Shown one piece after another: positions 1 to 37,503 of a stretch of 37,503 bases of DNA. The translations under genes and the position numbers were made by a program. The notes beneath the pieces were generated by a model. The model saw nothing but the letters and a program-made list of their open reading frames with translations. It had not been told where the DNA came from and made no database searches. The DNA lies in IMG/VR virus record IMGVR_UViG_3300038456_000020, positions 1-37,503 of that record. The stretch is one strand, 5' to 3'. This stretch comes from a virus. Positions within the stretch are counted from its first letter, which is position 1. Every line of letters starts with the position of its first letter.

Positions 1-187
1 CGTCCACCGTCACGTTGCCGTCAATGACTGACGATCTGATCGTGACACCGTTGATGACTTGTGAGTACCCCGGTGCGCTCAACGTCTGCTGTATTGTGCC
101 GTCGAATGCGCAGATATCGACCTTGACCACCCGCTTGTGCGGTTTGTGAAAGGCGTTTTTGAACTTGGTCGACACGGGATATGGCAT
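1..187 (-). CDS. Tail-tip protein, Gp37-like, partial (C-terminus beyond window)
   Basis: This is the first 62 residues of a gene that runs off the left edge. It begins with ATG at 187, three bases after the TAA of the upstream tail gene, and stays open to the window end. The N-terminus is basic (KFKNAFHKPHKR) and is followed by a strand-rich stretch ending in SSVIDGNVTVD. That phrase, an idG-V-T-vD pattern, resembles the start of the Gp37-like tail proteins of actinophages, which sit at the tail tip after the distal tail protein. The position directly after the tape measure and a large tail protein agrees with this. Only the start is visible, so the family call is tentative. Confidence 0.6.
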   Translation of the reverse strand, partial: MPYPVSTKFKNAFHKPHKRVVKVDICAFDGTIQQTLSAPGYSQVINGVTIRSSVIDGNVTVD

Positions 188-189
188 GG

Positions 190-2256
190 TTACGGCTTCG
201 CGACGGGGGTGCAGGTGATGGTCACTTGACGAATCGGCTTGGTGCGTCGGTCGCCGCGCAGGATGGCCGCTGGTCGTGTGCCACCCAACGCGTAGTATCC
301 GATGGTAGCGCTCATGTCTGAGCGTAGTGCGACCGTCTTTTGCTGGTTGCGCATGTTGTCAAACGCGTTCCACTCAGCCTGACTGAGAAATACGAGGTCG
401 AGATCGAACTGCTCACTACGCATGTCGCCGCGTACCACTACCGAGTCCGGACGACCGAAGGGCTGGAATATCCCCTGATCTTCGGGACGGTCCACCACCC
501 ACACGGCATCGCCACCACTCGCTATCGACGTCGAACCGGACGCCTTGCTTGCTAAGTGCAGGCTTAGTACGGTGCCGGGGGCTGACGGTATCCACATGTA
601 GAACGCGGGAATTGCGGGACCGTACGTAGTGACACCGGCCACCGATACTGGCGTGGTCCAATCACTCTGCGGCGAGAAAACGTCGTACGCGTCAACGGTC
701 ACTGCGTAGTATTGGTACGCGACATCAGCCGCTATTTCGAGATCGTAAAATACTGCAGTGCCGCTTATCGCGCCGGGGGTCGAGTAGTTGGCGTTGGTCA
801 GTGAAGTCGCGTCATCACGAATGATGATCACACCTACCGCTGGGTCGCCCCCGAGATCGGGGTCGTTGACGGTGATCATGATGGCCGGGACGCCGGTTGT
901 GGGGTCAGTGGCGAGAACCGCTGAGATCGTGGGCTGGCTGGGTGCCGTGCCGTCGCTGATCGTGTAGGACACGTTGCCAACGCCAACCTGCAGTCCCGGT
1001 GTCTGCGTGATGAACACGTACGACGTGCACACCGTGCCGTTTGGCACCGGAGTGGCTAGCGTGTAGAGAGTGTCGTTCGCGGTCTGATAACCCGAGTCGT
1101 CGAGATTTGGACCAACGCCGGGTACGAAATCTAGCGCCGCCACTTGATCAGCGCTGTACGTGATCACTTGCCATGCTGCTTGTGAGCCGCTACCTCCGAA
1201 TGTCACGCTCCAGTCGATCTCCGTGTTGCCGGATAGCGTGCTGCCGGTGGACACGGAAACAGCAGGGCCAGAGGTGGCCACGATTGATTCGTCGGCGGCG
1301 AATGGGCCGGTGCCGCCTGCATCGACCGAAGCGACCGACCAGTCGTACGTAAAGCCATCCGGTATCAAGCCAGACGGCACCTCAATGAGCCCGTTGACTG
1401 ACGCCACGTTAACTGGCGTAGACGAACTAAAGTCGGTGCCGTTGAAGTAGCCGTACGGGTTGCTGCCCTGTTTGAGCCGCATTTGGTAATACAACTCCGG
1501 GCCGTCACCGCCCGTGATGTACGTGTAATAAAAGTCGTAGCCTGCGTTGTAGTCGTACGCGAGGCTAGGCGATGGGGCTTGCAACACTGGCGCGGATGGT
1601 GCTGCGGGACTGCCACCACTCGGCGTGAAATATATCAGCATTGAGAATGTGTCAAATGCGCTGGCACCATCCTGCGATGCGGCGACAGCCGTGTAGGAAT
1701 ACCCCGACACACCGCCAAGGTCGAGGTTGTAGTTAAGGAGTTGGTTGTTTTGTGAGCCCCAACCTTCGTAGGGGTTTGGGTCCGACACGGTTGGGTTACC
1801 GCCCGATGCGTTGGTTACGCCAATCCACACTTCGTGCTGGTAGGCTTGTGTAAGCCCAATGTACGGCATGCTCGTTCCACTGTTGTGGTCCCACTGCGTA
1901 ATGCTGCTGTACCACGTGCCGGGACCGCCACCATCGATCTCCAAAACCTGCGTAGTCATTTCGCCGGTCCACGCAGTAGAAATACTCAGATCGACCGGTG
2001 AGCCGCTCACTGCAGTAAGGGTCGCCATGTAGACGGCTAGAATGTCGGTGCCGTTGTCCCACCATCCCATCATTTGCCAGTAGTTGGTGTTGGGGTCGGT
2101 CACCGCTGGGTACGTGTTGCCAGTGCCACCCACTAGCGTGACGGCCAAAATGCAGCAATCGCCTACGTTCGCTTCAATTACTGACGTGGTAACGACCGAT
2201 GCCGGGTTGCCGTCTACTCCAACAACCGTACCGCCGATAACTACGGGGGTGGTCAT
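190..2256 (-). CDS. Large minor tail protein with beta-sandwich/FN3-like domains
   Basis: A 688-residue protein translated from ATG 2256, overlapping the tape measure stop by ATGA. Residues 1 to about 215 form a strand-rich module (GGT-V-...-AVTLVGG ... QVLEIDGGG) that resembles the two N-terminal modules of the giant fibre at 22819-27915. Residues about 215-560 look like two or three fibronectin-III or Ig-like domains (APSAPVLQAPSP..., DGTAPSQPTISAV..., YQYYAVTVDAYD). The last 120 residues (DQGIFQPFGRPDSVV ... GDRRTKPIRQVTITCTPV) resemble the C-terminal part of distal-tail-type proteins that describe a coordinate or unit property domain. Immediately downstream of the tape measure this is the usual place for a distal tail or adhesion platform component. 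Role in tail-tip assembly or receptor contact is inferred from position. Confidence 0.75.
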   Translation of the reverse strand: MTTPVVIGGTVVGVDGNPASVVTTSVIEANVGDCCILAVTLVGGTGNTYPAVTDPNTNYWQMMGWWDNGTDILAVYMATLTAVSGSPVDLSISTAWTGEMTTQVLEIDGGGPGTWYSSITQWDHNSGTSMPYIGLTQAYQHEVWIGVTNASGGNPTVSDPNPYEGWGSQNNQLLNYNLDLGGVSGYSYTAVAASQDGASAFDTFSMLIYFTPSGGSPAAPSAPVLQAPSPSLAYDYNAGYDFYYTYITGGDGPELYYQMRLKQGSNPYGYFNGTDFSSSTPVNVASVNGLIEVPSGLIPDGFTYDWSVASVDAGGTGPFAADESIVATSGPAVSVSTGSTLSGNTEIDWSVTFGGSGSQAAWQVITYSADQVAALDFVPGVGPNLDDSGYQTANDTLYTLATPVPNGTVCTSYVFITQTPGLQVGVGNVSYTISDGTAPSQPTISAVLATDPTTGVPAIMITVNDPDLGGDPAVGVIIIRDDATSLTNANYSTPGAISGTAVFYDLEIAADVAYQYYAVTVDAYDVFSPQSDWTTPVSVAGVTTYGPAIPAFYMWIPSAPGTVLSLHLASKASGSTSIASGGDAVWVVDRPEDQGIFQPFGRPDSVVVRGDMRSEQFDLDLVFLSQAEWNAFDNMRNQQKTVALRSDMSATIGYYALGGTRPAAILRGDRRTKPIRQVTITCTPVAKP

Positions 2257-4622
2257 CGCGTGCCGCCTTTCGCTCTGATCTTATCGACCAACTGCTTGTC
2301 GTGGTCCTTAATCGCGACCTTAACCTCGTGGGCGATCTCTTTCGGGCTCGCGCCGCTCTTCACGGTGATGTGAATGTTGGTGCCACCGATCATGAAGGAT
2401 CGTTTGTCGCCGCCGGTCTTGCGCTCGTACTTGTTGAAGGCGGCATCGGCTACTGCTTGCAGTTGATTATCGGTGTATTTAGTGTGTTCCTTCATGAATC
2501 TGTCCATCGCGTAACTCTCAGCGCTGGTCGCGGTGCCCTTTGCTCCAATGTGTCGCGCTTGGCCGTTGAAGAGATTGGCGTATGGGTTGTTGATGTGCAT
2601 ACCGGGAATGCGACCCGCTGTATCGTCCCACAGTTGAATCAGTCGGCCCATTACGTATTTGAACGCGAGTATCATCCCGTTCCACACGTTACCCCAACTC
2701 ACGGCACCAAGCATTTTCGGTATGTCCATGAAGAGATGCAGCAGTTGGCCCGGCAACTTCTTCAACTCCTTCAACGCGGCAGGTCCTATCTTGCTAAACA
2801 CGTCCTCGATCAGGTGTATGCGGGCCTTTAGGTAGTCCCACAGGTCCTCGAAAATCTTCTCTATCATCGGCAGGATGTCCTTCACCATCTTGACGGCCAG
2901 TTTCCATGCATCGCCCCATTTACCGGTGAGCAAGTCGTACACGACGCCGATCATGTCGGTGATCACGTCCCACAGGATGTGGATGGCCGTAAAGAACGCG
3001 TTGAGAATCGGTGACACCACGGACCACATGACTTCAAAGACACGATGAATCTGTGGCCAGTCTTTCACTATGTGTTGAATGAAGTGAGCAATAGCCGTGT
3101 TCACCTTAGTCATGATCGGCATCAGTTTCTGCCCGAGATCGGTGAACATGTTGTGAAAGGCCGCACTCGCCATCTTCCACGTACCGCCCAGTGAAGACAT
3201 CGAGTTCGATGCACCCTTGTTTACCGTGCCGTGCTGGTTGGCCTCGTGGTTGTACTTCTGATAAGCCTTGGTGCCCGCGCCAAGAATGGCCATGAACTGC
3301 TGCGCCGGTCCTGCTCCGAATGCCGCATCAGCCCACGCGAGTCGCTGCGTACCGTGCAGGCTGAGCATCTTGGTGCGCAGTTTCTCAATAGCGGCACTCC
3401 ATCCGATGAACTTGCCGTTACCGTCCACTATCGAGACGCCCAGTTCCTTTTGGTTGGCGATCGCCGTGAATGTCGCCTGATTCGCGCTCTTGTAGGCTTT
3501 CACTGCGTTGCGCTGGGTGATCGACCACCCCTGCATCTTCAAGTCAAGGACGCTGCCACTCCACGCGCCCTCCGCGTACTGCTTCGCCACCGCCTGCTGC
3601 CACGGGGCGAGTTGACTGAGCGCGTTCTTCTCGTCAAGGTGCGCCTTGGCCAGCGCCAACACCGGCACCATCAGTTTCTGCACACCACTCGATTGCATCA
3701 TCAACGCCCGCGTACCCGAGTAGCCCTGCGCCTTGGCGTCCACCAGCAACGCCGCGTACTGCTGATAACCACCGATCAGATCGCCTAGTCGTGTGCGCGT
3801 GTGTTGGAACTGAGTGGCCAGCGTGTCCATGCTGTTGCCGGTGAGACTCGACGTGTTCAACAGCGTGTCGGCTGCACCGGCTGCGTCGTCCACTTTGATC
3901 TTGAAGGTGGCCATAAATCCTGATAGCGCCGATGTGGTGGTGCCAAGGTCCGTGCCCGATGCCTCGGCCAGTTTCCACGCCACGGACATGAACTTGGTGG
4001 CCTGCACTTGGTTGAGCGCTCTGCCCTGCATAAGTCCGAGTTCGCCCGCCACGGACGCGTACGCCGTCGCGATCTGGTTGGCGCTGTACTGCGATTGGAA
4101 TGACGTGCCTAGGAAGGCCTTACCGATGGCCTTGGCCTTGGCGACGGTGATGTCGGCGCTGTTGGCGATGGATACTTCGGCGGTTTGCATGTCAGCCGCC
4201 GATTTCAGTGCTGCGTAACCGACTCCACCGATCACCACGGCTGCTGCCGCCGCCGCTCCTACGTACGGGTTGTCTGACATTCCAAGTGTGATGAGTTTGG
4301 ATATCTTGCCTAGACCGCTCGATACCTTGCCACCGAACTCGCCCGCGAACGTCGAGCCCGCCGCCGACCCCTCGGCTGCGGCCTCAAACGTGCTACCCTT
4401 GCCGAACAACGAACTAAAGAATCCCGGCTTTTTGGTCGTAGTCTCAATGCCGCTGGCTAGATTCTCACCGACTTGCTTACCCTTGGCCGTAGCGTCAGCC
4501 GCCAGTGTAGAACCAGCAACACCGGCTGATGTGCTGGCATCGACCTCTGCCGCCGTAGTTGCGGCAAATCCCGTGGTCAGTGGCCGAATACGCACAAATG
4601 CGTCACCAATAACGGTAGTCAC
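2253..4622 (-). CDS. Tape measure protein
   Basis: A 789-residue protein that sets tail length and is later ejected through the tail tube. It starts with GTG at 4622, directly after the chaperone TAA, and the ribosome site GGAGG lies inside the end of that gene. The sequence has the typical make-up: Ala/Ser/Gly/Lys-rich helices, a hydrophobic Gly/Ala segment near residues 120-140 (AAAAAAVVIGGVGYAAL), repeated Trp/Ile-rich helices between about 500 and 640 that may be membrane-active, and a basic C-terminus (DKQLVDKIRAKGG). It follows the frameshifted chaperone pair, as tape measures almost always do. At roughly 1.5 angstrom per residue, a rule for the family, it would specify a tail of about 120 nm, hence a long non-contractile siphovirus tail. 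Confidence 0.93.
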   Translation of the reverse strand: MTTVIGDAFVRIRPLTTGFAATTAAEVDASTSAGVAGSTLAADATAKGKQVGENLASGIETTTKKPGFFSSLFGKGSTFEAAAEGSAAGSTFAGEFGGKVSSGLGKISKLITLGMSDNPYVGAAAAAAVVIGGVGYAALKSAADMQTAEVSIANSADITVAKAKAIGKAFLGTSFQSQYSANQIATAYASVAGELGLMQGRALNQVQATKFMSVAWKLAEASGTDLGTTTSALSGFMATFKIKVDDAAGAADTLLNTSSLTGNSMDTLATQFQHTRTRLGDLIGGYQQYAALLVDAKAQGYSGTRALMMQSSGVQKLMVPVLALAKAHLDEKNALSQLAPWQQAVAKQYAEGAWSGSVLDLKMQGWSITQRNAVKAYKSANQATFTAIANQKELGVSIVDGNGKFIGWSAAIEKLRTKMLSLHGTQRLAWADAAFGAGPAQQFMAILGAGTKAYQKYNHEANQHGTVNKGASNSMSSLGGTWKMASAAFHNMFTDLGQKLMPIMTKVNTAIAHFIQHIVKDWPQIHRVFEVMWSVVSPILNAFFTAIHILWDVITDMIGVVYDLLTGKWGDAWKLAVKMVKDILPMIEKIFEDLWDYLKARIHLIEDVFSKIGPAALKELKKLPGQLLHLFMDIPKMLGAVSWGNVWNGMILAFKYVMGRLIQLWDDTAGRIPGMHINNPYANLFNGQARHIGAKGTATSAESYAMDRFMKEHTKYTDNQLQAVADAAFNKYERKTGGDKRSFMIGGTNIHITVKSGASPKEIAHEVKVAIKDHDKQLVDKIRAKGGTR

Positions 4623-5212
4623 TTATCCTCCCACCGGTATCGACACGCCACCCATTTGCATGAGTTGGGTAACGCGAGTGTTCATGACCTCAGGTTCAGG
4701 CTCTTCCGCGATCATTGCCCTGATCTCGTCCAACTTGTCGAGTGGTACGTCCTTAGTGAAGAACCACCACACCACGTTGAGTTGTTGACGAAGTGTTAGC
4801 CCTCGTCCGTCGCTGTGACCGTAGCCATTGACAAGTCGACAACCTTCGACGGAATCGTAGTTGGTTGCCCACCAGTATCCGAGGACAAGGGCGGCACGAA
4901 AGGGCGAGCCGCATAATACTCCACCGCCGCCTGCACGAACGGAAAGAGTTGATCGACGTCCCACTTCTCGCGGCGATACAGCGCCTTGAATGCGGGCAAA
5001 TCCTCGGGCACGATCACATCGGTTAGGAGTCCCATGAATGCGGCCCCGGTCACCTGCGCGTCGTTGGAGTCGTCGATCGCCGCCATTTCGAGCAGCACGA
5101 ACTCGCTCATGTCGTCTTGGCATCTGAACACCTCTCCGTTGATCTCAAACTCCAGAGGGTCGGTGTTCTTGGCCTTCTCTCGCTTGGCGATTTCTAGTTG
5201 TACGCGTGGCAC
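4623..5212 (-). CDS. Tail assembly chaperone long form (GT-like, made by -1 frameshift)
   Basis: The long tail chaperone is predicted to be made by reading the first frame from GTG 5212 to the slippery site at 4904-4898, slipping back one base, then reading the -1 frame to the TAA at 4625-4623. That gives about 196 residues: 105 from the first frame plus 91 more (RAALVLGYWWATNYDS ... VMNTRVTQLMQMGG). The second frame has no convincing start of its own and no ribosome site, but its tail (LTLRQQLNVVWWFFTKDVPLDKL) looks like the T domain of tail chaperones. As in lambda gpG/gpGT, the long form would recruit tail tube protein to the tape measure. Gene order tube, chaperones, tape measure fits exactly. 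Confidence 0.82.
4796..5212 (-). CDS. Tail assembly chaperone short form (G-like)
   Basis: A 138-residue acidic protein from GTG 5212, two bases after the stop of the tail tube gene. The core (EFEINGEVFRCQDDMSEFVLLEMAAI ... IVPEDLPAFKALYRREKWDVDQLFPFVQAAVEYY) is the pattern seen in actinophage tail chaperones: a small beta hairpin, then helices that end in a region rich in Tyr and acidic residues. It is the unshifted product of the chaperone pair and normally greatly exceeds the long form. It is not retained in the virion in studied phages. Start choice is uncertain because no strong ribosome site precedes GTG, and translation may be coupled to the tube gene. Confidence 0.83.
   Translation of the reverse strand: MPRVQLEIAKREKAKNTDPLEFEINGEVFRCQDDMSEFVLLEMAAIDDSNDAQVTGAAFMGLLTDVIVPEDLPAFKALYRREKWDVDQLFPFVQAAVEYYAARPFVPPLSSDTGGQPTTIPSKVVDLSMATVTATDEG
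4898..4904 (-). other. -1 programmed frameshift slippery heptamer CCCTTTC
   Basis: On the minus strand, positions 4904-4898 read C-CCT-TTC in the frame of the short chaperone (codons CGC CCT TTC), an exact X-XXY-YYZ heptamer. Slipping back one base re-pairs Pro tRNA on CCC and Phe tRNA on TTT, both fully acceptable. The shifted frame is open from here to 4623. The site lies about 100 bases before the short-form stop, a usual distance. No other X-XXY-YYZ heptamer was found by eye in the overlap. Confidence 0.75.
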
Positions 5213-5214
5213 GA

Positions 5215-5793
5215 CTAGGCGGCTAGGCTGGAGTCGAAGTAGTGGTAGAAGAGCGGGCCGTTGTCGGCAGGCTGTTCCAGCATGAACTTCGTGGGCAGGG
5301 TGTTCATGGCAGGCGACTTCTTGTGTTCCTGCTTCACGTCATCCGTTTGGATGCACTGACGCCAGATGATGCGCTCTAGGCCGTCGATGCGGTCCCAGCC
5401 GATCATCGCACGAACCTCTTCACCGATCACTGGCGGGAGGAAGGTCGTGATGCCTGACGTGGTGGTGACGGTGCCGCCGTTGAACGCGAAACTCACGTGC
5501 TGCGCGGTGATCTCGGCCAGTGCGAATCCGATGCTCGCTTCGGCCGACGACGCCACGTAGCGAATCGGAATCAACTGCTCCGCTACTTCCAGCGCTTCGA
5601 ACTTCGGAGTCCAGTCGAACTCGGACCCGTCCTTGGTGAATCCCAACTGGGTCCACGCACTGGGCCACGCAATGGAGGTGGCGGGACTGGTCACTGGCGT
5701 CAAAACACCAGCGGCGGGTGGTGCGCTGCCTGCCAGAGCGAACCACAGAGTTCCGGCTCCAACGGTTACAGCATTCGGGTTTGGCTGAGTCAC
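5215..5793 (-). CDS. Major tail tube protein
   Basis: A 192-residue protein that should form the stacked hexameric rings of the tail tube. It starts with GTG 5793, six bases after a perfect AGGAGG. The N-terminus (AVTVGAGTLWFALAGSAPP) and the central phrases GFTKDGSEFDWTPKFEALEVAEQ and SAEASIGFALAEITAQHVSFAFNGG match the pattern of actinophage major tail proteins, in which a short statement of the reference value is followed by the beta sandwich. Size is normal for the family. It sits between the tail terminator and the chaperones. No added Ig-like C-terminal domain is present. Confidence 0.9.
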   Translation of the reverse strand: MTQPNPNAVTVGAGTLWFALAGSAPPAAGVLTPVTSPATSIAWPSAWTQLGFTKDGSEFDWTPKFEALEVAEQLIPIRYVASSAEASIGFALAEITAQHVSFAFNGGTVTTTSGITTFLPPVIGEEVRAMIGWDRIDGLERIIWRQCIQTDDVKQEHKKSPAMNTLPTKFMLEQPADNGPLFYHYFDSSLAA

Positions 5794-5803
5794 TTCGGGC
5801 CTC

Positions 5804-6226
5804 CTATGGTCCTATTGCCTGCGCCTGTACGACGCCGGTTACAACATAACGCGCTCGCCCGTCTTCGGGTTCCGGTGACCAGACACTTGCTAGCCCCGAA
5901 ACGCCAAGCGCTCGCGTATTTTCATCTAACATCGTACCAGCGGGCAAGTAGTAGAGGATGGAGATCAGCGCTTGCGCCACAGCGAAGCATTCGGTCTTCT
6001 GTCCCTTGACGCCCCACACGTGAAAGGCCATGCGTGCCGTGTCCATCAGATAGTCGCCGTCGTCTGGCCCGCCACCCATCCTAAAGAGCGTGATGACGGG
6101 CCACGCAGACGGTCCCTCCTCAGGCATACCAAGGAAGACGCGATTGCCCACCTCACCGCCCACATTCTGCGTGCGCAAAAAGGCCTTCATGGCACCTTCG
6201 TGATCGGCCAGTGGATGAAAGGCCAT
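5804..6226 (-). CDS. Tail terminator protein
   Basis: A 140-residue protein from ATG 6226, directly after the TAA of the preceding gene and behind AGGAGGTTTAA. The layout (DHEGAMKAFLRTQ..., NRVFLGMPEEGPSAWPVITLFRMGGG, then DTARMAFHVWG, a helix with AVAQALISIL, and a C-terminal SPEPEDGRARYVVTGVVQAQA) is that of tail terminators, which cap the tail tube and join it to the neck: a helix, a strand with a proline-containing phrase, a strand ending in VWG, a second helix and a final strand giving a ferredoxin-like fold. The place just before the tube gene is the standard one. Confidence 0.83.
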   Translation of the reverse strand: MAFHPLADHEGAMKAFLRTQNVGGEVGNRVFLGMPEEGPSAWPVITLFRMGGGPDDGDYLMDTARMAFHVWGVKGQKTECFAVAQALISILYYLPAGTMLDENTRALGVSGLASVWSPEPEDGRARYVVTGVVQAQAIGP

Positions 6227-6601
6227 TTAAACCTCCTCACTGAATGCGGGGTCGTCCCACGTGTCTTCACCGATCGCCAGCGTGTTTCCGTTGAGAGCGT
6301 AGTCCACCCCCGGCCAGATGTAAGGCTCTGCCGCCATGTACATCGTGCCCAGTTCAACGTATATGGCGTAATAAACTGACGAGCCCACGAATGCGCAGAT
6401 GTCGCCGCTGTCCTTGGCCACGTACGAACTCGACGGAATCGACGAACGTAGCAAGCCAGTATCAACCGGACAGACCTGCTGCGCATACCCAACCGCTTTA
6501 AGCATGAGATTGGTCATGTGCTTCGCCACTTCACCATCGGGTCCGCGTAGCAGATTCTCGAGAGTGATCGGGTCCCAAACGATCTCGACTTCGCCTAGCA
6601 T
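6227..6601 (-). CDS. Neck protein, HK97 gp10-like
   Basis: A 124-residue protein starting with ATG 6601, which shares one base with the TAA of the gene before it (TAATG). The phrase PVDTGLLRSSI, followed by Gly-rich YYAIYVELGT and then MAAEPYIWPGVDYAL, is the signature of the HK97 gp10-like family of neck/tail-completion proteins (P-V-D-T-G-x-L-R, then Y-x-x-x-V-E-x-G-T, then an A-x-P-x-x-x-P motif). These small proteins occur between head closure and tail terminator genes, as here. Longer upstream starts exist in the frame but would overlap the previous gene heavily and lack a ribosome site. Confidence 0.85.
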   Translation of the reverse strand: MLGEVEIVWDPITLENLLRGPDGEVAKHMTNLMLKAVGYAQQVCPVDTGLLRSSIPSSSYVAKDSGDICAFVGSSVYYAIYVELGTMYMAAEPYIWPGVDYALNGNTLAIGEDTWDDPAFSEEV

Positions 6602-6975
6602 TACAGCGCTCCGATGTCTTGGAAGCACTGGCCCTCGATGAAGGAGATACCCAGTGCGCCACGCGTGCGTGTCCACAGAACGACGTAGTTGTTGCCCAAC
6701 GCGTCGGTGATGATGTCGTCACCGTAAATCGTGTCACCGTCGAACGGGTCGGCTCTGAACGAATACAGCACGCGCTCATGCTCGCCACCTTCCGCGAAGT
6801 GGCGGGTGCCTTGACCAGCGTTGATCTGTGCGCGTACGCCAGTGGCGATCACGTCCATGGTGATGTCGTCCGGGCTGTAGTCAGTTTCGGAGTCGAGATC
6901 GATGAGCGAATCGGGGTCGGCGTTGTTCACCGCACGCGTGACCGTGAGCGTGGTCGTAGCAAGAGGCAGGTTCAT
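6601..6975 (-). CDS. Head closure protein (neck)
   Basis: A 124-residue protein from ATG 6975, in ATGA overlap with the connector gene. It has an N-terminal strand (LATTTLTVTRA), an acidic segment, then VIATGVRAQINAGQGTR, an E-x-x-x-R beta hairpin (ERVLYSFRADPFDGDTIYGDDIITDALGNNYVV) and a short C-terminal strand. This arrangement, with the phrase that reads as 'address of the domain plus definition of units', is common in head closure proteins of the SPP1 gp16/HK97 gp7 type. No strong motif is seen and the call rests mainly on length and position between connector and gp10-like gene. Confidence 0.68.
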   Translation of the reverse strand: MNLPLATTTLTVTRAVNNADPDSLIDLDSETDYSPDDITMDVIATGVRAQINAGQGTRHFAEGGEHERVLYSFRADPFDGDTIYGDDIITDALGNNYVVLWTRTRGALGISFIEGQCFQDIGAL

Positions 6976-7667
6976 GCGGGCAAACTCCTGAATATGTACT
7001 TCTTCAATGTGTGATAGTCGGATGCGTCTAGCAGTGAACCGTAGAGTTTCGGGTCCACTGTGATCGAGACATCGCCCACGTGCATGCTCGTGACGCCGGG
7101 GGCGGGCACGACATCGCCCGCGCCTTGACGCCTTTGCAGCATGCGCACTGCGACCTTCAAGATGACCGTGCGCAACTCACTGGGCAACGACTCGCGCGTC
7201 CACCCGCCGCGATACGTGACCGTGCCGTACTGCTCAATCCAAGTGAGCGCCCAAAATCCTTCGATCGTGTCGTCCGGTGGTACGTATCGAATCTCTACGT
7301 TGTCGATGATGATGGTGCCACCGTTGCCTGCTGTGTAGTTGTCGTTTGTTGGGTCACCAAGCCCCACGACTTCACGCACCGGAATGGCCGATGGGCGCAC
7401 CGAGCCTGCCGTACCAAAGATGGCGTCGACATAGCCGTCATACAGGATGCGCAGTTGCTCCGTGTAGACGCCCTCACGCAGTGGCCGCTTCACTATTTCC
7501 TCGCATTTGCGGGTCGCCGTGTCAAGTAGCAACTGGTCGATGTCGGGGTATCCTGAGCCGAACTCCAACACGAGATCGTCCGGGATGACGACCGGCAGAA
7601 TCGCGCCAGCGGGTACGAGTTGCGCCGGTCCAGAGTCCGGTATTCCAACTGGGTACATGTTGCTCAT
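6972..7667 (-). CDS. Head-tail adaptor/connector protein
   Basis: A 231-residue protein starting with ATG 7667 in ATGA overlap with the preceding gene. After a proline-rich leader it has a helical segment (DIDQLLLDTATRKCEEIVKRPL), a central beta region with Arg-Pro-Ser-Ala-Ile-Pro-Val-Arg-Glu-Val (a turn common in gp6/gp15-type adaptors), then WALTWIEQYGTVTYRGGW and a long helix rich in Leu and Arg (SELRTVILKVAVRMLQRRQ). The helix-sheet-helix plan and the RGGW-x-x-x-x-LPxxLRxxxLKVAxR phrase are typical of adaptors that dock beneath the portal. Size is a little larger than the common 110-160 residues. Confidence 0.75.
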   Translation of the reverse strand: MSNMYPVGIPDSGPAQLVPAGAILPVVIPDDLVLEFGSGYPDIDQLLLDTATRKCEEIVKRPLREGVYTEQLRILYDGYVDAIFGTAGSVRPSAIPVREVVGLGDPTNDNYTAGNGGTIIIDNVEIRYVPPDDTIEGFWALTWIEQYGTVTYRGGWTRESLPSELRTVILKVAVRMLQRRQGAGDVVPAPGVTSMHVGDVSITVDPKLYGSLLDASDYHTLKKYIFRSLPA

Positions 7668-8068
7668 GCTTGTCGTCCTTTGCGTTTGTTGACTGATCGG
7701 TGGCGAATTGCGGACATCGTATCGGCGTCACTGGTGACAATGCCTACGGCCACGGGCTCGTCGTCTTCCTCGATCACGAGTTCGGGTTCTGGCTCTGGCG
7801 CTGCAGGCACCATGGGCAGAATAGCCACGCCACGCGGGGTGTCTTCGACGAGCCCGTACTTAACCGCGTCTTCCCACTTGATTCGGTTGCCGGGTCCGCA
7901 CACGATGCGACCTTGGAAGATCACGCGCTCCTTGGTCGTGTACCAGCGAATCGGGAACTTCGGAGGTTGTGGCTCTGACTGTTCAAACACGCCCAGCAAC
8001 CCGTGCCGCGTGCTGCAGTCACCGTCCTCCGAACCACATATTAGGCATCCACTGTCGAGGCTGAGCAT
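7664..8068 (-). CDS. Head-tail region protein, unknown function
   Basis: A 134-residue protein from ATG 8068. It has N-terminal cysteines (CLICGSEDGDC), a central phrase ERVIFQGRIVCGPGNRIKWEDAVKYGLVE, and an acidic Pro/Glu linker ending in a basic tail (RHRSVNKRKGRQ). The RI-x-W-E-x-A-V-x-x-G-L-V pattern occurs in small proteins encoded next to connectors in many actinophages; their job is not established. The start follows TACGCT by six bases (8080-8075), so the mRNA may be leaderless; no clear ribosome site is seen. It is the first minus-strand gene after the inserted plus-strand gene. Confidence 0.65.
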   Translation of the reverse strand: MLSLDSGCLICGSEDGDCSTRHGLLGVFEQSEPQPPKFPIRWYTTKERVIFQGRIVCGPGNRIKWEDAVKYGLVEDTPRGVAILPMVPAAPEPEPELVIEEDDEPVAVGIVTSDADTMSAIRHRSVNKRKGRQA

Positions 8069-8118
8069 GGACCCAGCGTACCAGCCAAAGGCCGGTCACG
8101 GGCGGTCCCTTGGAGTAT

Positions 8119-8147
8119 TTGACACCGGGACAAGGACATGATAAACT
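8119..8147 (+). promoter_or_regulatory. SigA-type promoter of the plus-strand gene
   Basis: TTGACA at 8119-8124 and TAAACT at 8142-8147 are separated by 17 bases. The first part of the spacer reads CCGGGACAAG, which is shared with the promoter at 34435-34406. The expected transcription start near 8154 leaves a leader of about 27 bases carrying AAGGAG six bases before ATG 8181. This is a consensus -35 and the best plus-strand promoter seen in the window. Confidence 0.8.
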
Positions 8148-8180
8148 GGTCGTAAGGCATCACCAACCAAGGAGCATCAA

Positions 8181-8828
8181 ATGCGAAGTCAGTCAGTCAA
8201 GGCAGCAATGAAGGACACAGGCCGTCGATGTGTGGCCTGTGGTATCGAAGTCAAGAAGGGCGAAGGCTACTACCACGCGGCCTCCTTCCGTGGACCCAAG
8301 ATCGTGCGGCACCACCGATGCGGCGCGTTCCGTCAGTCACAACTCACCGGTAACGACAAACTCTCCACCTTGTACTCGTCATTCGAGGACGTGCAGGACT
8401 GGATTGCCGCATGCAACGAGTTCGACATCGATGGCGCGAAGGAAGCGATGGAGGCTTGCGCGAGCGAGATCGAGAACGTCGCGGAAATGTACCGTGAGTC
8501 GCAAAGCAACATGGAGGACGGCTTTCAGCACGCCACCTCGCAGAGCGATGAACTGGGCGACAACGCCGATCAACTGGAGGACTTCGCGGGCGACGTACGA
8601 TCTGCCGGTGAGGACCTTGAGGAGTTCGACGAGGACGCGGCCAACGACGAGTTCCTTGCGTCAATTGAGGATGACGACGAGTTCGCGCTCAGCGAGTTCG
8701 ACAACATCGAGGCTCAGGCTGCAGCGATCAACACCGCGCGTGAAGTGTTTGTCAGCGAGAAGCGCGACGAATGGGCGACCGAATGCATGGACGCGATGGA
8801 GGAGGTGCTGGGCAACAGCCCGTTCTAA
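8181..8828 (+). CDS. Zinc-knuckle protein with acidic tail (moron-like)
   Basis: A 215-residue protein and the only plus-strand gene, with ATG 8181 behind AAGGAG. Residues 17-47 hold a CxxC...HxxC pattern (C17, C20, H44 or H45, C47) that could bind zinc. The phrase RGPKIVRHHRCGAFRQSQLTGNDKLSTLY follows. The remaining 140 residues are strongly acidic and helical, with few hydrophobics. I recognise this head-plus-acidic-tail type from unknown proteins of other phages but no function is established. It has its own promoter and a strong terminator and is inserted between the capsid gene and the connectors on the opposite strand, the layout of a moron. An acidic protein may mimic DNA or bind a basic host protein; that is conjecture. 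Confidence 0.85.
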   Translation: MRSQSVKAAMKDTGRRCVACGIEVKKGEGYYHAASFRGPKIVRHHRCGAFRQSQLTGNDKLSTLYSSFEDVQDWIAACNEFDIDGAKEAMEACASEIENVAEMYRESQSNMEDGFQHATSQSDELGDNADQLEDFAGDVRSAGEDLEEFDEDAANDEFLASIEDDDEFALSEFDNIEAQAAAINTAREVFVSEKRDEWATECMDAMEEVLGNSPF

Positions 8829-8839
8829 TCACGCATACG

Positions 8840-8880
8840 CAAGAGCCCCGGTCACCCTCATCAGGTGGCCGGGGCTCTTG
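8840..8880. terminator. Strong bidirectional terminator hairpin
   Basis: Arms at 8840-8856 and 8864-8880 can form a 17-bp stem around CAAGAGCCCCGG with a seven-base loop. The only imperfect pair is a G-U wobble in the plus-strand transcript but an A-C mismatch in the minus-strand one, so the hairpin is slightly better for the plus-strand gene that ends at 8828. It also lies 17 bases after the capsid gene, which converges from the other side. There is no long T-run on either side, only CTCTTGG or CTCTTGC. Confidence 0.8.
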
Positions 8881-8896
8881 GCTGTTCGCAGGGGGT

Positions 8897-10177
8897 CTAC
8901 GAAAGTGACGCCACCACGAACCAGTCGGGGCGGTAGACCGCGAGCGCAATACGCTCTTCGATCAAGATCGCCACCTTGTTGTTCGTGAAGTAGTCGGCGT
9001 GCTGATCTCCAACACGGACGACTGCGTGTGAGCGGTCGAACAACTGCGCACCCGTCTTCCACGAGCCCACGATTGCTTCGCCCTGCGACACGGAACGCGA
9101 GCGCACCGTGGGCAAGCCCCAAATCGTGGTCGGTGCAGGACCGAACGGAAGACCCGGTGCAGCCGAAACCGGCGAACCGTCGAGCCACTCGGCGTGGCGA
9201 GTGGTCACCATCGTCCAGTAGTCGAGCGGGTTCATCGCGATTCCGTCAGCGTCACCGTCAACGTTCTCGATCAGACCGATGCTCTTGCCCATCGTCGCGG
9301 CAAAGTCACCAGCGATGCTCGCCTGCGCCTGCACGTTCGGGAAGTTGACGATTCCGAGCAGGTCGGACCCAAGCCCGGTGCCGTTCAGAATCTGCTGCTC
9401 CTCGCGCACCTCGAGCATGTAGCCCAAACGTGCGTTGATGTAGGACTGCAGGGTCGGCGCGTCTTCCAAGATTTCGGTCGTGACCGGCACCCATGCGGCA
9501 ATCTTGCGCACGATCGCAACGTCCTGCGTGAAGAGCATGGCGACTTCGGCCTTGGTCGCACCTTCGGCCACGGTCGTTGCGCCCTCTTCATACACGCGGG
9601 GGTTGTTCTCTCGAATGTACGGAATCGCGCTCAGCGTGGTGTTACCACCAGCGATGATGTCGCGAACGAACAGACGGCGGTGGTCAATCGCGCCCGGTGG
9701 CAGGTACGGCGTGCCTCGTGCGACCCACAAACCGGCTGAGCCGTTGGGGTCGAGATACGCGCCCTCGGAGATGATGGTTCGCACTTCGATGTCCGGCGAC
9801 GTTCCCGCACCCTGACTGTTCGACTTGCGCCACCCCGCGAACTTCTCGGACTCCACGACCTGACGACCGAGCGAGCGAGTCTCACGGTCTTCGAAGTTCG
9901 CGCCTGTTCCTTCGGGTCCTGCACCCTGACGACCGGCTGCTCGCTTCTCAGCGGCTTCGTCGCGCTCACGCAACTCAGCGATTCGCAGTTCGGCGTCGAG
10001 CCCGGTGACCTCGTGCGCCACGTCACGCATTTCGCGCGCCCATGCCTCACTTCGGGTCGTCGGGTCCTTCTCGCGCATTTCGCGCAGAGTGTCGCCTAAC
10101 GAGAACAGCGACGTGCGCAGTTCGGCGCTTGACGTCACCATTCCGCCCTTCTTCTCTTCTTCCTTCACGGGGGCCAT
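8897..10177 (-). CDS. HK97-type major capsid protein
   Basis: A 426-residue capsid subunit. ATG 10177 follows AAAGGTGG and was chosen over a GTG three codons upstream, which overlaps that ribosome site. The first ~100 residues are charged and helical (LGDTLREMREKDP, VTGLDAELRIAELRERDEAAEKR), as in the scaffolding delta domain cleaved by the prohead protease. The mature part has HK97-fold phrases: DIIAGGNTTLSAIPYIREN, VREEQQILNGTGLGSDLLGIVN, MNPLDYWTMVTT, GLPTVRSRSVSQGEAIVGSW, and a C-terminal IEERIALAVYRPDWFVVASL. An upstream protease gene supports maturation by cleavage. Its own leader carries the two-part element at 10262-10294, consistent with high late expression. Confidence 0.95.
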   Translation of the reverse strand: MAPVKEEEKKGGMVTSSAELRTSLFSLGDTLREMREKDPTTRSEAWAREMRDVAHEVTGLDAELRIAELRERDEAAEKRAAGRQGAGPEGTGANFEDRETRSLGRQVVESEKFAGWRKSNSQGAGTSPDIEVRTIISEGAYLDPNGSAGLWVARGTPYLPPGAIDHRRLFVRDIIAGGNTTLSAIPYIRENNPRVYEEGATTVAEGATKAEVAMLFTQDVAIVRKIAAWVPVTTEILEDAPTLQSYINARLGYMLEVREEQQILNGTGLGSDLLGIVNFPNVQAQASIAGDFAATMGKSIGLIENVDGDADGIAMNPLDYWTMVTTRHAEWLDGSPVSAAPGLPFGPAPTTIWGLPTVRSRSVSQGEAIVGSWKTGAQLFDRSHAVVRVGDQHADYFTNNKVAILIEERIALAVYRPDWFVVASLS

Positions 10178-10261
10178 GTGGTCCACCTTTCACGTTTGGT
10201 TACTACCTGTACAGTCAGGTGGTCGGCTGCGCCCCGTTTTATTGGTCCCTGTGCTGCTACA

Positions 10262-10294
10262 AGCGTAGCAAATAAAGTGATTCGGTTGGTGGAG
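10262..10294 (-). promoter_or_regulatory. Two-part promoter-like element before the capsid gene
   Basis: On the minus strand CTCCACCA (10294-10287), 14 bases, then TTTGCTACGCT (10272-10262). The second block contains TGC-TACGCT, an extended -10 (TGnTAnnnT). The same two blocks at the same spacing occur at 13181-13149 before another gene. The leader from here to ATG 10177 would be about 80 bases and includes small inverted repeats (TGCTAC-GTAGCA at the -10 and ACCTG/CAGGT near 10203-10218). No TTGACA-like -35 is present, so recognition may depend on the upstream block or a phage factor. Confidence 0.5.
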
Positions 10295-10295
10295 A

Positions 10296-10847
10296 TCAGT
10301 CCGGTAGTTCGTCTAGCGGGGTCTGGCCCCACTGTCCCTGCCACTTTCGCAAGAACTGCGTATCGTACGCCATGTTCTCGCGGCCGTGGTGCCAGACCGG
10401 GGGGTCGTCGATATCGCCCCTCACTACGGCCCCCATGCACGACACGCCACCCGCCTGCTTGACGTACTCGGCGGTCCAGTCAGTTTCCGCGATCACTGCC
10501 TCGCGCTTGGTCAGTGTGAACGGCACGTCCATCGACTCCAGCACCACGCGCTCGTATACGCCAAGGAAACACGAGTAATGCTCGCCTCTGGCGTGATTTA
10601 GACAGATCGAGCCGCGCACGTTAGTGATCAGATCGAAAACGACGCGACTAGTGATGACCGTCGAGTCCTGCAGGAATATGAAGCGATCGGCGGTCGTGTG
10701 GCGTAGGCACCAGCGAAGCGTACCCAGTTCATAACCGCCCTCCTTCGGCGCGACGTAGATCACGTGTTCGCGGTTGATCGAGCGCGAACACTCGAGAGCC
10801 CAGTCTTCGCGACCGTCACTGGAGGAGACTACGATGAGATCAGTCAC
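10296..10847 (-). CDS. Small GT-A type glycosyltransferase
   Basis: A 183-residue protein from GTG 10847, which overlaps the cytidylyltransferase stop as GTGA. The N-terminus (TDLIVVSSSDGREDWALECSRS) is a beta-alpha start of the GT-A nucleotide-sugar fold; residues 51-62 (TTADRFIFLQDS) form the strand that ends in the acidic metal/nucleotide site, here Q-D-S rather than D-x-D. Later phrases (RGSICLNHARGEHYSCFLGVYERVVLE, AETDWTAEYVKQAGG) fit an acceptor-binding half. At 183 residues it is short for GT2, so it may be a minimal enzyme. With two neighbours it makes a sugar-transfer cassette placed beside the capsid gene. The acceptor could be a virion protein; not proven. Confidence 0.7.
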   Translation of the reverse strand: MTDLIVVSSSDGREDWALECSRSINREHVIYVAPKEGGYELGTLRWCLRHTTADRFIFLQDSTVITSRVVFDLITNVRGSICLNHARGEHYSCFLGVYERVVLESMDVPFTLTKREAVIAETDWTAEYVKQAGGVSCMGAVVRGDIDDPPVWHHGRENMAYDTQFLRKWQGQWGQTPLDELPD

Positions 10848-11314
10848 AGCGTCACGCAATCGGGCTGGTGGATGCCGTTGTAACCGCCGCACCGTGCGCA
10901 GTAGTTGACCGCGTTTCGTCGATCGGTGCTGCTCTCGGGCTTGATGAACGAGACGTACAGCAGGTTCAACTCGCGGATGTCGAGCCAATCGTGCGTGATG
11001 CCCAGTTGTGCCATGTAGTCCTTGCGTGCCCAGTCTGACCCGATCGCTAAAACGCACCGCGTAGAGCGGGTACGCAACCAATGATCAATGAACTCCGGAG
11101 TTCCCCCATCGTGGATACGCGTATCGAGTACGTAGCGACTGATCTTCTCGCGGCGCACGCGCTGGTTGTCCAGCGGTATGATGCCCTTGTACTGCCGCAC
11201 AAACTCGTCGCTATTGATAGCCACCGTGAGATCGCCCATCTCGTGGCACACGTTAAAGAGTTTGATATGGCTGCTGTGCAGCACGTCGAAAGTGCCGATG
11301 GTCAACACGTTCAT
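10844..11314 (-). CDS. Cytidylyltransferase, TagD-like
   Basis: A 156-residue nucleotidyltransferase from ATG 11314 (ATGA overlap). The start NVLTIGTFDVLHSSHIKLF is the nucleotide-binding GTFDxxHxGH motif, but with H13-S-S-H16 in place of H-x-G-H. AVGS-like phrases follow: TVAINSDEFVRQYKG, then RREKISRYVLD and CVLAIGSDWARKD. This is the plan of glycerol-3-phosphate cytidylyltransferases, which make CDP-glycerol, and of related CDP- or ADP-activating enzymes. The C-terminal motif ISTTxIxxR is replaced by PESSTDRR, and a four-Cys/His end (CARCGGYNGIHQPDC) resembling a zinc ribbon is added. The substrate is unknown. It sits between two glycosyltransferases, so it probably supplies an activated polyol or sugar to them. 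Confidence 0.75.
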   Translation of the reverse strand: MNVLTIGTFDVLHSSHIKLFNVCHEMGDLTVAINSDEFVRQYKGIIPLDNQRVRREKISRYVLDTRIHDGGTPEFIDHWLRTRSTRCVLAIGSDWARKDYMAQLGITHDWLDIRELNLLYVSFIKPESSTDRRNAVNYCARCGGYNGIHQPDCVTL

Positions 11315-12402
11315 GTCTTAGCCTTTGCTCGGTTGGTGATCGCCTGCTGCCACGCTTCGGCCCAGCGGTAAGCCCGCTTCTCGTACGTCCACAACCGTGC
11401 GACCTCCAGCCCGGACTCTGCGTATTCGGCACGCAGATGCTCGTTAGCCAACAACATGCGGAGTTTGCGCGTCCAGTCGTGCGGGTGATCGGCAATCATA
11501 CCCGCCCCCATCGAACCCATGATCATGTACTCGGGAGTCGAACTCGCTACGAAAGGCACTCCCAAAGCCGCGTACTCGATGCCCTTTAGCCACGATTTGC
11601 TGTCGTTGAAGATCGATGTTTTCAACGGCACTAAGCCGATGTCGAGATTCTTGATCGCCTCCGGGTATTTGAGGATAGTGACCGCTTCCGTGTAGATCGC
11701 TTCACCCGCGTTGAATCCAAGCATGTGTGCGGTCCGGGGGTCACCAATGGCCACGAATCGAGCGCCGAACTCTCTGACCGTGCGTGCCACGGAATCGCGC
11801 ATGACTTCCAGATCGCCGGGGTGCGTCTCGGGCTTGCCGGTCCAGCCCACCAGCGTCTGTCCCGCCACCCTCTCGTCCAGCAGAGCCCCTTCGGTCTTTG
11901 CTCGCACGTCGAAGTAGGACTCGGGCACGCAGTTGCGAAGGACGCGAACTCGAGAAGAAGGGACGACCTCCGCGAGTTTCGGGGTCGAGACAGTCACCAT
12001 ATCAGCCGCGCGACAGGCTCGGCTTAGGTGGTCTGAGTTGTAGAAGGGCGAATCGTGGTGGCGTACGAAGGCGACGTTGCGCTGATCGATGTGCCAGAAA
12101 TCGTCGTCCAACTCGACGACCACGGCTACTCCCTGCGCTTGAATCATTGGTATGACATCGGCCATGACCTTGTTGAGCGGGCGCTGAAAGATCACCACAT
12201 CGTAGTCTTTGAGGAGTTCAACGCCAGTGACTACTGCGTCGTTTGGTCCACCACCCCATTCCTTGTTGAGTGTGACCGTGAACGACTCGTCCGTCGCGAG
12301 TTCGAAGTCGATCTCGTTTGCCAGAACGCGTCCGGGGAAAAATAAGCGATACCACCCACAGCCTCCTTCATCGGCGTTTACTATCAGTACCCGCATGCCC
12401 AT
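11311..12402 (-). CDS. GT-B glycosyltransferase (GT4-like)
   Basis: A 363-residue protein. ATG 12402 overlaps the previous TGA by one base (TGATG); GTG 12405 and ATG 12396 are alternatives. The N-terminal Rossmann half starts MRVLIVNADEGGCGWYRLFFPGRVLA, then DVVIFQRPL and VAVVVELDDDFWHID. The C-terminal half has LVGWTGKPETHPGDLEVM and the donor-binding phrase NLDIGLVPLKTSIFNDSKSWLKGIEYAALGVPFVASSTPEY, in which the E-x7-E of GT4 enzymes is modified to S-K-S-x-x-K-G-x-E-Y-A-A-L-G. The C-terminal helix crosses back (RWAEAWQQAI). The enzyme would transfer a sugar from a nucleotide donor. Together with the two downstream genes it suggests glycan attachment to virion proteins or modification of host surface sugar. 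Confidence 0.85.
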   Translation of the reverse strand: MGMRVLIVNADEGGCGWYRLFFPGRVLANEIDFELATDESFTVTLNKEWGGGPNDAVVTGVELLKDYDVVIFQRPLNKVMADVIPMIQAQGVAVVVELDDDFWHIDQRNVAFVRHHDSPFYNSDHLSRACRAADMVTVSTPKLAEVVPSSRVRVLRNCVPESYFDVRAKTEGALLDERVAGQTLVGWTGKPETHPGDLEVMRDSVARTVREFGARFVAIGDPRTAHMLGFNAGEAIYTEAVTILKYPEAIKNLDIGLVPLKTSIFNDSKSWLKGIEYAALGVPFVASSTPEYMIMGSMGAGMIADHPHDWTRKLRMLLANEHLRAEYAESGLEVARLWTYEKRAYRWAEAWQQAITNRAKAKT

Positions 12403-12740
12403 CACGAGATCGAAGTGATGTCGATATGGTCCGGGGGCTGAGGGATACCGGCGCGTGCACGCGCATTCTTCATGCGGCGACGGGCTTTGGCTGCTGTTTT
12501 GGCTGGTACGGTGACTACGAGCAAGAAGGGCTTAGCGCGGAAGCCGCCGCTATCATCCGTGTCTTGCGGTTGCATTTCAAAGGTGCCGTTAAATGGCAAG
12601 TCCCGAAGCGTGCACTCGACTCCGATGCGGTTTTTACACCATTCATCGAAGTGAGCGCGCGCTCCGGGCTCGGCCAGTGTGTCGAGATCGGTTTCGACTC
12701 GGACGGTAACGATCACCGACTCTAATGGGGCGTCTGTCAT
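12402..12740 (-). CDS. Unknown 112-residue protein
   Basis: The gene starts with ATG 12740 only seven bases after the -10 of the promoter at 12777-12748, so the message is probably leaderless. The protein has an N-terminal strand pair (LESVIVTVRVETDLDTL), a helix (PGARAHFDEWCKNRIG), then ECTLRDLPFNGTFEMQPQD, a strand (KPFLLVVTVPA) and a basic helix (KTAAKARRRMKNARARAG). No family is recognised. It heads the transcription unit that continues into the glycosyltransferase cassette and overlaps it by one base, so a role connected with that cassette or with neck/capsid function is possible. Confidence 0.7.
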   Translation of the reverse strand: MTDAPLESVIVTVRVETDLDTLAEPGARAHFDEWCKNRIGVECTLRDLPFNGTFEMQPQDTDDSGGFRAKPFLLVVTVPAKTAAKARRRMKNARARAGIPQPPDHIDITSIS

Positions 12741-12747
12741 GCTGACC

Positions 12748-12777
12748 AGCGTACCGCCTCATTTGTCTCAGCGTCAA
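12748..12777 (-). promoter_or_regulatory. Promoter for a probably leaderless transcript
   Basis: TTGACG at 12777-12772 begins immediately after the TAG of the gene before it; TACGCT is at 12753-12748 after an 18-base spacer. The spacer starts CTGAGACAAA and so shares the RGACAAR block of the promoters at 8119, 34435 and 32648. The -10 is seven bases from ATG 12740, which puts the expected start of transcription at the start codon. No ribosome site precedes the gene. Confidence 0.68.
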
Positions 12778-13113
12778 CTACGCGCTGGTGACCGTCTCCC
12801 AAGCCGTGGCACCGCCCACGATCAGTTTGCCGGTGGTCTTGTTGAAGAACACGGCACCCTCTTCGTAGGCAGGCTCGCCGCCCGTGAGGAACGCCGGGGG
12901 AAAGAACGCCTTGACCAAACCAGCGCCTGCATCGCTCTGATCGTTGGCCACTTGCGCCCAGTTCGTTCCGGTGTCCGTTTCGGGGGTGTTGCCCGTCGAG
13001 CCAGACAGGTTGACGCAGACGTATTCGATACCGTCCAGCGTCACGATGTCATCGTAGGCGTACGCAGTGCCGCTGGCCCACGCACCCCTGAATGTTGGGT
13101 TCTCTGCAGTCAT
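12778..13113 (-). CDS. Putative capsid decoration or virion surface protein
   Basis: A 111-residue protein from ATG 13113, behind AAGGAGCATC. Residues 7-36 (FRGAWASGTAYAYDDIVTLDGIEYVCVNL) follow the W-x-x-G-x-x-Y-x-x-x-D-x-V-x-x-x-G-x-x-Y-x-C plan of small carbohydrate-binding modules of the chitin-binding type-3 class. The end (AVFFNKTTGKLIVGGATAWETVTSA) is a beta hairpin found in virion surface proteins. It carries in front the same two-part promoter element as the capsid gene, at identical spacing, which suggests expression at capsid-like levels and thus a decoration role. Placement between protease and capsid genes agrees. Sugar binding is suggested by the motif only. Confidence 0.72.
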   Translation of the reverse strand: MTAENPTFRGAWASGTAYAYDDIVTLDGIEYVCVNLSGSTGNTPETDTGTNWAQVANDQSDAGAGLVKAFFPPAFLTGGEPAYEEGAVFFNKTTGKLIVGGATAWETVTSA

Positions 13114-13148
13114 GATGCTCCTTGATTAGTAGGGGTGTTGCAATTCCC

Positions 13149-13181
13149 AGCGTAGCAAAGATGCCGCGCTAGATGGTGGAG
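13149..13181 (-). promoter_or_regulatory. Two-part promoter-like element, second copy
   Basis: CTCCACCA (13181-13174), 14 bases, then TTTGCTACGCT (13159-13149) on the minus strand: both blocks and the spacing are identical to those at 10294-10262, although the 14 bases between differ. The second block contains an extended -10 TGC-TACGCT. It begins three bases after the end of the protease gene's coding direction and leaves a leader of about 30 bases with AAGGAG before ATG 13113. Confidence 0.52.
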
Positions 13182-13183
13182 GC

Positions 13184-15241
13184 TTACTTGCCCTTTTTGG
13201 CTTCGTCCTGCGAAGGCGCGAATCCGGCGGTTACGTCGCTCGCGTGTTCGGATGCGTGCTGCGCCGAATTGGTGAGTTTGACCGCTCCTTCTCGCGATGC
13301 CTTCGACGCGTCACTTGGCGTGTCTTCCATGCCGTGCTGTTCGTCGTGCTTGTCCCACGCCTCGGCTGCTGCGTAGTGCGCGTTTGCCGCTGCAGTGTGC
13401 GCGGATGCGATATCGGACTTGCCCGCTGCCGTGGCCGCATTTGCCACCGCCATGTGAGCATCGCCTAACGCGTTGTGTTCCGCGCCGGGTTCGGCATCGC
13501 CGGGGTTGTGCGCGACTTTCCACGCCAACGTCTCGGCTGCCGCCGCCGTCTTGTTGGAGATCGAACCGGCCTTGGTGCTGCTTCCGTCCTTGCCCCCACT
13601 GCCAGCGGCGAACATGCCCTTGTCGTCACGAGGGTGAGAATCCTCACTCCACCCGCCGCCGTCACGCATTTCCGCAAGAACGTCGGCGGTTTCCGTGATC
13701 AGCGATCGGTGTTCCCGTCGCGTCTTGATGGCTTCTAGTTGGGCGGCGCGTTCGTCGCCCTTCAATGATCCGTCTGTGTTCCATGTGTCAGGCACTTTCC
13801 AGCCCTCCTCGTTTGCTCGGTTAATGATGTACCGGCGAATGGTATCGCCGTTCTTGTTGCCAAGACCTACCGCGTGTACTGCCGCGTCGAAGTCGTCCTT
13901 GTTGTCGATTGGGTAGGACGGTTGCCCCTTGTCGTTCTTCATCGCGTGACCCTTGGCCAGCAACGCGTCCAACTCTGCCGCGCTGTATTTGCCGCCGCGC
14001 CACTCCAGATCGTCAGCCTCGCGCTTACCGTTCAGCGACAGGGCCGTGTACGACGCGCCGATCGCCTTTTTCGACGCGGCGTACGCGTCACCGGTCGGCT
14101 TCGGGCTACTGCCTGCATTGTGCGCGTCCCATGATGACTTAGCCATGTCGTGGACATCGTACGCTTTGTTGTGCGCATCGGCTGCTCGATCGTTGGCTTC
14201 TGCCGCCACTTTGTTGCCTGCCATCCGCTGCACCGTGGCCTCAGTACGGTGCTGTTGCGCCACCGTCAAGTGATCTTGTGCCATGGTCTGGTGTGCGCTT
14301 GAATCCTCGCTCTTAGCGTTGATCTTACCCGTGATGTGGGCCATCGCTTGGTCGGCCTTGTCACCGCCGCCACTGGACCAACGCCCGTTGTCGTCGCGGG
14401 GCTCGTCGTCGCTCCGTGTCGCCAGACGGTCACGCACTTCCATCAGAGCGTCATCGAGCGCGAGATCGCCCGCTGCATAACGTAACAGCACGTCAGCGGC
14501 CACCTCCGTAGGCGTCGAGCGCGACAACTGCAACACCTTCGTGCCGCCGTTGCTCGCCTCGATCACGATGCTTGTCTCGGGCAGGTCGTAGTCCGTGATC
14601 ATCGTGAAGTCGCCCTTCTCCACGTATTCGTCGGCGTTGCGAACGAAGCCGATACTGAACGAATCGAGTGACCCGCTCTTTAGTTGCGAGAACGCCTGAC
14701 GCGCACCGGGCACATCCTCGAAGTCGTCGAACTCGAACAACACGTCGAGCCCGGTGGAATCCTCGCGCCAATCCACTCGGTGACCCAACACTGAGCCGAT
14801 ACCGGCGTGCATGCCGTGACCAAACAAGAGAGTAGGTCGCATGGGGTGTGCATCAAGATATTTCTTCGCTCCACCGACTGCGAACCGCGTACCGTACGTG
14901 TCGGTGAGCGTGTAGTCGTTTACTCGTGCCCACACTTGTGCGCCATGATCGGCGGTGGCATCTCGCTTCTCTAGGATGACTACTTGACGGACGCGATGCT
15001 CGGTGCCGCCCTTCTTGTCTCGTTGTCCACGCTTCACGGTTCGTGTCTCCTCATCGTCGTCATCGTCGTCGTCCATGCTCGCGGGCACGATCTCCATTGG
15101 GTCCAGCACTTGCGTGTCGCCGGAATCGGCCCACGTGCCATCATCCTGTTGCGAATAAACACGGACCATGACCTTGCCGTCCTTGGGACCGACAATAAGA
15201 CCACGCCCGTTCTTCCACTTGACTGCATCGCCCTTTTTCAT
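13184..15241 (-). CDS. Prohead protease (S78-type) with scaffold-like C-terminal modules
   Basis: A 685-residue protein from ATG 15241. Residues 1-55 form a small barrel (KKGDAVKWKNGRGLIVG...), followed by an Asp run (57-63). Residues 85-235 are the HK97-type protease, with likely catalytic His142 (FGHG), Ser196 (SFSIGF) and Glu222 (DLPETSIV). It would cleave the capsid delta domain and itself. The rest is unusual: a tag-like motif at 279-293 (DEPRDDNGRW), an Ala/His-rich helical segment 294-395, a segment 411-487 (SYPIDNKDDFDAAVHAV...IRRYIINRA) like a short domain that often follows phage proteases, a second tag at 531-550 (SEDSHPRDDKGMFA) and another Ala/His-rich helical segment 565-675. 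These helical parts are probably scaffolding. Typical S78 proteases are 180-250 residues, so this is a protease-scaffold fusion. Confidence 0.87.
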   Translation of the reverse strand: MKKGDAVKWKNGRGLIVGPKDGKVMVRVYSQQDDGTWADSGDTQVLDPMEIVPASMDDDDDDDEETRTVKRGQRDKKGGTEHRVRQVVILEKRDATADHGAQVWARVNDYTLTDTYGTRFAVGGAKKYLDAHPMRPTLLFGHGMHAGIGSVLGHRVDWREDSTGLDVLFEFDDFEDVPGARQAFSQLKSGSLDSFSIGFVRNADEYVEKGDFTMITDYDLPETSIVIEASNGGTKVLQLSRSTPTEVAADVLLRYAAGDLALDDALMEVRDRLATRSDDEPRDDNGRWSSGGGDKADQAMAHITGKINAKSEDSSAHQTMAQDHLTVAQQHRTEATVQRMAGNKVAAEANDRAADAHNKAYDVHDMAKSSWDAHNAGSSPKPTGDAYAASKKAIGASYTALSLNGKREADDLEWRGGKYSAAELDALLAKGHAMKNDKGQPSYPIDNKDDFDAAVHAVGLGNKNGDTIRRYIINRANEEGWKVPDTWNTDGSLKGDERAAQLEAIKTRREHRSLITETADVLAEMRDGGGWSEDSHPRDDKGMFAAGSGGKDGSSTKAGSISNKTAAAAETLAWKVAHNPGDAEPGAEHNALGDAHMAVANAATAAGKSDIASAHTAAANAHYAAAEAWDKHDEQHGMEDTPSDASKASREGAVKLTNSAQHASEHASDVTAGFAPSQDEAKKGK

Positions 15242-15271
15242 ATCGCCCCATCCTACTCGCTGGCAGTGCGC

Positions 15272-15427
15272 TTACGGTGCATCATCCTCAAAACGACCAC
15301 GCCACTCTGCTAGCGTCTGCTCACGAGGAACGATGGGCTTCGTCGTTGGTTTCAGATCGAGAGTGTCCTTGTCCGCAAGATGTGCCCACACAGGAAACAC
15401 CTCATCCGGGTCGTAGTTATTCGTCAT
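15272..15427 (-). CDS. Small 51-residue protein
   Basis: A short gene from ATG 15427, overlapping the end of the previous gene by 11 bases in another frame and preceded by GGAG at a good distance. The product is acidic with a Lys/Pro centre (LDLKPTTKPIVPREQTL) and ends AEWRGRFEDDAP. That ending resembles the sequence just before the tag in the GNAT protein (MEWRGSFDPDLHP). Together with the 81-residue gene it looks like the remains of a second copy of the GNAT gene's N-terminal half. It could instead be a real small protein; reading frame and ribosome site are good. Confidence 0.6.
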   Translation of the reverse strand: MTNNYDPDEVFPVWAHLADKDTLDLKPTTKPIVPREQTLAEWRGRFEDDAP

Positions 15428-15662
15428 CCGAATCTCCGTTCATGATCTTGTCGAACTCCTCACGCAATTCATCGGGCATGGCCTGCGCTGCCGGTAGCGT
15501 GTCGAAGTGGCGTAACGCCTTGTGTTGCTCCACGATCGGCAACCCTTCCAATCGAAGCGCCCACAGCAGACCGGCCATGTCGGTGACCATCGCACCGTCA
15601 TAATATAAATCCCATGTCTGCTTGGGCCAGTCTTCGTTGTGGTCGTCTAGTGCTGTAGTCAT
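15417..15662 (-). CDS. Small protein paralogous to the N-terminus of the GNAT protein
   Basis: An 81-residue protein. ATG 15662 is preferred over ATG 15674 because GGAGGG stands five bases before it. The body (EDWPKQTWDLYYDGAMVTDMAGLLWALRLEGLP...HFDTLPAA) matches residues 5-56 of the preceding gene product (W-D-L-Y-x-x-G-x-x-V-T, then G-L-L-W-A, a Q-x-x-A phrase and F-x-x-L-P-A), so the two are paralogous domains, one alone and one fused to a tag and acetyltransferase. Function is unknown. An extended -10-like TGCTACGGT lies just upstream (15686-15678). Confidence 0.75.
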   Translation of the reverse strand: MTTALDDHNEDWPKQTWDLYYDGAMVTDMAGLLWALRLEGLPIVEQHKALRHFDTLPAAQAMPDELREEFDKIMNGDSDDE

Positions 15663-15690
15663 CGTGCCCTCCATTCTACCGTAGCATTTG

Positions 15691-16680
15691 TCACGATGAC
15701 ACGCTGGGCGTGATAGCGGCTACGGCCTTCACTTGTTCAACCGTCCACGACGATCTCCGATCATCAGTTACCGTGCGACCGATCGATTCGTGATAAGACA
15801 CAGCCGAATATGTGGCTTCGCTTTGGATGGCTGACCCCGTTGCTGCTGCTGCTTGGGCGACTGCTATCTGCAACGCTGTACCCGTTCCCGGAACTCGGCC
15901 CATTGAACCAAGATAACCGATGTGTAAAGGAACAGTCTGGATGATGTCACTTGCTGCTGCGTCCGATGGTAACGACGAATTGGGATATGGTGCTGACTGA
16001 CCCGGCGTGTACGACATAGCACCAGCCACGTTGCCTAACGCGTCGTAAGCCACAGCCACCATCGCCCCCGGATAGTTCAGCGCTACACCAGTAAAATCGA
16101 CGCCCTCCCAAATGCGGTCCAATGATAGACCATCACTCTTCTCACCGAAGGTGGCTTTCGCGTAATCGTCGTCGTCGCGTGCCATGTTTACCATATCTTG
16201 TATTTTGTCTGCTGCGCCACGGTAGTTACGACGTGCTGCGAGTAATGCCGTACCGGGCTTATCTTTGGACAGCACCTTGATTGTCCCACCGGCTGCGTGA
16301 AAGTCGTCTACTTGCTTCTGTATGAAGTCGTTGACGGCCTTAGGCAACGCGCTAGGTTTACCGTCTCCAGCGGTTGTTGACCATCGATCCTTCTCATCGT
16401 GTGGGTGCAGGTCCGGGTCGAACGAGCCCCGCCACTCCATCGTGCTTTGCCGTATCGCGCCACGGCTGCGCACGAAGTTGTTAACCGCGTCCTTGAGCAC
16501 TGCCGGTGCCGGTGTCCACGCTGGTAACTGCGTGAACTTCTGCACGGCTGCTACTTGATCGGGGGTGGCGAGATCAGTGGCATTGATCGCCCATAATAGT
16601 CCGGGCACCGTGGTGACTAGCGTGCCCACACAATACAAGTCCCACTTGCGAGACTTGACCCAATCCTCGTTGTCGATCAT
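15691..16680 (-). CDS. Tagged GNAT-type acetyltransferase, probable virion cargo
   Basis: A 329-residue protein from ATG 16680 (ATGA overlap). Three parts are visible: an N-terminal domain (5-60) shared with the 81-residue gene downstream; the tag motif at 87-105 (FDPDLHPHDEKDRWSTTAG); and a C-terminal GNAT fold. In the latter, VAVAYDALGNVAGAMSY is the beta4-like strand pair, residues 252-272 contain motif A with R262-V-P-G-T-G267 (R/Q-x-x-G-x-G/A), followed by the helix TALQIAVAQAAAA, and YHESIG at 296-301 corresponds to the aromatic phrase of motif B. It would transfer an acyl group from CoA to an unknown amine. Lying between portal-MuF and protease, it is most simply a head cargo enzyme. 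The link to the capsid is inferred. Confidence 0.75.
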   Translation of the reverse strand: MIDNEDWVKSRKWDLYCVGTLVTTVPGLLWAINATDLATPDQVAAVQKFTQLPAWTPAPAVLKDAVNNFVRSRGAIRQSTMEWRGSFDPDLHPHDEKDRWSTTAGDGKPSALPKAVNDFIQKQVDDFHAAGGTIKVLSKDKPGTALLAARRNYRGAADKIQDMVNMARDDDDYAKATFGEKSDGLSLDRIWEGVDFTGVALNYPGAMVAVAYDALGNVAGAMSYTPGQSAPYPNSSLPSDAAASDIIQTVPLHIGYLGSMGRVPGTGTALQIAVAQAAAATGSAIQSEATYSAVSYHESIGRTVTDDRRSSWTVEQVKAVAAITPSVSS

Positions 16681-18455
16681 GTTTGCATCACACTCCAGCG
16701 TTGCGAACCGCCCAGCAGCACTAACTCACGTTCACCGAAGCAACCCATGCCGGTTACCGCTGAAGACAATACTTGGGACGCGGGCACCGTGCCAGAAATG
16801 ATGACACCGTTACCACCCGAGAATGAGCGTGCCGTACGCATGGAATACGAGAACGCAGATAACGGGCGCAACGGCACGGTTTCTGGTCCTGCTGGTTTCA
16901 ACACCTCGTCGTCCGTCCTAGGATTCGGATTGGGCACGTAACCGTAGTGATTGTCTACCCATTCAGGCAGTACAGTGCTTGGCGATTCAGCGCCGTCGAA
17001 CTTAAAACCTCGATATACTTGCACGTCCGTGATGCCTTCACTTTTAAGATACTCTTGCGTGTTATCGTATTGTGCGCGTAAAAATCCCCGATACATATCG
17101 CCCTTGGCGTCATACTCCTTTTGAGTTCGTGTGGCGAGGTCGGAGTCCGGCAACCCTTGGATGAGTCCCGTGTTGCCTAGCCATCCAGTCGTGTCAATCA
17201 ACCCAAACTCTTGCTTGGCCGCTTCTTGCATCGCCAGCGATGTCGCACTACTGTCGTTGGAGGTGCCCGCCCATGTACCGATCAGATTGGACACGGCTTC
17301 TAATCGGAGCGTGTCAGCCACTGCCGGGTCGTTTCCTAGTTTTAAATCCCCACTCGCCAGTGCCGACTGTGTAATACCTGAACCGTTCTTCGTCAAATAA
17401 TCAAGTTTGCCTACGTATGCGTAAATAGGTTGATCAGTCCACGGACTACGCCCCGGCTGCCACACGTCATCTTTAGTAAGCAGTGATGCAGTGGGCACAT
17501 CTAAGTTCTTGTATCCAGTGAGCATGCCCTTATCGTCGTAAGTGTGCTCTCCCTCCATGCGGGTAATGCCCAACAACTGTTCATCGTACTTGGTGCCCAT
17601 GCGCTTCGCAATGTCAGCACTTACCGCCGCCTTACATGCTGACGCTACTTCGTCGCTGGCTACTATCGAATCATCGTTGTGCCAATCAACCACAGGCCCC
17701 GGATTGTAGTTGCCTGCGTTTACGCTGTTTTCTAGTCCTTTGTTCTCGATAGCATTACCGGTCATGGCTTCCAATGTGTAATGATCCGCGCCTACGCCGA
17801 CCGTGGTGTCAGGCTTTAGTTGAATCGCACTACCAGCGGTAGTGGCCCACCGGCCCTTATCGTCCTTGGGGTGGAGATCAGGGTTCCACTCGCGTTCTTC
17901 TAATAACCATTCCTGTGTCTGCCTCCCGGCCCACAAGTGCCAATAGCGGTCCATCACTGTGCCTTCGTCTTCGGCGTGACCGAAATAACGAATTTCTACC
18001 GGTACGTTTTCCATCCCGAGTGACACTGCCGCATCGCGTCGATGATTGCCCTCGCTGATGCGCGGTTGCCCACCGTGATCGACCGTGATGAAGATGGGTG
18101 ACCGAATGCCGTTCTCTGCGATACTTTGCTTGAACTCCTCCCAGTGTTGACCAGTCGGCCCGCGATTAGGGCCATCGCCCGGTCGCTCAGTCGCCGCTCC
18201 TCGCATGTTAGCGATGGCCCGTGTTGGGACGGTGCCCATTTCCGATCGAGTGATGTGCTGATTGTTGCCTGTGGTGCCAGTGTAATTGGTGTATTTAAGA
18301 TCAGCACCACCCTTGGTGTACATGCCGGTCTTATCCGTTTCTACCTTGGCATCACCGGTTGCAAACTCACCCTTCTCATCGCGTGGATGTTCATCCGGGT
18401 CCCAAGTGCGCTCTTCTAGTAGCCATTCCTCGGTCTGTCGAAAGTGCAGCGACAT
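16677..18455 (-). CDS. Tagged ParB-like plus ADP-ribosyltransferase fusion, probable virion cargo
   Basis: A 592-residue protein whose ATG 18455 shares a base with the portal stop (TAATG). Residues 8-34 carry the tag (WLLEERTWDPDEHPRDEKG). Residues 99-160 are a ParB/sulfiredoxin-like domain, with SPIFITVDHGG and the phosphate-binding phrase SEGNHRRDAAVSLG at 134-147. Residues 180-208 repeat the tag (WLLEEREWNPDLHPKDDKG). The C-terminus from about 400 is an ADP-ribosyltransferase of the R-S-E class: Arg482 in VYRGF, S533-A-F-S-Y-S as the STS region, then E575-R-E577 (FGERELVLLGG), the catalytic E-x-E. It should move ADP-ribose from NAD to arginine-type targets, as T4 Alt and VIP2 toxins do. 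Two tags with two enzymes suggest fusion of two cargo genes. Confidence 0.75.
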   Translation of the reverse strand: MSLHFRQTEEWLLEERTWDPDEHPRDEKGEFATGDAKVETDKTGMYTKGGADLKYTNYTGTTGNNQHITRSEMGTVPTRAIANMRGAATERPGDGPNRGPTGQHWEEFKQSIAENGIRSPIFITVDHGGQPRISEGNHRRDAAVSLGMENVPVEIRYFGHAEDEGTVMDRYWHLWAGRQTQEWLLEEREWNPDLHPKDDKGRWATTAGSAIQLKPDTTVGVGADHYTLEAMTGNAIENKGLENSVNAGNYNPGPVVDWHNDDSIVASDEVASACKAAVSADIAKRMGTKYDEQLLGITRMEGEHTYDDKGMLTGYKNLDVPTASLLTKDDVWQPGRSPWTDQPIYAYVGKLDYLTKNGSGITQSALASGDLKLGNDPAVADTLRLEAVSNLIGTWAGTSNDSSATSLAMQEAAKQEFGLIDTTGWLGNTGLIQGLPDSDLATRTQKEYDAKGDMYRGFLRAQYDNTQEYLKSEGITDVQVYRGFKFDGAESPSTVLPEWVDNHYGYVPNPNPRTDDEVLKPAGPETVPLRPLSAFSYSMRTARSFSGGNGVIISGTVPASQVLSSAVTGMGCFGERELVLLGGSQRWSVMQT

Positions 18456-20806
18456 TACGCCTCAGTCAGTAGTTGCTCGCGCAAGTCCTCTAGGTTGTAA
18501 GATCGCTCGTCGTCGTCGTCGGGCGCGTTGAACTCGTCCGGTGTGAGTAACACCAACGCACAGCGGCAGTTGATGACGTTCTCAGGTGAGCCGTTAGGGT
18601 CGCCGGGGTAGCGCATGTCTTCACCGTCCACGCTAAACACATCACCCATCGCTATTTGCTGCCCATCGGCCTCAATATGCGCTTCTCTAGTTCGGTCATC
18701 CTCAGTTGCTAACCATTCTTCACCCGCCACCATACCATCGGGTAGCAACTGACCGATCTCGTGCGTCGAACCGTTGAACGAGCCAATCACTTCGGTTCGT
18801 GCGATCATCGTGGCTCGCGTGTTGCTCGCGTCTTCGAACACGTCCTGAATGCGACCGGCGATCATCGGTATCGAGTCGCCAGCCTCTTGCCCCTCGGCCA
18901 TGGCGTTAGCAATAGCGTCGTACGTGGTTTGGTTGACGTTGCCCGCTAGCAGGTTCGCGCGTGAGCGAATGAACGCTGCCACTTGTGGGTTGTGAACATC
19001 GAATGAGACACCGATCTTGCCGCTGAGATGCTCCGCTGCTGCCGCTGCTACGTTAGTGTAGTGCGGGCTGAGAAGCGCGGCGATCTCGGCGTCCCAATAG
19101 TCACCGTCAAATAGTTTCTTCAATGTATCCGAAGCACGCGCGTCCTCTGCCGCTTTTTCTGCGTTACTGTCGCGCCTACTCAATCGCCCGCCGCGAGCAT
19201 TGAACTTGGCCATCACACTGCGCTGTTGCTTCTCGAATACGCTCTTCATAACGCCCTCAAAGATGGGCTCTAGGTTGCGCACCGTCGAGTCAATCTTGCG
19301 ATACTCGATCTGCCTGATCTCACGCGCTCTCCGTCCTCGTGTTTCGAGGTTGCCCTCGCGACCTGCGCCGATACCGGGACCAGTAGGCGTGATGTCGGGT
19401 GCGTTTTTGACACCGGGCGCTGGCTTCGGTCCCGGTGCGCCCTTACCGGGTGCGTTGGGGTCGGTTGGTCCCGCCGATGCGATGGCTGCTGCTTGTGCCT
19501 TGGCTTCTTTCGCTTGCGCGATCTCCTCATCCGTGTCCGGTGGTCGCACATCGGGGAGTCCGAGTTCGTGGCGCAATTCGCTGCTGGCGATGGGCTTGTC
19601 CGGTCCCACGAGTAGCGGGATATTGGCACCGAGCGCGAGCAACCGCGAATCACTCTGCAGTGCCGTCACCTTCGAGAAGTCAAACCACCCGATCTCGTCG
19701 CCCAGTCGCGGTGCCAGTTCAAGGTTAATCTGATCTGCGACCTCTTGCGCCAACGGTTGCAGTGTGTTCTCCCACCAGTTACGGTGTTCAACGTTAGCGG
19801 CGTCGTAGGTCCGCTTCGTCGAGTCGCCCAAAATAGACAATGGCGTCCCAAGGGCAACGCAAATCTCGCTGATCTTCTGCTCGTACCGTGCCACGAACTG
19901 CGCATCGCGCTGCGACAGTCCCAATGTCTTGATGTCGAGCGCACCGGCCACGCCCGTGCCTGCCTCGTTCATCGCCTCAATGAAGATGGCCTTGCCTGCG
20001 TTGTCTGGCCCACGGAAGTCGGCCCGCCACGCACGCTTGAACGCCTCCTTCTCTTGGCTGAGCGCGAACTGTTCGTGAACGATGATGGCGGCAGGTCGCG
20101 CGTCGTTACGCAAGAATGCGTAGTCGTAGCGGTCCTGCATGACGGCCACACTCACCGCGAGTCGCGCCGCCTGCAACGGTGATTCGGGCTGGCGATAGTC
20201 GTGCAGTGCGGGACGCCAACCATACAGCACTTGGTCAGTGTTGAAGTTGATCAGATCGTCCTCGTTGATCACGCTCGCCTTACCATAGCGATAGCCCGAG
20301 AAATACGCGTCACCGCCCTTGGTTGGTATCGGGTGCAAGCATGCGGAGACGAGCGGCCAGAGGTGAACGACCTTGCCCTTGCCCTTCTTCTGTTCGCACT
20401 CGACCTCCCACGCCCAGCGACCAGTGACCAAATACTGCGCGATCGTCCACGCCCATAGCCTACGCGCCGAAACGCCGGGGGCCGGTCCTCCCGGTGGCGG
20501 GCTGAGCAAGATCGCTAGCGGCGATTTCGCGTTGAAGGTGTCTGGTTTCTCCGGGTCTTTGCCCGCACGAAACGGCAATCCCGCGATAGCCATCGCGCAT
20601 TGCGACACGGCCCTGAACACGAATACGTTGCTGTAGTAGGCGAGCCTGATCGCTTCCTCAGCGTTCCACTCGGCAATCATGGTCTTGTTGAGCGAGTGAT
20701 ACTCGGTCAGTTCAGTCGTTGCACCGCTTGGGTCGCGTAGTTCCAGCGATCGCGGGACTCGTGTTTCGATTCCTATTGCTGATCGGAGTCTCTCTATCGC
20801 GCTCAT
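18455..20806 (-). CDS. Portal protein fused to MuF-type head protein
   Basis: A 783-residue protein from ATG 20806 (ATGA overlap with terminase). Residues about 35-420 are an HK97-type portal, with YYSNVFVFRAVSQCAMAIAGLPFRA, GRWAWEVE, GWRPALHDYRQPESPLQAARLAV, the clip/stem helices and GTPLSILGDSTKRTYDAANVEHRNWW. A Pro/Gly/Ala linker (about 450-500) leads to a MuF domain (about 520-760): RATMIARTEVIGSFNGSTHEIGQ, EEWLATEDDRTREAHIEADGQ, DMRYPGDPNGSPENVINCRCALV. The portal forms the dodecameric DNA gate and MuF proteins sit inside the head on it. Here both are one chain, placing about 12 MuF domains at the portal. MuF domains in other phages carry toxin domains at the C-terminus; here the tagged enzymes follow as separate genes. 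Confidence 0.93.
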   Translation of the reverse strand: MSAIERLRSAIGIETRVPRSLELRDPSGATTELTEYHSLNKTMIAEWNAEEAIRLAYYSNVFVFRAVSQCAMAIAGLPFRAGKDPEKPDTFNAKSPLAILLSPPPGGPAPGVSARRLWAWTIAQYLVTGRWAWEVECEQKKGKGKVVHLWPLVSACLHPIPTKGGDAYFSGYRYGKASVINEDDLINFNTDQVLYGWRPALHDYRQPESPLQAARLAVSVAVMQDRYDYAFLRNDARPAAIIVHEQFALSQEKEAFKRAWRADFRGPDNAGKAIFIEAMNEAGTGVAGALDIKTLGLSQRDAQFVARYEQKISEICVALGTPLSILGDSTKRTYDAANVEHRNWWENTLQPLAQEVADQINLELAPRLGDEIGWFDFSKVTALQSDSRLLALGANIPLLVGPDKPIASSELRHELGLPDVRPPDTDEEIAQAKEAKAQAAAIASAGPTDPNAPGKGAPGPKPAPGVKNAPDITPTGPGIGAGREGNLETRGRRAREIRQIEYRKIDSTVRNLEPIFEGVMKSVFEKQQRSVMAKFNARGGRLSRRDSNAEKAAEDARASDTLKKLFDGDYWDAEIAALLSPHYTNVAAAAAEHLSGKIGVSFDVHNPQVAAFIRSRANLLAGNVNQTTYDAIANAMAEGQEAGDSIPMIAGRIQDVFEDASNTRATMIARTEVIGSFNGSTHEIGQLLPDGMVAGEEWLATEDDRTREAHIEADGQQIAMGDVFSVDGEDMRYPGDPNGSPENVINCRCALVLLTPDEFNAPDDDDERSYNLEDLREQLLTEA

Positions 20807-22182
20807 GATACGGAGTACCCCAGTCGTCGGCCCTGCTTGCGTAGCAGATGTTCGGAAACATCGTACACCATCGAATCTATTCGGTTGGGGGACTTAGCCC
20901 CCGGCGCACCCTCGACCCATGATGTCATCTCGTCCTCCAGTTTTGGCAGTGTGCCCACGTGGTGGACCATGCCTTGTTCATAGAGCGCGTGCACCGGCTC
21001 CATGCGCACGCGCTTACCGCGACTTGCGTGAATCTGTGTGAAAGACGGCATCGGGCGACCCTGCGCCTTGCAGACGGCTTTCAATGCGAACTCGACGAGA
21101 TCGCCACCGTTGTTCACTTCTGCGATGATGCGATCGGCCTCGTACGCGTCGTACACGTCGAGGGACGATGTGGCCCACGTGTTCGTGCCCATGCGCCCTG
21201 AATGGTCGGCCAAGATGTAAGCGTGGCCGTCCTCACCGAGCCCACTCGCCATGATGCCGCACTCGTCGCTCTCTCGCTGCGACAAACCGGTGATGTTGTT
21301 CTTCTTGCTCTTGTTGCTCATCGACGGGTCAAGCCCCACCAGAATCTCGATCAGTTCTGCAACCTGCACCCACTCGTTGTTGATCACTTCCTCATGCATC
21401 GGCACGCCACCCACCCGATGTTGCTCAATCAACGAGAGTTTCCACAGCGCACCCTCGACGTCCTCCAGAATCTCGGCGTTTAGTTCCTGTCGTCCTAGTC
21501 GTGTGCCCACGTACGGCAAGATGACCTTGCTGTAGTATTTCTCACTGAGGTTGGCGCGGTTCTCCTCGGTAGTGCCCTTGGTGATCACGTCTGCGAGTTC
21601 CACCAGATACTTAACGAACGGAGTCGCTTTCGGTGTTCCAGTCATGCAGACACGCACGTCGCCTTTTCGAATGGCGAACTGCATCGTGTCCCACACGGCC
21701 TGACCATAGCGCCACGACGCCGGTTCGTCGCCCCACACTGCGCGGAGGTTTGGACCACGGACGCGCTCCGGTCGCTCTGCCGTGAAGCCGTCTACGCGTG
21801 CGCCGCCCGCGATCTTCAACTGCAGTAGTTGCTTGTTCCAGTGATACTTGATGCCGCGAGCGTCCAAGCAGGCCAGCAGTCCCGACTCACCTTCAAACAT
21901 GATATCCCGCACGTCGTCTGTGGTCGGCCCGATCATCGCGTACCAGTAGTGCGGAAAGGCGATCATCTCATCGATCAGCCACTCCGCGCCCGTTCGTGTC
22001 TTGCCCCATCCTCGACCAGCGAGAATCAGCCACAGATACCAGTCACGTGGCGTGGTCGGCGCACACTGCGACGGACGACGAATCTCTCGCCAAATCTCCA
22101 TCCCACGTTCAATCTGCTCCTCTGAGGGTTGTGGGTCGAGGAGATCAGCCGCCATCTCGAACGGCGATAGGAGTAACGTCAT
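20803..22182 (-). CDS. Terminase large subunit
   Basis: A 459-residue packaging motor and nuclease from ATG 22182 (ATGA overlap). The ATPase domain has Walker A GRGWGKT at 56-62, Walker B with LRAVWGDE (D152, E153) and the coupling motif CMTGTPKAT near 180. The nuclease domain carries D285 (LVGLDPSMS), E355 (IAEVNNGGD) and D436 (SPNRIDSMVYDVSEHL), the usual acidic metal-binding set. It docks on the portal product of the next gene. No recognisable small subunit adjoins it; the gene immediately upstream encodes a small membrane protein. Length is normal for the family. Confidence 0.96.
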   Translation of the reverse strand: MTLLLSPFEMAADLLDPQPSEEQIERGMEIWREIRRPSQCAPTTPRDWYLWLILAGRGWGKTRTGAEWLIDEMIAFPHYWYAMIGPTTDDVRDIMFEGESGLLACLDARGIKYHWNKQLLQLKIAGGARVDGFTAERPERVRGPNLRAVWGDEPASWRYGQAVWDTMQFAIRKGDVRVCMTGTPKATPFVKYLVELADVITKGTTEENRANLSEKYYSKVILPYVGTRLGRQELNAEILEDVEGALWKLSLIEQHRVGGVPMHEEVINNEWVQVAELIEILVGLDPSMSNKSKKNNITGLSQRESDECGIMASGLGEDGHAYILADHSGRMGTNTWATSSLDVYDAYEADRIIAEVNNGGDLVEFALKAVCKAQGRPMPSFTQIHASRGKRVRMEPVHALYEQGMVHHVGTLPKLEDEMTSWVEGAPGAKSPNRIDSMVYDVSEHLLRKQGRRLGYSVS

Positions 22183-22484
22183 TTGCTGTGACTGGCGTGG
22201 TGCTTCTCGAGCCGTTCAACCGTAGGAGTACCGTCGACCGATGGGTGATGCTTGCGACAAAGCCGGTACGTTACGCCATCCATCGTGTATTCGTGCTTGG
22301 CTAACCGTGCACATCGCTTCACGTGACAGTTGTGGTGGCGGTACACGCCGATGATTCCCACGATGATCGCGCCCTCACCGATGTCCGAGCCGAAGCCAGA
22401 CCAAAAGCCGTAGTATGGTCCGGGCTCGTTGTCCGTGCCAGTGTGAATGGCGAGCCAGTGTTGTAGAGCGTGTAGCCAGTGCAT
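22179..22484 (-). CDS. Small membrane protein with Cys/His tail
   Basis: A 101-residue protein whose ATG 22484 shares one base with the previous TGA (TGATG). An N-terminal amphipathic segment (HWLHALQHWLAIHTGT) is followed by one membrane-spanning segment (SDIGEGAIIVGIIGVY, residues about 33-48) and then a cytosolic Cys/His cluster (HHNCHVKRCARLAKHEY ... YRLCRKHHP). Proteins of this shape are common next to the packaging genes of actinophages and are not characterised. The single helix and the Cys/His group could serve in lysis or in linking something to the membrane. It is tightly coupled to terminase by ATGA. Confidence 0.8.
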   Translation of the reverse strand: MHWLHALQHWLAIHTGTDNEPGPYYGFWSGFGSDIGEGAIIVGIIGVYRHHNCHVKRCARLAKHEYTMDGVTYRLCRKHHPSVDGTPTVERLEKHHASHSK

Positions 22485-22822
22485 CAGTATGGCCCCCCCT
22501 TGTTGATGACGTTCTGTATTACTTCGGCGGCTCCCGTGCCGGTGGCCACCCACTTGCCCCACACAACGCCGGGGTTGTTCAACGGCATCGCAACTCGACA
22601 ACGAAAAGTGCCGGGGTTGGTGCTGTTGCCGATCACGTCGATACCGGGGGCTGTGGTGTGGCCGTCCCACGTGAAGATGTCACCGGGCACCGTGTTGAAT
22701 ACGCCGGGAAGCGATGGCTGGAAGGTGACCGTAGCAGGGTTCACTGGTGCGTTGTCGTTGTCTACGTCTACGAACGTGACCTCAAACTCGGCTACGTTGC
22801 CTTCAAGTATCGTGACTGTCAT
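22484..22822 (-). CDS. Small beta-sandwich virion protein
   Basis: A 112-residue protein from ATG 22822, in ATGA overlap with the fibre gene. It is all strand and turn (VTILEGNVAEFEVTFVDVDND, PATVTFQPSLPGVF, TAPGIDVIGNSTNPGTFRCRVAMPLNNPGVVWGKWVATGTGAAE), like a single Ig-like or beta-sandwich domain often seen in fibre-associated proteins. No catalytic motif. It may be a fibre accessory or tip protein, since it is translationally coupled to the giant fibre. Confidence 0.75.
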   Translation of the reverse strand: MTVTILEGNVAEFEVTFVDVDNDNAPVNPATVTFQPSLPGVFNTVPGDIFTWDGHTTAPGIDVIGNSTNPGTFRCRVAMPLNNPGVVWGKWVATGTGAAEVIQNVINKGGPY

Positions 22823-25800
22823 ATCTCTCCGTCCGTGACCACGCGCTGATCTCCTAGCGTAGCACCAGCAACGCGTTCAACGGTGGACGCGCCCACAGTT
22901 TGACGCACTGCACCAGTCGCGGCTAGCGAGCGTGCGGGTCCTTGTCCACCGATCAACTGCACTACTGACGAACTCAGCGCGGCGGTGTCCACTGAGTATG
23001 TCGTTTCCGTGACTGAACGCACCGAACCCGTGACGCCAGATCGTAGAACCGCGTCGATGCCGTAAATAACTGATCGCTCCGGGCCACTGCCGCGAAGTAG
23101 TGGTGTGAAGTGCTGTGACCAATAAAATACTCCATCGGAAATCAGTGATTGGTCGCTGGCGTGGCGCTCGGTACGTAGAAATACCGTCACCCGATCTCCA
23201 ACCAGCGACATATCCGAAGCCGTCGCCAGCAGGACCACTCTCGGCTGCGCCCGATCAAACAGTAGGCTCTGATCTCCGCAAGACCGAATAATTATTGTAT
23301 TTACACTGGTGCCGTCGGTACTGACGGAGTAATCGAACCCGGTACGACTCAACCAGAGCGCTCTGGTGGCCTGATCTGCCGTCAGCGACCCGTCCGAACC
23401 GCTCCGAACGTGAGAAGAAGCCCCCCGCGCGGCGTCGAGGGTCAAAGAGAGGTCTGAAACGAGGCGGTTCTCCAGCGATTTGGCACGGGCGGTATCTCCG
23501 TTGACCGTCTGGTCACTCGCTTGTCTCGCCGCTGTACTTGCCCCTCCAGCGGCGTCCGAGGCCAAGGAGAAGTCTCCAGAGTTTCTAAAGCCGGGGCTTT
23601 GGCGAACGCTCGAATCTCCCAATAGGCTCTGATCGGCCAGCGCCCGGACGAGCGCCACAAGACGCGCCACGCTATCCCCCGTGGTCGAGGAGTCACTCGC
23701 GGCTCGGACATTGACGCCAGCGCGACTGACACCATCCGAGAGAAGGGACTGATCGCTCGCGGCCCGGACGAAGGAGAGGAGTCGGGCCACCGCATCCGAT
23801 GCCAGCGACTGGTCCGCTCCCGTACGGGCTCGCCGGTTCAGAACCGTGGCAACGTCAGAGATCAGCGACTGGTCGGCCACTGCACGCGCTAAACGCACTA
23901 GACGCGCTACGGCATCGCTCAACAAACTCTGATCAGCGACGTGTGCGGGCTGCACCGTGGTGTGTGCCACGTCGCCGGTCAGCGACTGGTCCGCGCCAGT
24001 TCGATGCCTTGTCCCGCCACCACCCGTCGCATCGGACACCAACGACTGATCGGTCAGCGCACGCACCAACGAGAGCAACCGCGCAACAGAGTCACTCAAC
24101 AAAGACTGATCTGCGCCGGTCCGTGTACGCACGCTGTGAATCGTCGCGAGATCGCTGAGTAGTGACTGGTCCGCTCCTGTGCGTGCGCGGACGTTCGCGC
24201 CTACGCAGGCGTCCGCGAGTAGCGACTGATCGGCACTCGTGCGCAGGAGATGCAGCAAACGTGCGACGGCATCGCTGAGCAGTGATTGGTCCGCGCTCGT
24301 GCGCACGAACACCAACAAACGAGTAGCGAGATCGGAGATCAGGGACTGATCGGCCACGGTACGAGCAAATACGCGCCGCGTAGCCGTCGAGTCGGAGATC
24401 AACGACTGGTCACTTGCGTGGACGGGCTGTGTAGTCGTGTGTGCCGTGTCCGAGAGCAGGCTTTGGTCTGCGCCAGTTCGTGACAAGACAATCAACCGCG
24501 CTACTGCATCGCTCAACAACGATTGATCGGCCCCGGTACGCACAAGGTGGAAGAGTCGCACCGCCGCATCGCTCAACAGTGACTGATCGCTAGTCGTCCG
24601 TGCGAATACCGCCAAACGCGTTACTGCGTCACTCAACAAGGACTGATCGCTAGCGTGTGTCGGCTGCTTGGTGGTGTGGCCAACGTCGCCTAACAATGAC
24701 TGATCAGCCGCCGTACGTGCGATGACGAACAGACGGGCAACCGCGTCAGAGAGCAGAGACTGGTCGGCTCCGGTACGTGCCAGAACGAGTACGCGTAGCA
24801 CCGCGTCACTTAGCAGGCTTTGATCGGCGGCACTTCTCGAGAACGAGCGCCCCGAGACTACCGTGTCGCCAACCAACGACTGATCGCTCGCGTGTGCCGG
24901 TTGCGTAGTGGTGTTAGCCAGATCGGACAACAACGACTGATCGCTGGCGGTACGCGCCAACATGAACGTTCGCGCGGCTGCGTCACTCAACAGCGATTGG
25001 TCAGCCGCCACGCGTGCGAGAGTGAGCGAGCGCGTCGTCGAGTCGGCGGTCAGTGACTGGTCGGCACTGGTACGCACCGTGATAAATACACGCGTGGCTG
25101 CGTCACTTAGTAGTGATTGATCGCTGGCGTGTGCTAACAGTTTCGTGGTGTGCGCGATATCGGAGAGGAGTGACTGATCTGCCCCGGTACGCGCGATCGC
25201 GAACGCGCGAGCCGCCGCATCACTGACCAACGATTGATCTGCTCCGGTTCTTACGACGACCAATACTCGAGAAGCGGCGTCCGACAGGAGTGACTGATCT
25301 GCGCTGGTGCGAACTCGGACGTTAAGCGACGCGGCGAGATCGGAGAGCAACGACTGATCTGCGCTAGTTCTAGCGATCACCAACAAGCGAGCCGCTGCGT
25401 CACTCAACAGGCTTTGGTCGGCTCCGGTCCGAACTCGTACGTTTAGACCACCGGCTGAGTCAGCCGTGAGCGATTGATCGGTGGTCGTGCGATACTTAGC
25501 GTTGATGACCGTGGCCACATCCGAGATCAGTGATTGGTCTGCAGCGTGAGTCGGTTGTTTGGTCGTGTGCGCCAGATCGCTAAGCAACGACTGGTCACTA
25601 GCCGTGCGCACCAGTACGAACGTGCGAGTGGCTCCATCACTGAGCAGTGACTGATCTGCGACGGTTCGCGTAGTACCCGCCGTGCGTGTTGCCGTGTCCG
25701 AGAGTAGAGACTGATCGGCGGTTACCCGCGACTCGACGAGCAGCTTCGCCACTCCATCGCTGAGGAGACTCGAATCCGCGACCGTACGCGCCCAGCCCGT

Positions 25801-27915
25801 TGCCCCTCGCATAGCCACATCAGACAGGAGAGACTGATCAGAAGCCGTGCGTGCGAATGTGAGCAGTCTCGTTGCTGTGTCACTGACCAACGACTGATCG
25901 GCACCATTTCGGCTTCTGATCGATTGAATAATGGCCGTGTCAGAGACGAGTGATTGGTCGGCGGTGGTTCGCGTAAACGTCACCGAGCGCACTGCGCTGT
26001 CGCCCGTGTACGTTTGATCGCTAGCCGTTCGCGGCAGATTCTTTTGCCCCACCGCGCTGTCGCTGAGTAGAGACTGGTCCGGGGCGGTTCGTATGAGAAC
26101 CAACGCACGCAGAACTGCGTCACTTAGCAGGCTCGAATCTGCCGCCGTACGTGCGCGTATGCTCTGGCGCGTAGCGGTGTCTGAAACCAGCGACTGATCG
26201 GCAACTAGACCAACCGTGACTATCGTTCGTGTAGTGGTATCACTAGTGAATGTCTGATCTGTGGCCGTGCGCGTGCGTACGTTGTGGACGGTCGCTACGT
26301 CGGAAACATAGGACTGCTCGCCCACCGTGCGTAAGAAGGCTAGGAATTGTGCCGCTGTCTCGCTGCCTGTGAACGTCGAGTCACCCGCCGTGCGCACTCG
26401 TACGTTGTAAATCGAGGTGCCATCGGCGGTGAGTGAGTGATCGCTTGCGGTGCGCGTTCGAACGTTTGCACCAGTAGCCGCATCGCCCGTGTACGTCTGA
26501 TCTGTAGCCGTAGCGGTGAGAATCGCGGTAGTGACGCCCGCGCCTTGGGTGAGTACTCGCCTAAACGCTGACCTAAATCGAATAGCGCGGAGGTGCGGTG
26601 GTCCGATCGGTGGAAATAACTGCCACGCTGGTCGAACGACCGGTGCCGTCGCGCCGTAGGACAGACCCAACACGAGTCCGTGGTTAGCCGCCGCTCCTGC
26701 GAACGTCCACGTTGGTGTAAGCGTCGTGACTGTTTGAACCTGCCACAGAGCAACGCCAAAGGTGCCGTCAAGGTTGCCGATTGTCCACGCAGTGTTGACT
26801 AGCGGAGGGAAAGACACGTACGTAAGCCACGGTGACGACGGCCCACCGGTTAAGTCGTACGTGGCGTCTTCACCAAAGTCCACTATGACATCACCTGCGC
26901 CGCGCGGTGTGACCGTGTTTACGAGTGTCGATGACGATGTGTTGTCCACCACGCCCACGGCATAGACACTTGACGCCTGTGGTAGTTCGATCGCTTGGCA
27001 GTACCACACGTCGCCGGTGCCCGAGTTGAACTCGACGGTATCGGCTGCGCCCGTGGTCGAGAGACAGACCCACTGCTGCGCGTGCATCGTCGACGACATC
27101 TGCACGAGTTCGAACGTGCCCATGCTGGTGACCGGTGCGACCGGCCCAGTAGCGCCCGCACTGATCAGGTTCAAGACAACCGTGCTACCGATCTTGCAAT
27201 TAACGGGCAACACTTGCGCGGAAGTGCCCGCCGCTACGCCGTTACCCGCCGAACCTTCATCGCCTTGCTGAATGACGAACGAGGGAACTGGCGTGATCGC
27301 GATCGCCGCAACAATGAGAACCTGCGAGAATGACTGCGTGTAAGTGGCAGTCTCCGTCGTCAGCGATGACGTGTCACCGATGTACGCCATGTTTGCATCG
27401 CCTGCGCCGCCCTGCCATGGCGTACTGCCCGAATAATTCGTCCATGGCGAACTCGGCGTACCGGTGATCGGTGCCCAGTTCGTGCACATGACGACGAGGA
27501 AATCCTCTACGCTCTGAGGCACGACCGGTAGCGAGAACGTGGTATTGACGCCACTGTCAACAAATGCCGTCGTCGCCATCGCCGTGAACGGCAGTTCGAT
27601 AGCGGCAACCGTCCACGCTGTAGCGCCTGACGTGACTACAGTAACTGCCTTGCTCGCGCCCGTCGCATTCAGACATATCCAAATCTCGGACTCTTGTACC
27701 GAGCCCGAGCCAGCGTTAGCGTCTATTGCGCGATAGAAGGTGCCGATCGGACTCGATACGGAGGTGACGCCATCGAATGTGTCGTTACCCGGCGCAATGG
27801 CCAGAACAATCGCGTGTCCCGGTGTGGAGTTGTTAACCCAACTGAGCGTGCCGGGAGAGCCAGACGCAACCGCCGTCGCGCCTGTGTCGCCTACTTGAAC
27901 AGGCACCCACGCCAT
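22819..27915 (-). CDS. Giant fibre protein with 57 units of a 20-residue repeat
   Basis: A 1698-residue protein from ATG 27915, the largest gene in the window. Residues 1-212 and 213-430 are two related beta modules (trap-like phrases QVG-D-x-G, EIWICLNATGA, WTVAAIELP; QQGDEGSAG, QQWVCLSTTGA, WYCQAIELP) probably used for attachment. After a Pro/Arg stretch, residues 470 to about 1600 are 57 consecutive units with the core A-D-Q-S-L-L-S-D followed by a variable nine-residue part ending R-T. The C-terminal 100 residues (LLRGSGPERSVIYGIDAV ... ERVAGATLGDQRV) are not repetitive and may be the trimerisation or tip domain. The repeat is likely a long fibre shaft, making a side fibre or head fibre that contacts the host. 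The family name is unknown to me. Confidence 0.88.
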   Translation of the reverse strand: MAWVPVQVGDTGATAVASGSPGTLSWVNNSTPGHAIVLAIAPGNDTFDGVTSVSSPIGTFYRAIDANAGSGSVQESEIWICLNATGASKAVTVVTSGATAWTVAAIELPFTAMATTAFVDSGVNTTFSLPVVPQSVEDFLVVMCTNWAPITGTPSSPWTNYSGSTPWQGGAGDANMAYIGDTSSLTTETATYTQSFSQVLIVAAIAITPVPSFVIQQGDEGSAGNGVAAGTSAQVLPVNCKIGSTVVLNLISAGATGPVAPVTSMGTFELVQMSSTMHAQQWVCLSTTGAADTVEFNSGTGDVWYCQAIELPQASSVYAVGVVDNTSSSTLVNTVTPRGAGDVIVDFGEDATYDLTGGPSSPWLTYVSFPPLVNTAWTIGNLDGTFGVALWQVQTVTTLTPTWTFAGAAANHGLVLGLSYGATAPVVRPAWQLFPPIGPPHLRAIRFRSAFRRVLTQGAGVTTAILTATATDQTYTGDAATGANVRTRTASDHSLTADGTSIYNVRVRTAGDSTFTGSETAAQFLAFLRTVGEQSYVSDVATVHNVRTRTATDQTFTSDTTTRTIVTVGLVADQSLVSDTATRQSIRARTAADSSLLSDAVLRALVLIRTAPDQSLLSDSAVGQKNLPRTASDQTYTGDSAVRSVTFTRTTADQSLVSDTAIIQSIRSRNGADQSLVSDTATRLLTFARTASDQSLLSDVAMRGATGWARTVADSSLLSDGVAKLLVESRVTADQSLLSDTATRTAGTTRTVADQSLLSDGATRTFVLVRTASDQSLLSDLAHTTKQPTHAADQSLISDVATVINAKYRTTTDQSLTADSAGGLNVRVRTGADQSLLSDAAARLLVIARTSADQSLLSDLAASLNVRVRTSADQSLLSDAASRVLVVVRTGADQSLVSDAAARAFAIARTGADQSLLSDIAHTTKLLAHASDQSLLSDAATRVFITVRTSADQSLTADSTTRSLTLARVAADQSLLSDAAARTFMLARTASDQSLLSDLANTTTQPAHASDQSLVGDTVVSGRSFSRSAADQSLLSDAVLRVLVLARTGADQSLLSDAVARLFVIARTAADQSLLGDVGHTTKQPTHASDQSLLSDAVTRLAVFARTTSDQSLLSDAAVRLFHLVRTGADQSLLSDAVARLIVLSRTGADQSLLSDTAHTTTQPVHASDQSLISDSTATRRVFARTVADQSLISDLATRLLVFVRTSADQSLLSDAVARLLHLLRTSADQSLLADACVGANVRARTGADQSLLSDLATIHSVRTRTGADQSLLSDSVARLLSLVRALTDQSLVSDATGGGGTRHRTGADQSLTGDVAHTTVQPAHVADQSLLSDAVARLVRLARAVADQSLISDVATVLNRRARTGADQSLASDAVARLLSFVRAASDQSLLSDGVSRAGVNVRAASDSSTTGDSVARLVALVRALADQSLLGDSSVRQSPGFRNSGDFSLASDAAGGASTAARQASDQTVNGDTARAKSLENRLVSDLSLTLDAARGASSHVRSGSDGSLTADQATRALWLSRTGFDYSVSTDGTSVNTIIIRSCGDQSLLFDRAQPRVVLLATASDMSLVGDRVTVFLRTERHASDQSLISDGVFYWSQHFTPLLRGSGPERSVIYGIDAVLRSGVTGSVRSVTETTYSVDTAALSSSVVQLIGGQGPARSLAATGAVRQTVGASTVERVAGATLGDQRVVTDGEI
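23101..26508 (-). repeat. Tandem coding repeat, 57 units of ~60 bp
   Basis: The repeat starts at residue 470 (26508) and its last, partial unit starts at residue 1586 (23160). Parsing every unit by hand gives 49 units of 20 residues, two of 21 (units 3 and 12) and six of 19 (units 16, 23, 27, 31, 35, 43); this accounts exactly for the distance between first and last units. Five positions are nearly invariant: Asp3, Gln4, Ser5, Leu6 and Asp9. The six 19-residue units end in TTxQP-x-H or similar instead of ART; four of them are spaced every four units (23, 27, 31, 35), showing a four-unit super-repeat. Codons for the same residues differ widely between units. Confidence 0.95.
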
Positions 27916-27924
27916 GCGCCCGCC

Positions 27925-28596
27925 TTAGTTCAGTTGTTCGACAGTAAACCCGTAGACCGAGTAAGTGTTGCCTGCGGCGCTCACACTCCACGTGGCCGCA
28001 ATCGTGATGCTGTTGTTGTTCGTAGTGTTGATCGCTGCCGCTGCAGGAACTGTCGCGGGCAACAGCACCATCGTGGTGGTCGTCGCGTTGATGCCAATCA
28101 CGTTGCCCAACGTCTGAATCGTGCCCGATGCTCCCTGCGTCAACACCGTAAGGTTGGCTTCCAAGTGCCACGCGTTGACCGTCGAGGTCGGCGGTGTTTG
28201 TGCTGCCGTAACCGCCAACTGCGTGCCCGAGGCTGCGCCGTTCAAGTAGAGCGCCATCGTCGTCGTCGCCGTACCCGCTGCTGACCCGATCGAACCCCAC
28301 GCCGTGACGCGCAAGATCGTGCCGGGTTTGAGTGTGTTGGCCTGAATGAATGGTTTCTGCGCGTTGCAGATGTCAGCCATCGCCGTGTACGTGTTCTTGG
28401 CGACGATGGCTGACCCCTGCTCCGGGTAGTCACAGTTCAGCAACTGTGGCCACCCACCCTCCAGCATGCCCATCTTCAACTCGTCCGCGATACGCGCCAT
28501 CTTCTCCAACTCGGAGTCGTGGAACCGTGCAAGAACGAGCCTTGATTCTGCCTTGCGCTTTAGCGGCGCAAGATCGACCGCGCCGTGTGTGTTCAC
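27925..28596 (-). CDS. Virion surface protein with beta-sandwich C-terminus
   Basis: A 223-residue protein. GTG 28596 shares one base with the TAG of the previous gene (TAGTG); an upstream TTG is less likely. The N-terminus (LAPLKRKAESRLVLARFHDSELEKMARIADELKMGMLEGGWPQL) is a basic helix that could bind another virion part. From residue 60 it is a jelly-roll-like beta domain (KPFIQANTLKPGTILRVTAWGSIGSAAGTATTTMALYLNGAASG ... VYGFTVEQLN) of the type found in decoration and fibre proteins. It is followed 9 bases later by the giant fibre, so it may connect that fibre to the head or tail. Confidence 0.75.
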   Translation of the reverse strand: MNTHGAVDLAPLKRKAESRLVLARFHDSELEKMARIADELKMGMLEGGWPQLLNCDYPEQGSAIVAKNTYTAMADICNAQKPFIQANTLKPGTILRVTAWGSIGSAAGTATTTMALYLNGAASGTQLAVTAAQTPPTSTVNAWHLEANLTVLTQGASGTIQTLGNVIGINATTTTMVLLPATVPAAAAINTTNNNSITIAATWSVSAAGNTYSVYGFTVEQLN

Positions 28597-29663
28597 TAGA
28601 CGCTCGTGACCGTCCAAGTGACCGTCAACTGGTCACCCGATGCAGAGAGTGTCGCGCTCGCGCTGAGTGACGTTTCGTACATCTGCGTCACCGCTGAACC
28701 GGTCTTGATCGACGTGCTAACGTTCATGGCGTACACCGTCACTGGCAAGGAGTCGGTGCCGTTCGCCGTGAAGACTGGCGTGAGCGTAGTGGTCGTGGTG
28801 CCTGCCGTGTGCGCAAATGGCGCGATCTTGCGAATGAGGCCACCGCCCGCCGTGGTGATCTCGCCGGTCATCGTGGTGTCGGTTGCAGCAGGTGCGATGT
28901 TCGTGTTGGACAAGCCAACGAACACGGCAAACGCACCGGCAGGCATGATGGCGTATGGTCCTTGCAGTGGTGTGGTGGCCAGCGTGCCCGGTGCGGCGAC
29001 CGAGTTCCACTGGTCCACGGCCAACACGGGCGGCGAAGCGTTGGTGCACGACGTGATCACGCCATAAACCAAGCCCACCGAGGTCGAGCCCGCGACGATG
29101 ATCTGTCCGTTGTAGAACGTGGTCGAACCGGGTGCGCCCAAGCCAGTGCAGGTGAAGCCGTTCGTGGTCGGTGAGGTCGTACTCACTCCGTTCGCACCGT
29201 ACAATCCACCGAAGGTTGCACGATCGAGGATGTCACGTCCGTTGTTCAGCAACAGCGCGACTGGCTGATCGAGCCCACCAACGCCGGGAGGACCGCCGCG
29301 CGTGTAGTGCGTCTCCTCGATGTCTTCGGGTCGACCGACTGGGCACTGGAAGAATCGGCCCAGTGCCATCGCAAACGCTGGGTTGTCGTCGCACGCCACC
29401 CACGCTGGCGAGTCGTCGCCCGAGTGATTTGACCAGATGCCGTCTGCGTGCACCACGGCCATGATCGCCTCGTCGTTGGGTCGATTCGTGATGCCAGTGC
29501 TGCGCGTCCGATAGAGGTGGCGCTGCAATTCGTCGACATCGACGTCCGGGTCGAACGTGTACGAATCGGGGATGACGATGTACGTCACCGCCGGTGCGCC
29601 ATCGAGTTCTGCGAGTGAGCCATCACCCATTTTGGGTGTTTTATTACCGAGTTCAACGTTCAC
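28596..29663 (-). CDS. Virion surface protein, unknown family
   Basis: A 355-residue protein from GTG 29663, behind AGGAGG. The first part is mixed alpha/beta (ELDGAPAVTYIVIPDSYTFDPDVDVDELQRHLYRT..., IWSNHSGDDSPAWVACDDNPAFAMALGRFFQCPVGRP), a phrase I know from uncharacterised actinophage virion proteins. From about residue 130 it is a Ser/Thr/Gly-rich series of strands (GLYGANGVSTTSPTTNGFTC ... VTVTWTVTSV), ending like the 223-residue product downstream. The role is likely structural and fibre- or head-surface-related because it opens the block with the giant fibre. No enzyme motif. Confidence 0.72.
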   Translation of the reverse strand: MNVELGNKTPKMGDGSLAELDGAPAVTYIVIPDSYTFDPDVDVDELQRHLYRTRSTGITNRPNDEAIMAVVHADGIWSNHSGDDSPAWVACDDNPAFAMALGRFFQCPVGRPEDIEETHYTRGGPPGVGGLDQPVALLLNNGRDILDRATFGGLYGANGVSTTSPTTNGFTCTGLGAPGSTTFYNGQIIVAGSTSVGLVYGVITSCTNASPPVLAVDQWNSVAAPGTLATTPLQGPYAIMPAGAFAVFVGLSNTNIAPAATDTTMTGEITTAGGGLIRKIAPFAHTAGTTTTTLTPVFTANGTDSLPVTVYAMNVSTSIKTGSAVTQMYETSLSASATLSASGDQLTVTWTVTSV

Positions 29664-29687
29664 GACGCCTCCTAGTTCGTAGCGAGT

Positions 29688-29969
29688 CTAGCAGTCGTCG
29701 TCGGACTCTTGTTGCACCCTTCTCGAGAACTTGAAGCGTCGTCGTTGTCGGCCACTCATGCCGCCCCACACGCCAATACTGATGTTGTGTTGCATCGCAT
29801 AAAATACGCACTCGTCGCGTACCGGGCATATCCCGCCACCACACTTGCCGTTGCAGAAGTCTTTAGCCGACTCAACCTGATCGGCGTTAGGCGAGAAGAA
29901 TAGCGAATCTGTCAGGTCGTTGCGACCAAGACATTTCGCTTGTCTGGTCCACTCGTCAGTAGTCGCCAT
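29688..29969 (-). CDS. WhiB-family iron-sulfur regulator
   Basis: A 93-residue protein from ATG 29969, overlapping the phosphatase gene by 14 bases. It has the WhiB plan: Cys13, a second group with Cys39, Cys48 (CPVRDEC) and Cys54, then GVWGGMSGRQRRR at 66-78, the turn that binds the sigma factor and the basic DNA-binding tail. Four Cys hold a 4Fe-4S cluster in known WhiB proteins. The spacing is odd: between the second and third Cys WhiB normally has two residues, here eight (FCNGKCGGGIC), and an additional Cys43 lies inside. A further Cys ends the protein (DDDC). Phage WhiB proteins such as that of TM4 act on host sigma-A transcription and can block WhiB2. Actinobacterial host is strongly implied. 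Confidence 0.9.
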   Translation of the reverse strand: MATTDEWTRQAKCLGRNDLTDSLFFSPNADQVESAKDFCNGKCGGGICPVRDECVFYAMQHNISIGVWGGMSGRQRRRFKFSRRVQQESDDDC

Positions 29970-30405
29970 CGCACACTTGCAAGCAGGTCAGCCCCATGTC
30001 TCGCCAAAGCCGCACAATGCGATCTCGGTCGTCGAGACAGAATAGCACAGTGCGGCCCTTTCCTACGATGTGCGTGTCGTACATCTCTTTCTTGACAACG
30101 GCATCGGGCCGTCGATCTTCCGTCTTGCGCATGTGTAACTCGATGGCGTGGTGCGAGCCTCCCTTGCTATGCTCGTACCACGACACCAAGCCATGATTGC
30201 GAAGCCAGTCGTAAGTGTCACTCCACGCTGAATCTTCACGCCCGCTCATGTAGATGATTTTGTGCCCAGCGGCCAGCATCGTACGCACTATCGTGATCAC
30301 TGGCTCGTTGGGCTCATCCTGCAACACTTTCGTGTAGTCGTACGGGTGGCGATGCGTCCCGTGCAAAGCCACCGTACCGTCGATGTCGCAGATGATCACG
30401 TTCAC
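29956..30405 (-). CDS. HAD-type phosphatase related to the 3'-phosphatase of polynucleotide kinase
   Basis: A 149-residue protein starting with GTG 30405 (GTGA overlap). HAD motif I is D7-I-D9-G-T, motif II is SGRED with Ser54, motif III/IV includes a Lys (K105 or K106) and LDDRD (D125, D126). The phrase PYDYTKVLQDEPNEPVITIVRTM-L-x-x-G and the ending GLTCLQVCDGDY match the phosphatase half of T4 Pnkp (PseT), which removes 3'-phosphates from nucleic acid ends. No kinase P-loop domain is attached, so this is a stand-alone 3'-phosphatase. Such enzymes are used to repair host-inflicted RNA or DNA nicks. Substrate is inferred from the family. Confidence 0.88.
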   Translation of the reverse strand: MNVIICDIDGTVALHGTHRHPYDYTKVLQDEPNEPVITIVRTMLAAGHKIIYMSGREDSAWSDTYDWLRNHGLVSWYEHSKGGSHHAIELHMRKTEDRRPDAVVKKEMYDTHIVGKGRTVLFCLDDRDRIVRLWRDMGLTCLQVCDGDY

Positions 30406-30578
30406 GGCAAGTCCTGCAAAAGCCCCGGCGCTGCGCGTCGTGTTTGAGCGGCGATCGCCAACGTCGCAGACGCATGGGCCAGTGTCGCGTTAGCCAATGA
30501 AGTCTGTGGGTTGCCGTCTGCCTGTGCACGTTCGATCAACATGTCAGCCAGTTCGATGTATTGGTCTGGTGTCCTCAT
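30402..30578 (-). CDS. Small helical protein, 58 residues
   Basis: A short gene from ATG 30578 (ATGA overlap) to TGA 30404-30402, where the next gene starts with GTGA. The product starts MRTPDQYIELADMLIERAQAD and continues with an alanine-rich helix (TSLANATLAHASATLAIAAQ). The two-helix type, with an acidic first helix and an A-x-x-H-A-x-A-T-L-A second helix, is common in actinophage genomes and unassigned. Tight coupling on both sides supports it being real. Confidence 0.75.
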   Translation of the reverse strand: MRTPDQYIELADMLIERAQADGNPQTSLANATLAHASATLAIAAQTRRAAPGLLQDLP

Positions 30579-31801
30579 GCAGGAACGTCAATCGCTACAC
30601 CAGCAACCAGCATCTCCACTGGGGTTGCTGCCGTGATCGTCGGGTCGGCGGGCGGGTTGTCCGGGTCGCCGCTCTGAATCTGGAACGTCAAACCGTACGC
30701 CGTGTTGATGCCGTCCGGACCAGCGAGCATTTCAGCGGTGTACGTGACTGAAGCCACCGCCTTGTTGTCCACGTAGAGCGTCTCACCAGTTGGCGTGGTG
30801 ACGACCTTCCACAAGTGCCACTGCGAGAAGTCGAATCCGGTGAGGGTTTCCTGCTCCTGCTCGTTGTCGGTGCCCCAGTGGTACGTGGCTTCGAGGCTGT
30901 TGATCGCTTGTCCCTTGACCGTGCCCCGGATGCTGTTGTAACTCTCCAGCCAGTCCTTCTCCGGTGGCCACGTGTTGGGCCAACCGAGACAGATCGGCGT
31001 CACGCCGGGGTAAACGTCGTAGCGCGAAATCCACCAGAACGTGACCGGCGCGGGGTAGCGCATGGCGCACTGAATGCCTGCACCCAGCCAGTCAGCCACT
31101 GCCGCGCGAATAGTGGCCAGCACTTTGCCGGGTGGCGTGTAGCACAGCGCCGCGTTCACAGAGTCAGGATACATCTGCAAGCGCATGAGCCCGTCGCCCA
31201 ACAGTATCAAGTGCTTGTTGCTGAACAAACCGTCCTGATCTCCACCGCTCACGCCGTTGTAGGCGTTTTGAATGCCGCCCCACATCGCGCTTAGCGTCTT
31301 CGTCAAGAAGCCATCTGCTGCTACGCGCTTCATGCCTGCGTCAGGCGACGGGATGACCATGCCTGCAGGTGGCATCAAGGGCGATGCCGGTGGAACGACC
31401 ACGGGCGGGTCGACGACTGGTGCCCAGTGCCATTCAACAGTGAGATTCACTGGCTCGGCCTGCATCGTGTACGTCCAACCCGGCTGATAAACGTGCTGCC
31501 CATCAGCCCATCCGTCGAATATCTGACCTGCAGGCATCGTTGGTCCTGCAGGCACAATGAACGTCGAACCCGCTGCGAGATCGAACGTTGGCACGCCATC
31601 CACCGTGACTTCGTACTCGACGATTGTGGGTGGCGTGACCTTGGCTGGAGTTCCGTACGCCAACGCGATCGGCGGGAAATCCTCGTGTTTTGGGTCCCAC
31701 GAGCGTAGCGGCTGGCCGTTCGACTGTGGGTTGTCCACTACGACCAATCCCTTGGCTGCGATCTGCGCTGGCGTTGGTCCTGCTGTTACTTCGTCACTCA
31801 T
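30575..31801 (-). CDS. GH16-like glycan hydrolase with InlB-type repeat
   Basis: A 408-residue protein from ATG 31801 behind GAGGAAGCAAT. Residues 60-127 (VEYEVTVDGVPTFDLAAGSTFIVPAGPTMPAGQIFDGWADGQHVYQPGWTYTM..VNLTVEWHW) follow the InlB B-repeat pattern, a small beta module in adhesins. A Pro-rich linker leads to a GH16 concanavalin-type domain (about 160-408). Its sequence PAPVTFWWISRY ... LGWPNTWPPEKDWLESY carries E281-K-D283-W-L-E286, the catalytic E-x-D-x-x-E of GH16 beta-glucanases, galactanases and agarases. Later TYHWGTDNEQ and WHLWKVVTTPTGETLYVDNKAV match the H-x-W and 'Y-V-D-G' strands. There is no signal peptide, so it is likely a virion-borne depolymerase that clears host or biofilm polysaccharide. 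Confidence 0.77.
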   Translation of the reverse strand: MSDEVTAGPTPAQIAAKGLVVVDNPQSNGQPLRSWDPKHEDFPPIALAYGTPAKVTPPTIVEYEVTVDGVPTFDLAAGSTFIVPAGPTMPAGQIFDGWADGQHVYQPGWTYTMQAEPVNLTVEWHWAPVVDPPVVVPPASPLMPPAGMVIPSPDAGMKRVAADGFLTKTLSAMWGGIQNAYNGVSGGDQDGLFSNKHLILLGDGLMRLQMYPDSVNAALCYTPPGKVLATIRAAVADWLGAGIQCAMRYPAPVTFWWISRYDVYPGVTPICLGWPNTWPPEKDWLESYNSIRGTVKGQAINSLEATYHWGTDNEQEQETLTGFDFSQWHLWKVVTTPTGETLYVDNKAVASVTYTAEMLAGPDGINTAYGLTFQIQSGDPDNPPADPTITAATPVEMLVAGVAIDVPA

Positions 31802-31846
31802 ATTGCTTCCTCTCTATTGCCATCTCCATGGCAGGTTTGGCACTGC

Positions 31847-32611
31847 TCAGTTACTTGTTGTCCGAAAGTATCGACCCACATCACGAATCCAGTGACAGAG
31901 ATCGCACTCCTCGATCAGTGTACCGTGCAACTCCTGTCGCCAAGGCGTCATCTCATCAAACCACACTGCGTCATACGAGGGTCCGCGCACTGGTGTCATT
32001 CGCTGCGCGTCTCGCATTACGCGCTGCGCACGTTCGTGCATCCACCCACCCAGTGTTTCAACGTTCGGCTTTGGTGGTTCATCGTACTCAGTCTCGAGTA
32101 TGTCGGTGATCGCGCTGCGTGCCATCGTCGCAGATCGTGGCTTGCGCGGCACTTTCTTGCCCACAAACGTGACCGGGTTGTCATCGTGATTGGGAAATAC
32201 TGCGTCCGGGTCATGCCGCCACGTACCGAGAATGCCTTGCGGTACATCGAGTCCGTGTGCTATGTCAGCGACCACTCGTTGACGCGCCTCCTCGAACTGT
32301 GCGCCCATGCGCTGGCTCGCGATCGCGATAGGTGTCAACAGCGCTGCATAGTGCGTCATCTGTCTCGTTAAATCCTCCATGGTTGGAAGCATGGCTTCAC
32401 GGAATCCGTTGACGATCTCGCGTGCTTCCTCCTCCGTGATCGTTCGACCATTCCACGTGTACGTGCGTCTGGCCTGTTCATCGAGGTGAAGATACAACCC
32501 TTCTGACATGTCGGCATCCTCCTGCATCCATCGTAGTTGTGATCGACAGGACCAAACCGTAAGCCAAGTGATCAGCACGCCACTCGCCAACATGATCAGC
32601 CATCTGTCCAT
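31847..32611 (-). CDS. Membrane-anchored protein with possible internal start
   Basis: A 254-residue protein from ATG 32611. Residues 3-22 are a membrane segment (RWLIMLASGVLITWLTVWSC); the rest is helical and soluble, with AREIVNGFREAMLPTMEDLTRQMTHYAALL, a proline-rich middle and a C-terminal part rich in Trp, His and charged residues (ECDLCHWIRDVGRYF). No family recognised. The start at 32611 has no ribosome site but sits seven bases after a -10, as in a leaderless transcript. A second in-frame ATG at 32509 has AGGAGG eight bases before it and would give a 220-residue form without the membrane segment. It follows the lysozyme gene, so a spanin-like or lysis-associated role is possible. Confidence 0.75.
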   Translation of the reverse strand: MDRWLIMLASGVLITWLTVWSCRSQLRWMQEDADMSEGLYLHLDEQARRTYTWNGRTITEEEAREIVNGFREAMLPTMEDLTRQMTHYAALLTPIAIASQRMGAQFEEARQRVVADIAHGLDVPQGILGTWRHDPDAVFPNHDDNPVTFVGKKVPRKPRSATMARSAITDILETEYDEPPKPNVETLGGWMHERAQRVMRDAQRMTPVRGPSYDAVWFDEMTPWRQELHGTLIEECDLCHWIRDVGRYFRTTSN

Positions 32612-32618
32612 GGCGTCT

Positions 32619-32648
32619 ACTCTAGCGCGGGACTTGTCTATGCGTCAA
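32619..32648 (-). promoter_or_regulatory. Promoter for a probably leaderless transcript
   Basis: TTGACG (32648-32643), an 18-base spacer beginning CATAGACAAG, and TAGAGT (32624-32619). ATG 32611 stands seven bases beyond the -10, the arrangement of leaderless genes. The promoter begins three bases after the lysozyme stop. The RGACAAR block in the spacer is shared with the promoters at 8119, 12777 and 34435. Confidence 0.68.
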
Positions 32649-32651
32649 GCA

Positions 32652-33062
32652 CTAGACGCAACCGTCGCCCTTCCACGGGCCGAATCCGTTGTAGCCGTCT
32701 TTCCGATCAACACGTCGCGTGTTTAGCGCGGCGATTGCTTGTTGTCGTGGCGTGGCTTGCCATACGTGCACATCGACGGAGATATGTGCACGGAACGTGT
32801 CGTCTGTGAACTGAAAAATGCCGATGTTCGTAGCGCTGGGGTTATCGTCTTTGAGATTAGGGACCGCCCAAGTCGAGCGTGACTCGTGCCAAATAATGCA
32901 CGTCCAAGTAGGCCAGTCACTGCGATCTCCTCGCAGGAGTGGCTCGTACCACGGAGTGATCACGTGCGAATGCTTCTGCTGCGCGGCGCTTGCCGTAGTT
33001 GCGGGAACTGAGGTGAATAATGCGAATAGTAAAGCGGTCAACAGGAGAGTACGACACTTCAT
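32652..33062 (-). CDS. Secreted lysozyme/transglycosylase-like endolysin
   Basis: A 136-residue protein from ATG 33062 behind GGAG. Residues 1-27 are a Sec signal peptide (KCRTLLLTALLFALFTSVPATTASA). The mature part has TWTCIIWHESRSTW with the probable catalytic Glu60, NIGIFQFTDDTF, a helix with PRQQAIAALNT and the ending GFGPWKGDGC. This is the small goose-type lysozyme/Rpf-like transglycosylase fold with a Cys55-Cys135 disulfide, which would form only outside the cytoplasm. It cuts the glycan chain of the cell wall. As an exported lysin it would not need a holin for release, as in some phages with Sec-dependent lysins. A tiny ORF that starts at 33114 in the ATGA of the previous gene overlaps it in another frame. 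Confidence 0.8.
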   Translation of the reverse strand: MKCRTLLLTALLFALFTSVPATTASAAQQKHSHVITPWYEPLLRGDRSDWPTWTCIIWHESRSTWAVPNLKDDNPSATNIGIFQFTDDTFRAHISVDVHVWQATPRQQAIAALNTRRVDRKDGYNGFGPWKGDGCV

Positions 33063-33110
33063 CAGGCTCCGATGTTTGAGGAATAGGCGTGTTGCGTGTA
33101 GCGTCGTCGT

Positions 33111-33485
33111 TCATCGTGCGTGATCACTCTCCCTTCGTCCCATTGCTGCGCCTACGAAACTCGGAATCGTCTGGCTTCGTCGATCGGTGTTGATGATGCG
33201 GATGTAGCCGGGGTCGGAGTACGTGAACTGCGAGCGAATCACGCGCCTCAGACGCATTAGGCGCTGGAGTCGTCGTACTCGCGCCATCTCGATCAGTGTG
33301 AATCCGATCACGATTGCCATGACAAACACGAGTAGCGATAGCACGTCGCTGTTGTCCTGTCCCACGCCCTCAAACATGAGCGGCTTGTCCAGTGCATGCG
33401 TCCACCACGCTAGCGCGATGGCGATCAGCACGACGAGTATGCGGTAACACCGAGCCTGTTGAGGTGAGCCAGCGCGACCGATCAT
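33111..33485 (-). CDS. Two-helix membrane protein, holin candidate
   Basis: A 124-residue protein. ATG 33485 was chosen because AGGA stands eight bases before it; upstream ATG 33494 lacks a site. Residues about 16-30 (ILVVLIAIALAWWTHA) and 50-70 (VLSLLVFVMAIVIGFTLIEMA) are membrane helices separated by a short loop (LDKPLMFEGVGQDNSD), followed by a strongly basic segment (RVRRLQRLMRLRRVIRSQF) and a C-terminal soluble tail. Two helices with a basic cytosolic tail and a position just before the lysozyme gene suggest a holin or a lysis timing protein. The stop forms ATGA with a tiny ORF leading into the lysozyme gene. Confidence 0.75.
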   Translation of the reverse strand: MIGRAGSPQQARCYRILVVLIAIALAWWTHALDKPLMFEGVGQDNSDVLSLLVFVMAIVIGFTLIEMARVRRLQRLMRLRRVIRSQFTYSDPGYIRIINTDRRSQTIPSFVGAAMGRRESDHAR

Positions 33486-33506
33486 GACCGCCATCCTAGC
33501 ACGCAA

Positions 33507-33533
33507 CAGCCCCGCCACTGAGGGACGGGGCTG
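33507..33533 (-). terminator. Terminator-like hairpin
   Basis: Arms CAGCCCCG (33507-33514) and CGGGGCTG (33526-33533) make a perfect 8-bp stem with an 11-base loop on the minus strand, after the gene that ends at 33569 and before the lysis group. A short TTGC follows instead of a T-run, similar to the 8840-8880 hairpin. It probably separates the two operons and may allow partial readthrough. Confidence 0.68.
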
Positions 33534-33568
33534 CACGTGTGTGACTTCACCTTTAACAGTTGTTCAGA

Positions 33569-34036
33569 TCAATAGCGTGTCACCTCCTCAATCATCGCTG
33601 CCAACAACGCGGCCTTGCGTGTGTGGCCGATGGTCTTGTGATAGCGCTCGCGCAGTGGTGCGCAGAGATCAGTGAATGCATCGTCTCCGCGAGCGATTCG
33701 CTTGTCGAGCATGATCTGCTCCACTTGTGTGGCCTCGACTCGATCAAGCGTCGTCCACTCCTCCAACTCCTGCGGCGTGGTGACTACGAATCGACCGCCA
33801 TCAGCCGCGCTGCCTTTGTACGTCAACGTCGCGGGGTAAACGCTGCCCTCCTCGTTGACTTCAACCGTGTACGTGCCGCCGATGTTGCGCCCGATCAGTT
33901 TGTCGTACGCGCAGTCCTCAGCGCCCGTGCCATCCTCCAACATGAACGCCCACACGTACATCACCTTGTCCTTGTTGCTGCGACGACGACCTTTGTAGAT
34001 CGCCGTGCGTGTGGTGGTTGCGACGTCGATGCTCAT
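33569..34036 (-). CDS. Unknown 155-residue protein
   Basis: The gene starts with ATG 34036 in ATGA overlap. The protein opens with basic residues (YKGRRRSNKDKVMYVWAFMLEDGTG), continues with a beta-rich core (NIGGTYTVEVNEEGSVYPATLTYKG, GGRFVVTTPQEL), and ends in helices (EEWTTLDRVEATQVEQIMLDKRIARGDD, RKAALLAAMIEEVTRY). No motif is recognised. It follows a zinc-ribbon-like partner in the same operon and precedes the hairpin terminator. Confidence 0.75.
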   Translation of the reverse strand: MSIDVATTTRTAIYKGRRRSNKDKVMYVWAFMLEDGTGAEDCAYDKLIGRNIGGTYTVEVNEEGSVYPATLTYKGSAADGGRFVVTTPQELEEWTTLDRVEATQVEQIMLDKRIARGDDAFTDLCAPLRERYHKTIGHTRKAALLAAMIEEVTRY

Positions 34037-34362
34037 AGCGCCTGCCCCTTGTCGATGTGATCGCCACAGATGTAGCAGTTCGCGCTGCAGACGAGTCGCA
34101 CCGGGATGCACTCGCCAATGGGCCGATCAAACTCGTCGCGGTTGTTGTCGTATGCGCAATCCTCGCAGACGATGCGTGCCGACCAGCGCTCGACTCCGTT
34201 GTGCTTCCACCGGAATATGAACGCGTCGGCCTCGTCAGCGTACGCAATTGGCATTTGCACGAACACCAGATTCTTGTTGGTGTGCCAGTCCTTGACCTGT
34301 GGCCACGCGATCTCGAAGTTCGCGGGGTCGGCGGTCAGCCAGTCAATCATTGAATCACTCAT
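34033..34362 (-). CDS. Zinc-ribbon-like protein, unknown function
   Basis: A 109-residue protein from ATG 34362 behind AAGGAGG. After an N-terminal helix (MIDWLTADPANFEIAWPQVKDW) and a strand pair, residues about 66-100 carry Cys pairs (VCEDCAYDNNRDEFDRPIGECIPVRLVCSANCYICGDH), suggesting one or two zinc sites. It is the first gene after the promoter at 34435-34406 and its message would open with a hairpin. It is coupled to the next gene by ATGA. Confidence 0.75.
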   Translation of the reverse strand: MSDSMIDWLTADPANFEIAWPQVKDWHTNKNLVFVQMPIAYADEADAFIFRWKHNGVERWSARIVCEDCAYDNNRDEFDRPIGECIPVRLVCSANCYICGDHIDKGQAL

Positions 34363-34374
34363 TACTGCCTCCTT

Positions 34375-34401
34375 GGGCCGACCACACTTTGTGGCCGACC
34401 C
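34375..34401 (-). other. 5'-terminal mRNA hairpin
   Basis: GGGTCGGCCACA and TGTGGTCGGCCC (minus strand, 34401-34375) can form a 12-bp stem with a three-base loop. Two pairs are G-U and are possible only in the minus-strand transcript. The hairpin begins about where transcription from the promoter just upstream should start and ends just before AAGGAGG, so it would cap the mRNA. It is probably a stabilising or translation-tuning element rather than a terminator. Confidence 0.6.
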
Positions 34402-34405
34402 GCCC

Positions 34406-34435
34406 AGTTTAGCAGATCACTTGTCCCGGCGTCAA
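34406..34435 (-). promoter_or_regulatory. Strong promoter for the 34362-33569 operon
   Basis: TTGACG (34435-34430), 18 bases, TGC-TAAACT (-10 at 34411-34406, with an extended TGn). The spacer begins CCGGGACAAG exactly as at the plus-strand promoter 8119-8147, and the bases after the -10 are also GG in both. The start of transcription would be near 34400, at the foot of the hairpin. Confidence 0.8.
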
Positions 34436-34443
34436 ATATGCCC

Positions 34444-34662
34444 TCAGAAGCCCCGTCGCGCTTGAACCTCGAGGCTTGGGCGATGGTGCGTGACCAGTCG
34501 CTTGAACGTCCACGTGCGGCCCTTCGCGTAGGCTATTCGTCGCTGCAGTTGCTGCTTCTGCAGGCGCGTGATCACCTTCGGCTTGACCGGCTTACGCGTT
34601 GCCGCCTTGCCCACCAGATCGGTGCCGCGCACGTCCCGTGCCCTAGTTGCGTCCTTGCTCAT
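34444..34662 (-). CDS. Small basic protein
   Basis: A 72-residue protein from ATG 34662 behind GAGG, with a one-base gap from the previous stop. It is very basic: RTRARDVRGTD, KAATRKPVKPKVITRLQKQQLQRRIAYAKGRTWTFKRLVTHHRPS. A helical KQQLQRR segment may bind nucleic acid. No family recognised. Its stop is eight bases from the next promoter. Confidence 0.7.
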   Translation of the reverse strand: MSKDATRARDVRGTDLVGKAATRKPVKPKVITRLQKQQLQRRIAYAKGRTWTFKRLVTHHRPSLEVQARRGF

Positions 34663-34663
34663 G

Positions 34664-34957
34664 TCACCTCTTCTGATCGATGATGCGATAAGTGACGCGT
34701 GGTGAGTGTGCCTCGATCAGCACGCCCAGCCCTGCTGCTTGCGCCTTGTTGTCGAATCCAGTCACTTGCAACGTGACGCCACGCGCAAAACCTCGACCGT
34801 CATCGAAGCCCAGCGCCGACTTGACCGTGGCGTCGATGTGGCGCGTGCGTTGTCGCTCGCGTTGCGTGTCGGAGATCGACTGCCCACACGCCACGATGAT
34901 CACTGCCGCAACCGCGATAGCGACCACAACGCCCGTCCACTCAAGTACGTGTATCAC
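34664..34957 (-). CDS. Membrane-anchored small protein
   Basis: A 97-residue protein from GTG 34957 (GTGA overlap). Residues 5-25 are a membrane helix (LEWTGVVVAIAVAAVIIVACG). IVAC could be a lipobox, but no basic n-region precedes it, so simple anchoring is more likely. The rest is a small alpha/beta domain (RHIDATVKSALGFDDGRGFARGVTLQVTGFDNKAQAAGLGVLIEAHSPRVTYRII) facing one side of the membrane. Function unknown. Confidence 0.72.
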   Translation of the reverse strand: MIHVLEWTGVVVAIAVAAVIIVACGQSISDTQRERQRTRHIDATVKSALGFDDGRGFARGVTLQVTGFDNKAQAAGLGVLIEAHSPRVTYRIIDQKR

Positions 34958-35817
34958 GCGATCGCCGCCGTCACGTCTACCTGCAACTGTGCGATCTTGA
35001 AGCCGTCGAAGACCTTCTGCGTCATCAACTCTGGCGTGATCAGTGCCTGCATTTGCTGCGCGTACGCGTCCATCCACTCCTGCGTTATCCACACGACGAC
35101 AGCCCACGTGACAACCGCCCACAGCGTGGTTTCTCCACCGAGGTTATTCAGTCCCGGCTTGTAGCCGACCACGCACATCTGGTGGCCTCCTGCGATTGCG
35201 TTGTCAAGCGTCTGATCGACGTCCCACACAACACCACGATTGAACTGCGTCTCTGCACTCTTCGGCAGGTTGACGCTGACGCCGACTGCTCCTGTGTATT
35301 CGACGAACTGCATCACCTCAGTCGCATTGCGGAAGTTGACGCGCCCCATCGCACCCAGCGTGCCGCCGAACATTCGTGTGGTCATCCAGTTCTTCAACAC
35401 CACGAGCGGGTTCGCACCCTGATCTTGTCCGTTGCTGTATGTCTTGCAGTAGGCCTTGTACGCTGCGATCACTGTTGCGTCTTTAAGTGAATACGCCTTA
35501 CCAATCCACGCCGCCACTGCCTTTTGCGCGTGACCACAGAATGCGAACACGCAGTCACCAAGATCAGCGTTACCCATCATGCCCCACAGCCCAACCTTGG
35601 GCACGGCCACGAACGTCGATGGCGCGGGCAATGCTTGTGCGAGATACGCGCTGATCAGCGGCATTCGTCCAGCCAACTCCTGTGGCAATACGAGTCCGTA
35701 CTTGTGCACGCGAGATCGCCACGCCACGCTCTTGTTGCGATGCGACTGTCGCGCTTCGTCAAAATGCTCGATGAGTCGAACGACCCAGTTCATGTACTTC
35801 GCTAGCCATGCGATCAC
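34954..35817 (-). CDS. Papain-like cysteine-protease-fold protein
   Basis: A 287-residue protein. GTG 35817 is used because AAAGGAG stands six bases in front; a TTG at 35832 overlaps that site. The phrase GNADLGDCVFAFCGHAQ has the Cys of a papain-type active site (Cys89) in the position expected after G-N-x-x-x-G-D-C. The phrase AIAGGHQMCVVGYKPG (His212) is the G-G-H of the catalytic His, and LWAVVTWAVVVWITQEWMDAY follows as the W-G-type strand and final helix of this group, though W-G is replaced by W-A. Similar proteins occur in phages and are unassigned; some are thought to act as processing enzymes. Catalysis is inferred. It lies between early-type small genes, not with the head genes. 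Confidence 0.6.
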   Translation of the reverse strand: MIAWLAKYMNWVVRLIEHFDEARQSHRNKSVAWRSRVHKYGLVLPQELAGRMPLISAYLAQALPAPSTFVAVPKVGLWGMMGNADLGDCVFAFCGHAQKAVAAWIGKAYSLKDATVIAAYKAYCKTYSNGQDQGANPLVVLKNWMTTRMFGGTLGAMGRVNFRNATEVMQFVEYTGAVGVSVNLPKSAETQFNRGVVWDVDQTLDNAIAGGHQMCVVGYKPGLNNLGGETTLWAVVTWAVVVWITQEWMDAYAQQMQALITPELMTQKVFDGFKIAQLQVDVTAAIA

Positions 35818-35828
35818 GGCTGCTCCTT

Positions 35829-36449
35829 TCAATGCGCCGCTTGTCGGCGCAAGACTTTGGCCGCGATAACGCGACCCTCGATGATCTGCTCACTGCTGAG
35901 CCCCAATGCCTTGTCACCCAGCACCGCAAGGATAGCAGAGACTATTTGACCAGCCTGCGACTCCAGCAGATCGAGTTGACGCTGCTCGATACCAGCATCC
36001 AACGCGAGTTTGCAGAGTTTCGCGTGGTTGATTCGCTCGGCACTCCACGCCTGATAGAGCGGCGACATGCCTGCGCCGATGCCATAGTTCGACAACTGCG
36101 CGTCACTCTCCTTTTCGACTGCTGCGCCCAACGCCTCTGCGATCTGGCCGCTCCACGCCACCTCCCGCATGAGTCCCTGTGCAGGTGTCTCGTGATTGTC
36201 CGGGTCGTACGCTGTGATGAACTCGGCCATCTTGCCGATCTCGATCAGCGCTAGTCGCTTCGTGGCAGTCTTGTCCGTGTTGAGCGACAAGCCGCCGTGT
36301 GATCTGCAAACCCACTGGCCGCGCATCGGGTTGATACCGCACGCCTGACCTCGACGATTGTGGGCTCGGCACTTCTCGTGCTGCTTGCCAAAGAACGCAC
36401 AGCCCTTGGTGTTGCATACTGGTTTGATAGTGGATATTTTATTGCCCAT
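35829..36449 (-). CDS. Cys/His-rich HGG-motif protein
   Basis: A 206-residue protein from ATG 36449. The first 53 residues hold Cys12, Cys17, Cys27, His30, Cys37, Cys48 and the HGG triplet (51-53) in CRAHNRRGQACGINPMRGQWVCRSHGG. This C-x-x-x-x-R/R-G-x-x-C...C-x-x-H-G-G pattern is common in phage proteins, some near terminase or replication genes. A long helical part (60-206) follows with two Leu/Ile-rich helices. A role as a small terminase-like or DNA-binding regulator is possible, since no small terminase lies next to TerL here; the distance of 14 kb makes this weak. Confidence 0.62.
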   Translation of the reverse strand: MGNKISTIKPVCNTKGCAFFGKQHEKCRAHNRRGQACGINPMRGQWVCRSHGGLSLNTDKTATKRLALIEIGKMAEFITAYDPDNHETPAQGLMREVAWSGQIAEALGAAVEKESDAQLSNYGIGAGMSPLYQAWSAERINHAKLCKLALDAGIEQRQLDLLESQAGQIVSAILAVLGDKALGLSSEQIIEGRVIAAKVLRRQAAH

Positions 36450-36473
36450 GGGGTCGGGTACTTTCCGATCTTG

Positions 36474-36917
36474 TCACAGAGTCAGCCCTGACTTGGCGAC
36501 ACTGGTAAGAGACAGAGAATCCAAAAGAGCGTCAGAAAGTTCATTCATCCCGTCAACGAATGCGAAGTGTTGCTTCCCCATGTAGGAGGATGATTGAGCG
36601 AGTTTCAAAATCACCGCGTCAATCCCCTCGCGTGTCAGCGGTTGTGCTGCCCGAAGTGCTGAGAGTTCCTCCTCGTATCGCGCCCTAATTCCTTGCCGTG
36701 ACGCGTCAACGCTTCCGTCGAGAGCGTTGGCGACGAGCCACAATTCGTCAGCGAGCGACAGCCCGGAGTCGCGTGAGTCGTTGGGCATTCCGTCAGGGTT
36801 GCCGAGGTCGTGAATGGTCAACGGCACGTCACCGTGAAGTCGAAGGTCGGCGCAGATGTTACGAAGCCACTTCGCGTTCTCCTCATTCGACGCTTTCAAT
36901 TCTTCAAGTTCGCTCAT
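36474..36917 (-). CDS. Helical protein, unknown function
   Basis: A 147-residue protein from ATG 36917 (ATGA overlap), behind GGAGGAGGGGC. It starts with a Glu/Lys helix (MSELEELKASNEENAKWLRNICADLRL), then a turn with HDLGNPDGMPNDSRDS, and two helical stretches (ADELWLVANALDGSVDASRQGIRARYEEELSALRAA). No motif or family recognised. It is the best translated-looking of the small right-hand genes because of its ribosome site. Confidence 0.72.
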   Translation of the reverse strand: MSELEELKASNEENAKWLRNICADLRLHGDVPLTIHDLGNPDGMPNDSRDSGLSLADELWLVANALDGSVDASRQGIRARYEEELSALRAAQPLTREGIDAVILKLAQSSSYMGKQHFAFVDGMNELSDALLDSLSLTSVAKSGLTL

Positions 36918-37093
36918 TGCCCCTCCTCCGCTGCCCCCGAAAGGCCAGTAACAGCGCCTTCTGGCCCACGACAGCCGACATCGCATACGTCAGGCTGAGG
37001 ACACGTTCCGTGATACGTGCTCGGTGCAACGGGAGGCGCGGAAACGTCGAGAATCGCAATTACTGGTAGAGAGGGGGCGGCGCGTTCGTTCAT
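36914..37093 (-). CDS. Short Cys-rich protein
   Basis: A 59-residue protein from ATG 37093 (ATGA overlap with the gene before). It has a Pro/Val-rich start (PSLPVIAILDVSAPPVAP) and the Cys phrase STYHGTCPQPDVCDVGCRGPEG, three cysteines that could hold a metal. The first 40 residues of the longer open frame are out of register with any start. Function unknown. Confidence 0.58.
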   Translation of the reverse strand: MNERAAPSLPVIAILDVSAPPVAPSTYHGTCPQPDVCDVGCRGPEGAVTGLSGAAEEGQ

Positions 37094-37290
37094 TTCTTGG
37101 CCTTTGGCTTGCGCGGTGGCTTTGGCGTCACGCGCTCCTCGTTTGTCCACGTCAGGTTGTTGCTGCCCGTGAAGCACGCGTGATCGCGCACGTGACCCAC
37201 GGCCATGAAGCACCGTCGATCAGGCATGCCGTCGCGTTTGAGCAATGCAGGACACTGTATGGGCTTAACGCCCGGTTGAACCGAAACCAT
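37090..37290 (-). CDS. Small Cys/His protein
   Basis: A 66-residue protein. ATG 37290 is used because AGAGG stands five bases in front; GTG 37296 is an alternative. The sequence VKPIQCPALLKRDGMPDRRCFMAVGHVRDHACF has a C-x(13)-C-x(5)-H-x(3)-H-x-C pattern and a basic Pro/Lys tail (VTPKPPRKPKAKK). Such C...C...H...H-x-C proteins are common small genes in actinophages and unassigned. Its 5' end overlaps the dUTPase 3' end by 26 bases. Confidence 0.62.
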   Translation of the reverse strand: MVSVQPGVKPIQCPALLKRDGMPDRRCFMAVGHVRDHACFTGSNNLTWTNEERVTPKPPRKPKAKK

Positions 37291-37503
37291 TCGCACCTCT
37301 TCCGTTGGTTGGCTGTGTGATGGAGTCTACTCGCTCGACTGGCATGTGGTCAAGTACGCTCTGCATCAGCACGAGTTGGCCCAGTCTCGTGCCCTTTGGA
37401 ATGACGAACGCTTGACGTGATCGATCAACCAGTCGATAGCCGAAATACAGCGGCCCGGTGTAGTTCTCGTCGATCACACTCGTTCTGATCTCGAGCCCCC
37501 ACT
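37265..37503 (-). CDS. dut: dUTPase, C-terminal part (gene enters from the right edge)
   Basis: About 78 residues of a dUTP pyrophosphatase whose start lies beyond the window. IRTSVIDENYTGPLYFGYR is motif III with the Asp that activates the water; GTRLGQLVLMQSV is motif IV; NGRGANGFGSTGR at the end is the flexible motif V (R-G-x-x-G-F-G-S-T-G) that closes over the substrate. The frame stays open to the edge. The enzyme breaks dUTP to dUMP, keeping uracil out of phage DNA. The frame could be mistaken for a 70-residue gene starting at GTG 37477. Confidence 0.92.
   Translation of the reverse strand, partial: WGLEIRTSVIDENYTGPLYFGYRLVDRSRQAFVIPKGTRLGQLVLMQSVLDHMPVERVDSITQPTNGRGANGFGSTGR

Follow-up and report, generated by a model that had tools for sequence, protein, structure and literature searches.

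Background

Self-glycosylation is already known in phages and has been documented in a few mycobacteriophages. Genes gp35-gp38 of phage Corndog, located between the portal and protease genes, encode an O-methyltransferase, two glycosyltransferases and an N-acetylglucosaminyltransferase, and few capsid peptides of this phage were recovered (PMC4351075). The capsid of phage Che8 was reported to bear glycans (PMC11256854). PMC12363180, citing Freeman et al. 2023, describes Corndog gp38 and Che8 gp110 as indispensable for glycosylation of the capsid. The glycosyltransferases of freshwater actinophages, in turn, were proposed to protect DNA or to change the host wall (PMC10202952); if it serves virion glycosylation, the locus described here suggests an alternative reading for them.

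The window, which is the whole stretch of DNA analyzed, is a 37,503-base IMG/VR virus record. Beside its HK97-type capsid gene it carries a cassette of three genes, for a GT-B-type glycosyltransferase (GTB), a nucleotidyltransferase of the cytidylyltransferase type (CT) and a small glycosyltransferase-like protein (GTA). Judged from sequence, the cassette is best read as a virion-glycosylation set with a virion protein as the acceptor, which is probable rather than certain. As far as the searched libraries and the open-access papers go, two features are new: a GT-A family that is absent from Pfam and PHROG and associated with a cytidylyltransferase, and the extent to which this family is embedded in head operons.

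Organization of the window

The cassette lies on the minus strand (Table 1), flanked by the head-protease and CBM-like genes and by the HK97 capsid gene. It belongs to an operon with the order terminase, portal, ParB-like protein and further genes, S78 protease, CBM5/12-like protein, SM, GTB, CT, GTA, HK97 capsid and head-tail adaptor. The overlaps between the cassette genes are 4 nt each (GTGA, ATGA). In these respects the original prediction was borne out, since all three ORFs were found in place on the minus strand, with the 4-nt overlaps and beside the capsid gene. The predicted position between a decoration protein and the capsid gene holds for the capsid flank, but on the other side the additional ORF SM separates the CBM-like protein from GTB. 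Also, the CBM-like gene had been placed downstream and is actually upstream in the direction of transcription. The sugar-binding-like motif ascribed to it was recovered as a CBM5/12-like N-terminus, at a sub-cut-off score (24.5 bits against 26.2). That this protein is a candidate decoration protein is a guess from its position.

Table 1. Head-operon genes at and around the cassette of the window
Feature	Position	Strand	Remarks
Head-tail adaptor	6972-7667	-	Minus-strand operon
HK97-type major capsid protein	8897-10186	-	PF05065, E=1.3e-29; PHROG 10, E=7.8e-43; first gene after the cassette
GTA, 183-aa orphan glycosyltransferase-like protein	10296-10847	-	GTG start; 4-nt overlap with CT; GT-A-like model
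CT, 156-aa nucleotidyltransferase, glycerol-3-phosphate / ethanolamine-phosphate cytidylyltransferase type	10844-11314	-	PF01467, E=1.5e-8, above cut-off; PHROG 7878, E=1.8e-17
GTB, GT-B-type glycosyltransferase, 363-364 aa	11311-12405	-	PHROG 7162 'glycosyltransferase', E=3.4e-40; Pfam Glyco_trans_1_2 (PF13524), E=1.2e-5, just above gathering cut-off
SM, 112-aa protein, no assigned function	12402-12740	-	Kept directly before GTB; homologues in L002, L013 and, by profile, L100
CBM5/12-like protein, 111 aa	12778-13113	-	PF02839, E=2.8e-5, below its cut-off
Prohead protease (S78)	13184-15241	-	PF04586, E=7.8e-9; PHROG 80; upstream boundary of the cassette interval

The host is pointed to by a WhiB-like gene at positions 29688-29969: whiB was stated to be exclusive to Actinobacteriota (PMC10202952), and the host of the phage would therefore be an actinobacterium. 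A polynucleotide-kinase-like protein (29956-30405) is encoded beside this regulator in the non-structural half of the window. The late operon includes a 592-aa protein (16677-18455) whose N-terminal region is ParB-like, on weak Pfam and PHROG matches, and whose C-terminus shows, by eye only, R-S-ExE-like motifs recalling ADP-ribosyltransferases. The ORFs at 15417-15674 and 15691-16680 share a similar N-terminal stretch (EDW...WDLY...GLLWAL/GLLWAI), which suggests a duplication. Just past the capsid gene, an opposite-strand gene (8181-8828, plus strand) encodes a protein in which Cys and His residues cluster at the N-terminus and the C-terminal portion is acidic; its counterpart in contig L002 lies at 13667-14362 on the minus strand, so that the gene is kept in two contigs, without a confident family.

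Two contigs are of the window type. L002 (48784_000146) has the same order of protease, CBM-like protein, SM, GTB, CT, GTA and capsid, and L013 (50120_000073) adds a Methyltransf_24 methyltransferase before CT and a GT-like gene (GT3) after GTA. Homologues of the CBM-like protein occupy the same place in both. The capsids of the two contigs are 64-66% identical to that of the window and the three enzymes 39-52%; because the gene order is retained at this protein identity, the cassette is more than a chance arrangement. Genes of the GTB family were also found between protease and capsid, without CT or GTA, in nine further loci (L014, L100, L102, L114, L125, L126, L127, L150 and L158), several of which carry other sugar genes (epimerase, methyltransferases, other GT-like genes).

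Enzymes of the cassette

The GT-B transferase of the original prediction is upheld by the PHROG and Pfam matches in Table 1. GTB is approximately 50% identical to its homologues in L002 and L013 and 38% identical to gp174 of Arthrobacter phage Racecar.

GTA had no match in Pfam or PHROG, and no Pfam GT family was found for any of 18 members of its family. A first structure model from three sequences was too poor for use (pLDDT 47). The AlphaFold model from 18 relatives reached a pLDDT of 86.5 and a pTM of 0.84. GT-A enzymes predominate among its Foldseek neighbors in the PDB (TarS, SpsA, TarP and beta-1,4-galactosyltransferase, for example), at probabilities near 1, with TM-scores of only about 0.45-0.53 and E-values no better than 1e-3. 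On this model GTA is GT-A-like by fold, and it would be enzymatically active as a transferase; the small GT-A transferase that had been predicted is thus supported at the level of the predicted fold. Against a viral structure library, uncharacterised phage proteins ranked first (TM 0.85, 34% identity), and the Che8 glycosyltransferase Q855A2 was matched at a TM of 0.51 (E=3.8e-4). At the position of the DxD motif the family has QDS or QDT (FLQDS in the window), a variant with a single, invariant Asp. W46, D61, E121, W124, R156 and K168 are also invariant. The window protein is 47% and 44% identical to the copies in L002 and L013. GTA is under purifying selection, with a median dN/dS of 0.15; the 267 pairs compared have nucleotide identities of 75-97% and are not independent of one another.

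CT carries HSSH at residues 13-16 and ends in CARCGGYNGIHQPDC. Both the HSSH motif and the zinc-ribbon-like end of the original prediction are present; they are oddities of the window copy and not features of the CT family. HxGH was found in 23 of 25 aligned CTs, the exceptions being the window, which has lost the glycine, and L083 (HSNH). An SST/STT-type core is present in most of the 25 and reads ESSTDRR in the window. The CT of L096 has the canonical forms HVGH and ISST. The CxxC...H...C extension at the C-terminus is private to the window CT in this alignment. Among all ORFs, the pattern C..CG...H...C had six matches and occurred in a CT only in that of the window (counted twice, as the window and as L001); the zinc-ribbon end was accordingly rejected as a family feature.

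A profile of the 25 CTs matched, as nearest solved relatives, mainly cytidylyltransferases for small phospho-compounds: 3elb, an ethanolamine-phosphate cytidylyltransferase (PCYT2), at E=6.6e-32, and glycerol-3-phosphate cytidylyltransferases (GCT) at E=1.7e-26 (1coz) and 4.3e-26. The chain of 5x3d is named phosphoenolpyruvate phosphomutase (E=3.8e-20), and we take it to be the cytidylyltransferase domain of Fom1. A lower score was obtained with 3glv, which is named an LPS core biosynthesis protein (E=1.6e-14). Since GCT/PCYT2-type structures score far better than 3glv by profile, a cytidylyl assignment appears likelier than a heptose adenylyl one, and the PHROG label 'heptose adenylyltransferase' was dropped. 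With the NCBIfam equivalog TIGR01518 the window CT scored 30.8 bits against a cut-off of 165.4. The CDP-activated donor proposed originally is therefore favored for the family by the profile matches, but the window copy itself stays below the family-specific cut-off and departs from HxGH.

Distribution and linkage to head genes

The GTA family was reached by alignment search only. Single-sequence searches gave no match in 50,697 phage records and no confirmed relative in IMG/VR; the alignment search gave 147 relatives in viral contigs confirmed by tblastn, of which 80 were kept as loci. A scan of genome contigs with the GTA alignment, in which one short pattern was used, yielded 13 pattern matches, none of them confirmed, and hence no cellular source.

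GTA and CT co-occur almost constantly, in varied gene orders. Of the 80 GTA-centred loci, 76 have a CT no more than 3 kb away, and the remaining four are cut short by a contig end beside GTA or its GT2 neighbor. Conversely, GTA was found in none of 77 GTB loci without CT. A capsid-family gene is present within 3 kb of GTA in 54 of the 80 loci and an adaptor gene in 60. When 80 loci were centred on CT, the capsid gene was within 4 kb wherever one was detected (50/50) and the adaptor within 2 kb in 69 of 71; neither gene was detected in nine loci. The cassette lies within the capsid-to-adaptor interval in approximately 90 of the 94 CT- and GTA-centred loci with both genes detected, a count that includes contigs retrieved by both searches and loci that are not independent, having been retrieved through their resemblance to the same genes. 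Window-type contigs make up the exceptions: there the cassette precedes the capsid gene. In the capsid-to-adaptor form, a second GT-B family (GTBf) and a GT2-like enzyme are nearly always present, CT usually, and GTA or GT3 optionally, in several gene orders and occasionally with an extra gene inserted.

Some additional ORFs were observed in these loci. Between CT and the adaptor gene of L071, a 166-aa ORF (8428-8928) resembles an HNH endonuclease by eye and may have entered the cassette as a mobile element; the set contains four copies related to it. In L079, CT is immediately followed by the gene for a 475-aa protein (2335-3762) in which a GT25 domain was recognised (PF01755, E=6e-14) and which weakly resembles Che8 gp110 (26%, E=2e-6). 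In L049 (2485-3219) a 244-aa ORF within the cassette is GT17-like by eye and has eight related copies in the set.

Proposed function

The cassette would be expressed late, together with the head proteins, because its genes sit within head operons. CT most likely would use CTP to activate a small phosphorylated compound, and a short glycan on a virion protein most likely would be built or capped by the two transferases. The acceptor may be the capsid subunit, the adjoining CBM-like protein or the tail tube. Virion glycosylation, as predicted originally, is favored by the head-operon embedding in many contigs and by the Corndog precedent, while the modified head protein stands as a proposal. Several findings speak against it: CT and GT pairs occur away from head genes, the cassette has no sequence link to Che8, the window capsid and the putative tail-tube protein carry no Ser/Thr-rich C-terminal tail, and the glycine of HxGH is lost. 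If the reading is true, virion glycosylation would be widespread among environmental phages, some of them related to an actinobacterial phage, and would be encoded inside the head operon with a transferase family outside Pfam and PHROG.

Modification of host surface glycans, for superinfection exclusion or receptor masking, is an unlikely alternative; the head-operon site would then merely suit late transcription. It is in line with the TagD-type teichoic-acid precursor enzymes among the nearest solved relatives of CT, with the proposal that freshwater actinophage glycosyltransferases prevent superinfection via cell-wall glycosylation (PMC10202952), and with similar CT and GT pairs outside head operons in Racecar, Daubenski and TunaTartare. 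The tight linkage to capsid and adaptor genes across different head operons argues against it, as do the cassette proteins themselves, which have no evident membrane segment (top 19-residue mean hydropathy 1.44).

Two further readings are rather improbable. In one, a special form of virion glycosylation, CT would make a CDP-activated polyol, amino-alcohol or phosphonate and GTA would put it on a head protein, giving a teichoic-acid-like virion decoration instead of an ordinary sugar. In the other, of similarly doubtful standing, the window CT is impaired and the cassette is a partly decaying copy, though its relatives are active. Decay would fit the HSSH of the window, at a site where 23 of the 24 other CTs in the alignment have HxGH and one has HSNH, as well as the altered residues near SST and the private C-terminal extension. 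Against it, the two catalytic histidines are retained, as are SST and a basic residue, the gene has no internal stop or frameshift, and the GT genes are intact.

Phage enzymes that glycosylate DNA exist. Glycosylation of the phage DNA against host nucleases, suggested for freshwater actinophage glycosyltransferases (PMC10202952), is very improbable here, given that the cassette is placed among head genes and that no modified-base biosynthesis gene was recognised among the scanned window genes, many of which have no family.

Comparison with known systems

TagD and PCYT2 resemble CT in fold and, in part, in motifs, and the window copy stands apart in its score below the equivalog cut-off and in HSSH; the TagD/GCT signature motifs are HxGH and RTEGISTT, against HSSH and ESSTDRR in the window. 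Che8 gp108-gp110 likewise form a multi-GT cassette, but one near the right genome end, away from the capsid gene, and no CT is annotated among genes 94-112. Sequence homology to gp108-gp110 was rejected, as six cassette profiles gave no match; the only match is at the fold level, to Q855A2 (391 aa), taken to be gp108 from its name and length. Similar CT and GT pairs distant from capsid genes are found in the large phages Racecar (Arthrobacter), Daubenski and TunaTartare (Streptomyces).

Corndog shares with the window sugar enzymes within the head operon, and glycosylation of its capsid is reported (PMC4351075, PMC12363180). By its published description, on which the comparison is based, its four genes include no cytidylyltransferase. 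Linkage to head genes is found in Corndog but not in Che8, so that it is not strictly defining; the cassette loci display it, and they encode phage glycosyltransferases, GTB by profile and GTA by predicted fold.

Pontimonas phage phiPsal1, whose host is actinobacterial, has the order capsid, group 1 GT, methyltransferase, GT2 and neck gene. Unlike in the cassette, the methyltransferase is on the opposite strand and no CT or orphan GTA is annotated there. Its orf 10-12 have in common with the cassette loci a group 1 GT and a GT2 between capsid and neck gene. Between the phiPsal1 GT2 and the GT2-like protein of L096 the identity is 42.5%, and the phiPsal1 capsid is 51% identical to that of an aquatic capsid-to-adaptor cassette group. 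A comparable capsid-GT-GT-neck layout is thus available in public records from a phage with a named host.
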